Shown here one piece after another: positions 1 to 36,932 of a stretch of DNA of 36,932 nucleotides (position 1 is the first letter of the stretch; every line of letters starts with the position of its first letter). Source of the DNA: Candidatus Woesearchaeota archaeon (lineage in GTDB: Archaea > Nanobdellota > Nanobdellia > Woesearchaeales > GW2011-AR9); the NCBI GenBank assembly GCA_018657475.1, contig JABHXC010000040.1:1-36932 (forward strand), written 5' to 3'. The notes beneath the pieces are model-generated. The model was given only the letters and a program-made list of their open reading frames with translations, was not told where the DNA came from and searched no databases. A program made the position numbers and the translations under genes.

Positions 1-769
1 CTCTAAGAATTTCTAGAGCTTGCACATTAAATGCTGGAATTCTTGCATCTCCTTGTCTAATGACAATGCCATTGCCCACTTTTGCAATAACTTCTTTACC
101 TTTTTTGTAAGAACTAGTTTCAATAGAAATCACAAATGTTTCTTTTGGAAGTAATTTTTGTTTAGCTATCAAATATGCTCCGATTAACCCGACTTCTTCT
201 GCAATATGTAACACTACATAAACATCTGACTTTGTTTTATTATCTACAATTTCTTTTAATGCAGCTAATGACATAGCTACACCTGCAAGGTCATCTAGTA
301 CAGGGGCTTTGATGACATTATTAATTGTTGTTAATTCTGGTAAATCTAAAATGGCGAATGCAAATTTGCTGAGATCTTCTTTACCTGTTCTGTATTTTAT
401 CTTTTCTCCATCTTTTATAGTTTCAGTAATTTTTGTTTTTTCTTTCTGAGAATGATCTTTAGAAATTAAAGTAACTGGGCATCCAACAACAACTTCTGAA
501 TTTAATCCCCCCATCATTCTCAATAAATTATTTTCTATGTGAAATGCTGGATGGTCTATATGTGCGACATAGGCAATACTTTTTGGATTGTCTCTGTTTG
601 GATCACCTTTATAGTGGACTATAACATTTCCATATTTGTCTTCAGTAATAGTTACTTTATCTTCAAACAATTTTTTACAAATTGTTAATAGTTTATTTCT
701 AATTTTTTCTTCATAAAAAGATGCAGTAGGAATATGGCAAATTTGTTTAAGAATATCTAAAGCTAACAT
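1..769 (-). CDS. M42-family metallo-aminopeptidase (3' end outside window)
   Basis: Minus-strand reading frame open from the ATG at 769 to the window edge, about 256 residues. Family M42 (PepA/TET-like) enzymes are cytosolic di-metal aminopeptidases that trim peptides. The visible family motifs are H70-x-D72 (AHIDHPAF), D159-D160 (VLDDLAG) and E191-E192 (AEEVGLIGA), which would be metal ligands and the catalytic glutamate; a later segment (IETSSYKKGKE) fits the next conserved block. The last ligand His lies beyond the edge. A TTTATATA box about 26 nt upstream (near 793) puts the transcript start at the ATG, so the gene looks leaderless. A related M20/M28 peptidase is less likely because of the EEVG block. 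Confidence 0.82.
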   Translation of the reverse strand, partial: MLALDILKQICHIPTASFYEEKIRNKLLTICKKLFEDKVTITEDKYGNVIVHYKGDPNRDNPKSIAYVAHIDHPAFHIENNLLRMMGGLNSEVVVGCPVTLISKDHSQKEKTKITETIKDGEKIKYRTGKEDLSKFAFAILDLPELTTINNVIKAPVLDDLAGVAMSLAALKEIVDNKTKSDVYVVLHIAEEVGLIGAYLIAKQKLLPKETFVISIETSSYKKGKEVIAKVGNGIVIRQGDARIPAFNVQALEILR

Positions 770-802
770 CTAAAAATAAGAAAAGAAGAACTATATAAAT
801 TA

Positions 803-1330
803 TTACTGTTTAAACACCGTAGTTTTATAGAATTTAAGTTCTTCAATTGATTCTTTAATATCTTGTAATGCACGGTGTGCTTCTGATTTTAATGGGTATT
901 CTAGTTGTGGATACCATCTCATAGTTAATTCTTTTATTGAGGAAACATCAATTATTCTGTAATGTAAATATTCATTTAATTTTTTCATATATTTTGCAAT
1001 GAATCTTCTATCTTGCCAAATAGAATTTCCACATAATGGTGCAGTTTCTGGTTCACAATGTTGTTTAACGAATTCAAGAACTTGTTGTTCTGCTTGCTCT
1101 AACGAAATTGTTGATTTTCTACTTTCTTCGGTTAACCCTGATTCTGTGAAGTGTTCAGTACACCATTCATTCATATTTGCAAGAGTTTCATCAGATTGAT
1201 GAATAACTAATTCAGGTCCTTCTGCAATGACGTTAAGATTTTTATCTGTAATTAAAACTGCTATTTCAAGAATTTGATCTTTATCTGGATCTAAACCAGT
1301 CATTTCTAAATCTATCCAAACTAAGTTCAT
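803..1330 (-). CDS. orn: Oligoribonuclease (DEDDh 3'-5' exoribonuclease)
   Basis: 175 residues, matching bacterial/eukaryotic Orn over its full length. Orn degrades 2-5 nt RNA fragments to mononucleotides in the cytoplasm, finishing RNA decay. All DEDDh residues are visible: D7 and E9 (WIDLEMTGLD), D107 (QDRRF), H152 and D157 (AHRALQDIKES), with the family's HYRIIDVS segment at 123-130. One deviation is NSIWQDRRF where bacterial proteins usually have NSIGQDRRF. A TTTTTAAT box near 1353-1362 lies about 26 nt before the ATG, so the gene is probably leaderless. Orn is not a typical archaeal enzyme, so acquisition from bacteria is inferred. The assignment itself is secure. Confidence 0.93.
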   Translation of the reverse strand: MNLVWIDLEMTGLDPDKDQILEIAVLITDKNLNVIAEGPELVIHQSDETLANMNEWCTEHFTESGLTEESRKSTISLEQAEQQVLEFVKQHCEPETAPLCGNSIWQDRRFIAKYMKKLNEYLHYRIIDVSSIKELTMRWYPQLEYPLKSEAHRALQDIKESIEELKFYKTTVFKQ

Positions 1331-1379
1331 GGTGTTTGGTAATAGTTATTCATTAAAAATGTATTGAAAATCAACATAA

Positions 1380-1411
1380 CATTTATATACACGTATGTGT
1401 ACATGTACATT
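1380..1411 (+). promoter_or_regulatory. vapBC promoter with palindromic operator
   Basis: TTTATATA at 1382-1388 lies 26-30 nt before the ATG at 1412. It is followed by a perfect 12-bp palindrome, TGTACATGTACA (1398-1409), and an overlapping inverted repeat TACAC (1388-1392) / GTGTA (1397-1401). The palindrome sits between the TATA box and the transcription start, where a bound antitoxin-toxin complex would block transcription. Autoregulation is the known pattern for VapBC; binding here is inferred. Confidence 0.6.
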
Positions 1412-1648
1412 ATGGGGACTAAAACATTGACTATAATGGATGATGTCTATGGGATGTTAGTAGATAACAAACTTGAATCTGAAAGTTTTTCTGATGAATT
1501 AAGAAGAATTTTATCTAAAAAAAGAACAAAAAAACTAAGTGATTTTTTTGGAATTCTCAGTGAAGACGAAGGAGCTGGCATGCGCAAAGATTTAGAAAAA
1601 ATTAAAGCAGCAAATAGAAAACTTTTAATAAAAAAATTAGGTGTTTAA
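1412..1648 (+). CDS. vapB: VapB-like antitoxin
   Basis: 78 residues beginning MGTKTLTIMDDVYGML. This resembles the short beta strand plus helix of ribbon-helix-helix antitoxins (residues 3-45), followed by a charged, probably flexible toxin-binding tail rich in Lys. It would neutralise the PIN toxin encoded immediately downstream and repress the pair's promoter. I chose the ATG at 1412 over an in-frame ATG 48 nt upstream because the TATA box lies between the two, so the upstream ATG would not be transcribed. The stop codon is directly adjacent to the ATG of the next gene, which implies translational coupling. Family placement rests on size, context and RHH-like pattern. Confidence 0.75.
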   Translation: MGTKTLTIMDDVYGMLVDNKLESESFSDELRRILSKKRTKKLSDFFGILSEDEGAGMRKDLEKIKAANRKLLIKKLGV

Positions 1649-2032
1649 ATGAAAGTATTAGACTCCTCATTTCTGATTGATTTGATTAATGGTAAAAAAG
1701 AAACTAAAGAAATTTTAAATTTACCTAATTTATTTACTACTCAGATTAATATGTATGAGATAATTCGTGGTTTCTATCTAAGAAAAATTTCTTCTAATAA
1801 ATTTTTACAAATTATGGAGTTGTTTGAAAGTATTCGTGTACTTCCTCTAAATGATCAAGGAATTTTAAAATCTGCTGAAATATCTGCAAAGTTAATTGAA
1901 AATGGAAAAATAATAGATGATGCAGATTGTCTCACAGCTGGTATTGCTCTAAGTCACAATATTAAAACAATTGTTACTAAAAATAAAAAACATTTTTCTA
2001 GAATTAAAGATATTAAAGTTCAAACGTATTAA
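1649..2032 (+). CDS. vapC: VapC-like PIN-domain ribonuclease toxin
   Basis: 127 residues, the usual PIN-toxin length. PIN toxins are Mg-dependent endoribonucleases, often cutting tRNA or rRNA. Visible acidic residues are D5 (MKVLDSSFLID), E37 (MYEIIRG) and D90/D91/D93 (IIDDADCLTAGIAL), the core carboxylate set. The C-terminal block reads VTKNKKHFSRI, where many VapC proteins have a further Asp (TxNxxDF), so one of the four acidic positions is replaced. The start abuts the antitoxin stop with no gap. Together with the operator upstream this is a complete type II toxin-antitoxin unit. Confidence 0.85.
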   Translation: MKVLDSSFLIDLINGKKETKEILNLPNLFTTQINMYEIIRGFYLRKISSNKFLQIMELFESIRVLPLNDQGILKSAEISAKLIENGKIIDDADCLTAGIALSHNIKTIVTKNKKHFSRIKDIKVQTY

Positions 2033-2096
2033 ATTTGATCTATCTCTTTCTATAAAGAAATTCTTATATAGTTCGCTCTGTCACTATTTCATTGTA

Positions 2097-3089
2097 ATGA
2101 TTCTTGAAGGACATGGGAAATATAAGATGATAGGGGAAAGTCCTGCCATGTTAAAAGTTTATGATGGTATTGAAAGAGTGGCTGATAGTAATGCTACTGT
2201 TTATATTGCTGGTGAGTCTGGAACTGGTAAAGAATTAGTTGCTAGGGCTTTACATAATTCTGGAAGAAGATCTGATCGTCCATTTGTACCTGTTAATGTT
2301 ATTGGGATACATGATTCTTTGTTAGAAGCAGAACTTTATGGAGTTAATAGAAGGGTTGCTACAGGTGTTGATAAAAGGGATGGTCTTTTTATTCGTGCTG
2401 ATCAAGGAACTTTATTTTTAGATGAAATTGCTGAGATGACAGAAAGGATGCAGGCAGATTTACTTAGAGTCTTACAAGAATCTAAAGTTGTACCTGTAGG
2501 AGGTAATTATAGTGAACCACTTTCATTTGATGTTCGTGTTATTGCAGCTTCAAGTAGGCCACTTAGAGAATATGTTAAATCTGGAAAGTTTAGAACTGAT
2601 CTTTATCATAGATTACATGTTGTAAGTCTTTCACTCCCACCATTAAGGGACAGGGGAGATGATGTTTGTTTATTAGCAGATAAATTTTTAGAAAGCTATA
2701 ATGAAGAAGAAGGAAAAAATGTTCAATTTCATTCTTCTGTATATCCTTGGCTTAAAAGTGAATCTTGGGAAGAAAGTAATGTCCGTGAATTACAAAACGC
2801 AGTTTATGGAGCAGTTGTTTGGACCGAAAAAGAGGAATTAAAACCTAAAGATTTTCTTAAAGAAAAAGAGAAAAAAGAAGGAAATGATGGATCAAAATGG
2901 ATCAAAATTATTGATGGTAAAGAAGAATCTTTACATGAATTAACACATAAAGCAAATCTTCAGATTATTAAGCGAGCAGTTATAAGAGAAGGTAATATCT
3001 CTGCAGCAGCACGTTCGCTAAAAACGGATTCTCGTACTATTCACAGATATTTTTCTGAAGCAGGATTATCTGCTAAAGATTTTAAATAA
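2097..3089 (+). CDS. NtrC-type AAA+ transcription regulator lacking the sigma-54 GAFTGA loop
   Basis: 330 residues. Bacterial enhancer-binding proteins use ATP to remodel sigma-54 polymerase. Visible here are Walker A GESGTGKE (39-46), Walker B TLFLDEIAEM (105-114), the arginine-finger stretch FRTDLYHRL, sensor II VRELQNAV, and a C-terminal Fis-like helix-turn-helix (NISAAARSLKTDSRTIHRYF). There is no N-terminal receiver domain. The GAFTGA sigma-54-contact loop, expected after ELYG, reads RVATGV (86-91), so its key Phe and flanking Gly are gone. The ATG at 2097 was chosen because TTCTTATATAG (2061-2071) lies about 27 nt upstream; the frame extends further upstream over the toxin gene without support. 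Archaea have no sigma-54, so this is probably a repurposed ATPase DNA-binding regulator. Confidence 0.85.
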   Translation: MILEGHGKYKMIGESPAMLKVYDGIERVADSNATVYIAGESGTGKELVARALHNSGRRSDRPFVPVNVIGIHDSLLEAELYGVNRRVATGVDKRDGLFIRADQGTLFLDEIAEMTERMQADLLRVLQESKVVPVGGNYSEPLSFDVRVIAASSRPLREYVKSGKFRTDLYHRLHVVSLSLPPLRDRGDDVCLLADKFLESYNEEEGKNVQFHSSVYPWLKSESWEESNVRELQNAVYGAVVWTEKEELKPKDFLKEKEKKEGNDGSKWIKIIDGKEESLHELTHKANLQIIKRAVIREGNISAAARSLKTDSRTIHRYFSEAGLSAKDFK

Positions 3090-3091
3090 TT

Positions 3092-4387
3092 TTAAGGTTT
3101 ATACCTTTCCATAGTTCTTGGGAATGGGATTGCATCTTTAATTGTATCTAAACCACAAATCCATCTGATAACTCTTTCTACACCCAAACCGAAACCGCCG
3201 TGAGGAACTGAACCGTATCTTCTTGTATCTAGATAAAAATCGTACTCTTCAGGTTTTTCATCATCTTCGATTAATCTTTGTTTGATCTTTTCAATGTCAT
3301 GTTCTCTTTGTGAACCGCCAATGATTTCACCATGTCCTTCAGGTGCTAAAAAGTCACAACCTTGAACAGTTCTTGGATCTTCTGGATCTTCAGTCATGTA
3401 AAATGCTTTAACTTGTTTTGGATAGTGTGTACAAATAATAGGCACATCGTATAACTCAGTTAATTTTTCTTCTTCAATAGTTCTAAGATCTTTTCCCCAA
3501 GGAATATCCATATCGCATTTTTCTTTAAGAATTTTTAACGCTTCTGTATAAGTCATTCTTACAAACGGTTTTTTAACAGTAGGTTCAAGTTTTGTGATAT
3601 CTCTCCCTAAAATTTCAAGTTCTGGTTTATGTTTATCTAAAACTGCTTTCACAATGTGTTTAAGCAGTTTTTCACCATGACTTTGAATGTCTTCAAATTT
3701 ACACCAAGCCATTTCCATTTCAGCATGCCAATATTCTGTTAAATGCCTAGATGTTTTACTTTTTTCAGCTCTAAATGAAGGAGAGATTGTATAAATTTTT
3801 TCTAACGCAAAAATTGCTGGTTCTGCATACAGTTGCCAAGTTTGTGCTAAGAACACATCTTTTTTTCCAAAATAGTCAACTGAAAATAAATCTGAACCGC
3901 CTTCACACTGAACTGATTGAAAAATTGGAGAATGGTACTCATAAAACCCTGCGGTTTTGAAATATTCGTCAATTGCACCAAAAACAGTACTACGAATCTT
4001 CATCATAGAAGTCATCTTTCTACTTCTCAAGTAGAGATGTCTTTTATCTGCTAAAGATTCTTTAGATTGATCTTTAGTTATTGGATATTTATCAGAAGTT
4101 CCAACAACTTCATAAGATTCTACTAGTAATTCATATCCTGTTGTAGCTCGGTCATCTTTTTTGAGTTCTCCAGTTAATTGAAGAGATGATTCTACTTGTA
4201 ATTTATCAATTTCTTCCCATTCTGGGAATGTATCTCGCTTTAAAACACATTGAATTATTTGTGTTGAATCTCTCAGTACGATGAACTTTAATTTAGCTGA
4301 ACCACGTTCTCGGTGGACCCAGCCTCTAATTGAAACTTTTCCTGTTCCTTTTGTTAATGCATCTTGAATGCTTATGTATTCTGTCAT
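3092..4387 (-). CDS. asnS: Asparaginyl-tRNA synthetase
   Basis: 431 residues, class IIb synthetase that charges tRNA-Asn with asparagine. An N-terminal OB-fold anticodon-binding domain (about 1-105, ISIRGWVHRERGS) is followed by the catalytic core with motif 2 (SFRAEKSKTSRHL) and motif 3 (GGFGLGVERVIRWICGL). HLTEYWHAEMEM and the pattern around GCDFLAPEGHGEIIGGSQRE favour Asn over Asp specificity. A direct AsnRS means the cell need not make Asn-tRNA by transamidation. The start has a Shine-Dalgarno GGAGGT (complement of 4397-4402) 9 nt upstream. A TATA-like element (complement of 4412-4420) and a more distal promoter ahead of a 24-codon ORF both precede it. Confidence 0.92.
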   Translation of the reverse strand: MTEYISIQDALTKGTGKVSIRGWVHRERGSAKLKFIVLRDSTQIIQCVLKRDTFPEWEEIDKLQVESSLQLTGELKKDDRATTGYELLVESYEVVGTSDKYPITKDQSKESLADKRHLYLRSRKMTSMMKIRSTVFGAIDEYFKTAGFYEYHSPIFQSVQCEGGSDLFSVDYFGKKDVFLAQTWQLYAEPAIFALEKIYTISPSFRAEKSKTSRHLTEYWHAEMEMAWCKFEDIQSHGEKLLKHIVKAVLDKHKPELEILGRDITKLEPTVKKPFVRMTYTEALKILKEKCDMDIPWGKDLRTIEEEKLTELYDVPIICTHYPKQVKAFYMTEDPEDPRTVQGCDFLAPEGHGEIIGGSQREHDIEKIKQRLIEDDEKPEEYDFYLDTRRYGSVPHGGFGLGVERVIRWICGLDTIKDAIPFPRTMERYKP

Positions 4388-4442
4388 AGTAAGTATACCT
4401 CCATTGATTATGTATAAAAATGTTTGTGATTAATGTTAAGAA

Positions 4443-4517
4443 TTAGTAACGATTGGGAAACTGGCGTCTAAGTATTTCTTTAATTTGTTTGTACGGTACG
4501 TCTATTGTTTTTGCCAT
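4443..4517 (-). CDS. 24-residue upstream ORF / possible asnS leader peptide
   Basis: Short reading frame MAKTIDVPYKQIKEIL...RY (24 aa), too short for standard gene finding. It has a TTTATAAA box (complement of about 4540-4548) centred 26-27 nt before its ATG, the same leaderless geometry as neighbouring genes. It ends 55 nt before asnS on the same strand, and asnS has its own Shine-Dalgarno. It could be a translated leader affecting asnS expression, or an independent microprotein. It contains one Asn codon (residue 22), close to its end. Function unknown. Confidence 0.5.
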   Translation of the reverse strand: MAKTIDVPYKQIKEILRRQFPNRY

Positions 4518-4538
4518 AATTTGAATAGAATGGGACGG

Positions 4539-4549
4539 TTTATAAAAAT
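4539..4549 (-). promoter_or_regulatory. TATA box for the asnS upstream ORF
   Basis: Minus-strand TTTTTATAAA-like element about 27 nt ahead of the ATG at 4517. It would start transcription at or next to that ATG and read on into asnS, giving asnS a longer leader in addition to its proximal TATA element (complement of 4412-4420). Confidence 0.5.
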
Positions 4550-4553
4550 GTTT

Positions 4554-5195
4554 TTACCAAAAAGGTATAACATGGATTTTTTCAGGCCCATGTTCTGCTT
4601 TAAGAATTTTAGGAATATCTTCATAAAGTTGATTCGCAGAAACTTTGTGGGCTTCTGGTCCAGTATCTCCCATGGATACATTTGTTAATTTATTCTCTAA
4701 CCTTGGGTCTTTGTGAATTAAAATGCCTCCAATTGGTGTGTAATAATCCCTAACTTCTGCCATCTCTGCTATGGTGGCATATGGGGTGCATGTACCTGGC
4801 TCCATTGTTTCAGGGATACAATCTCTACCAACGTAAGGTCTTGGGTCAGTAAAAGAAATTCCCAACTTGGGAAATAAGTTTGTAATTACTCTTTCATCTA
4901 TTACCCCACGTTTTGGTTTGCCTCTGTTTCTTGGTCGGAGTTCCGGCATTACGGCTATGTACGGTGTCCAATCAACAACAAAGTAAATTGCTTTTACTAT
5001 TTGTTCAGCACTCCATGGGACTTTGGTTGTTCTTTTGAGTTCATCTAATTTTTCGTAACAAGAACTGGTTGCTTGTTCATGCTTTAATACAGTAAATGGG
5101 ATGTCAAGTTCTTTTGCATTTCTTACAACATATTGTCTTTCTGGAGATAGTAATGGTTCTTCTAATGTGTTTTCTATAGCAAATGCTGTTGTCAT
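4554..5195 (-). CDS. YbaK/ProX-like aminoacyl-tRNA deacylase domain protein
   Basis: 213 residues, no signal or membrane segment. The pattern V-K-A-I-Y-F-V-V-D...YIAVMPELR followed by a Gly-rich segment (EPGTCTPYATIAEM, then YYTPIGGILIHKDPRL) resembles the YbaK/ProRS-INS fold, whose members hydrolyse mischarged tRNAs in trans. If correct, it would act in translation quality control, fitting its position just upstream of asnS on the same strand. The usual catalytic Lys may be the K of QIVKAIYF (about residue 68). A CTTATAAAAT box lies about 25 nt before the ATG, so the gene appears leaderless. The family is recognised by pattern only, and an unrelated conserved archaeal protein is possible. 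Confidence 0.5.
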   Translation of the reverse strand: MTTAFAIENTLEEPLLSPERQYVVRNAKELDIPFTVLKHEQATSSCYEKLDELKRTTKVPWSAEQIVKAIYFVVDWTPYIAVMPELRPRNRGKPKRGVIDERVITNLFPKLGISFTDPRPYVGRDCIPETMEPGTCTPYATIAEMAEVRDYYTPIGGILIHKDPRLENKLTNVSMGDTGPEAHKVSANQLYEDIPKILKAEHGPEKIHVIPFW

Positions 5196-5272
5196 AATTT
5201 AATCTTGGACATTGATTATTTTATAAGTATTACTGTAGCAAAGTTTAAAACCAGTAAAATGTTAGTTATATT

Positions 5273-6052
5273 GTGGAAATTGAATTTAATTTAACAAAAT
5301 CAGTAGAGGAAAATGCTGGAACTTATTTTGATTTAGCTAAAAAAGCTAAAAAGAAGTTGGAAGGAGCTAAAAAAGCTCTAAAAGAAAGTAAAAAGCAGTT
5401 AGAAAAAGTACAGAAAGATGAAAGTAAATTCTGGGTAGAAGAAGAAAAGAAACAAAAAAGAAAAGAAAAGAAAAAAGAATGGTATGAAAAATTTCATTGG
5501 TTTTTTTCTTCAGAAGATTTTCTTTGCATAGGTGGAAAAGATGCTACTTCTAACGAAATAGTTGTAAAAAAACATACAGAACCTGGAGATTTAGTATTTC
5601 ATACTGAAATGGCTGGGTCACCGTTTTTTATTGTAAAAAATGGGCAAGAAGCTACTGAAAAGACTTTAGAAGAAGTAGCACAGGCTGTTGCTTGTTATTC
5701 ACGTGCATGGAAATTAGGTCATGCAACTGCAGACGTGTTTTATGTTAAACCGGATCAAGTATCAAAAGAAGCTCAATCTGGAGAGTACATGTCTAAAGGT
5801 AGTTTCATGGTTAGGGGAAAATCTACTTATTTACACCCTAAATTACAATATGCCATTGGTGTTGTTGAAGAAGAAATTATTGGTGGGCCAGTGAATGCTA
5901 TAAAAGCTAAAACTAAATCTTATATTGTAGTTATTTCTGGTAGGGAAAAGAAAAGTGCTTTAGCAAAGAAAATTAAAGCTAAACTTAAAGCAGGACATGT
6001 TGATGACATTATAGCTTTTTTACCTGCTGGTGGCGGGCAGTTAAAAAAATAG
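5273..6052 (+). CDS. Coiled coil plus NFACT-R domain protein (short Rqc2/aNFACT relative)
   Basis: 259 residues. The first about 75 residues are a Lys/Glu-rich coiled coil; residues 80-190 match the NFACT-R (DUF814) domain, with FLCIGGKDATSNEIVV and the block GDLVFHTEMAGSPFFIVKNG. Full archaeal NFACT/Rqc2 proteins have an N-terminal FPG-like domain and helix-hairpin-helix before this and bind the obstructed large ribosomal subunit. Those parts are absent here, so this is a truncated architecture or one half of a split gene. The start is a GTG at 5273, placed by TTTAAAAC (about 5245-5252) about 26 nt upstream. The only nearby ATG (5259) is out of frame. Role inferred: ribosome-associated quality control or a related RNA function. 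Confidence 0.75.
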   Translation: MEIEFNLTKSVEENAGTYFDLAKKAKKKLEGAKKALKESKKQLEKVQKDESKFWVEEEKKQKRKEKKKEWYEKFHWFFSSEDFLCIGGKDATSNEIVVKKHTEPGDLVFHTEMAGSPFFIVKNGQEATEKTLEEVAQAVACYSRAWKLGHATADVFYVKPDQVSKEAQSGEYMSKGSFMVRGKSTYLHPKLQYAIGVVEEEIIGGPVNAIKAKTKSYIVVISGREKKSALAKKIKAKLKAGHVDDIIAFLPAGGGQLKK

Positions 6053-6082
6053 ATTTATATACTTCTTGATAATTTGTTTAGT

Positions 6083-6346
6083 ATGGTTGTACCTTCAATA
6101 ATGGAAACTGCATTTCTTCGTTACTATGCTGACACTGCGCTTCACCATCAAGATGCAGGTGAGGTAAATGATTTGTGTACTGATTTAGAGCATATAGCTC
6201 AGGTGTTGAATATTGTTGATGAGAAAACACCTAAAGAATTGGTAGGGCTAGCTGCAGCTGCATATATAGAGGGGTCAGTGATTTGTCAGGTAGCTCTTCA
6301 CAGATCACTTGAAAGATTATCTAAAGGGGATTATCGTATTTTCTAA
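6083..6346 (+). CDS. Small helical protein of unknown function
   Basis: 87 residues, soluble and predicted mostly helical (for example VNDLCTDLEHIAQVLNIV and LVGLAAAAYIEGSVICQVAL). I do not recognise a family. The ATG at 6083 was chosen because a TTTATATA box (6054-6061) lies 26 nt upstream, giving a leaderless transcript; an in-frame TTG at 6074 has no support. It sits between the NFACT-R gene and a tRNA gene. Confidence 0.65.
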   Translation: MVVPSIMETAFLRYYADTALHHQDAGEVNDLCTDLEHIAQVLNIVDEKTPKELVGLAAAAYIEGSVICQVALHRSLERLSKGDYRIF

Positions 6347-6381
6347 ACTTTTTTAAAGAATTTCTTTTATGCATTATTATT

Positions 6382-6480
6382 GCCCCAGTAATATAATGGA
6401 TAGTATACAAGGTTGCGGACCTTGAGATCGGAGTTCAATTTGCGGTTATTCATAATCGTTTGAAAATCTTCGCTGGGGCA
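6382..6480 (+). tRNA. tRNA-Arg (anticodon GCG) with a 27-nt intron in the T-loop
   Basis: Acceptor GCCCCAG (6382-6388) pairs with CTGGGGC (6473-6479), with discriminator A at 6480; CCA is not encoded. D-stem ATAT/GTAT, anticodon stem CAAGG/CCTTG around loop TTGCGGA with anticodon GCG at 6415-6417, T-stem CGGAG/CTTCG. The T-loop holds 34 nt instead of 7. The extra sequence folds as a bulge-helix-bulge: TTCAA (6434-6438) pairs with TTGAA (6460-6464), 3-nt bulges TTT (6439-6441) and AAT (6465-6467) flank it, and a 6-7 bp inner helix closes on TTCA. Splicing out about 6440-6466 leaves a normal 7-nt T-loop TTCAATT between positions 59 and 60. Reads CGC (and CGU) codons. Confidence 0.93.
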
Positions 6481-6482
6481 TT

Positions 6483-6842
6483 TTATTTTTTAAAATATTT
6501 TTGTAAGAAATTAACATATTGTTCCCTTCTTGTTTGATCCAAAAAAGGATTACCTCTCCAACCTAAGTTAATCACTGCCCCATATACTCTTTGAGACAGA
6601 ACCATAAAATGATTTTGATCTGGCATTTCTAAAAAAAAGTCCCCTTTACTAGACATTTCTCCTGCAGATTCTTTAACAAAAAGAATGTGTTCTAAACTTA
6701 ATGTTTTTGCAACCATTTGTTGAGTGGCTTCAAAGTTTGGTGGTATATTTGAGGGATGATAGATGTGTTGTAATTCAACATTACCGCTAACATTACAGTG
6801 TGGTAATCTTTGTTTAAGAAGTTTTAAGAAAATGTCTGCCAT
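6483..6842 (-). CDS. Conserved-looking protein of unknown function
   Basis: 119 residues, soluble, no Cys cluster or membrane segment. Features seen are a C-terminal helix rich in aromatic and basic residues (REQYVNFLQKYFKK) and a beta-rich middle (KGDFFLEMPDQNHFMVLSQ). No family recognised. It converges on the tRNA gene with only 2 nt between, so its transcript would end at or inside the tRNA's antisense strand. The ATG at 6842 has an AT-rich TAAATA element about 25 nt upstream. Confidence 0.65.
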   Translation of the reverse strand: MADIFLKLLKQRLPHCNVSGNVELQHIYHPSNIPPNFEATQQMVAKTLSLEHILFVKESAGEMSSKGDFFLEMPDQNHFMVLSQRVYGAVINLGWRGNPFLDQTRREQYVNFLQKYFKK

Positions 6843-6901
6843 AACAGATTAGTGTTATGAAGTTTATTTAAGAATTTCTAATGTAAGATCTCTTAAAAGA
6901 A

Positions 6902-7057
6902 TTATTCTCTTGTTTTGCCTTTCTGTAACTTAGCCATGAAGTTTTGTAACTGATCTTCGTCAACATGATCAAACCGAGTTTGTGCTTTAGTTTCTTTAGT
7001 TTTTTCAGCACTTTCAAGCATGGCACTTACAAAATTAGCTTTTCCTTTTTCTGTCAT
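6902..7057 (-). CDS. 51-residue hydrophilic small protein
   Basis: Reading frame MTEKGKANFVSAMLESAEKT... ending KLQKGKTRE, all hydrophilic and helical. A TTTATATA box (complement of about 7079-7086) lies 26 nt before the ATG, the same leaderless geometry as well-supported neighbours, which argues that the gene is real. It is divergent from the zinc-ribbon gene at 7133. No family recognised; the alternating polar helices could suit a protein-binding adaptor. Confidence 0.6.
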   Translation of the reverse strand: MTEKGKANFVSAMLESAEKTKETKAQTRFDHVDEDQLQNFMAKLQKGKTRE

Positions 7058-7132
7058 AGAAGAAAGGAAATCTTTATGGTATATAAATCTTTCAGGAGTA
7101 GGTTTTTAAGTGATTAATTTTTTCCATATAAA

Positions 7133-7492
7133 ATGAAGTTTAAAGCAAGAAAAGTTTATGGTCAATCTGGACAGAAAGATTGTCCTTTCTGTGGAGCATT
7201 AGCGATTGCAAAAAATGAACAAGGGTTAGATGTTTGCAGATCTCACAAAAAAGAAGTTTTACAGGAATTTAAGTGTAAATGTGGTAATTGGTTAGAACTT
7301 AAAGTTGGTAAGTTTGGACAATATTTTAATTGTTTTAAATGTGGAAACATGAATTACAACAAAGGAATGGCAATGAAACCTGTTCAGCAAGTAAAAACTG
7401 TAGCTGAGAATGTTATTAAGAAAAAATCTTATGAGAAAAAGGAGCAAAAAGAAACAGTGATTACTACTGATGATGCTTATTATTTCAGTTGA
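7133..7492 (+). CDS. Double zinc-ribbon protein (topoisomerase I-type zinc finger)
   Basis: 119 residues with two four-ligand clusters. The first is CPFCG (residues 17-21) with C37 and H40. The second is CKCG (47-50) with CFKCG (66-70), inside a segment (CGNWLELKVGKFGQYFNC) that closely resembles the C-terminal zinc ribbons of type IA topoisomerases, which bind single-stranded DNA. The basic C-terminus (NVIKKKSYEKKEQKE) supports nucleic-acid binding. It is a stand-alone zinc ribbon without topoisomerase catalytic parts. A DNA- or RNA-binding helper role is inferred. Confidence 0.7.
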   Translation: MKFKARKVYGQSGQKDCPFCGALAIAKNEQGLDVCRSHKKEVLQEFKCKCGNWLELKVGKFGQYFNCFKCGNMNYNKGMAMKPVQQVKTVAENVIKKKSYEKKEQKETVITTDDAYYFS

Positions 7493-7550
7493 GGTTAGGA
7501 TCTGATTTTTCTACAAATGATTTATAAATTAATGTGAGTCACACCACCAA

Positions 7551-8738
7551 ATGGGGGATTACTATTTAGAGAATAGATCTAGATTGCAAGGGCAACCTAA
7601 GAAAACTATTGGAGATTATGTTGCTTCAAATGGAATTTTGGTTCCAAGAAGATTTGACACATTAGTAGAAGCAAGACGATCACATAGGCCTATTTTTTTA
7701 CGAAGTGAACATCAACAGGAATATGATGGCTCATCAGGATTATTAAAAAGTTTACAACTTGGTGAAAAAATGTTTAGATATGGTTCTACTGCAAAGAAAA
7801 CTGATGAATTCTCTCCAAGAGGAATGCAATCTATAGAAGAAATTAGTGATGGTTTTTTTAAGGAATTAGATAAAAATCCTGGAACGCCGGCTTATAGGAC
7901 ATATTGTAAACTTCTTGGAATTGATCAAGAAGAATTTCAAGCCGAGACTACATTCTCTTTATGGGAGAAAATTAAAGGTTTACATAGAACAGTTGTTGCA
8001 GATTCGGCTATTGAAGGAAGGCATCATATCATGACTGTAAAATATGATAAACCAACACATGTGAGTTACACTATTGTTGAAGATGCAAAGATTCATGAAA
8101 ATTTTGGAGAAAATTTACCCGAAGAATTATCTCAGGGAATTAAAAGTTTAATTGAAACTTATGAGCAGGTTCGACATTTATCACACTTTGATTCTAATCA
8201 TTGTCCTATAATGGAATTTAAAACGTGGCAAGGAAAAGATTACTTCTTACAATATCATCGGACAAGAGATTTTGAACCAGCAACATTTAGATTAGATAGG
8301 GAACCAAAAAATGGTGAGATAGAAGTTTTATTTGTAAGAGGGGCTACTTCTCCAGATGGGATGACTGTTGATACCACGGTAATTGATCATTATTGGCACT
8401 CTGGTGGTAAAGGGAATGGAGCATTACCTCTAGATGAAGAAGGAGCATTTGACATTCATTACAGAGATACTTTTTCTGAAATTATGACAAGAAAAAGGAG
8501 ATTACAAATTAATATGGAAAGTGGAATGAGGTGGTTTGCAATTAATATCTCTTATTGGCACTTGTTAAAATCTCAAGTATTTAAGTCTAATATTTCTATT
8601 GTTGATCAAAAATTTAGAATAATTAGTGAAGATGAATTCCACAAATTATATGAAAAATCTTGTGCAGAAGGTAAAGATCAAAGAATTCCTTTACATGTTA
8701 CTTCTGATGGTAGAAGAGCAATTGTTGAAAGACTATAA
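7551..8738 (+). CDS. Large soluble protein of unknown function, possibly ATP-grasp-like
   Basis: 395 residues, no signal or membrane segments. The N-terminal block FLRSEHQQEYDGSSGLLKS (about 49-67) recalls the nucleotide-binding loop of the pyruvate/phosphate dikinase ATP-grasp fold (xRSSAxxED...SxAG), and MEFKTWQGKDYFLQYHR (about 222-238) could be a later beta strand of such a fold. The usual dikinase domains (phospho-His, PEP-binding) are not seen. A TTTATAAA box (7519-7526) precedes the ATG by about 26 nt. Treat the ATP-grasp suggestion as weak; otherwise the family is unknown to me. Confidence 0.45.
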   Translation: MGDYYLENRSRLQGQPKKTIGDYVASNGILVPRRFDTLVEARRSHRPIFLRSEHQQEYDGSSGLLKSLQLGEKMFRYGSTAKKTDEFSPRGMQSIEEISDGFFKELDKNPGTPAYRTYCKLLGIDQEEFQAETTFSLWEKIKGLHRTVVADSAIEGRHHIMTVKYDKPTHVSYTIVEDAKIHENFGENLPEELSQGIKSLIETYEQVRHLSHFDSNHCPIMEFKTWQGKDYFLQYHRTRDFEPATFRLDREPKNGEIEVLFVRGATSPDGMTVDTTVIDHYWHSGGKGNGALPLDEEGAFDIHYRDTFSEIMTRKRRLQINMESGMRWFAINISYWHLLKSQVFKSNISIVDQKFRIISEDEFHKLYEKSCAEGKDQRIPLHVTSDGRRAIVERL

Positions 8739-8741
8739 CTT

Positions 8742-9218
8742 TTAACGTTTCTTCATATCTTTTTTCATATTTCTTTGTAATTCGTCAAAAGAAAGGTATT
8801 TAGAACTTCTTTTTTTAGAAGATTTACCTACAACAAGCACATTTTGCTTTTTCTTAGATTTTCTAATTTTTCTAAGTAATGTGCCAAAAGAAACATAACC
8901 TGTTTCTTTTCTTCTTTTCTTAGCTGCTATTTGTTTAGATGTTCTTTTTGGTTTTACTCTAACATTTTTTTTAACATGATTTTGTCTTTTTCGGACTGTT
9001 TTCTTTACGGTTTTTCTTTTGTTAACTTGTTTTTTGTGCGTAACTTTTCTTTTAGTAGTTTTTCTTTTGTTAACTTTTTTCCTTTGTGGTGCTTTTCTTT
9101 TATTTGAAGATCTTTTAGCAATAGTTTTTCTTTTAGCAACACGTTTCTTAGCAACAGCTTTTCTTTTTGCAGTTCTTTTACGTGCAGGTGCTCTTCGTTG
9201 TGTTTTTGGTTTCGCCAT
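8742..9218 (-). CDS. Lys/Arg-rich chromatin-like protein
   Basis: 158 residues from the ATG at 9218 (an in-frame TTG 3 nt upstream is less likely). The first about 105 residues are almost only K, R, A, T, V in repeats of the type K-R-K-(T/A)-x-(K/A)-K, like the tails of histone H1/Hc1-type proteins. The C-terminus is less biased and has two short related segments, YVSFGTLLRKIRKS and YLSFDELQRNMKKD. It probably binds nucleic acid non-specifically and compacts or coats it. A TTTATAA box lies about 26 nt upstream of the ATG. Sequence-based function is inference from composition only. Confidence 0.7.
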   Translation of the reverse strand: MAKPKTQRRAPARKRTAKRKAVAKKRVAKRKTIAKRSSNKRKAPQRKKVNKRKTTKRKVTHKKQVNKRKTVKKTVRKRQNHVKKNVRVKPKRTSKQIAAKKRRKETGYVSFGTLLRKIRKSKKKQNVLVVGKSSKKRSSKYLSFDELQRNMKKDMKKR

Positions 9219-9306
9219 CAATAAGAGACAAAAAGAATAAGGCTTATAAATTTTTTGTTAATACTTAGAGATAAGTTTTTAATACTTTTAATATTAAATT
9301 AAATTA

Positions 9307-9696
9307 ATGAAAGCTTACATTACTTGTCCGGTTAGTCACACAAGAGAAAGATTAAATCTGTTACCAGAAATCAAATCTATAGTAGAAGAAAAAGAAATAG
9401 ATTCTTTTGTTTTTGAAATTGGGGGTAATAGCACTGAAATTTTTAACAGAGATTATAAACAATTAAATTCATGTGATTTAATCATTGCTGAAGTTTCAGA
9501 AACTAGTCATGGGGTTGGTATTGAAATAGGAATGTCTTATTGTTTAAATTTAAAGAGAATATTATTATTAGAAAAAGGTAAACATGTAACAAAACTTGCT
9601 CAAGGAATGCCAAACACTATCATTGTTGAGTATGAACATTTAAAAGATTTGAAAGATAAACTATCTTCTGCATTGGATAATATTAAATTAATGTAA
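9307..9696 (+). CDS. Nucleoside 2-deoxyribosyltransferase / DNPH1-like hydrolase
   Basis: 129 residues, compact alpha/beta protein. MKAYITCPVSHTRER at the N-terminus and SCDLIIAEVSETSHGVGIEIGMSY (split here only by convention) match the nucleoside deoxyribosyltransferase/RCL fold: the Asp of CDLI and the Glu of GVGIEIG are the expected substrate-binding and nucleophilic residues. Family members cleave the N-glycosidic bond of deoxynucleotides, sanitising the nucleotide pool. A TTTTTAATAC box (about 9275-9283) gives a leaderless start. Exact substrate cannot be read from sequence. Confidence 0.75.
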   Translation: MKAYITCPVSHTRERLNLLPEIKSIVEEKEIDSFVFEIGGNSTEIFNRDYKQLNSCDLIIAEVSETSHGVGIEIGMSYCLNLKRILLLEKGKHVTKLAQGMPNTIIVEYEHLKDLKDKLSSALDNIKLM

Positions 9697-9738
9697 TAAT
9701 CATAAATTTTAGATGTTATTGCTAAAAAACATACAAAT

Positions 9739-10125
9739 CTAGAGCATACTAAAAGTTCTTAACCGGGGAATGTCTGTATTACAGTAAGGGCATGTTCTAG
9801 GTTTTTTACGAAAAACATCGTACCTAAACTGATATTTACAATTGATACACGAATATTTAACATAATCTGTACCCGGAATTCGTTCAAACTGATCTTTTTC
9901 TTCTTTTTTTCTCATTGAAGAAACTTTTTCTAAATATGCATCGTCCATATCCCAACCAGCAGGTTTAGGTGGTGCTTGAGCTTTTTCTTTAGCTTCTTGT
10001 TGTAATTTCTCAGTTTTGCCAGAAAAACATGTAGGGCATACCATCTGTCTCATTTTATAGTGTAACTTAAATTGTTCTGCAGGAGATTCTTTACCACAAT
10101 TTCTACATTTAGCTTTAACGCTCAT
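9739..10125 (-). CDS. Two-zinc-ribbon protein of unknown function
   Basis: 128 residues. The N-terminal ribbon has CRNCG (7-11) and CPTC (30-33); the C-terminal ribbon has CINC (93-96) and CPYCN (112-116). The linker is Lys/Glu-rich with a short Pro-containing stretch. Both ribbons keep the four-cysteine pattern of archaeal RNA- or transcription-associated zinc ribbons. An ACTATAAATAC box lies 26 nt before the ATG, indicating a leaderless transcript. The role is unknown; nucleic-acid binding or protein scaffolding is inferred. Confidence 0.65.
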   Translation of the reverse strand: MSVKAKCRNCGKESPAEQFKLHYKMRQMVCPTCFSGKTEKLQQEAKEKAQAPPKPAGWDMDDAYLEKVSSMRKKEEKDQFERIPGTDYVKYSCINCKYQFRYDVFRKKPRTCPYCNTDIPRLRTFSML

Positions 10126-10200
10126 GAGTTTCTTGAAAAAGTAAGTGTATTTATAGTTTTAGGTAATGGAAAAAATAGAATTTATATGAAGTTATATATC

Positions 10201-11433
10201 TTAAGGAAAAATCATAACTTTATTAATTTTTTTAACTCTTTCTTGGACATATTCTGCTTGTAATTTGTATGCAATATAATCGTCCAATTTTGGGAACGGT
10301 TCTTTTACTTTAGCAGCAATATTACCATTATCTTTGAAAGTTTTTTTGTGTTTTTTCTTGAACTGTTTTACTGCTTCTTTCATTTTTATTGGAGGGCCAA
10401 GATGAAGATATTGTTCTGGTAAAGAATATTTTTTTACAATAAACCATAATTTGTCCCAATCCCAGCCAGATTTAACAATTCCATAATGTTTCAATTCTTT
10501 TTTTAAATGAATAAAAGTTTTCTTTAATTTCATACCAACAACATCTTTTTTACATTTTAATGGATTTAACTCAATGTAAACTAAATAGTTCATTTTAGCT
10601 TGTTTTTTAAGTGAATTTAACGTAACTTTTTTCACAGTAAAATTTTCTAACTTAGGTTTAGAAAGATGTGATCTTGCTAATTTTTTTAGGATTAAGAATT
10701 TTTCTTTTGACAAAGCTGCTGAAGCGTTTCTTGATTTATCTACCGGATCGATAACGATAAGTGGAGATTTACTCTTTGATTTGTTTAAATGAAACAAGAC
10801 ATTACCTTTTGGATAAAAATTGCTAGGATCAATAATAGTTTTATCTTTCCATTTTATTACTGCTTGTAAGAATTTTTCAAAAGTTCCATAATGTGCAACA
10901 ATGATTTCAATAACATACCCACTAATTCCTGAAATGTATGATTCTGCACCATACACTTGAGAAGCTTTACAGAATTGTTTAGCAAGAAGAATTTCATCTT
11001 TTTTCTTTGCATGTTTTTTAATCCATAACGCATGTAACGGAGAAATGTCAGTAATGTTTAGTGCTTGTTCTGCTTTAGTTATTTTTAAGATTGGAACAAT
11101 TTCAAAGATTAATTTATTTTGTTGAATTTGAAAATAGTCTCTACTTCCATGTAAACGGGAAATTTTCTTTTTTGGAAAAGCTTTTTTTAAGTTTGGTTCT
11201 AACAAATCGCTTAATTCTTGTGATTTATCTTTGAACTTTTTTAATGGAAATTGTACAAAAATGTCTATATCGTGGTTACCTTTCAGCCAAGTGTTTTTTG
11301 CAGCACTTCCACCTAAAATGGCTTTTGCTTCAGGTAAACAAGCATTTAAGCGTTGAATAAATTTTTTAATAGAAATTTTAACTTGCTGTTTTTCTTTAGC
11401 TGATGGTTTTATTACATTGAGCACAGCTTTCAT
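10201..11433 (-). CDS. cca: Archaeal class I CCA-adding tRNA nucleotidyltransferase
   Basis: 410 residues. It adds the 3'-CCA to tRNAs, needed here because the window's tRNA gene does not encode CCA. Family signatures are GGSAAKNTWL (41-50) and DIDIFV (55-60), the first two metal carboxylates. The third is probably E111 (FEIVPIL), where many members have Asp. The archaeal tail domain follows, including KSGWDWDKLWFIVKK and LHLGPP. Length is slightly below the usual 430-460. It is divergent from a zinc-ribbon gene and shares a single TATA element with it (11456-11464). Confidence 0.9.
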   Translation of the reverse strand: MKAVLNVIKPSAKEKQQVKISIKKFIQRLNACLPEAKAILGGSAAKNTWLKGNHDIDIFVQFPLKKFKDKSQELSDLLEPNLKKAFPKKKISRLHGSRDYFQIQQNKLIFEIVPILKITKAEQALNITDISPLHALWIKKHAKKKDEILLAKQFCKASQVYGAESYISGISGYVIEIIVAHYGTFEKFLQAVIKWKDKTIIDPSNFYPKGNVLFHLNKSKSKSPLIVIDPVDKSRNASAALSKEKFLILKKLARSHLSKPKLENFTVKKVTLNSLKKQAKMNYLVYIELNPLKCKKDVVGMKLKKTFIHLKKELKHYGIVKSGWDWDKLWFIVKKYSLPEQYLHLGPPIKMKEAVKQFKKKHKKTFKDNGNIAAKVKEPFPKLDDYIAYKLQAEYVQERVKKINKVMIFP

Positions 11434-11453
11434 TCATCAAAGGGGGTAACAAG

Positions 11454-11466
11454 ACTTTTTATATCT
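11454..11466. promoter_or_regulatory. Single TATA element placed to serve two divergent leaderless genes
   Basis: CTTTTTATATCT reads as a TATA box in both directions. Its centre (about 11460) is 26-27 nt from the cca ATG (11433, minus) and 26 nt from the zinc-ribbon ATG (11486, plus). No other TATA-like element exists in the 52-nt gap. Direction would be set by flanking BRE elements. Confidence 0.6.
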
Positions 11467-11485
11467 GTTGGTTTTCCTTAAAAAA

Positions 11486-11776
11486 ATGCCCGTATTAAGA
11501 TTAAAAGTTAAATGTGTAAGTTGTCAAAGAGAAGTGGCAAAACTAGAGTCTAGACAAGTCCCTTCAATGACAAAAGATCCACGTTACCAGTGTTTTTTAT
11601 GCTTTAAACGACATCAACCCATTCAATGGGGATTAGGCGATGAAGAGAAAAAGAAACAAGCATGGTATTGTGCAAGGTGCAATTATCATTTTAAAGCTAA
11701 AAAAGAAAAATGTCCATATTGTGGAAAATCAGATTTGCTTTCAGCAGGAAAAGTAGCTGTCAGAGATTTGTTATAA
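11486..11776 (+). CDS. Zinc-ribbon protein
   Basis: 96 residues from the ATG at 11486 (an in-frame TTG 18 nt upstream would lie too close to the TATA box). Cysteine pairs are CVSC (10-13), CFLC (36-39), CARC (62-65) and CPYCG (75-79), two four-cysteine sites. No membrane segment. Overall it resembles the many small archaeal zinc-ribbon proteins; the partner or target is unknown. The next gene starts 4 nt after its stop, so the two are probably co-transcribed with the VIT transporter. Confidence 0.65.
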   Translation: MPVLRLKVKCVSCQREVAKLESRQVPSMTKDPRYQCFLCFKRHQPIQWGLGDEEKKKQAWYCARCNYHFKAKKEKCPYCGKSDLLSAGKVAVRDLL

Positions 11777-11780
11777 AATT

Positions 11781-12254
11781 ATGATCAGAAAATTAAGATT
11801 TTCTTGGAAATTTTATGTTGGAATACTTCTTGTGTTAGTAAGTTTAGTATTAGGTGGAATCACAAAAATTATTTTTTTCTTATATTTTGAGGATTTATTC
11901 ATAAAATGGACTTCTGTTGTAATTTACATCATCTCTTGGCCAATGTTAATTATTGGAATTTATTGGGTAGGTAAAGATTATGCTGATGCTTTAAAAAAAT
12001 ATTTTAAATTAAAGTTTTATCGTGAAGTTGCTATAAAAGGAACAAAGAAAGCATATCATAAAACTAAAGTTGTTCGGCATAATGCTATTAGAAAAACAAG
12101 AAAAGCAATTATCACAACAAAAACCGTTCATCGTAATGTTAAAAAGAAAGCTTACACTACTACTAAAAACGTTCATAGTCATGTTAAAAATAAAGTTAAA
12201 GCAAAAAGAGCTAAAAGAAAAGAATATAAACAACAAAAATCTACTTCTCGTTAA
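11781..12254 (+). CDS. Two-TM protein with a basic helical-repeat tail
   Basis: 157 residues. Two membrane segments (about 11-34 and 41-63) are followed by a strongly basic tail containing imperfect 15-17 residue repeats of the form T-K-x-V-x-H-x-x-V-K-K (KTKVVRH, TTKTVHRNVKKK, TTKNVHSHVKNK). The tail would lie in the cytoplasm and could bind nucleic acid or acidic lipid, tethering it to the membrane. Its stop codon overlaps the start of the VIT-family gene by 1 nt. No family recognised. Confidence 0.6.
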   Translation: MIRKLRFSWKFYVGILLVLVSLVLGGITKIIFFLYFEDLFIKWTSVVIYIISWPMLIIGIYWVGKDYADALKKYFKLKFYREVAIKGTKKAYHKTKVVRHNAIRKTRKAIITTKTVHRNVKKKAYTTTKNVHSHVKNKVKAKRAKRKEYKQQKSTSR

Positions 12255-12745
12255 TGAAAAAGAGGTTAGTGTATGCTGGAGCGTTTGTTCTAGGATTAAA
12301 TGATGCTTTAGTTGAATTGACAGGTATGTTAGCTGGGTTAACTTTAGCTTTACAAAACACTAAATTAATTGCATTAACTGGATTAGTTGCTGGAATTGCA
12401 GCATCATTATCTATGGCTGCATCAAGTTATCTTTCATCTAAAGAAGATGGGCATCATGGTAAAGAACCGGGTAAGGCAGCATTATACACCGGAATTGCTT
12501 ATATCATTACAGTGTTATTATTAGTGTTCCCATTTTTCTTATTTTCTGTTGCGGCTGCAGCTTTTGGTGTTTCTTTAAGCATTGCAGTATTAATTATAGG
12601 TGCTTATTGTAAATATATGAGTAACATTAAGAAGACTTCTTTCTGGAGAAGGTTTGGTTTAATGATTACAATATCATTTGGAGTTGCACTAATTAGTTTC
12701 TTTGTTGGTTGGGTACTCCGACAAGTGATTGGTGTGGGAGTTTAA
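12254..12745 (+). CDS. VIT1/CCC1-family metal transporter
   Basis: 163 residues, about five membrane helices. The start GAFVLGLNDALVELTGMLAG carries the family's G-L-x-D-A-L-V-E helix, followed by ASLSMAASSYLSSKEDG, which matches the conserved A-x-S-M-x-x-x-x-Y-x-S-x-K segment with the acidic tail of TM2. The family exports Fe(II) or Mn(II) from the cytoplasm (vacuolar import in eukaryotes). The extra cytosolic metal-binding domain of plant VIT1 is absent, as in small prokaryotic members. It is translationally coupled to the preceding gene (TAATG overlap). Confidence 0.85.
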   Translation: MKKRLVYAGAFVLGLNDALVELTGMLAGLTLALQNTKLIALTGLVAGIAASLSMAASSYLSSKEDGHHGKEPGKAALYTGIAYIITVLLLVFPFFLFSVAAAAFGVSLSIAVLIIGAYCKYMSNIKKTSFWRRFGLMITISFGVALISFFVGWVLRQVIGVGV

Positions 12746-12764
12746 ATCTTCTTCTTTAACAAAA

Positions 12765-12799
12765 GATTTATATATCATATGTTATTTTAGTCATATATG
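12765..12799 (+). promoter_or_regulatory. arsR-copA promoter and operator
   Basis: TTTATATA at 12767-12774 precedes the ATG at 12797 by about 27 nt, so the transcript is leaderless. An inverted repeat ATATG (12777-12781), 10-nt spacer, CATAT (12792-12796) covers the transcription start. That is a typical place for an ArsR-family repressor dimer to block transcription; binding is inferred. Confidence 0.5.
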
Positions 12800-13111
12800 G
12801 AACATACTGTTGAAACTTACAAATTTTTCTTTGGAGCTTTAGCTAACCCTAATCGTTTACAGATAATCAATGTTTTACGTGGGAATAAAAAAAATGTAGG
12901 TGAGATTTGTCAAATAACTGGATTTGAGCAAACAATGGTGTCACATAATCTAAAAACATTAGAACATCATGGAATGGTTTTCATGGAAAAGAAAGGTAAG
13001 TTTCGTTATTATACCGTAAATAAGAAAACAATCAAACCTTTATTAGAGTTAATTGATGCTCATATGAAGGAATATTGTTGTAAATTGTTAGAGGGAGAGA
13101 AAAGAAAATGA
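12797..13111 (+). CDS. ArsR-family metal-responsive repressor
   Basis: 104 residues. The winged helix-turn-helix spans about 15-80 ([14 protein letters not shown], then [20 protein letters not shown]). Candidate metal-binding thiols are C39 and the C94-C95 pair near the C-terminus, with H89 nearby. It overlaps the downstream CopA-type gene by 4 nt (ATGA), so it almost certainly controls copper efflux: metal binding would release it from the operator over its own start. Which metal it senses is inferred from the neighbour. Confidence 0.88.
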
Positions 13112-15732
13112 CTATTAGATTAAAGACTGAAAAAAAAATGGTAAAGGATCCTATTTGTGGAATGGATGTTAACCAGAAGAAAGCCAAGTTTAGAGTTAAA
13201 AAAGGGAATAAAGTACATTATTTTTGTAGTAAGAAATGTTTCTCTTCTTTTACGAGTAAAGAAAAAAAACAACCTATTTCACAAATGGAGACTAGTATAA
13301 TTCCTATAAAGGGGATGAGTTGCGCAAGTTGTGTTGCAAAAATTGAGAAAGCCCTTAAGAAAATAGATGGAGTAGCCACTGCTAATGTTAATTTTGCAAC
13401 TGAGAAAGCACGTGTAACTTTTAATTCTAAAAAAACTTCAAGAGTGAATTTAGAAAAAGCAATAAAAAAAACGGGTTATGAGGTTATTAAAGGAGAAACT
13501 TCTAACAAAGCAACAATTAACCTAAAAATTATTGGGATGGATAACCCACATTGTTTAAGTACGGTTAAAGGTGGGCTAAAAAGTCTTGATGGGATAATTG
13601 AAACAGAGTTATCAATAACTCAGAAAGGAGAGATTACTTATGATCCATCTATAACGAATCCTGGGGAAATCAAAAAAACAATTAAATCTCTTGGTTATGA
13701 AACTTTAGAATCATCATCAGGTGTTGACACTGAGAAAAAAGCAAGAGAAAAAGAAATTAGGACTCTGAAAATAAAAACTTTATTCTCTATATTACTTTCT
13801 CTTCCTTTGCTTTATGTAGCAATGATTGCTCCTTTCTTCTCTTTGCCATTACCTGCTTTTATTGGACAAAATATAGCTTTAATTCAATTACTTTTAGCAA
13901 CACCAGTGATGATTGCGGGTTCAATGTTCTTTAAACATGGAATTATTTCACTGTTTAAAACTAGAACTGCCACTATGGACACTCTTGTAGCACTGGGAAC
14001 AGGGACAGCTTATGTTTATTCTCTTGTTGTCGCAATATTTATCTGGCAAGGTAGGGAGGGGTTTAGTGCGCATAATCTTTATTTTGAAACTGCTGCTTTA
14101 TTGATAGCATTCATTTTGCTTGGTAAATATTTAGAAGCCATTGCAAAAGGAAAAACATCAGAGGCAATTAAAAAATTAATGGGATTACAGGCAAAAACTG
14201 CAATTGTTATTAGGAATAAAAAAGAAGTAGAAATTTCTATTCAGGAAGTAAAAGTTGGAGATATAGTAATCGTTAAACCTGGTCAGAAAATTCCAGTTGA
14301 TGGTAAGGTTAAAACTGGACATAGTTCAGTAGATGAGAGTATGATTACTGGTGAAAGTATTCCTGTTGAAAAAAATAAAGGTGATAGAGTAATTGGTGCA
14401 ACTATTAATAAAACGGGTTCTTTTACTTTTGAAGCAACTAAAATTGGATCTGAAACGGCACTTTCACAGATAATTAAGCTAGTTGAAGAGGCACAAGGAA
14501 GTAAAGCTCCTATTCAAAAATTGGCTGATAAAATTTCAGCATACTTTGTTCCTATAGTGATTAGTATTGCAGTTATTGCTTTTTTTGTTTGGTATTTTAC
14601 TGGTTTTGGTTTAGCATTTAGTTTAACTATTTTTGTGGCAGTAGTTATCATTGCATGTCCTTGTGCGTTGGGATTAGCAACACCTACAGCAATTATGGTT
14701 GGGACGGGAAAGGGTGCTCAAAATGGAATTTTGATTAAATCAGCAGAGGCGTTACAAAAAGCACGTGAAATTGATACCATTGTATTTGATAAAACTGGAA
14801 CACTAACAAAAGGAAAACCGGAAGTTACAGATACTTTGTCTTTTAATAAATTTTTAGTTAAAGAAGTTCTTCGCTATGCAGCTATTGCTGAAAAACGAAG
14901 TGAACATCCTTTAGGAGAAGCAATTGTAAAGAAAGCTAAAGAGAAGAAGATGACTGTTCCTGATCCACGCTCTTTTAAAGCAATTATGGGAAGAGGACTT
15001 GAAGCCATGTATAACAAGAATAACATTCTTCTTGGTAACAGGAAACTAATGAGTGAGAAGAAAATTGTTATAATTAGTATTGAAAAACAAATGCAGAAGT
15101 TAGAGAAAGAGGGAAAGACTGCCATGATTCTTGCTGTTAACAAAAAAGTTGCAGGAATAATTGCAGTAGCGGATACCATTAAAGAAACTTCAAAACAAGC
15201 AGTGAAAATTCTTCATGATTTGGATAAGCAAGTAGTCATGCTTACTGGTGATAATTCAAGAACTGCAGCAGCTATAGCTAAACAATTAGGTATAGAAAAA
15301 GTTCTTGCTGAAGTTTTACCAAAAGATAAAGCTGCTCAGATTAAAAAGTTACAAAAAGAAGGTAGAAAAGTTGCAATGGTTGGTGATGGAATAAATGATG
15401 CTCCTGCTTTAGCTCAGGCAGATGTTGGTATAGCAATGGGTGCAGGAACAGATGTTGCAATTGAATCTGCCGACATTGTGTTAATTAAAGAGGATGTACG
15501 AGATGTTGCTACGGCAATGGACTTAAGTAGATATACTATGAGGAAAATCAAACAGAATCTCTTCTGGGCATTTTTTTACAACACTGTTGGAATTCCTGTT
15601 GCAGCAGGAGTATTGTACCCTATTACAGGATGGTTACTAAATCCAATAATTGCAGGTGCAGCTATGGCTTTTAGTAGTGTTTCTGTAGTAAGTAATTCAT
15701 TGCTAATGAAGAGATGGAGGCCTAAATCCTAA
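13108..15732 (+). CDS. copA: CopA-type Cu(I)-exporting P1B-1 ATPase with N-terminal YHS domain
   Basis: 874 residues. Order: YHS/TRASH-like metal domain (DPICGMDV 14-21, C40, C44); a heavy-metal-associated domain with GMSCASC (69-75); a second HMA domain whose motif is degenerate (GMDNPHC, 143-149, one Cys); then the ATPase core with membrane CPC ([14 protein letters not shown]), DKTGTLTKG phosphorylation site, [20 protein letters not shown] in TM7 and MxxSS in TM8, the Cu(I) signature. It pumps Cu(I) out across the membrane. Translationally coupled to the repressor. The YHS addition and degenerate HMA2 are variations on the usual layout. Confidence 0.95.
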
Positions 15733-15782
15733 ATTATTTATTTTTGATTAAACTATTATTTAAAAAAAAGAGGTTGAAAAAA

Positions 15783-16175
15783 ATGGCAAAAAAAAAGAAG
15801 ACAAAATCTTCTAGAAAAGTTGTTGCAAAAAGAGAAATTTGTGGATTACATTGTCCTAGTTGGACAACCTGGTTGTTTGTTTTGTTAGGGGCCTGGTTTG
15901 TATTATCTGCCTTTGATGTACCAACATTTGGTGGATTTTGGAGTTGGTTAATATTAATCTTAGGGGTATGTACTGTTGTATGTGCGTTGAATCCGGCACA
16001 TCGGAAAACGAGTTGCCCTTTTGCAGGAGTTCCGATCTGGGCTGGCGTTTTAACGATAGTTATTGGAGCGTGGTTTGTCTTAGGAGATGCTGGAGTAATT
16101 ACAACATTTGGAATAAGTTTGCTGTATTTGGCATTTTTTATTGGAACCATAGTATTGTTAAAAATAAAAAAATAA
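15783..16175 (+). CDS. Small four-TM membrane protein
   Basis: 130 residues from the ATG at 15783, which has a GAGGTT Shine-Dalgarno; an in-frame TTG at 15744 lacks one. A basic N-terminus (MAKKKKTKSSRKVVAKRE) leads into a cysteine pair (ICGLHCPSW) and four hydrophobic helices containing the related phrases LLGAWFVLSAFDVPTFG and VIGAWFVLGDAGVITTFG, an internal repeat. This looks like the small LiaF-TM/DUF5668-type membrane modules. It follows copA on the same strand, so it may belong to the copper unit. Function unknown. Confidence 0.6.
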   Translation: MAKKKKTKSSRKVVAKREICGLHCPSWTTWLFVLLGAWFVLSAFDVPTFGGFWSWLILILGVCTVVCALNPAHRKTSCPFAGVPIWAGVLTIVIGAWFVLGDAGVITTFGISLLYLAFFIGTIVLLKIKK

Positions 16176-16202
16176 GTTTTTCTTTTTTTTTAATTATTTT
16201 TG
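16176..16202. terminator. T-rich terminator region between convergent genes
   Basis: Runs of T (TTTTTCTTTTTTTTT, then ATTTTT) right after the stop of the plus-strand membrane-protein gene fit archaeal intrinsic termination, which needs only a U-tract. The minus-strand thioredoxin gene ends just beyond. Confidence 0.45.
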
Positions 16203-16426
16203 ATAGTGTTAATTTTCCTTTCTAACTCATTTTTGCTTGGAACTCCAGTGAATTCTAATTTACCATTGATCACAATACCTGGAGCAGACATTACTTGATA
16301 TTTCTGTAATATACCTGGATTTTTTGTTATGTCAATAATTTCATACTTCACTTTAATTTCATCTAACATTTTTTCAACCCTAACGCAGCTTGAGCAGCCG
16401 GGTGTTGTTAAAATTTGTACTTTCAT
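16190..16426 (-). CDS. Small thioredoxin/glutaredoxin-like protein
   Basis: 78 residues, the size of the MTH895/TM0996 redox-active-disulfide family. CSSC (10-13) is the active-site pair and SAPGIVINGKLEFTG supplies the cis-Pro segment (V-M-S-A-P-G). Cytosolic; it would reduce disulfides or pass electrons to a membrane carrier. It overlaps the upstream gene by 4 nt and is the last gene of the operon that begins with a CcdA-type protein (18911), which suggests it donates electrons to that carrier. Confidence 0.85.
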   Translation of the reverse strand: MKVQILTTPGCSSCVRVEKMLDEIKVKYEIIDITKNPGILQKYQVMSAPGIVINGKLEFTGVPSKNELERKINTIKNN

Positions 16427-17127
16427 TTTTTCACCTTTTTTATTTTATACCACATTGCATGTTCATATACACTTGACCATAACATTCCAAATGTAAACGC
16501 AAACATTAGTTCTTCTAAAGGAACTCCCAAAAGTAATATTCCAGAAATTGCCGAAAAGTTCCATACTTCTTGAACTAAATTAGGATAAGCTAGATCAAAG
16601 AATAGGAAAAATACAAAGTAAAGTGCAAGAAATGCCACTCCACCCATCCAAATTTTTTTCTTTAAATCATGACGACAAAAAATTGCTGCTATTCCCCCAA
16701 CAAACATGGAAATACTTGCAGAATAAATAGGATTTAGTTTGCTAAATAAGTGCAGTGGAATAAATACAACTACTGGGGAGGATAAAGCAAGTAAATGGAA
16801 TTTATGTTTTTTATTATGTTTCTCACGTTTATTCATTTTTTTATGTTTAACTTTAACTAGAACTTCATATAACACTGCTCCAATACCTCCAACAGCAAAG
16901 CAGAAAATGAGGCTTTCAATATCAAAACCAATCTTAGCAGCTAGATTAAATAATGATGGTGGGTTCCAATATTCTGGTACAAATAAAGGTTCAGTTAACC
17001 CAAATGGCATTGTGAATAGACTTACCCAAAACATTTCTTTTCTTAATTTTGGTTTAAGTAACCAAATTATCAACCAAACAGCTAGAAAAAGTAATGAGAA
17101 AGTTAGCCAGGGGTTTAGTATTGTCAT
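16423..17127 (-). CDS. Lycopene cyclase domain-like membrane protein
   Basis: 234 residues with about seven membrane helices. The C-terminal GVPLEELMFAFTFGMLWSSV matches the carotenoid-cyclase pattern P-x-E-E-x-x-F-F, and an earlier TEPLFVPEYWNPPSLF occurs where the CrtY-d repeat has a similar block. CrtYc/CrtYd proteins cyclise lycopene ends. No other carotenoid gene is in the window, and the protein sits between a CcdA-type carrier and a thioredoxin, so an unrelated membrane role is possible. It overlaps the thioredoxin gene by 4 nt. Confidence 0.5.
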   Translation of the reverse strand: MTILNPWLTFSLLFLAVWLIIWLLKPKLRKEMFWVSLFTMPFGLTEPLFVPEYWNPPSLFNLAAKIGFDIESLIFCFAVGGIGAVLYEVLVKVKHKKMNKREKHNKKHKFHLLALSSPVVVFIPLHLFSKLNPIYSASISMFVGGIAAIFCRHDLKKKIWMGGVAFLALYFVFFLFFDLAYPNLVQEVWNFSAISGILLLGVPLEELMFAFTFGMLWSSVYEHAMWYKIKKVKK

Positions 17128-17138
17128 TTGTATTTTTC

Positions 17139-17546
17139 TTATCTATTTTTTTTGTAACGATTACAAAACTCTTTTTTATCACCATATTTTACAAAATTTT
17201 TGTGGTGTTTTGGTGTTTTAAAACCGGAATGTTTTTTATGCATTATTCCGCACCAATACTTTTCTGTTATACTAGCTATTTTCACCCAGTATTGTGCAAG
17301 ACCATTTGCATAACCACAATATGCGCATCCAAGCTTTTCATACCATTTAAGGTATTTCAGTTTATGCCTATCAATGCGAATATAACGAGACCTTTTTACA
17401 TATTTGAGGCCATATAAAATGAAACAAATTCGATGATAAAATTCTATCCATATATCAAAAATTACTAAGGGAATAATAATACCCCAAATAATTGGCAAAG
17501 AAATAATCTGCTGTAATCCTCTTTTCTTGTCTTTGATGTAATCCAT
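17139..17546 (-). CDS. Conserved Cys-rich membrane-associated protein of unknown function
   Basis: 135 residues from the ATG at 17546, which follows the stop of the previous small gene closely; in-frame starts at 17567 and 17573 would overlap that gene. One hydrophobic segment near the N-terminus (IISLPIIWGIIIPLVIF) is followed by a block I recall as widely conserved but unnamed: IDRHKLKYLKWYEKLGCAYC, then GYANGLAQYW and YWCGIMHKK. The CxxC plus later Cys and His suggest a metal or redox site facing the cytoplasm. It is the fourth gene of the CcdA operon. Confidence 0.65.
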   Translation of the reverse strand: MDYIKDKKRGLQQIISLPIIWGIIIPLVIFDIWIEFYHRICFILYGLKYVKRSRYIRIDRHKLKYLKWYEKLGCAYCGYANGLAQYWVKIASITEKYWCGIMHKKHSGFKTPKHHKNFVKYGDKKEFCNRYKKNR

Positions 17547-17550
17547 ATGC

Positions 17551-17721
17551 TCATCCAAACCATCCATAGACAATCAATGCTACAGCTACTAAATTAAATA
17601 TGGAATGTGGGATTACTTGACCGGGGGTAAGACCTGCAAATAACATGTATACATGAGTTAATACAACAATGGCTACCCCTATCCAAAAAGAACTTGTTTT
17701 TAGTTTATTTTTATCTTTCAT
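17551..17721 (-). CDS. 56-residue two-TM small protein
   Basis: Reading frame MKDKNKLKTSSFWIGVAIVV... with two hydrophobic helices (about 12-30 and 38-54) joined by LTPGQVIPHS. A GAGGT Shine-Dalgarno lies 8 nt before the ATG. It sits between a YHS protein and a conserved membrane-associated protein in the CcdA operon. No family recognised; a small membrane subunit or chaperone is possible. Confidence 0.6.
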   Translation of the reverse strand: MKDKNKLKTSSFWIGVAIVVLTHVYMLFAGLTPGQVIPHSIFNLVAVALIVYGWFG

Positions 17722-17739
17722 TTATTTACCTCATTTTAA

Positions 17740-17901
17740 TCACATTTTTATTTTTTCTTTGCTACTCATAAACTGTTCTGGATTTTCTTTAAAAGCCCAT
17801 TGACAAGTTGGACTGCAAAAGTAATATGTTTTACTTTTATATTTCAATTTCGCAGATTTTTTTTCATCAACGTCCATATTACAAACAGGGTCTTTAGCCA
17901 T
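17740..17901 (-). CDS. 53-residue YHS-domain metal-binding protein
   Basis: MAKDPVCNMDVDEKKSAKL... with YYFCSPTCQWAFKENPEQF, a complete YHS domain: C7, C29 and C33 as candidate metal ligands. It closely resembles the YHS module at the N-terminus of the CopA protein in this window. Start: the second of two in-frame ATGs (17901) has proper spacing from GAGGAA; the first is too close. It starts 2 nt after the stop of the CcdA-type gene. Likely a cytosolic copper (or other soft-metal) binding protein. Confidence 0.8.
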   Translation of the reverse strand: MAKDPVCNMDVDEKKSAKLKYKSKTYYFCSPTCQWAFKENPEQFMSSKEKIKM

Positions 17902-17903
17902 TT

Positions 17904-18911
17904 TCATTTCCTCTTTTTCATTGTTTGATTATCTTTTGATATTTTTTTCTTTTTAATATAATACCATACAATTGGTATTAAAATTAATAAAAGTAATAGC
18001 CAAGGTGCCAACCTATGCGAGATAAAATCTCCTGGTCCTTCGTGTCCATGTTCTTCTGCTTCAAACTCTGCTGGCATTCCTGTAAATTCTACAAATTCGT
18101 TCCAACCGCCATGAACAATTGATTCTTCATACCATTCATGCGCTCCACCTATAATAAAAATAACTGCTCCTAAAACAACTAATGACCAACCAATTACTTT
18201 CTTAACTTTAGTTATATGTTTCATAATTGAAGAAGTTGCATTTATTCCTAAAATTCCTAAGATTGATAAAAATATAAGTGGGGTCGCCCTACCAACACCG
18301 TGAACAAATCCCATCCAACCACCAAATAAAACACTACCCTTAACTGCTATGTCTCCTAGAAGAAGATAAAATAATGGGTTTGGACATCCAACTCCTGCAT
18401 TTCCAAGGAATAATCCTAAGAATAATGCTTTAGCATAGTCTTTTCTTTTTTCTATAAATTTTGGTGTTCGAGCAAAGCTGGGTAGATTGAATTTGAGTAA
18501 TCCTAACTCAGATAAACCAAACAATAAAGCAGCTCCACCTCCAACCATAAATAAAACTTTACTGACTACTCCCGCTTTACTTATTGCATCATCTAATCCA
18601 ATGATATTTCCAATTAATCCTACTACTACTCCATAAACAGCAATGGTTATTGATAATCCCAAACCGAACATAAGTGCCATACCTAAACCTTTTTTGTAAC
18701 CCTTTCCAATACTCAAAGGTACAATGATAAAAGCTAGAGGTAGGGTGCATGGAAGCACAATCATAGAAATTCCAGCAACGTAAGAAAAAGCCAAATCAAC
18801 AGTATTTGAAGACATTGAAAAAAGGTAAATAATACTAACTGTAATTACTATAAACAGAGCAAGAGATATACCTGCAAATATATTTCTTTCTTTAGTACTT
18901 TTCTTTTTCAT
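17904..18911 (-). CDS. CcdA/DsbD-type transmembrane thiol carrier
   Basis: 335 residues, about seven to eight helices. MIVLPCTLPLAF in the first core helix and GNAGVGCPNPLFYLL in the fourth provide the membrane cysteine pair that moves electrons across the membrane in CcdA/DsbD proteins. An extra hydrophilic loop rich in His/Glu (HEWYEES, then EFEAEEHGHEGPGDF) precedes the last helix and could bind metal outside the cell. It heads a six-gene minus-strand operon ending with a thioredoxin-like protein. No clear TATA spacing at the ATG; a GAGAGACC leader suggests a transcribed leader. Confidence 0.85.
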   Translation of the reverse strand: MKKKSTKERNIFAGISLALFIVITVSIIYLFSMSSNTVDLAFSYVAGISMIVLPCTLPLAFIIVPLSIGKGYKKGLGMALMFGLGLSITIAVYGVVVGLIGNIIGLDDAISKAGVVSKVLFMVGGGAALLFGLSELGLLKFNLPSFARTPKFIEKRKDYAKALFLGLFLGNAGVGCPNPLFYLLLGDIAVKGSVLFGGWMGFVHGVGRATPLIFLSILGILGINATSSIMKHITKVKKVIGWSLVVLGAVIFIIGGAHEWYEESIVHGGWNEFVEFTGMPAEFEAEEHGHEGPGDFISHRLAPWLLLLLILIPIVWYYIKKKKISKDNQTMKKRK

Positions 18912-18976
18912 AATGGTCTCTCTTTTTTAGAGTTATTAATAATCATACCTTTATTTTACTTTTGGTTTTTTAAAAT

Positions 18977-18991
18977 GGGATTCTACATCCC
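18977..18991. promoter_or_regulatory. Inverted repeat upstream of the CcdA operon
   Basis: GGGAT-TCTAC-ATCCC, a perfect 5-bp inverted repeat with 5-nt spacer, within the 158-nt gap ahead of the CcdA gene. It is GC-richer than its surroundings and could be an operator or a short RNA hairpin in the leader. The rest of the gap holds no gene. Confidence 0.35.
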
Positions 18992-19069
18992 TCTAATTAT
19001 TGGTAATGGGGTTATTTTAAATTATTTTAACAAATTTAAATCTTAGAATTTATAAAAAATAAAAAAAAT

Positions 19070-19468
19070 TTAATTGTTCATAGTGCATCTACTTGAACTT
19101 TTTCTTTTGTGTTTCATCATATTATTTTTTATGGTTTTATCTTTTTGTCCATGATACTTACCCATTTTATTGTGATGTTCTTGAACTTGTTTGAATTCCT
19201 CTTCTGTGTCTATCCAAGACATTATCTCAAAACCATTCTCTTCTCGAAAATATTCAAACTCTGCAAAAGTTTTACTTTTCATAGCTTCACTCATCTGTTC
19301 ATGCATTAATGCTATATTAGAATTGTCCATCATTATGTTTCCCATCATTGAACCAATTCTTGATTCTTGACTATTGATTGATGGATTTTCTACATGTGCA
19401 AGAGCAATCCCTGCAACTAATAAGGTTGCAACCATACCAATTAACAATAATATACGTTTAGATTTCAT
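19070..19468 (-). CDS. Secreted Met/His-rich protein
   Basis: 132 residues. A signal peptide (about 1-24, ...LLVAGIALAHVE) is followed by a segment rich in Met and His (SMMGNIMMDNSNIALMHEQM, then EHHNKMGKYHGQ and MMKHKRK), typical of extracytoplasmic Cu(I)/Ag(I) binding proteins. The start at 19468 has a strong Shine-Dalgarno GGAGGTGA 5-6 nt upstream; the GTG 9 nt earlier lies inside that element. It is the third gene of the 7TM/winged-helix operon. Copper binding is inferred from composition. Confidence 0.7.
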   Translation of the reverse strand: MKSKRILLLIGMVATLLVAGIALAHVENPSINSQESRIGSMMGNIMMDNSNIALMHEQMSEAMKSKTFAEFEYFREENGFEIMSWIDTEEEFKQVQEHHNKMGKYHGQKDKTIKNNMMKHKRKSSSRCTMNN

Positions 19469-19489
19469 TTTTCTCACCTCCTTTCTTTT

Positions 19490-19765
19490 TTAAAATCCAA
19501 ATGACTTCTCGAACTGTTTCATCTCTCTTAATTTTTGAACAAACTTATCTCCTTTGTTAGTAATTAAAAAATAAGTATTGTTTTTCTTAGTTTTTATTTC
19601 TTTAACCATCTCTTTTTCAATTAATTCTTCTAAATAAGATTTTAACTGTGTGTGTGATAAATTGGATTTGTACATTAAATGAGTTGGTTTGATTCTCCCA
19701 TTTTTGTCCTGAATTGCAGAAAGCATATCTCCAACAATATCAACTTGAGTTCTTTTTTTTGCCAT
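19490..19765 (-). CDS. Winged-helix transcription regulator
   Basis: 91 residues matching small archaeal winged-helix proteins (HTH_45-like): KNGRIKPTHLMYKSNLSHTQ gives the helix-turn-helix and YFLITNKGDKFVQKL the wing and final helix. No sensor domain of its own. It overlaps the upstream 7TM gene by 26 nt, so the two are translated together and could form a membrane sensor plus DNA-binding output pair controlling the metal genes around them. Confidence 0.75.
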   Translation of the reverse strand: MAKKRTQVDIVGDMLSAIQDKNGRIKPTHLMYKSNLSHTQLKSYLEELIEKEMVKEIKTKKNNTYFLITNKGDKFVQKLREMKQFEKSFGF

Positions 19766-20444
19766 ATTTGCGTACCATTATAAATGAAATTACCAACAAT
19801 AAATAACCAAATAATTGGACACTTTCTGCAACAACATAAAATGTGTTATTTATACCAATAAAAATGAAAATTAATTGGCTTAGAGCAATAGTTAGGAAGC
19901 TCCAAAAAATTAATCCTGCAGGTTTATCTTTTGTTTTTAAATAATTATCATAGTATTTTTTAATTAGAAACAGTAATAATATTAAAGTAGTTAGATGAAA
20001 AACATGATATTCTGATAATGTGAAGTAAGTTATCATAATTATAAAATAAATTATAAGAAAATAAATTGGTTTTTGTTGTTTCTTACAATAAATAGAAAAT
20101 AGGATATAGAAACCAAGAAGAGTGAATAAGCGAAATAGCAATGTTCCTACTAAAAATAAAGTGTCAGAATATTGCACCGTTTGATAAATAATTGTCATCA
20201 ACCCAAATTGTTTTTTTTCAAGGACATATTGGTATAAAGTAAAATTTGTTATAATTTTAAAGAAAAATGAAAGAGCAAGAAATGATGTCGCTACTGAAAA
20301 AAACATATGGCCTTTTTTACGTCTATCTAATTTGTAGTATTGCATGTTGAAGTAAGCAATAAGTAATAAGACAAAAATGCTAACTATATCAATAATAATA
20401 TCTTTTCCATAAAACCATTTTGGACTGAAGAGGATATTCAGCAT
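19740..20444 (-). CDS. Seven-TM membrane protein, putative sensor
   Basis: 234 residues with about seven hydrophobic helices and short loops; no catalytic motif. The layout resembles the archaeal 7TM modules (MASE/histidine-kinase N-terminal type) that perceive membrane or ligand signals. Its 3' end overlaps a winged-helix gene by 26 nt. A TTTTTTAAAT element lies about 26 nt before the ATG. A direct repeat (20484-20505) lies in the divergent promoter region. Sensor role is inferred from the pairing. Confidence 0.55.
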   Translation of the reverse strand: MLNILFSPKWFYGKDIIIDIVSIFVLLLIAYFNMQYYKLDRRKKGHMFFSVATSFLALSFFFKIITNFTLYQYVLEKKQFGLMTIIYQTVQYSDTLFLVGTLLFRLFTLLGFYILFSIYCKKQQKPIYFLIIYFIIMITYFTLSEYHVFHLTTLILLLFLIKKYYDNYLKTKDKPAGLIFWSFLTIALSQLIFIFIGINNTFYVVAESVQLFGYLLLVISFIMVRKYGKKKNSS

Positions 20445-20483
20445 AGACTTATAATTAAATTTGCATTTAAAAAACTTATGCTA

Positions 20484-20505
20484 GTTCTCTCTAGAAGTTC
20501 TCTCT
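20484..20505. promoter_or_regulatory. Direct-repeat operator candidate in a divergent promoter region
   Basis: GTTCTCTCT occurs at 20484-20492 and again at 20497-20505 (13-nt period). The repeat lies between the 7TM gene (minus) and the small plus-strand gene at 20567, upstream of the TATA-like TATTTATAC at 20524-20532. It could be a binding site for the co-encoded winged-helix protein. Confidence 0.45.
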
Positions 20506-20566
20506 TGATGCTCATTGCACTGGGTATTTATACAAAAATTATTTTATGAACAAAGAGGTGAGGTTA

Positions 20567-20704
20567 ATGAGCGTGACAAAACAAATATTTGAAGATGAAA
20601 ATTTGTATTATACTTTGTTTTCTCAATTAACAAAGTTTGATCAAAAATATCTTGAATACTTAAGAGAGAAAGAAAGAAGAAGAAAACACTGGCAGCAACC
20701 ATAA
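20567..20704 (+). CDS. 45-residue small protein
   Basis: Reading frame MSVTKQIFEDENLYYTLFSQ... ending KERRRKHWQQP. It has a GAGGTGAGG Shine-Dalgarno 4-5 nt before the ATG and a TATTTATAC box about 38 nt upstream, so transcription and translation signals are both present. An in-frame ATG at 20546 lies upstream of the Shine-Dalgarno. Hydrophilic with an aromatic N-terminal half and a basic C-terminus; no family recognised. Confidence 0.55.
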   Translation: MSVTKQIFEDENLYYTLFSQLTKFDQKYLEYLREKERRRKHWQQP

Positions 20705-20729
20705 ATTGTTACTACTTTTTTTGGTGATA

Positions 20730-21509
20730 TCAATGTTTTCTGCTTTTAAGTTTAACTTTCTTAAAATTAACTAGTATAAAAATTATTGCCAAATTAAACA
20801 AAATTATTACAACATATTGTGAAGGTGTTAAACCCAAAAATCTTGGATCTGTTGATTCAATTCTAAAGAAGTCAAGAATTAATCTTTGAATTGAGTAAAG
20901 AATAACATAACTGGAAAAAACAAAACCGTCAAATAACTGTTTATTATCTTTAACTTTTCTTAAATTTAATAATATTATTACAATGATTATTAGGCCAATT
21001 ATTTCATATAAAACCACTGGATGTCTAACTGCGTTATTGAGATAAATTCCCCAAGGAAGAGATGTGATGTTTCCAGGATGACCTCCTGTAAAATAATCTC
21101 CTAATCTTCCAAAGATATGCCCAATTACTAGAGGGATAGAAAAAATGTCTGCTAACTGCCAAAATTTAAGTTTTCTCTTTTTGACAAAGATATAACCTGC
21201 AACTAATGCGCCTAAAAATCCGCCAAAAAAAGCTAAGCCCCCTTTCCAAATGGCAATAGATTCAATTAATGTTAATGGAATCTCCTGAGGCCAATAAAAC
21301 AAAACATAAAATAATCTTGCTCCTACAATAATCCCAATTAAAAGATAAAAAACTAAGTCCCAAATAACATCTTTGCTAATGTTTCTTTTTTTTGCTTCTC
21401 TTATCGCTAAAAATGAAGCTGCTAAAATACCTAAAGCGAACATAATCCCATACATATTCATATGTAATGGGCCAAGTTTAAACATTGGAAATATTTTGTA
21501 GGGTATCAT
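20730..21509 (-). CDS. lgt: Prolipoprotein diacylglyceryl transferase homologue
   Basis: 259 residues, about seven helices, full-length for Lgt. Family blocks: MYGIMFALGI (conserved Tyr), GRLGDYFTGG (essential Arg), VRHPVVLYE and LDFFRIE. Two differences from E. coli Lgt: the essential H103 of FHGG is Phe here (AFFGG), and NFINGE reads DYFTGG. The enzyme attaches a membrane lipid to the Cys of a lipobox before signal cleavage; in an archaeon the donor would be an ether lipid. It is the last gene of an operon encoding at least two lipobox proteins; three more are encoded nearby on the plus strand. Confidence 0.88.
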   Translation of the reverse strand: MIPYKIFPMFKLGPLHMNMYGIMFALGILAASFLAIREAKKRNISKDVIWDLVFYLLIGIIVGARLFYVLFYWPQEIPLTLIESIAIWKGGLAFFGGFLGALVAGYIFVKKRKLKFWQLADIFSIPLVIGHIFGRLGDYFTGGHPGNITSLPWGIYLNNAVRHPVVLYEIIGLIIIVIILLNLRKVKDNKQLFDGFVFSSYVILYSIQRLILDFFRIESTDPRFLGLTPSQYVVIILFNLAIIFILVNFKKVKLKSRKH

Positions 21510-21584
21510 TTTTTACATTCTACGTTTTTACAAATGATCTCAGACATTTTTTCATTTGATAAAAATACATGATTTTTTATTGCA

Positions 21585-21674
21585 TCACCAAATTGGATGC
21601 ATTACCAACAACATAATTAAAGTAATAAACACAAATGTCCCTACAACTAAATATGTTTGATATTTTTCATTCAA
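21585..21674 (-). CDS. 29-residue single-TM microprotein
   Basis: Starting at a TTG (21674) that overlaps the stop of the preceding gene (TTGA), the frame reads (M)NEKYQTYLVVGTFVFITL... and ends LLVMHPIW. It has one hydrophobic helix and a His next to the C-terminus. A GAGGTGAG sequence at the end of the preceding gene is well placed as its Shine-Dalgarno. The hydrophobicity pattern and coupling favour a real gene, but TTG start and size keep confidence low. Confidence 0.45.
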   Translation of the reverse strand: MNEKYQTYLVVGTFVFITLIMLLVMHPIW

Positions 21675-21892
21675 TAATGCTCACCTCTTTTTTTCTCATT
21701 TTTATGCATATCTTTCATCATAAAATAATGTGATAATAGACAGATCAATAACACTCCCCAAAACAAATAACTTTTACTTAATCCAAATATGTATGATGCT
21801 ATAAATAATAAACCTAAAGGTATAACACAGCACAACACCATCATTAAAAGATGGTTATGCCTTAGTTTTTTTATTTTTTCTCTCATAATCAT
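21671..21892 (-). CDS. Small two-TM membrane protein (DUF2933-like)
   Basis: 73 residues. HNHLLMMVLCCVIPLGLLFI forms the first helix with His and Cys-Cys at its entrance, and a second helix follows (YLFWGVLLICLLSHYFMM). The C-terminus is His/Lys-rich (KDMHKNEKKRGEHY). Small H/C/M-bearing membrane proteins of this type (DUF2933) are commonly found beside copper and mercury resistance genes. It lies between a SHOCT protein and lgt in the lipoprotein operon. Two in-frame ATGs (21892, 21886) are possible starts. Confidence 0.6.
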   Translation of the reverse strand: MIMREKIKKLRHNHLLMMVLCCVIPLGLLFIASYIFGLSKSYLFWGVLLICLLSHYFMMKDMHKNEKKRGEHY

Positions 21893-21929
21893 ACTCTCTA
21901 TTTTTTTGGGAAGAGTTCTTAGTTCTTCA

Positions 21930-22541
21930 TTATCTAATCTCTTTTCTCATTTTTTCAAATTGTTTCTTAGTAATTTCCCCTTTAGCAAATCTACATTTTA
22001 AAATTTCTAATGCATTAATTCTAGGTTTTTTCTGTGATGTTAATCTTTGATAAGCCCATAATATTACAAAAACTATTCCGGCGATGATTAATCCCCAGAT
22101 TAGAACCATAAATATCCACCATAGCCAACCAGTTCCCATAAAATTTCCATTCATCATTTGTCCCATGCCTCCTTGGTTTTGCAAAATTTGTCCTCCATTT
22201 GAACTCATCATGCCGCCTGACATCATAGATCCCATAATTCCAGATGTTCCTTGATGTTCTCCACAGTAAAAATTGCGTGCCATAGAAATATGAACTTGTC
22301 TTAGACTTTCAGAACCTTCTCCGCCCATCATTTCATCCATTGATGTATGGCTTTCTCCTGGATGCATTTGTTCCATATAATAATCTCCTAATGATTCTAG
22401 TTGTTCATCTGAAAGATCTTCACAAGGAACTTTATCTTTAATGATATCTTCTGCCTGTGAAAATGTTTCTTCTCCATGTGCTAAAGAAAAAACACTTAAA
22501 ATTAGTAAAAATATTAAACTTATTACAAATAATTTTTTCAT
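21930..22541 (-). CDS. Exported Met-rich protein with TM helix and C-terminal SHOCT domain
   Basis: 203 residues. A signal peptide (1-22) is followed by an acidic region with C40 and C93 (VPCEDLSDEQ, NFYCGEHQG), a Met/Gly-rich stretch (SMMSGGMMSSNGGQIL, then MGQMMNGNFMG), a TM helix (about 142-166) and a cytosolic SHOCT domain (176-203; NALEILKCRFAKGEITKKQF). The Met clusters suggest Cu(I) binding outside the membrane. SHOCT domains typically mark membrane-associated oligomers. It lies between DUF302 and the two-TM gene in one operon. Confidence 0.75.
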   Translation of the reverse strand: MKKLFVISLIFLLILSVFSLAHGEETFSQAEDIIKDKVPCEDLSDEQLESLGDYYMEQMHPGESHTSMDEMMGGEGSESLRQVHISMARNFYCGEHQGTSGIMGSMMSGGMMSSNGGQILQNQGGMGQMMNGNFMGTGWLWWIFMVLIWGLIIAGIVFVILWAYQRLTSQKKPRINALEILKCRFAKGEITKKQFEKMRKEIR

Positions 22542-22552
22542 TTTTTAACCCC

Positions 22553-22936
22553 CTATATATTGTCAACAACTTTTTTTAACATTATTTCAACTTCAGAAGA
22601 AATTTCTTTTAAAGTTTTATTATCAATCATTCCCATTGCAACGCTAGGAACGATTGCTGAAACAAACACTTTGTCTTCTTTTTCATAAATAATGACATTA
22701 CAAGGAAGTAACAAACCTATTTCTTTCTCTGCTTGTAATGCCTTATAAGCAAAAGGGGGGTTGCATGCTCCTAAAATGACATAATTATCATAGTCAACAT
22801 TTAACTTTTTCTTTAATGTTGCCTTTACATCAATTTCTGTTAAAATTCCAAATTTTTCTTTAGATAGCTCTTCTTTAGTTTTGTCTACAGCTTCTTCAAA
22901 CTTTAAATTAACTTGTTTTTTATATCCATAACTCAT
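22553..22936 (-). CDS. DUF302 protein
   Basis: 127 residues, full-length DUF302 domain: the pattern FEEAVDKTKEELSKEKFGIL, YVILGACNPPFAYKALQAEK and GLLLPCNVIIYE is characteristic. DUF302 proteins are frequent in metal-stress and sulfur-oxidation loci; the fold suggests a small-ligand binding protein. No signal peptide, so cytosolic. Cysteines C58 and C79 are at conserved positions. Biochemical function of the family is not established. Confidence 0.88.
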   Translation of the reverse strand: MSYGYKKQVNLKFEEAVDKTKEELSKEKFGILTEIDVKATLKKKLNVDYDNYVILGACNPPFAYKALQAEKEIGLLLPCNVIIYEKEDKVFVSAIVPSVAMGMIDNKTLKEISSEVEIMLKKVVDNI

Positions 22937-22947
22937 CTTTTAACCTC

Positions 22948-23424
22948 TTAATTTGTGGAAGACTCTTCCATGTGATCTTCCGGCATTACTAGTTCATTAT
23001 TATTTTTTCTTTTTTCAAAAACAACAAAATGATTTAAATTTGATTTTTCTTCACTTATAAACTTAGTACCAATCCATGAGAAAGAGTCATGATTAATAAT
23101 TTTATCTTTAGTTATAACTGATGAATCAAAATATACTATAGTAACATGGCCTTCGTAATCAAAGCCTGTATCAATAACTCCTGGAGTGTCTTCTAATGTT
23201 GAAATTATTAATCTTGGAAAAGTTTCACACATCTTTTTATCCATTGTAGGTAATGAGAAGACTAATTTTTTCATCTTTGTTTCTTTTGAAGGTTGCCAAT
23301 TTTCAATTTCAGAAATGTCTTTAATATTGATTTCTTTAATCTCCCTATCATTTTTAGCATTGCATCCAGCAAAAACTATAACTAATGTAATTAATGTAAT
23401 TAAAAGTGTTTTCTTAAATCTCAC
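22948..23424 (-). CDS. Lipoprotein with an HMA-like domain
   Basis: 158 residues. A signal peptide ends in lipobox FAGC (Cys21). Residues about 52-112 follow the beta-alpha-beta-beta-alpha-beta rhythm of heavy-metal-associated domains: KKLVFSLPTMDKKMCETFP, then LEDTPGVIDTGFDYEGHVTI and VITKDKI. The usual GMxCxxC loop is TMDKKMC, with only one Cys (C66), so metal binding would differ from CopZ. An outward-facing, membrane-anchored HMA-like protein is unusual. It overlaps the methyltransferase gene by 4 nt. Confidence 0.65.
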   Translation of the reverse strand: MRFKKTLLITLITLVIVFAGCNAKNDREIKEINIKDISEIENWQPSKETKMKKLVFSLPTMDKKMCETFPRLIISTLEDTPGVIDTGFDYEGHVTIVYFDSSVITKDKIINHDSFSWIGTKFISEEKSNLNHFVVFEKRKNNNELVMPEDHMEESSTN

Positions 23425-24041
23425 TTTTTTACCTTGGTTTCTTTAAATACATCTTTAAGTGCTAAGTTTTTTTCTTTAACTATTTTTAGCCCAGTTTTTT
23501 TAATACTGCCAATTGTATCTCTGTTTACATTAACTCCTAAAAGAAATTTTGTAAAGGGATTATGAATATTCTGAAAAAAAGCAATTAATTTATTTTTACT
23601 TAAAACATGATCTAATAAAAAAATGTTGCCAGAGTTTTTAACAACTCTTTTTATCTCTAAAAGCATCTTTTTTTGATCAGGTACTGAACAAAGTACAAAA
23701 GTTGCAATGACATAATCAAAAGAATCATCTTTAAACGGAAGATAGTCGGTGTTAGTTAATTCAAGTTTAACTTTTAAGCCAAGATCATTTGCTTTCTTTT
23801 TTGCTTTGTTTAACATACCTTTACTAATATCTATTGCTGTTAAATCAACTTTCTCATGATTGTAGTAGGGAAAATTTTTCCCAGTCCCAACACCTATTTC
23901 TAGTACTCTACCTTTAACCTCTTTCAGTAGTTCTTTTCTCCATTTACTAAACAATTTTTTTTCTATTGGTCTTTCTATGAAATCATAAAACAAAGAAAAT
24001 CGATTATATTTTTTACTGATTTGTTTGTTTGTTAATGTCAT
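23421..24041 (-). CDS. Class I SAM-dependent methyltransferase
   Basis: 206 residues. SAM-binding motif I is VLEIGVGTGKNFPYY, with LTAIDISKGML as motif II and FDYVIATFVLCSVPD as motif IV; resembles UbiE/PmtA-type small-molecule or lipid methyltransferases. The C-terminus includes a short segment (IAFFQNIHNPFTKFLLG) of amphipathic character that may contact membrane. It sits between two lipoprotein genes and overlaps the next by 4 nt, so a membrane-lipid or metal(loid) substrate is plausible, but the substrate cannot be read. Confidence 0.82.
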   Translation of the reverse strand: MTLTNKQISKKYNRFSLFYDFIERPIEKKLFSKWRKELLKEVKGRVLEIGVGTGKNFPYYNHEKVDLTAIDISKGMLNKAKKKANDLGLKVKLELTNTDYLPFKDDSFDYVIATFVLCSVPDQKKMLLEIKRVVKNSGNIFLLDHVLSKNKLIAFFQNIHNPFTKFLLGVNVNRDTIGSIKKTGLKIVKEKNLALKDVFKETKVKK

Positions 24042-24047
24042 TTTTAA

Positions 24048-24500
24048 TTATGGCCATGAAAATTCTCTGACTCCCTCATCATGTAAGTTAGTTATAGTAA
24101 CACTAAACTGGCTTGGCTCTTCTGGTATTTCAAATACTAATTCGCCACTATTGTGGTGGCCGCTTAGTTTGAGAGCTTCTATTGGAAAATACTTTTCTCC
24201 ACCTGCTTGTAATGTTACAATCTTACTTAAATCATAAGTATCTAAATCATCAACTGAATGGGTGGTTACAGTTATTTCCACAAATAATTTGCCATCAACA
24301 TATTCTTCTGGAGTTAGATCGACCATTACTGTACCATCACTGCTCTGGGTTTCCCAACCAAACATCATTTCATTTTCCATCTCATCTTCCATTTCACTTC
24401 CCATTTCTGATTCTTCCATCATCTCACTATTTGATTGACATCCTGCAAGAACTAGGACTGATAAAACCATTACTCCAACAATTATCATTTTTAATTTCAT
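24048..24500 (-). CDS. Lipoprotein with Met/Glu-rich linker
   Basis: 150 residues. Lipobox LAGC (Cys21) ends a clear signal peptide, followed by a linker rich in Met and Glu (SEMMEESEMGSEMEDEMENE, 25-44) and a beta-rich domain (about 50-150) ending HDEGVREFSWP. A histidine pair in KLSGHHNSGEL could join the Met residues in metal binding. No domain family recognised with certainty. It lies between a CCxHH membrane protein and a methyltransferase in the lgt operon. Confidence 0.7.
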   Translation of the reverse strand: MKLKMIIVGVMVLSVLVLAGCQSNSEMMEESEMGSEMEDEMENEMMFGWETQSSDGTVMVDLTPEEYVDGKLFVEITVTTHSVDDLDTYDLSKIVTLQAGGEKYFPIEALKLSGHHNSGELVFEIPEEPSQFSVTITNLHDEGVREFSWP

Positions 24501-24503
24501 TTT

Positions 24504-25085
24504 TTACCTCCATAATATCACTCCCAATTGTATTAATAACACAAAGATTCCAACTAAGAGTGTTATAATAAATAATTTTTTTAGATTAAATTTCATTAAT
24601 TTTTCAAGAAAACCTCCTTTAAAGAATAAATTATGTTTTTGCATAGTGTAAAGCATAAAAGTGATTCCTATAAGATTAGAAACAATTCCTAGCTCTAAAA
24701 AGAATGATTGGTACTTGCTTAAGAAAACTGCTGCGGCTGATAAACCTATGATTGGTAAGACATCAACAACATGATGTAGGCAGCAAGCAACCATCGATCC
24801 TGCTGAGACACCACCCGTAGCTACAACTGTTGTTGTTCCAGTAGCACTTAGAACACTTTTTTTATACTGGTGCATATATGTAAACATGCTAACTTGAACC
24901 CCAAAACCTATTATTAATGCTGACATCCATGGCCAAAGGAGTACAAATTGTTGCCATGCATGCTCAATTGAGTTTGCCCAAGTTAAAATACCTAAATAAA
25001 TACTGAATAGTATTAAACTCCCTAGGGCACCAAATAGTAATGGTTTTATAAATCTACTATTATTCTTGGGTCTGTTTTTCTGCAT
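24504..25085 (-). CDS. Membrane protein with ACCLHH motif
   Basis: 193 residues, about five to six helices. Between helices three and four lies GGVSAGSMVACCLHHVVDVL, with C101, C102, H104 and H105 clustered at the membrane, a probable metal or redox site. A similar motif occurs in unnamed membrane proteins of metal-resistance loci. It starts 1 nt after the TRASH-like gene's stop, so translation is coupled. Role in metal transport or thiol chemistry inferred. Confidence 0.65.
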   Translation of the reverse strand: MQKNRPKNNSRFIKPLLFGALGSLILFSIYLGILTWANSIEHAWQQFVLLWPWMSALIIGFGVQVSMFTYMHQYKKSVLSATGTTTVVATGGVSAGSMVACCLHHVVDVLPIIGLSAAAVFLSKYQSFFLELGIVSNLIGITFMLYTMQKHNLFFKGGFLEKLMKFNLKKLFIITLLVGIFVLLIQLGVILWR

Positions 25086-25086
25086 T

Positions 25087-25266
25087 TTAATGGCAACAAC
25101 TCTTTACTTTTTTACTTTCTTTACCATGTTGACTAATTTTTTTTTTGTATTCTTTTTTACAACTTTCTGAGCAAAACCAGTTTTTCGAATTATCGGTTGT
25201 TCCTTTTCCTTTTTCTTCTTTCATCCCACAGATTGGGTCTTTTCTCTTAAATATATTAAATCCCAT
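25087..25266 (-). CDS. 59-residue TRASH/YHS-like metal-binding protein
   Basis: MGFNIFKRKDPICGMKEEKG... with DPICGM (10-15), WFCSESCKKEY (30-40) and a C-terminal SCCH. Cysteines 13, 32 and 36 are YHS/TRASH ligands; C57, C58 and H59 form an additional terminal metal-binding tail. The start has a GGAGGA Shine-Dalgarno. First gene of the lipoprotein operon, downstream of a direct-repeat operator (25355-25376). Likely a cytosolic soft-metal binding protein or chaperone. Confidence 0.75.
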   Translation of the reverse strand: MGFNIFKRKDPICGMKEEKGKGTTDNSKNWFCSESCKKEYKKKISQHGKESKKVKSCCH

Positions 25267-25354
25267 TTTCTCCTCCTTAAAGTAAATTAATCGTATTTGT
25301 TAACTATCTTAATAATAAGTAAAAGGAGATACCATATAAAAACAAGAATAAAAG

Positions 25355-25376
25355 TTAGTGAAAATTTAGTGAAAAA
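25355..25376 (-). promoter_or_regulatory. Tandem direct repeat upstream of the TRASH-lipoprotein-lgt operon
   Basis: TTAGTGAAAA occurs at 25355-25364 and 25366-25375 (11-nt period). In the direction of transcription it reads TTTTCACTAA twice, followed about 20 nt later by a TTTTTATATGG box and then the operon. The same double element stands upstream of the divergent DUF1573 operon at 27167-27187. A binding site for an activator shared by both operons is inferred. Confidence 0.6.
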
Positions 25377-25387
25377 GTTCTAGATTT

Positions 25388-27136
25388 CTAATTAATAATT
25401 TTTCTTCCAGAAGAAGTTATTTTTAATGTCTTAAATCTTCCCTTTTGTTCAATTTGTATTAATCCTAGTCCTTGCAATTTATTTATTTTAACTCTAGTTG
25501 TTGGTTTAGTAATCTTAAACCCCTGAGTGATATCTTTATATGAAACAAGCTTATTTTTAATATTCCCTTCATTGATCAGTTTAAGGATATTCATCTCCAT
25601 ATCTGTTAATTCAACTTTTTTCCGTAAATGACTTCCATAGAGGTCAATTGTTTCTGCTTCTATTGCTTTAACTTTGGACTCTTCAATAACTTCTTGATTT
25701 ATGGAAAGAATAATGATTGATTCGTTAGTAGAAGCTAAATCTTTAAGCTCATGTATCTTTTTAATGACCTTACTGAATTCATTTTCACTGATAATGTAAT
25801 CTAGTCTATCTAAAAGGATCACACTTTTCTCGCTCTTTTTCATGAATTCTGAAATTAATTTGAACAAATTGTTAATATCAGTTTCACACGCTTGTCCTTC
25901 AACTTGATTTTTATTAAGCCAAATAAATGAAGTTCTTTCTAAATTGTATTTTTTCTTAACTTCTCTAGGATCTTCCCTAAGGATGCCTAACCCAGCAAAT
26001 CCTCTGTTTAAAGATCCGATAAACAATTCGTGAGCGTGATTTTCATCATCATCTCTAATTAAATATACTTTTCTTGGATTAAGTGTTATATCACTTTGAC
26101 TATATTTTTTCTCTTCAACTTCAACATTTATTCCTAATTTTTTAAGGGTGACTTTTGCTTTATCTAGTTTTGACTGAACTTCTTCTCGAGATCTGTATAA
26201 TGAAAAGAGGAAGAAAAGAACTCCTGCGACAACTATTATTAGAAAACCTAGGCTGAATAGATGCCTTTTTTGAACTGAAGTGATTTCTTGCCCTACATTT
26301 TTTAGGGGGGTTAAGATGATTAATCTCCATGTTTCTTGGCCAAGAACAATATCTGAAGAAGTCATAATTGTTTTCCCAAATCCATTAAAATCAGTGATCA
26401 TGTTTAATCTTTTTTCTGATTCTGGAAGTTTTTCTATTATTTCAGAAAATTCATTAATTTCTTCACTTTTAAGCAGAGTTTCGAAAGTATCTAAATTAAT
26501 TAAGAGAAAATAATTTTTCTTTTCTTCTAAAATTGAATGGATGTAAAGATTACGAAGATAGTCTAATTCAATAATGCTCATAAGTATGCCTTCAAACTCT
26601 GCAAGAAAATTTGGGTAGGGTGTATAAGCATTAGTTTCAAATAACGGTGCGGAAACAATAATTTGTTGATGATCTCCTTGTCTCACCATTCCTGCAACAA
26701 AAGGTTCATTAGTTTCTTTTGGTGTTTTGAAATAATTCTTGTTTTTAATATTTAAACCTAGATAATCTGAATATTCTTCTTCTGAACATTCAACTATTTG
26801 TCCATACTTGTCAACTCTCAGAAGAGAGTTTATTTTTCCTTCAACTTTTTCATGGATTGCTTTCATATTTCCCGTACAATGTTCTAAATCTAATGTTTCC
26901 ATTGCTGGAAATTTGCTTAATGTGACAAGTTCGTCTCTTACTTGTAAAATGTGATTTTCTATCTGCATCGCAGCTGACTCAGTTTTTGTCATCTGACTTT
27001 CTCTAATCTGGTCAACTATGACTTCTTCAATCTTAAAAAATGAAAGAGTGTTAGTGAGAATAACTACTCCCAGAATAACTAGTGCTATTAAAATAACTAA
27101 TGTTAATTTTGTATCTTTCCCTAATTTTATACTCAT
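25388..27136 (-). CDS. Membrane sensor-regulator: Cache domain, TM, DUF835, winged helix
   Basis: 582 residues. TM1 (about 13-32), an extracytoplasmic region (about 33-290) with a double-Cache pattern (KYGQIVECSEEEYSDYLGLN, AGMVRQGDHQQIIVSAPLFE), TM2 (about 293-313), a short coiled coil, DUF835 (about 355-500; WLNKNQVEGQACETDI, then SVILLDRLDYIISENEFSKV), and a C-terminal winged helix (about 510-582; MEMNILKLINEG and KPTTRVKINKLQGLGLIQIE). This is a one-component receptor that binds a ligand outside and DNA inside. It lies between two operons sharing the same direct-repeat element, so it is their likely regulator. Confidence 0.85.
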   Translation of the reverse strand: MSIKLGKDTKLTLVILIALVILGVVILTNTLSFFKIEEVIVDQIRESQMTKTESAAMQIENHILQVRDELVTLSKFPAMETLDLEHCTGNMKAIHEKVEGKINSLLRVDKYGQIVECSEEEYSDYLGLNIKNKNYFKTPKETNEPFVAGMVRQGDHQQIIVSAPLFETNAYTPYPNFLAEFEGILMSIIELDYLRNLYIHSILEEKKNYFLLINLDTFETLLKSEEINEFSEIIEKLPESEKRLNMITDFNGFGKTIMTSSDIVLGQETWRLIILTPLKNVGQEITSVQKRHLFSLGFLIIVVAGVLFFLFSLYRSREEVQSKLDKAKVTLKKLGINVEVEEKKYSQSDITLNPRKVYLIRDDDENHAHELFIGSLNRGFAGLGILREDPREVKKKYNLERTSFIWLNKNQVEGQACETDINNLFKLISEFMKKSEKSVILLDRLDYIISENEFSKVIKKIHELKDLASTNESIIILSINQEVIEESKVKAIEAETIDLYGSHLRKKVELTDMEMNILKLINEGNIKNKLVSYKDITQGFKITKPTTRVKINKLQGLGLIQIEQKGRFKTLKITSSGRKIIN

Positions 27137-27166
27137 AGGTGTAATTAAAAATAAGCGTTATTTAAA

Positions 27167-27204
27167 TTTTCCCTAATTTTGCACTAACATTTCTCTTTAT
27201 TTAA
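27167..27204 (+). promoter_or_regulatory. Tandem repeat and TATA box of the DUF1573 operon
   Basis: TTTTCCCTAA (27167-27176) and TTTTGCACTAA (27177-27187) form a tandem element like that at 25355-25376, followed by TTTAAATA (about 27199-27206) 26-30 nt before the ATG at 27231. The transcript probably starts at or just before the ATG. Position upstream of the TATA box suits an activator. Confidence 0.6.
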
Positions 27205-27230
27205 ATAGTGGGTTCTTATTTAAAAATGAC

Positions 27231-28088
27231 ATGAAAGAGAAGATAGGTAAAGGAAATTTACTGAAAAAACTCAAAGACTCACTTAAGCTCAAGTTTGATT
27301 CACCTTGGGAGAAGTATTTTTTTGCTGGATTATTAATATTAACACTTTTTACAGCTATTTTTACTTTTTCTACATTTACATCATCACATAATATGGAGAT
27401 GAATATGGATTCAAATCAGATTACTGGCAACTCAATTTTAGAATTGGAAAAAAGTCCAGAAGAGATGTATAAGAAGTTTCAATGTTCATGTTGTGGGCAG
27501 GCAATAGATGCTGGATGCTGTGGTATGGCTAAACAAAGAAAAGAATATGTTGATCAATTGATGTTAGGTGGCTTAAATGAAAATGAAGTTACTGTTAAGA
27601 TGGTTAAAAAATTTGGATTTGATATTTTGATGGATCCTTCGGAAGAAGATGAGATAAAAGAGTTTATTCAAGGGCAATCTTCGGATAATCCACCAGAAAT
27701 AATTATTGAACCAGTAACAAAAAACTTAGGAGTTGTTAAACAGAGTGAAGGGAAAGTTTCAACTTTTTTTACATTAAAAAATCTTGGTGGTAGTGATTTA
27801 GTTATTGAAAACATGGATACATCTTGTATGTGTACTTCTGTAAGAATTATTTATAATGGTAAGGAAGGGCCAATATTTGGGATGAGCATGCATGGTACTA
27901 ACCCTGAAAATTATAAACTCACAATTGCACCGGGAGATTCAGCACAGTTAGAGGTTTTGTATGATCCTTTAGCACATGGAATACAGAAAAAACCTGAAGC
28001 AAGAATTATACGGGAAGTAACTATTGTGTCAAATGATCCAGTAGATTTTCAGAAAAAATTAAGAATAGAACTAGTTCAGGTTCCTTAG
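27231..28088 (+). CDS. Membrane-anchored CcmH-like cysteine domain plus DUF1573 domain
   Basis: 285 residues. One TM helix (about 31-50) anchors an outside part. Residues 83-135 resemble CcmH/NrfF: CSCCG (85-89), AGCCG (95-98), then helices with LMLGGLNENEV and MVKKFGFDIL, as in the CcmH pattern of Cys pair, helix, G-x-x-x-x-E-I, YG-x-x-VL. CcmH reduces haem-protein apocytochrome thiols. Residues 155-285 are DUF1573, with DTSCMCTS (197-204) and an insertion MSMHGTNP (218-225). First gene of a long redox/metal operon. The thiol function is inferred. Confidence 0.78.
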   Translation: MKEKIGKGNLLKKLKDSLKLKFDSPWEKYFFAGLLILTLFTAIFTFSTFTSSHNMEMNMDSNQITGNSILELEKSPEEMYKKFQCSCCGQAIDAGCCGMAKQRKEYVDQLMLGGLNENEVTVKMVKKFGFDILMDPSEEDEIKEFIQGQSSDNPPEIIIEPVTKNLGVVKQSEGKVSTFFTLKNLGGSDLVIENMDTSCMCTSVRIIYNGKEGPIFGMSMHGTNPENYKLTIAPGDSAQLEVLYDPLAHGIQKKPEARIIREVTIVSNDPVDFQKKLRIELVQVP

Positions 28089-28095
28089 AGAGGGT

Positions 28096-28701
28096 ATGAA
28101 AATGGTAAGATGCGATATTTGTGAACGGGATTTTAGTTCCCAAGATGCTTTAGATATGCATAATAAACATAAGCATAAAGAGATAGAAAAAAAAGTAAGG
28201 AAAAAACTTACTACAAAACAAAAAAAGAAAATAAGAAATTATTCTATAGCATTGATTACATTGCTTGTTATAATTGCGTTAATTTATTGGAAAGTGGTTC
28301 CTCCAGAGGATGCTCCACTCATTAATGTAAACACTGATTCACTTAATTTTGGAGCAGTAAGCCAGGCAAGAGGAACAGTGAGTAAAGAAGTTACAATAAC
28401 AAATGAAGGTAAAACGGATTTAATAATTAATGAGATGGATACTTCTTGTGGTTGTACTTCGGCTACGTTAGTTCAGCAAGGGCAAGAGAGTCCACGTTTT
28501 AGTATGTCAATGCATGGAACAAACCCTAGAAACTTTGAAATGTTGATCCCTCCAGGTGATAGTGCCCAATTGAAAATTCAATATGATCCAAATGTTCATA
28601 GAGAAATGAGAGGGGCAGTAACAAGGTCCGTGTATATCATGTCAAATGATCCTACAAATTCAAGAGAAGAGGTGAGAATTCATGTTAACCAAGTTGATTA
28701 G
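28096..28701 (+). CDS. C2H2 zinc finger - TM - DUF1573 protein
   Basis: 201 residues. The N-terminus is a C2H2 zinc finger (C6, C9, H22, H27) followed by a basic linker (RKKLTTKQKKKIR), which would be cytosolic. A TM helix (49-66) leads to an outside DUF1573 domain with DTSCGCTS (116-122) and MSMHGTNP (137-144), both shared with the preceding gene. A GAGAGGGT Shine-Dalgarno favours the second ATG (28102), 6 nt downstream of the listed start. Zinc fingers fused to exported domains are unusual; it may act as a cytosolic anchor or sensor. Confidence 0.75.
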   Translation: MKMVRCDICERDFSSQDALDMHNKHKHKEIEKKVRKKLTTKQKKKIRNYSIALITLLVIIALIYWKVVPPEDAPLINVNTDSLNFGAVSQARGTVSKEVTITNEGKTDLIINEMDTSCGCTSATLVQQGQESPRFSMSMHGTNPRNFEMLIPPGDSAQLKIQYDPNVHREMRGAVTRSVYIMSNDPTNSREEVRIHVNQVD

Positions 28702-29500
28702 TAGTAACAGGAAGAAATTTTTATTTTTGACATTTTTACTTTTGTTAGTAGTCTTAGTGGTAGGTTGTAGTTCTCAATCTATTGGTCCAGAAATTGAATT
28801 GAGTGAAACATTTTACGACTTAGGTGATGTTAATCCTGATGATGGATTAAGAATTGAAGAGTTTTTAGTGAAAAATAAAGGTAGTGAAACTCTAGAAATT
28901 CTTGCTGTAAGTACTTCTTGTGGTTGTACTGATGCAGAAGTTGATAAAGAATCTCTTGCTCCTGATGAGGAAGCTAAATTAACCGTAACTTATGATCCAT
29001 CAATACATCCCGGACTGGTTGGAAAGATGGAACGGGTTGTGTATATTAAAAGTAATGATCCAGTAAATGAAGAAGTTGAACTAACATTGATTGGTGAATC
29101 TTTACCTTCTTCAAATGTTGATATAGAGAAAGGAACTAAACCTCATAAAGATAATTTGAAAGATTTTGAAATATCTCCTTTTGATTTTAATTCAAAAATT
29201 GAAAATAAAGAAAATGTTAAATTAGTTGATGTAAGGGAAGATTTTGAATTTAATGAAGGACATATTGAAGGTTCCATAAATCTTCCAGTTGGAGAAATTA
29301 CTGAAGCATCTTTACTTGAATTAAATTTGAATAAAGATGATGAAATTCTTTTGTATTGTCGTTCTGGAAGAAGAAGTGCTCAAGCTTATGAAATTATGAA
29401 ACAGATGGGCTATACTAACATTAAAAGTATGAATGGTGGTATTCTTCATTGGGTTGAAGAAGGTTTTGAGACAGAAATAGAAGAGGAACATAGTCATTAA
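28682..29500 (+). CDS. DUF1573-rhodanese lipoprotein
   Basis: 272 residues. Lipobox VVGC (Cys29) follows a signal peptide. A DUF1573 domain (about 37-138) keeps STSCGCTD (77-84) but lacks the MSMHGTNP insertion. A rhodanese domain (about 165-262) has the active-site loop YCRSGRRSA with C226 and the preceding LVDVRED. Rhodaneses carry persulfide sulfur, so an outward-facing sulfur-transfer function is suggested. The C-terminus ends acidic with HSH. It overlaps the previous gene by 20 nt with a GAGGTGAG Shine-Dalgarno. Confidence 0.85.
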   Translation: MLTKLISSNRKKFLFLTFLLLLVVLVVGCSSQSIGPEIELSETFYDLGDVNPDDGLRIEEFLVKNKGSETLEILAVSTSCGCTDAEVDKESLAPDEEAKLTVTYDPSIHPGLVGKMERVVYIKSNDPVNEEVELTLIGESLPSSNVDIEKGTKPHKDNLKDFEISPFDFNSKIENKENVKLVDVREDFEFNEGHIEGSINLPVGEITEASLLELNLNKDDEILLYCRSGRRSAQAYEIMKQMGYTNIKSMNGGILHWVEEGFETEIEEEHSH

Positions 29501-29501
29501 T

Positions 29502-30743
29502 ATGGTTTCAGTTAACATAAAGAAATTTAGTACTATTTTTTTGATTATTGTATTTCTGCTTAGCTTAGCGCCTTTGGTTCAAGCTGAAGACCAAGGAGAA
29601 TATCATACTGCTGTTATATTTTACAATGAAGCATGCAGTATGTGTTCCATGTACATTAAACAAGAGTTAATTCCAACATTAGAGGAAGCAGGAATAAAAG
29701 AAATAATAAAAAAAGATTATATTAATGAAAAGAAAAATAGAGTTGTTCTTAATGAACTAAACAAGAGATTAAATATTCCTCCAAAATTACAAGGTCATTT
29801 TACGGTGTTTATTGATAACAAAGTAGTTTTAGGAGGTCATGTTCCTAAACATGTTGTAATGGACTTGTTAACTAAAGATTTAGAATATGATCGAATCTTA
29901 GTCTTACAAGATGAAATGAAAAATGCTAAGTCATACTTTGCATGGGGCTTTAAAGGAGACGCTAAAGAGTACACAATTGATTCTTCTATTACAGGGTATC
30001 TTAACTGGTTTACAGAAAATGAAGATTCACTCACAAAACCAGAAAATTCTTATTCAAGTTCATGGAAATTTTCTACAATGCTTCCATTAATAGTTTCTTC
30101 AGGATTTTTAGATGGAATTAACCCTTGCGCTTTTGCTGTTCTTCTTTTGTTTATTGCTTTCCTTTACACAATAAAGAGAACAAAAGCAAATATTTTGAAG
30201 ATGGGAATTGCATACATATCTGCAATATTCTTAGCGTATATTTTAATTGGAATAGGATTAATTAAAGCATTTATTTTTACAGGATATCCTCATCTCATGG
30301 CCCAGATTAGTGCTTATTTAATGATTGCTTTAGGGGTAATTGGGATATGGGGTTATCTTTTCCCTAAACAAAGACTTGATTTAGGTATTCCTTCATTTAC
30401 AAAAGAGTATCTAAAGAAATGGATGTATAAATCAACAATTCCTGCAGCTTTAATTTTAGGATTTTTAGTAGGGTTGTGTACATTTCCTTGTTCAGGAGGA
30501 ATTTATGTTGCTGTAGTAGGGCTATTAGCAGTGAAAACAACTTTTGCTCAGGGCATGGTTTATTTAATCATCTATAATATTATGTTTGTTATGCCATTAA
30601 TAATTATTTTAATTATGGCTTCAAACAAAAGGACAACAAAGAAGATTACTGAATGGGAACAATCTAAAAGTAAAATAATGAGGTTAATTTTAGGAATTGT
30701 TATGGTCTTATTGGGACTAATAATTCTGTTTTGGTTTATTTAA
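29502..30743 (+). CDS. Exported thioredoxin-like domain fused to CcdA-type membrane domain
   Basis: 413 residues. After a signal peptide (1-28) comes a thioredoxin-like domain with CSMC (45-48) and a later substrate-facing segment (HFTVFIDNKVVLGGHVPK). Then six or seven helices with DGINPCAFAVLL in the first and GLCTFPCSGGIYVAV in the fourth, the CcdA/DsbD cysteine pair. Arrangement is like DsbD with the periplasmic domain at the N-terminus only. It passes reducing equivalents outward. It follows the rhodanese gene by 1 nt. Confidence 0.85.
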   Translation: MVSVNIKKFSTIFLIIVFLLSLAPLVQAEDQGEYHTAVIFYNEACSMCSMYIKQELIPTLEEAGIKEIIKKDYINEKKNRVVLNELNKRLNIPPKLQGHFTVFIDNKVVLGGHVPKHVVMDLLTKDLEYDRILVLQDEMKNAKSYFAWGFKGDAKEYTIDSSITGYLNWFTENEDSLTKPENSYSSSWKFSTMLPLIVSSGFLDGINPCAFAVLLLFIAFLYTIKRTKANILKMGIAYISAIFLAYILIGIGLIKAFIFTGYPHLMAQISAYLMIALGVIGIWGYLFPKQRLDLGIPSFTKEYLKKWMYKSTIPAALILGFLVGLCTFPCSGGIYVAVVGLLAVKTTFAQGMVYLIIYNIMFVMPLIIILIMASNKRTTKKITEWEQSKSKIMRLILGIVMVLLGLIILFWFI

Positions 30744-30744
30744 T

Positions 30745-31257
30745 ATGGTGCTAACAATATTGTGGACAACATTAGGGATTTTAGTTTTGTTTCTAGTATT
30801 TGTGTTTTTAAGAAAAATTATCCAAAAAAAGTTGAAATTAAAAATCTGTGCTATTTGTGCGGCTGTTGGCTTAACTTGGATCACACTATTAATTTTGAAA
30901 TGGAGTGGTTTTCTCATTGATAATCTTTTAATTGGAATATTAATGGGAGAAAGTATTGTGGGGATAATGTATCTCTTTGAGAAAAAAATTAAAGAAGCTA
31001 AGAAAGAAAATTTACTTTGGTTAAAAGTTTTTATAATTCTTATTGGAACTTCTTTGGTTTACTTGTTGTTGTCAGAGTTTTATGGGTTAGGATTTTGGAT
31101 TTTTTTGTTGATTTCTTTTGTGTTTTTAATTTATATTTTAATCTCAATGAAAAGTTCAGTGAGGAAAAAAAACAAGTGGGTCGTAGAACACAAGTATGGG
31201 AAATTCAGTAAAGAAATAAAAAAATTAGAAGAAAAATTTGAACATTGTTGTGATTAA
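30745..31257 (+). CDS. Membrane protein with C-terminal Cys pair
   Basis: 170 residues. Four predicted helices, the second containing cysteines (ICAICAAVGLTWITLLIL), then a soluble tail ending KKLEEKFEHCCD with C168 and C169. It begins 1 nt after the preceding CcdA-type gene. No family recognised. The Cys placement in membrane and tail suggests thiol or metal chemistry linked to the adjacent carrier. Confidence 0.6.
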   Translation: MVLTILWTTLGILVLFLVFVFLRKIIQKKLKLKICAICAAVGLTWITLLILKWSGFLIDNLLIGILMGESIVGIMYLFEKKIKEAKKENLLWLKVFIILIGTSLVYLLLSEFYGLGFWIFLLISFVFLIYILISMKSSVRKKNKWVVEHKYGKFSKEIKKLEEKFEHCCD

Positions 31258-31275
31258 AAGTTGAGGGTATAAAAG

Positions 31276-32103
31276 ATGGAAGAAGATAAAAAAGAATATC
31301 AAGATCACATGAAAAAACATCATGATGATACAAAACATGGAAATGAACATATGGGTGAACATAAAACAATAAGTTTCAGAAAACACAAAAATGAACATAA
31401 AGAAAAAGAAATAAAAATTGCTAAACCAATTTGGGCGTTATTGTTAGTAGTAGTAGTAATTATTTTCTTTAATCAATATCAAATTGGTACTGTTTCAGGA
31501 ATGGTGCACTCAACAGTGAAATCTAGTACAGGAAGTTTAAGCTTGCTTGGTGGTGATCTTTCTGCGATAGATATTAATGAATTAAAGTCAACAGGTCATA
31601 CAGTGGCAGCGGTTTTCCCAGTAGAAAGTTTTCAAACAGCAGAAGATGCCATGGCAGCAATGTTTCCAACGGGAACACCAGATTATGGAGAACAACTTGG
31701 TGTGAGTTATGATGATCCGATTGGGAGTTTAGCAACCCTTGCTAATATGTATAGGGGATTGAAAGTAGAAGTTGAGCAAAATAATCCGGAAGGCTGGCAG
31801 AGATTTATGAGTTTAGCTTCAAAACCTGTTGGGATTTCTTGTGAGTACTGTTGTGGATTAAAAACGATTGGTATTGATAAGAATGGAAATTCAGCTTGTG
31901 GGTGCCAACACAATCCAGCTTTACTTTCAGTAGCTTTGTATCTTTCAGCTTACACTGATTATAGTGATGGAGAAATTTTACAGGAAGTAATGAAATGGAA
32001 AACTTTGTTTTTTCCAAAAAACATGATTGAGTTAGGAGCAAGTCTTGCTGGTGGGGATACTTCTTCACTAAAAGATTTACCTGGTATGGTGGGAGGTTGT
32101 TAA
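31276..32103 (+). CDS. His-rich, membrane-anchored cysteine-cluster protein ending in LPGMVGGC
   Basis: 275 residues. The cytosolic N-terminus (1-45) is rich in His (eleven His, for example HMKKHHDDTKHGNEHMGEH), followed by a TM helix (53-66). Outside, residues 187-245 hold CEYCCG (189-194), ACGCQH (207-212) and helices DYSDGEILQEVMKW and KTLFFPKNM. This is a PCYCGC-like Cys/His cluster, structurally like the CcmH-like block of the first gene (CxxCCG ... CxC, helix, E-I). The protein ends DTSSLKDLPGMVGGC with Cys as the last residue, a tail shared with the 73-residue protein downstream. Likely Cu(I) or persulfide binding; inferred. Confidence 0.7.
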   Translation: MEEDKKEYQDHMKKHHDDTKHGNEHMGEHKTISFRKHKNEHKEKEIKIAKPIWALLLVVVVIIFFNQYQIGTVSGMVHSTVKSSTGSLSLLGGDLSAIDINELKSTGHTVAAVFPVESFQTAEDAMAAMFPTGTPDYGEQLGVSYDDPIGSLATLANMYRGLKVEVEQNNPEGWQRFMSLASKPVGISCEYCCGLKTIGIDKNGNSACGCQHNPALLSVALYLSAYTDYSDGEILQEVMKWKTLFFPKNMIELGASLAGGDTSSLKDLPGMVGGC

Positions 32104-32104
32104 A

Positions 32105-32254
32105 ATAAATATCATTAATTTATTTAGAAATCTTTACTACGGCAATAAGAGATTATTTTTTCTTTCTCTTTTAATTGTTGGTGTTTTGGTGTTGGTTGGT
32201 TGTACCACTGGAGAAACAAGTGGCACTAATTCAGGATCAATGTGTGAAGGTTAA
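32105..32254 (+). CDS. 49-residue lipoprotein with non-canonical ATA start
   Basis: Frame (I/M)NIINLFRNLYYGNKRLFFLS... with a hydrophobic signal ending LVGC (Cys33) and a short tail TTGETSGTNSGSMCEG. No ATG, GTG or TTG occurs in this frame upstream of the hydrophobic segment; the codon with correct spacing is ATA at 32105, 7 nt after GGGAGGT (32091-32097), which also encodes the Val-Gly-Gly of the previous protein. Clear lipoprotein signal and Shine-Dalgarno argue for a real gene; ATA start could instead mean decay of an ATG. Confidence 0.45.
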   Translation: MNIINLFRNLYYGNKRLFFLSLLIVGVLVLVGCTTGETSGTNSGSMCEG

Positions 32255-32301
32255 TGATAAAAACTTAACAATTTTTAATAATTAATAAGGAGGAATAAAA
32301 A

Positions 32302-32523
32302 ATGAAAAAAACAACAATTTTAACAGTAGTATTAGCAGTATTAGTTTTAGTATCTGTAGTACAAGCAGTTCAATTAGATGGACTAAAAGAGGTGGTGTCA
32401 GAAGGCCAGTTAACTGTGAAATCAGCGAGCACTACACTTCCTGTTGCAAATAGTCCAGCAAAAACAACAAGTTCTGTACCAAAAAGCATTCAGAATTTAC
32501 CTCAAATGGTAGGTGGATGTTGA
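32302..32523 (+). CDS. Secreted 73-residue protein ending in LPQMVGGC
   Basis: A signal peptide (1-22, ...VVQA) is followed by a short Ser/Thr/Pro-rich chain and a tail PKSIQNLPQMVGGC. Mature length about 51 residues, with the only Cys at the C-terminus. The tail L-P-x-M-V-G-G-C, preceded by T-S-S, is shared with the 275-residue protein encoded 200 nt upstream. Strong Shine-Dalgarno AGGAGGAA. It could be a carrier peptide presenting a free C-terminal thiol (for copper or persulfide), or the substrate of a C-terminal modification. No family recognised. Confidence 0.75.
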   Translation: MKKTTILTVVLAVLVLVSVVQAVQLDGLKEVVSEGQLTVKSASTTLPVANSPAKTTSSVPKSIQNLPQMVGGC

Positions 32524-32567
32524 TTTAATTTATTATTTTTTTTAATTTTTTATAAGGAGGAAAACAT

Positions 32568-33752
32568 ATGGAAGAAAAAAAATCATCTTTAACTCATCAA
32601 AAAGAAAAAATTGCTAGAAAGAAAGTATCTCATAATGCATCAAAATTTAAAAAGAGATTTATTTTAAATGAAAAAAATTATTACGCATTTCTAATCGTAC
32701 TAGGGGCAATTCTTGTTGCTATTGCAATCTTTAATGTAATTCAGGTAAATCCTTTAGATAATGTCATGACTGGAAAAATAGTGGAGGCTGAAGAAGCGGC
32801 TAAACCAGCTAAACTAGAATTATTTACAATTATAGATTCAAACTGTAAAGATTGTTCAACTGTGACTGATTTAGTTGAATCAATTAAAAATGCTAATACA
32901 GAAATAACTGAGGAACAAAATTTAGTTTTAGATTCTGAAGAAGCACGAGCTATTATTAGTGAATATGGGATTGAAAGAATTCCAACAATTATTCTTACAG
33001 GAGAAATTGATAAATTTAATGCTAGAGAATTAGAGAAGAGAGGTGATGCTCTGGTGTATTCTCAAGCTAAACCACCATATGTTAATCCACTTAACAAAAA
33101 AGTAATGGGAAAAGTTTCGACAATTTTGATAGAGGATTCTTCTTGTGAAGAATGTTTTAGTTTACGTAGTGTGTCTACTACATTAAAACAGCAAAATGTT
33201 GTTCTAGGTACTGAAGAAATTTTAGATAGAACTGATACTAAAGCTAAAAATTTAATTAGTCAATTTGGTATTTTGAAATTACCAGCTCTTTTAGTTTCTG
33301 AAGACATAGATGTATATCCTTTTGCTGAGAGTTTACAGGGTTCTACAATACAAAAAACTGATGGGTATTATGTGATGGAAACCCCAATACCACCTTACTT
33401 TGACATAAACACTAAAACAATTAAAGGTTTGTTAAGTATTACAATGATTACTGATAATCTTTGTGAAGATTGTTATGATGTTAATACGCATAAGTTGGCA
33501 TTAGCACAAATGGGAGTAACGGTTGCTGAAGAAAAAACTGTTGACTTAAACTCTGTTACTGGAATGGCATTAAAATTAAAGTATGATCTTAAGAAAGTAC
33601 CAACAATAATTCTTGAGGGAGATTTGGATACTTATGAAGGGTTTGATGCTTTTTGGAAAGAAAGAATTGGTACTGTAGAAAATGACGGTGCGTATGTTTT
33701 TAGAAGTGTTGAATTAATGGGTGGTGAATTTAATGATTTAAGTAATGGTTAG
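32568..33752 (+). CDS. Membrane-anchored protein with three thioredoxin-like CxxC domains
   Basis: 394 residues. Cytosolic basic N-terminus, TM helix (about 39-58), then three tandem thioredoxin-like repeats outside. Active-site pairs are CKDC (93-96), CEEC (193-196) and CEDC (299-302), spaced about 100-106 residues; each has a cis-Pro strand (RIPTIIL, KLPALLV, KVPTIIL). After the TM comes NVMTGKIVEA, like a phrase in other proteins of this operon. It likely relays electrons between the CcdA-type carriers and substrate thiols. Strong Shine-Dalgarno AGGAGGA. Confidence 0.85.
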   Translation: MEEKKSSLTHQKEKIARKKVSHNASKFKKRFILNEKNYYAFLIVLGAILVAIAIFNVIQVNPLDNVMTGKIVEAEEAAKPAKLELFTIIDSNCKDCSTVTDLVESIKNANTEITEEQNLVLDSEEARAIISEYGIERIPTIILTGEIDKFNARELEKRGDALVYSQAKPPYVNPLNKKVMGKVSTILIEDSSCEECFSLRSVSTTLKQQNVVLGTEEILDRTDTKAKNLISQFGILKLPALLVSEDIDVYPFAESLQGSTIQKTDGYYVMETPIPPYFDINTKTIKGLLSITMITDNLCEDCYDVNTHKLALAQMGVTVAEEKTVDLNSVTGMALKLKYDLKKVPTIILEGDLDTYEGFDAFWKERIGTVENDGAYVFRSVELMGGEFNDLSNG

Positions 33753-33770
33753 ATAAATGGGATTAATAAA

Positions 33771-34157
33771 ATGAAATTAAAAATAATTGCAATGATATTG
33801 CTTGTTATAGGAACCGTACTCTTTGTTGGATGTTCTAGCAATAACGCTAATACAACTGAAAATTTGGTAACACCTACGGGAGAAGTAAAAACAATCAAAA
33901 TGGTGGCAAAACAATGGGCTTTTGTCCCAGAAAATATTGAAGTTAATTTAGGTGATACTGTGCAATTAATCATAGAAAGTGTTGATGTTGATCATGGAAT
34001 TAATCTTCCCTCTTTTGGTGTGAATGAATACTTGCAATCTGGCCAAACTGTTCAAATTGAATTTGTTGCTGATAAGAAAGGAGAGTTTGGATTTAGTTGT
34101 TTTGTAATGTGTGGTAGTGGTCACATAGGAATGAGGGGTAATTTGATTGTTAAATAA
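33771..34157 (+). CDS. Lipoprotein with a CuA-type cupredoxin domain
   Basis: 128 residues. Lipobox FVGC (Cys21) anchors a cupredoxin (about 38-128). Ligands of a binuclear CuA centre are all present: H75 (DVDHGI), C110-x3-C114-x3-H118-x2-M121 (CFVMCGSGHIGM), plus the usual aromatic W49 (KQWAF). This is the electron-entry domain of cytochrome oxidase subunit II and N2O reductase, but no oxidase or reductase catalytic subunit and no TM hairpin is present. Role is probably electron transfer or copper carriage. It lies between the triple thioredoxin gene and a CcdA-type carrier. Confidence 0.9.
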   Translation: MKLKIIAMILLVIGTVLFVGCSSNNANTTENLVTPTGEVKTIKMVAKQWAFVPENIEVNLGDTVQLIIESVDVDHGINLPSFGVNEYLQSGQTVQIEFVADKKGEFGFSCFVMCGSGHIGMRGNLIVK

Positions 34158-34180
34158 AAATAATCTTTATTCTTGGTAAA

Positions 34181-35179
34181 ATGAAGAAGACTTTTTTATC
34201 GATATTGCTTGTGATTTTGGTAGTCTTAACTTCAATCTCTGTACTGGCTGAATCTGATGTGCCCATTGGATTGCAAAAGATAATAGATTATAATAACCAG
34301 AGTACGGCTGAATTTGCAGTAAAAGTATCTTTTTTGATAGCTTTTATTGCAGGAATGTTAGGGATATTGTCTCCATGTATTTTGCCATTTTTGCCAGCAT
34401 ATTTTTCTTACACTTTTAAAGAGAAAAAAGACATTACTAAAATGACTTTAATATTCTTTTTAGGATTCTCTCTTGTATTTGTTTCAATGGGAATTGTTGC
34501 GGGCTTTATTGGCGCACAGGTTTTATCGGTAGTACAAAGTGGGTGGTTAGTAACATTAGCAGGGATTTTTATTGTAATTCTTGGAATTATGTCATTACTG
34601 GGAAAAGGTTTTTCTTCACTTATTAAACCAAATAAAAAATTTAAAAATGATGCTTCTGGAACTTTTTTGTTTGGTATTTTCTTTGCACTTGGTTGGACTG
34701 CGTGTTTAGGGCCAATTCTTGCAGGAATATTGGGAATAGGTGCCATAATGGGGAATATTTTTTATTCAGCATTACTTCTGTTTTTTTATTCTCTTGGAAA
34801 TCTTGTACCTTTGTTTATTATATCTATATTTTATGATAAGTTTCACCTAGAAAGAAGTAAGTTTATCCGAGGAAGAATGTTTAACTTTGGTCTTTTTGGA
34901 AAAGAGTTTAAGATTCATTCCACAAATTTAATTTCTGGATTTATCTTTATATTGTTTGGAATAGTTATTGTAATTTATCAAGGAACTTCAGTATTTAATA
35001 AATGGGACATTTTTGGAACAAAAGCATTATTTTATTCTGTTCAAGATACATTAATTAATTGGCAGTATGCAAATTATTTGGGATTTTTGCTGTTAATATT
35101 ATTTGTGTTTGGAGTTGGGTGGTTTTTATGGAAGAGGAGAAAGAAAAGTAAAAAGCCAATAAATTTCTACTTTAAATAA
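34181..35179 (+). CDS. CcdA-type thiol-disulfide carrier
   Basis: 332 residues. A signal-like N-terminus (1-23) precedes six or more helices: GILSPCILPFLPAY in the first and GWTACLGPILAGIL in the fourth give the conserved cysteines (family P-C and A-C motifs). An extra C-terminal helix ends in a basic tail (WKRRKKSKK). Third CcdA-type protein in the window and the most canonical one. It follows the CuA lipoprotein gene by 23 nt, so it may keep the CuA cysteines reduced. Confidence 0.88.
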   Translation: MKKTFLSILLVILVVLTSISVLAESDVPIGLQKIIDYNNQSTAEFAVKVSFLIAFIAGMLGILSPCILPFLPAYFSYTFKEKKDITKMTLIFFLGFSLVFVSMGIVAGFIGAQVLSVVQSGWLVTLAGIFIVILGIMSLLGKGFSSLIKPNKKFKNDASGTFLFGIFFALGWTACLGPILAGILGIGAIMGNIFYSALLLFFYSLGNLVPLFIISIFYDKFHLERSKFIRGRMFNFGLFGKEFKIHSTNLISGFIFILFGIVIVIYQGTSVFNKWDIFGTKALFYSVQDTLINWQYANYLGFLLLILFVFGVGWFLWKRRKKSKKPINFYFK

Positions 35180-35212
35180 AATGGGGCTATTATTAATTGT
35201 TGGAGGTAAAAA

Positions 35213-36061
35213 ATGGGTATTCTTGCGTTAGAACAAAAACTCTTCTTTCAAAAACCTTTAAGAACAACAATTAATATTTTTAAAAATAAACCTGAATCTT
35301 TTGGAAAAATTCTTTTGCTTGATACTCTTTTTGTTGGGTTTCTTTTTTTTTTATGGTTTATTCAAACTTTTTTTGAGGGACTTATTTTTAATATGTCTTC
35401 TGAAAATATGTTTATTCGTATCACTTCTTTTATATTAGTTATTCTAGGAGAATTAATTATTATTACCTCAATATATTCATTTTTTAAATTTTGGATATTA
35501 AAAATTATTCATAATCTTTTCCAGGGAAGAAAAATGTGTTCATTCTTTTCTTTCATTAAACTTAATTTTTTAACATTTTTACCAATATTGATATTATCTC
35601 TAGTTTATTTGGTGGGAACTGGGTTTTATATGAGAAATATTTTTTTAAATGAAATCACAACTCCAATGCAGGTTATATTACCATTTCTTATATTTCTTAT
35701 GATTGCGTTAATTTTCTTTGTATATTTCTATAATCTTATAAACCTTTTTCAAAGAATATTTATTCAAGAAAAAGATCTTGTTTACACAATAAAAAGAGCT
35801 TTAATCATATCATTTAAAGTTGATTCCTATAAAATGTACTGGAGTAACTTAAAAATTATTTTTGGTATTCTATTTTTTGTTGCTTTTGTAGATACTGTTT
35901 TTAAAATTACCACTGCAAATAACATTATTGCATATGTTTCTTATTATGGGTGGTACAAAAAGATTCTTCTTATTACTTTTTTTCTTGGGCTTTATACAAT
36001 GGTTATTGTTAATAGATTAGCATTTTATTTTGGAGAAAAATTTATTCATAACAATACTTAA
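35213..36061 (+). CDS. Six-TM membrane protein of unknown function
   Basis: 282 residues, about six helices with few charged residues; no signature motif. A GGAGGT Shine-Dalgarno precedes the ATG. Layout recalls the archaeal DUF7847-type/YihY-like integral membrane proteins, but I cannot place it. Last gene of the plus-strand operon (33 nt after the CcdA gene). Confidence 0.6.
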   Translation: MGILALEQKLFFQKPLRTTINIFKNKPESFGKILLLDTLFVGFLFFLWFIQTFFEGLIFNMSSENMFIRITSFILVILGELIIITSIYSFFKFWILKIIHNLFQGRKMCSFFSFIKLNFLTFLPILILSLVYLVGTGFYMRNIFLNEITTPMQVILPFLIFLMIALIFFVYFYNLINLFQRIFIQEKDLVYTIKRALIISFKVDSYKMYWSNLKIIFGILFFVAFVDTVFKITTANNIIAYVSYYGWYKKILLITFFLGLYTMVIVNRLAFYFGEKFIHNNT

Positions 36062-36088
36062 AATAAAACTAGAAATTTTAATTGAATA

Positions 36089-36628
36089 TTATTTACTTCT
36101 TAGAATTCTTAACTTTTTAATAAACTTAAATAACTCTTTTCTGTACAAATATGTGAATATGGTTGTTAGAACAATGTAATTAGTTATCAAAAACCAATTT
36201 TGTCTCCAAGTGATTCCATTAATTAAAAAATTGGACAATGGATACAAAAAAGGAGTTGGGAAAAACTCTTTTGTGTGTGTTAGAATGTCAAGAATAATAT
36301 GTAAACCCCAACCAAGCAGAACATAGAGCACTTTTCTTTTAATAATATAAATAGATATAATAACAATTGCGAAAATAACAAGACTGTGACTTAAAGAGTA
36401 TAATAATTCTGTAACTTTGAACAGCCAATGAAATTGTGTTGCTCCATGATCTTGTGGATGGAATGTGCTTCCGGTAAAAATTGAAACTACAAATAACAAA
36501 GTAAATGCAAAAATATCTGGAAACGCTCCCAAAAAGCCGATCCATTTTAGGTTAACTTTTAATTTTGTCTTTATGTTAATTATTTTTCCAAGAATAATTG
36601 ACCATAGAACATGAGAAAAAATATCCAT
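36089..36628 (-). CDS. YdjM-like membrane-bound metal-dependent hydrolase
   Basis: 179 residues, about four or five helices. MDIFSHVLWSIILGK, GAFPDIFAF, SLSHSLVIF and GWGLHIILDILTHTKEFFP provide the His/Asp pattern of the YdjM/DUF457 (PF04307) family, putative membrane hydrolases distantly like phospholipase C. It converges on the redox operon. It follows a partial winged-helix gene by 1 nt, suggesting one transcript. Substrate unknown. Confidence 0.75.
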   Translation of the reverse strand: MDIFSHVLWSIILGKIINIKTKLKVNLKWIGFLGAFPDIFAFTLLFVVSIFTGSTFHPQDHGATQFHWLFKVTELLYSLSHSLVIFAIVIISIYIIKRKVLYVLLGWGLHIILDILTHTKEFFPTPFLYPLSNFLINGITWRQNWFLITNYIVLTTIFTYLYRKELFKFIKKLRILRSK

Positions 36629-36629
36629 C

Positions 36630-36932
36630 TTAATCTTTTGACAACATAGTTAATATATTATTTTTTAAATATATTTTTCTAATTTTACCATGCGGTATGA
36701 TCTCAATAATATCTTTTTCTTGCATTCTCTGTAAAGAACGGTATGCTTTAACTCTGTTTAAATTAGGTAATCTTGAGATTTCTGCTTGGCTTGTTTTTCC
36801 TTCATTCTTAATTAAGAAATCAATGATTTCTTTTTCTTCTGAACTTAGAAATAAAAAAAGTGTTTCAAGAAGACTTTTAGTTTCTTTTTTTGATTTTTTG
36901 ATTTCTTTTTTTGATAAAGTTGAGAGTATGAA
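36630..36932 (-). CDS. Winged-helix (MarR-like) regulator, 5' part outside window
   Basis: Open minus-strand frame from the window edge, last 100 residues: SSEEKEIIDFLIKNEGKTSQ, then AEISRLPNLNRVKAYRSLQR and KDIIEIIPHGKIRKIYLK. This is the C-terminal winged helix found in archaeal membrane-attached regulators. The N-terminal part, possibly with membrane segments, is not in the window. It ends 1 nt before the YdjM-like gene. Confidence 0.75.
   Translation of the reverse strand, partial: FILSTLSKKEIKKSKKETKSLLETLFLFLSSEEKEIIDFLIKNEGKTSQAEISRLPNLNRVKAYRSLQRMQEKDIIEIIPHGKIRKIYLKNNILTMLSKD

Follow-up and report, generated by a model that had tools for sequence, protein, structure and literature searches.

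What leads two neighbouring archaeal genes to encode exported proteins that share little except the same short C-terminal peptide? The question is raised by a stretch of 36,932 nucleotides from Candidatus Woesearchaeota archaeon (contig JABHXC010000040.1), referred to here as the window. In it, ORF A (the CYS protein) and the small ORF B both end in LPxMVGGC, with the cysteine as the last residue (Table 1).

Table 1. Features of the tail-bearing gene pair and of the genes around it; positions are those of the window.
Feature	Position	Strand	Remarks
Upstream protein, thioredoxin-like front and CcdA-like membrane part	29502..30743	+	weak family matches only
Membrane protein with CxxC (c16 family)	30745..31257	+	often near type B modules
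ORF A (CYS protein), 275 aa	31276..32103	+	cytosolic His-rich N-terminus, one membrane helix, outer helical domain, C-terminal tail
Cys cluster of ORF A (CEYCCG...CGCxH): C189, C192, C193, C208, C210, H212	31840..31911	+	invariant in alignments
ORF A C-terminal tail, SSLKDLPGMVGGC	32062..32100	+	MVGGC end in 118/122 distinct relatives
Short lipoprotein-like frame (LVLVGC...SGSMCEG)	32105..32254	+	decayed-looking; likely to be a degenerate GGGC lipoprotein
ORF B, small tail protein, 73 aa	32302..32523	+	N-terminal membrane anchor/signal, Ser/Ala/Gly/Thr linker, tail
ORF B C-terminal tail, SIQNLPQMVGGC	32485..32520	+	last five residues are the sole invariant columns among 34 aligned relatives
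TRXn, membrane-anchored, three thioredoxin-like domains	32568..33752	+	Pfam Thioredoxin_3; candidate tail partner
CuA cupredoxin lipoprotein, CFVMCGSGHIGM	33771..34157	+	C-x3-C-x3-H-x2-M within a cupredoxin domain, as in CuA proteins
CcdA/DsbD-type transmembrane electron carrier	34181..35179	+	PF02683, E 2.4e-16

Two unrelated proteins with one tail

Both tails lie where an earlier note on this DNA had placed them. That note had described the rest of the two proteins as unrelated, and BLASTP agreed, aligning little beyond the final 12 residues, of which 8 are identical. It had further remarked on a T-S-S shortly before each tail, which turned out not to be kept in relatives, and on the lack of any other cysteine in the small protein, which was borne out: the single cysteine of ORF B is its last residue. 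Across the 1.06-Mb assembly, MVGGC followed by a stop codon was found at two sites only, the ends of ORF A and ORF B.

The membrane helix of ORF A spans about residues 50 to 78. Exactly six cysteines are present in 41 of 46 aligned ORF A proteins, five in the cluster and one at the C-terminus. Histidine makes up 11.8% of the cytosolic N-terminus in the family (31276-31420 in the window, and relatives) versus 0.8% elsewhere in the protein. In the AF2 model of ORF A, pLDDT is about 98 in the core and 94 to 81 over residues 251-275 (87 and 81 in the final segments), and the tail is packed onto the protein's own domain with fair confidence.

Searches of Pfam, NCBIfam and PDB sequences revealed no relative of ORF A, a Foldseek comparison of its model with the PDB gave no match, and a known fold was rejected after none was found in the PDB or the viral library. 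ORF B belongs to no Pfam or NCBIfam family. The SoxY profile matched neither protein nor any of 25 ORF A relatives; the CcmH profile (PF03918) matched neither ORF A nor 24 relatives at E 0.01; the Pfam profile of PCYCGC lipoproteins gave no match; and neither protein matches DUF411/CopG, which is a separate, co-occurring gene. Because membership of the SoxY, CcmH, PCYCGC, CopG and sortase-substrate groups was tested and in no case found, and no Pfam or NCBIfam family applies, we rate the A/B pair as categorically new, although the kind of work it would do, thiol and copper chemistry on exported proteins, is familiar. No relevant paper mentioning the tail came up in the literature searched, in line with the earlier remark that the note knew of no described system with it. 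Prenylation was rejected, the tail being neither a CaaX nor a CC nor a CXC end.

Distribution and coupled change of the tails

We examined how the tail is distributed among genomes. A DNA pattern for MVGGC followed by a stop was present in 91 of 288 genomes from the order. With rare exceptions these have two or three copies close by on one strand, and a reversed-pattern control was found in 3 of 288; the pattern behaves alike in other orders of the class. ORF A relatives occur in 94 of the 288 genomes, and the two sets overlap in 90 (Fisher p ~1e-68). Four genomes have an ORF A match and lack the tail pattern (two of these matches are weak, a third is truncated where its contig stops and the fourth is an orphan), and a single genome has the pattern, at a contig edge, with no ORF A match. 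The pattern counts and controls rule out a chance match.

Independently of the tail, all GTDB genomes were scanned with two patterns from inside ORF A, CEYCCG and KWKTLFFP. This yielded 80 loci; on contigs of sufficient length, both ORF A and the small protein beside it were tailed with few exceptions. The loci span Woesearchaeota, Pacearchaeota, Aenigmatarchaeota, Diapherotrites, Micrarchaeota, Altiarchaeota and a nanohaloarchaeal relative. Within the searches made, the A/B pair is confined to DPANN archaea. Three module loci (L153, L160 and L204, the last with a frameshifted ORF A) come from MAGs labelled bacterium or Patescibacteria; they are probably mis-binned archaeal DNA, because their ORF A sequences nest in the archaeal tree. 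Also among the module loci are contigs of ETNP3_MAG_14 and ETNP7_MAG_72, MAGs of the naming series of PMC10936187. A search for plasmid or viral relatives gave no match of either kind, and an origin from a plasmid or virus was discarded.

The 122 distinct ORF A proteins end in MVGGC (118), QVGGC (3) or IVGEC (1), and the tail is near-invariant in these 122 and in 125 ORF B tails beyond linkers that cannot be aligned. In 140 of 143 ORF B relatives the last cysteine is the sole one of the final 45 residues. An orphan ORF A relative (L213:5781-6401, genome G075) has a degenerate cysteine cluster and the tail IVGEC, and no tailed small partner was found adjacent to it. Two types of module can be told apart. 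In type A modules, which form the majority, the stretch common to both proteins is about 13 residues long, S-x-[LI]-x-[DN]-L-P-x-M-V-G-G-C, and in type B modules ORF A lacks the LP part, as does the small protein in most cases. The LP element is present in both members of 83 pairs, in neither of 26 and in one of 5, a distribution that partly reflects shared ancestry. Some type B loci encode two small tail proteins, one of which has its anchor and tail separated by an insert, GWTxNExMNYEMHGxxPAR. Small tail proteins with this insert occur at L117, L121, L124, L125, L127, L128 and L131, among other loci of type B.

The first residue of the pentapeptide proved the most informative. Among 114 paired modules, 111 have methionine in both proteins (one of them with an added spurious frame), three have glutamine in both (L152, from Micrarchaeum; L182, from genome G290; and G431), and none is mixed. 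In a tree built without the tails, L152 and L182 fall into different supported clades, and genus mates of the G290 and G431 genomes have methionine in both proteins. As read from these sequences, the change from methionine to glutamine has three independent origins, each in both genes. DNA copying between the two genes is an unlikely cause, because the codon spelling of the glutamine tails differs between the genes in all three modules. More generally, 151 tails from the tail-independent loci have 78 DNA spellings, with all four bases seen at every fourfold site; third codon positions are thus free, and selection acts on the peptide. The earlier note's view of the tail as selected, and as a possible recognition sequence, therefore gains from both near-invariance beyond a variable linker and co-variation between the two proteins. 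That one common reader recognizes both tails is well supported by the sequence comparisons, the agreement at the M/Q position in all pairs being the strongest single evidence.

No other residue of ORF A convincingly tracked the change from methionine to glutamine, and no column of the TRXn alignment clearly indicated a tail-binding site or tracked that change. Apparent LVGGC ends at L040 and L172 were set aside as overlapping spurious frames, and lone QVGGC matches in genomes G284, G115, G044 and G372 were taken as chance, since the frames had at most 17 residues or none ended in this way.

Further small proteins of a similar build accompany the modules. Tiny lipoproteins that have a flexible Ser/Pro/Gln/Gly linker and carry GGGC(G) close to the C-terminus were found at about 30 loci, often right after ORF A or ORF B (for example L005:1127, L018:2300, L137:1023 and L188:6426). 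Their presence by the module supports the idea that membrane-tethered thiol peptides form a family.

Neighbouring genes and the candidate partner

In 41 gene contexts and the 80 further loci, the constant genes are ORF A and the small tail protein only. Because nothing besides these two occurs at every module, the partner of the tails has to be inferred. Two gene orders prevail, A-B-TRXn-(cupredoxin)-CcdA as in the window, and A-B-(B')-DUF411-membrane proteins. The order CYS-tail-TRXn is found at most of the 80 tail-independent loci, TRXn lies near all three glutamine modules, and DUF411 stands directly beside CYS at five loci (L186, L193, L195-L197).

We then compared gene profiles between 40 near-complete genomes with the module and 40 without it, all from one order. 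TRXn was detected in 32/40 versus 2/40 genomes (it exists without the module in G118 and G066) and DUF411 in 27/40 versus 0/40. At least one of the two was present in 40/40 versus 2/40 (p 1.6e-20), and among genomes with the module all 8 that lack TRXn have DUF411 and all 13 that lack DUF411 have TRXn (p 0.029), both p-values serving as guides because the compared genomes are not independent. CcdA-type proteins (PF02683) were found in 34/40 versus 17/40 and strong CuA-cupredoxin relatives in 24/40 versus 5/40; neither gene is obligatory for the module, and genes with the CuA motif occur at about a dozen of the 41 loci. The Cu-ATPase family TIGR01511 was dropped as a marker, since most genomes encode it whether or not they have the module. 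Neighbours and profiles together back the link to CcdA, thioredoxin and copper that had been suggested for the tail.

TRXn has CxxC motifs at residues 93-96, 193-196 and 299-302, and these six cysteines are invariant in 44 relatives. Its AF2 model (pLDDT 90.5) matches protein disulfide isomerase and thioredoxin in the PDB; with a thioredoxin fold and CxxC, it belongs to the thioredoxin superfamily. The DUF411 protein of genomes with the module is CopG (match to 6wis, E 8e-22), a thioredoxin-like protein that binds a Cu4 cluster via CxCC plus Met (PMC7558416). In NCBIfam, the CuA protein of the window is matched best by NosZ and CoxB, in each case by the C-terminal part, and it is of the same kind as the 'NosZ-like' CuA proteins of DPANN archaea (PMC10936187).

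Farther upstream in the window, a CcmH-like cysteine segment (CSCCGQAIDAGCC) is fused to a DUF1573 domain at 27231-28088 (CcmH E 1.9e-5, just below the cut-off), followed by two further DUF1573 ORFs, the last of them fused to a rhodanese. At 25388-27136, divergently from the gene row, lies the gene of a membrane protein that combines a Cache domain, DUF835 and an end resembling DNA-binding domains. Its relatives (PASreg) often adjoin ORF A and may regulate it.

A probable common reader of both tails and its rivals

Our best reading is a conserved A/B module in which the tails dock on one thioredoxin-fold partner and take part in a thiol/copper relay; as a whole we hold it tentatively, a little below an even balance. 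It builds on conservation, pairing, co-variation and gene association, all of which are observed. Of its parts, thiol chemistry at the last cysteine appears quite likely, a copper task for the module is somewhat favoured, and docking on a thioredoxin fold is evenly balanced. ORFs A and B would be held in the membrane by their N-terminal segments and would present the same docking peptide, with a free cysteine, outside the cell; the tails are expected to face outward because the anchors begin with a positive, cytosolic segment. The same partner would bind both tails, TRXn where it is encoded adjacent and CopG/DUF411 in genomes that lack TRXn. Where present, CcdA would pass electrons across the membrane to TRXn, which would reduce the tail cysteines or swap disulfides with them. 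The tails could then hand thiol reducing power, Cu(I) held by Met and Cys, or both, to the cysteine cluster of ORF A, and from there onward to copper proteins, the CuA cupredoxin among them. Among the cargoes proposed for the tail thiol, we favour copper or redox equivalents over a persulfide.

The chief rival, which we consider unlikely, dispenses with an outside enzyme. The tail of ORF A in cis and that of ORF B in trans would contribute Met (or Gln) and Cys ligands to a metal (copper) centre, together with the cysteine cluster of ORF A. A and B alone are universal, as this would predict; ORF A offers five cluster cysteines, a histidine and the terminal cysteine; the AF2 model places the tail beside the domain with fair confidence; and the copper protein DUF411 accompanies the module as tabulated above. 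Exchange of Met for Gln is also a known swap of the axial ligand in blue copper proteins. However, a metal centre by itself does not account for the constant genomic presence of TRXn or CopG, and there is no solved relative by which the site could be judged. Against our preferred reading of docking on a partner it counts that the packing of the ORF A tail in the model fits a role in cis as well, and that TRXn also exists in genomes without the module. An improbable alternative is that the terminal cysteine holds a sulfur intermediate, such as a persulfide, on an arm. The Sox system is known to have partners of the CcdA and thioredoxin kinds, and the GGC-type arm with such neighbours recalls the layout around SoxYZ. 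SoxY carries intermediates on the cysteine of a swinging arm (PMC5336275). The rhodanese-DUF1573 protein upstream within the window would suit such a carrier, but rhodaneses occur in few of the 41 contexts, a SoxY match is absent, the loci showed no further Sox component, and most neighbours whose function is assigned are copper or thioredoxin proteins.

Equally improbable, in our estimate, is a processing or attachment signal, in which an enzyme would read LPxMVGGC and then cut, lipidate or cross-link the protein. The tail is short, strictly C-terminal and common to unrelated proteins, and its LP resembles that of LPxTG. Sortase and archaeosortase signals consist of a motif followed by a membrane helix and basic residues. 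ORF A, ORF B and all listed relatives stop at the cysteine with neither helix nor basic residues beyond, and attachment of this type was rejected. Moreover, LP is absent in type B modules, both proteins are already anchored at the N-terminus, and no family of modifying enzymes recurs at the loci, let alone universally. Of the earlier interpretation of the tail, selection, recognition and novelty thus hold up, the CcdA/thioredoxin/copper link is supported, and the modifying or attaching enzyme is not supported. Least probable by far is shared ancestry alone, with ORF B copied from the 3' end of ORF A and its tail functionless. The likeness does span some 13 residues in type A modules, yet the tail is fixed over deep lineages next to a linker that cannot be aligned, and without selection both would drift alike; the scrambled codons and the changes that hit both copies together likewise argue against it.

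Comparison with described systems places the common-reader module near several of them and within none. As in SoxY, which visits several partners, an exported protein bears the cysteine on a flexible arm at its C-terminus, but there is no sequence relation, the tail stops at its cysteine, one tail is shared by two different membrane-anchored proteins, and copper rather than sulfur genes adjoin it. TlpA reduces ScoI and CoxB ahead of copper (CuA) loading (PMC6696091). This pathway resembles the gene row of the window, which holds a CuA protein, in its membrane-anchored thioredoxin-type reductants for copper-site cysteines of exported proteins, but it has no counterpart of ORFs A and B, and no Sco or PCuAC was recognized in the window. 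CopG/DUF411 co-occurs with the module and adjoins it in type B loci, as a neighbour rather than a relative of A and B, and the module also exists without it. In cytochrome c maturation, CcmH resembles ORF A as an exported helical domain with a cysteine motif served by CcdA and a thioredoxin; ORF A does not match it, the CcmH-like segment of the window lying instead in the upstream DUF1573 fusion. With LPxTG sortase substrates, the likeness is limited to an LP near a C-terminal recognition sequence, and in the A/B tails this LP is dispensable.

A wider proposal, which we regard as doubtful, would make the module part of an undescribed extracytoplasmic system of DPANN archaea. Helix-anchored MVGGC and lipid-anchored GGGCG mini-proteins, with a cysteine-cluster protein of new fold, would present one and the same thiol peptide to a single thioredoxin-fold hub. 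Borne by proteins and tied to the membrane, these peptides would take the place of small-molecule thiols when copper is handled and CuA is loaded.

Over much of the DPANN archaea, two families missing from Pfam, NCBIfam and the PDB thus go together as a constant pair. It is rare for unrelated proteins to carry a five-residue tail that evolves in concert, and this suggests that one reader serves both. The pair offers a way into the extracellular thiol and copper chemistry of a large, mostly uncultured group. When DPANN CuA ('NosZ-like') genes were transferred alone into Pseudomonas, no significant N2O consumption was seen (PMC10936187); the absence of maturation genes may account for this result.
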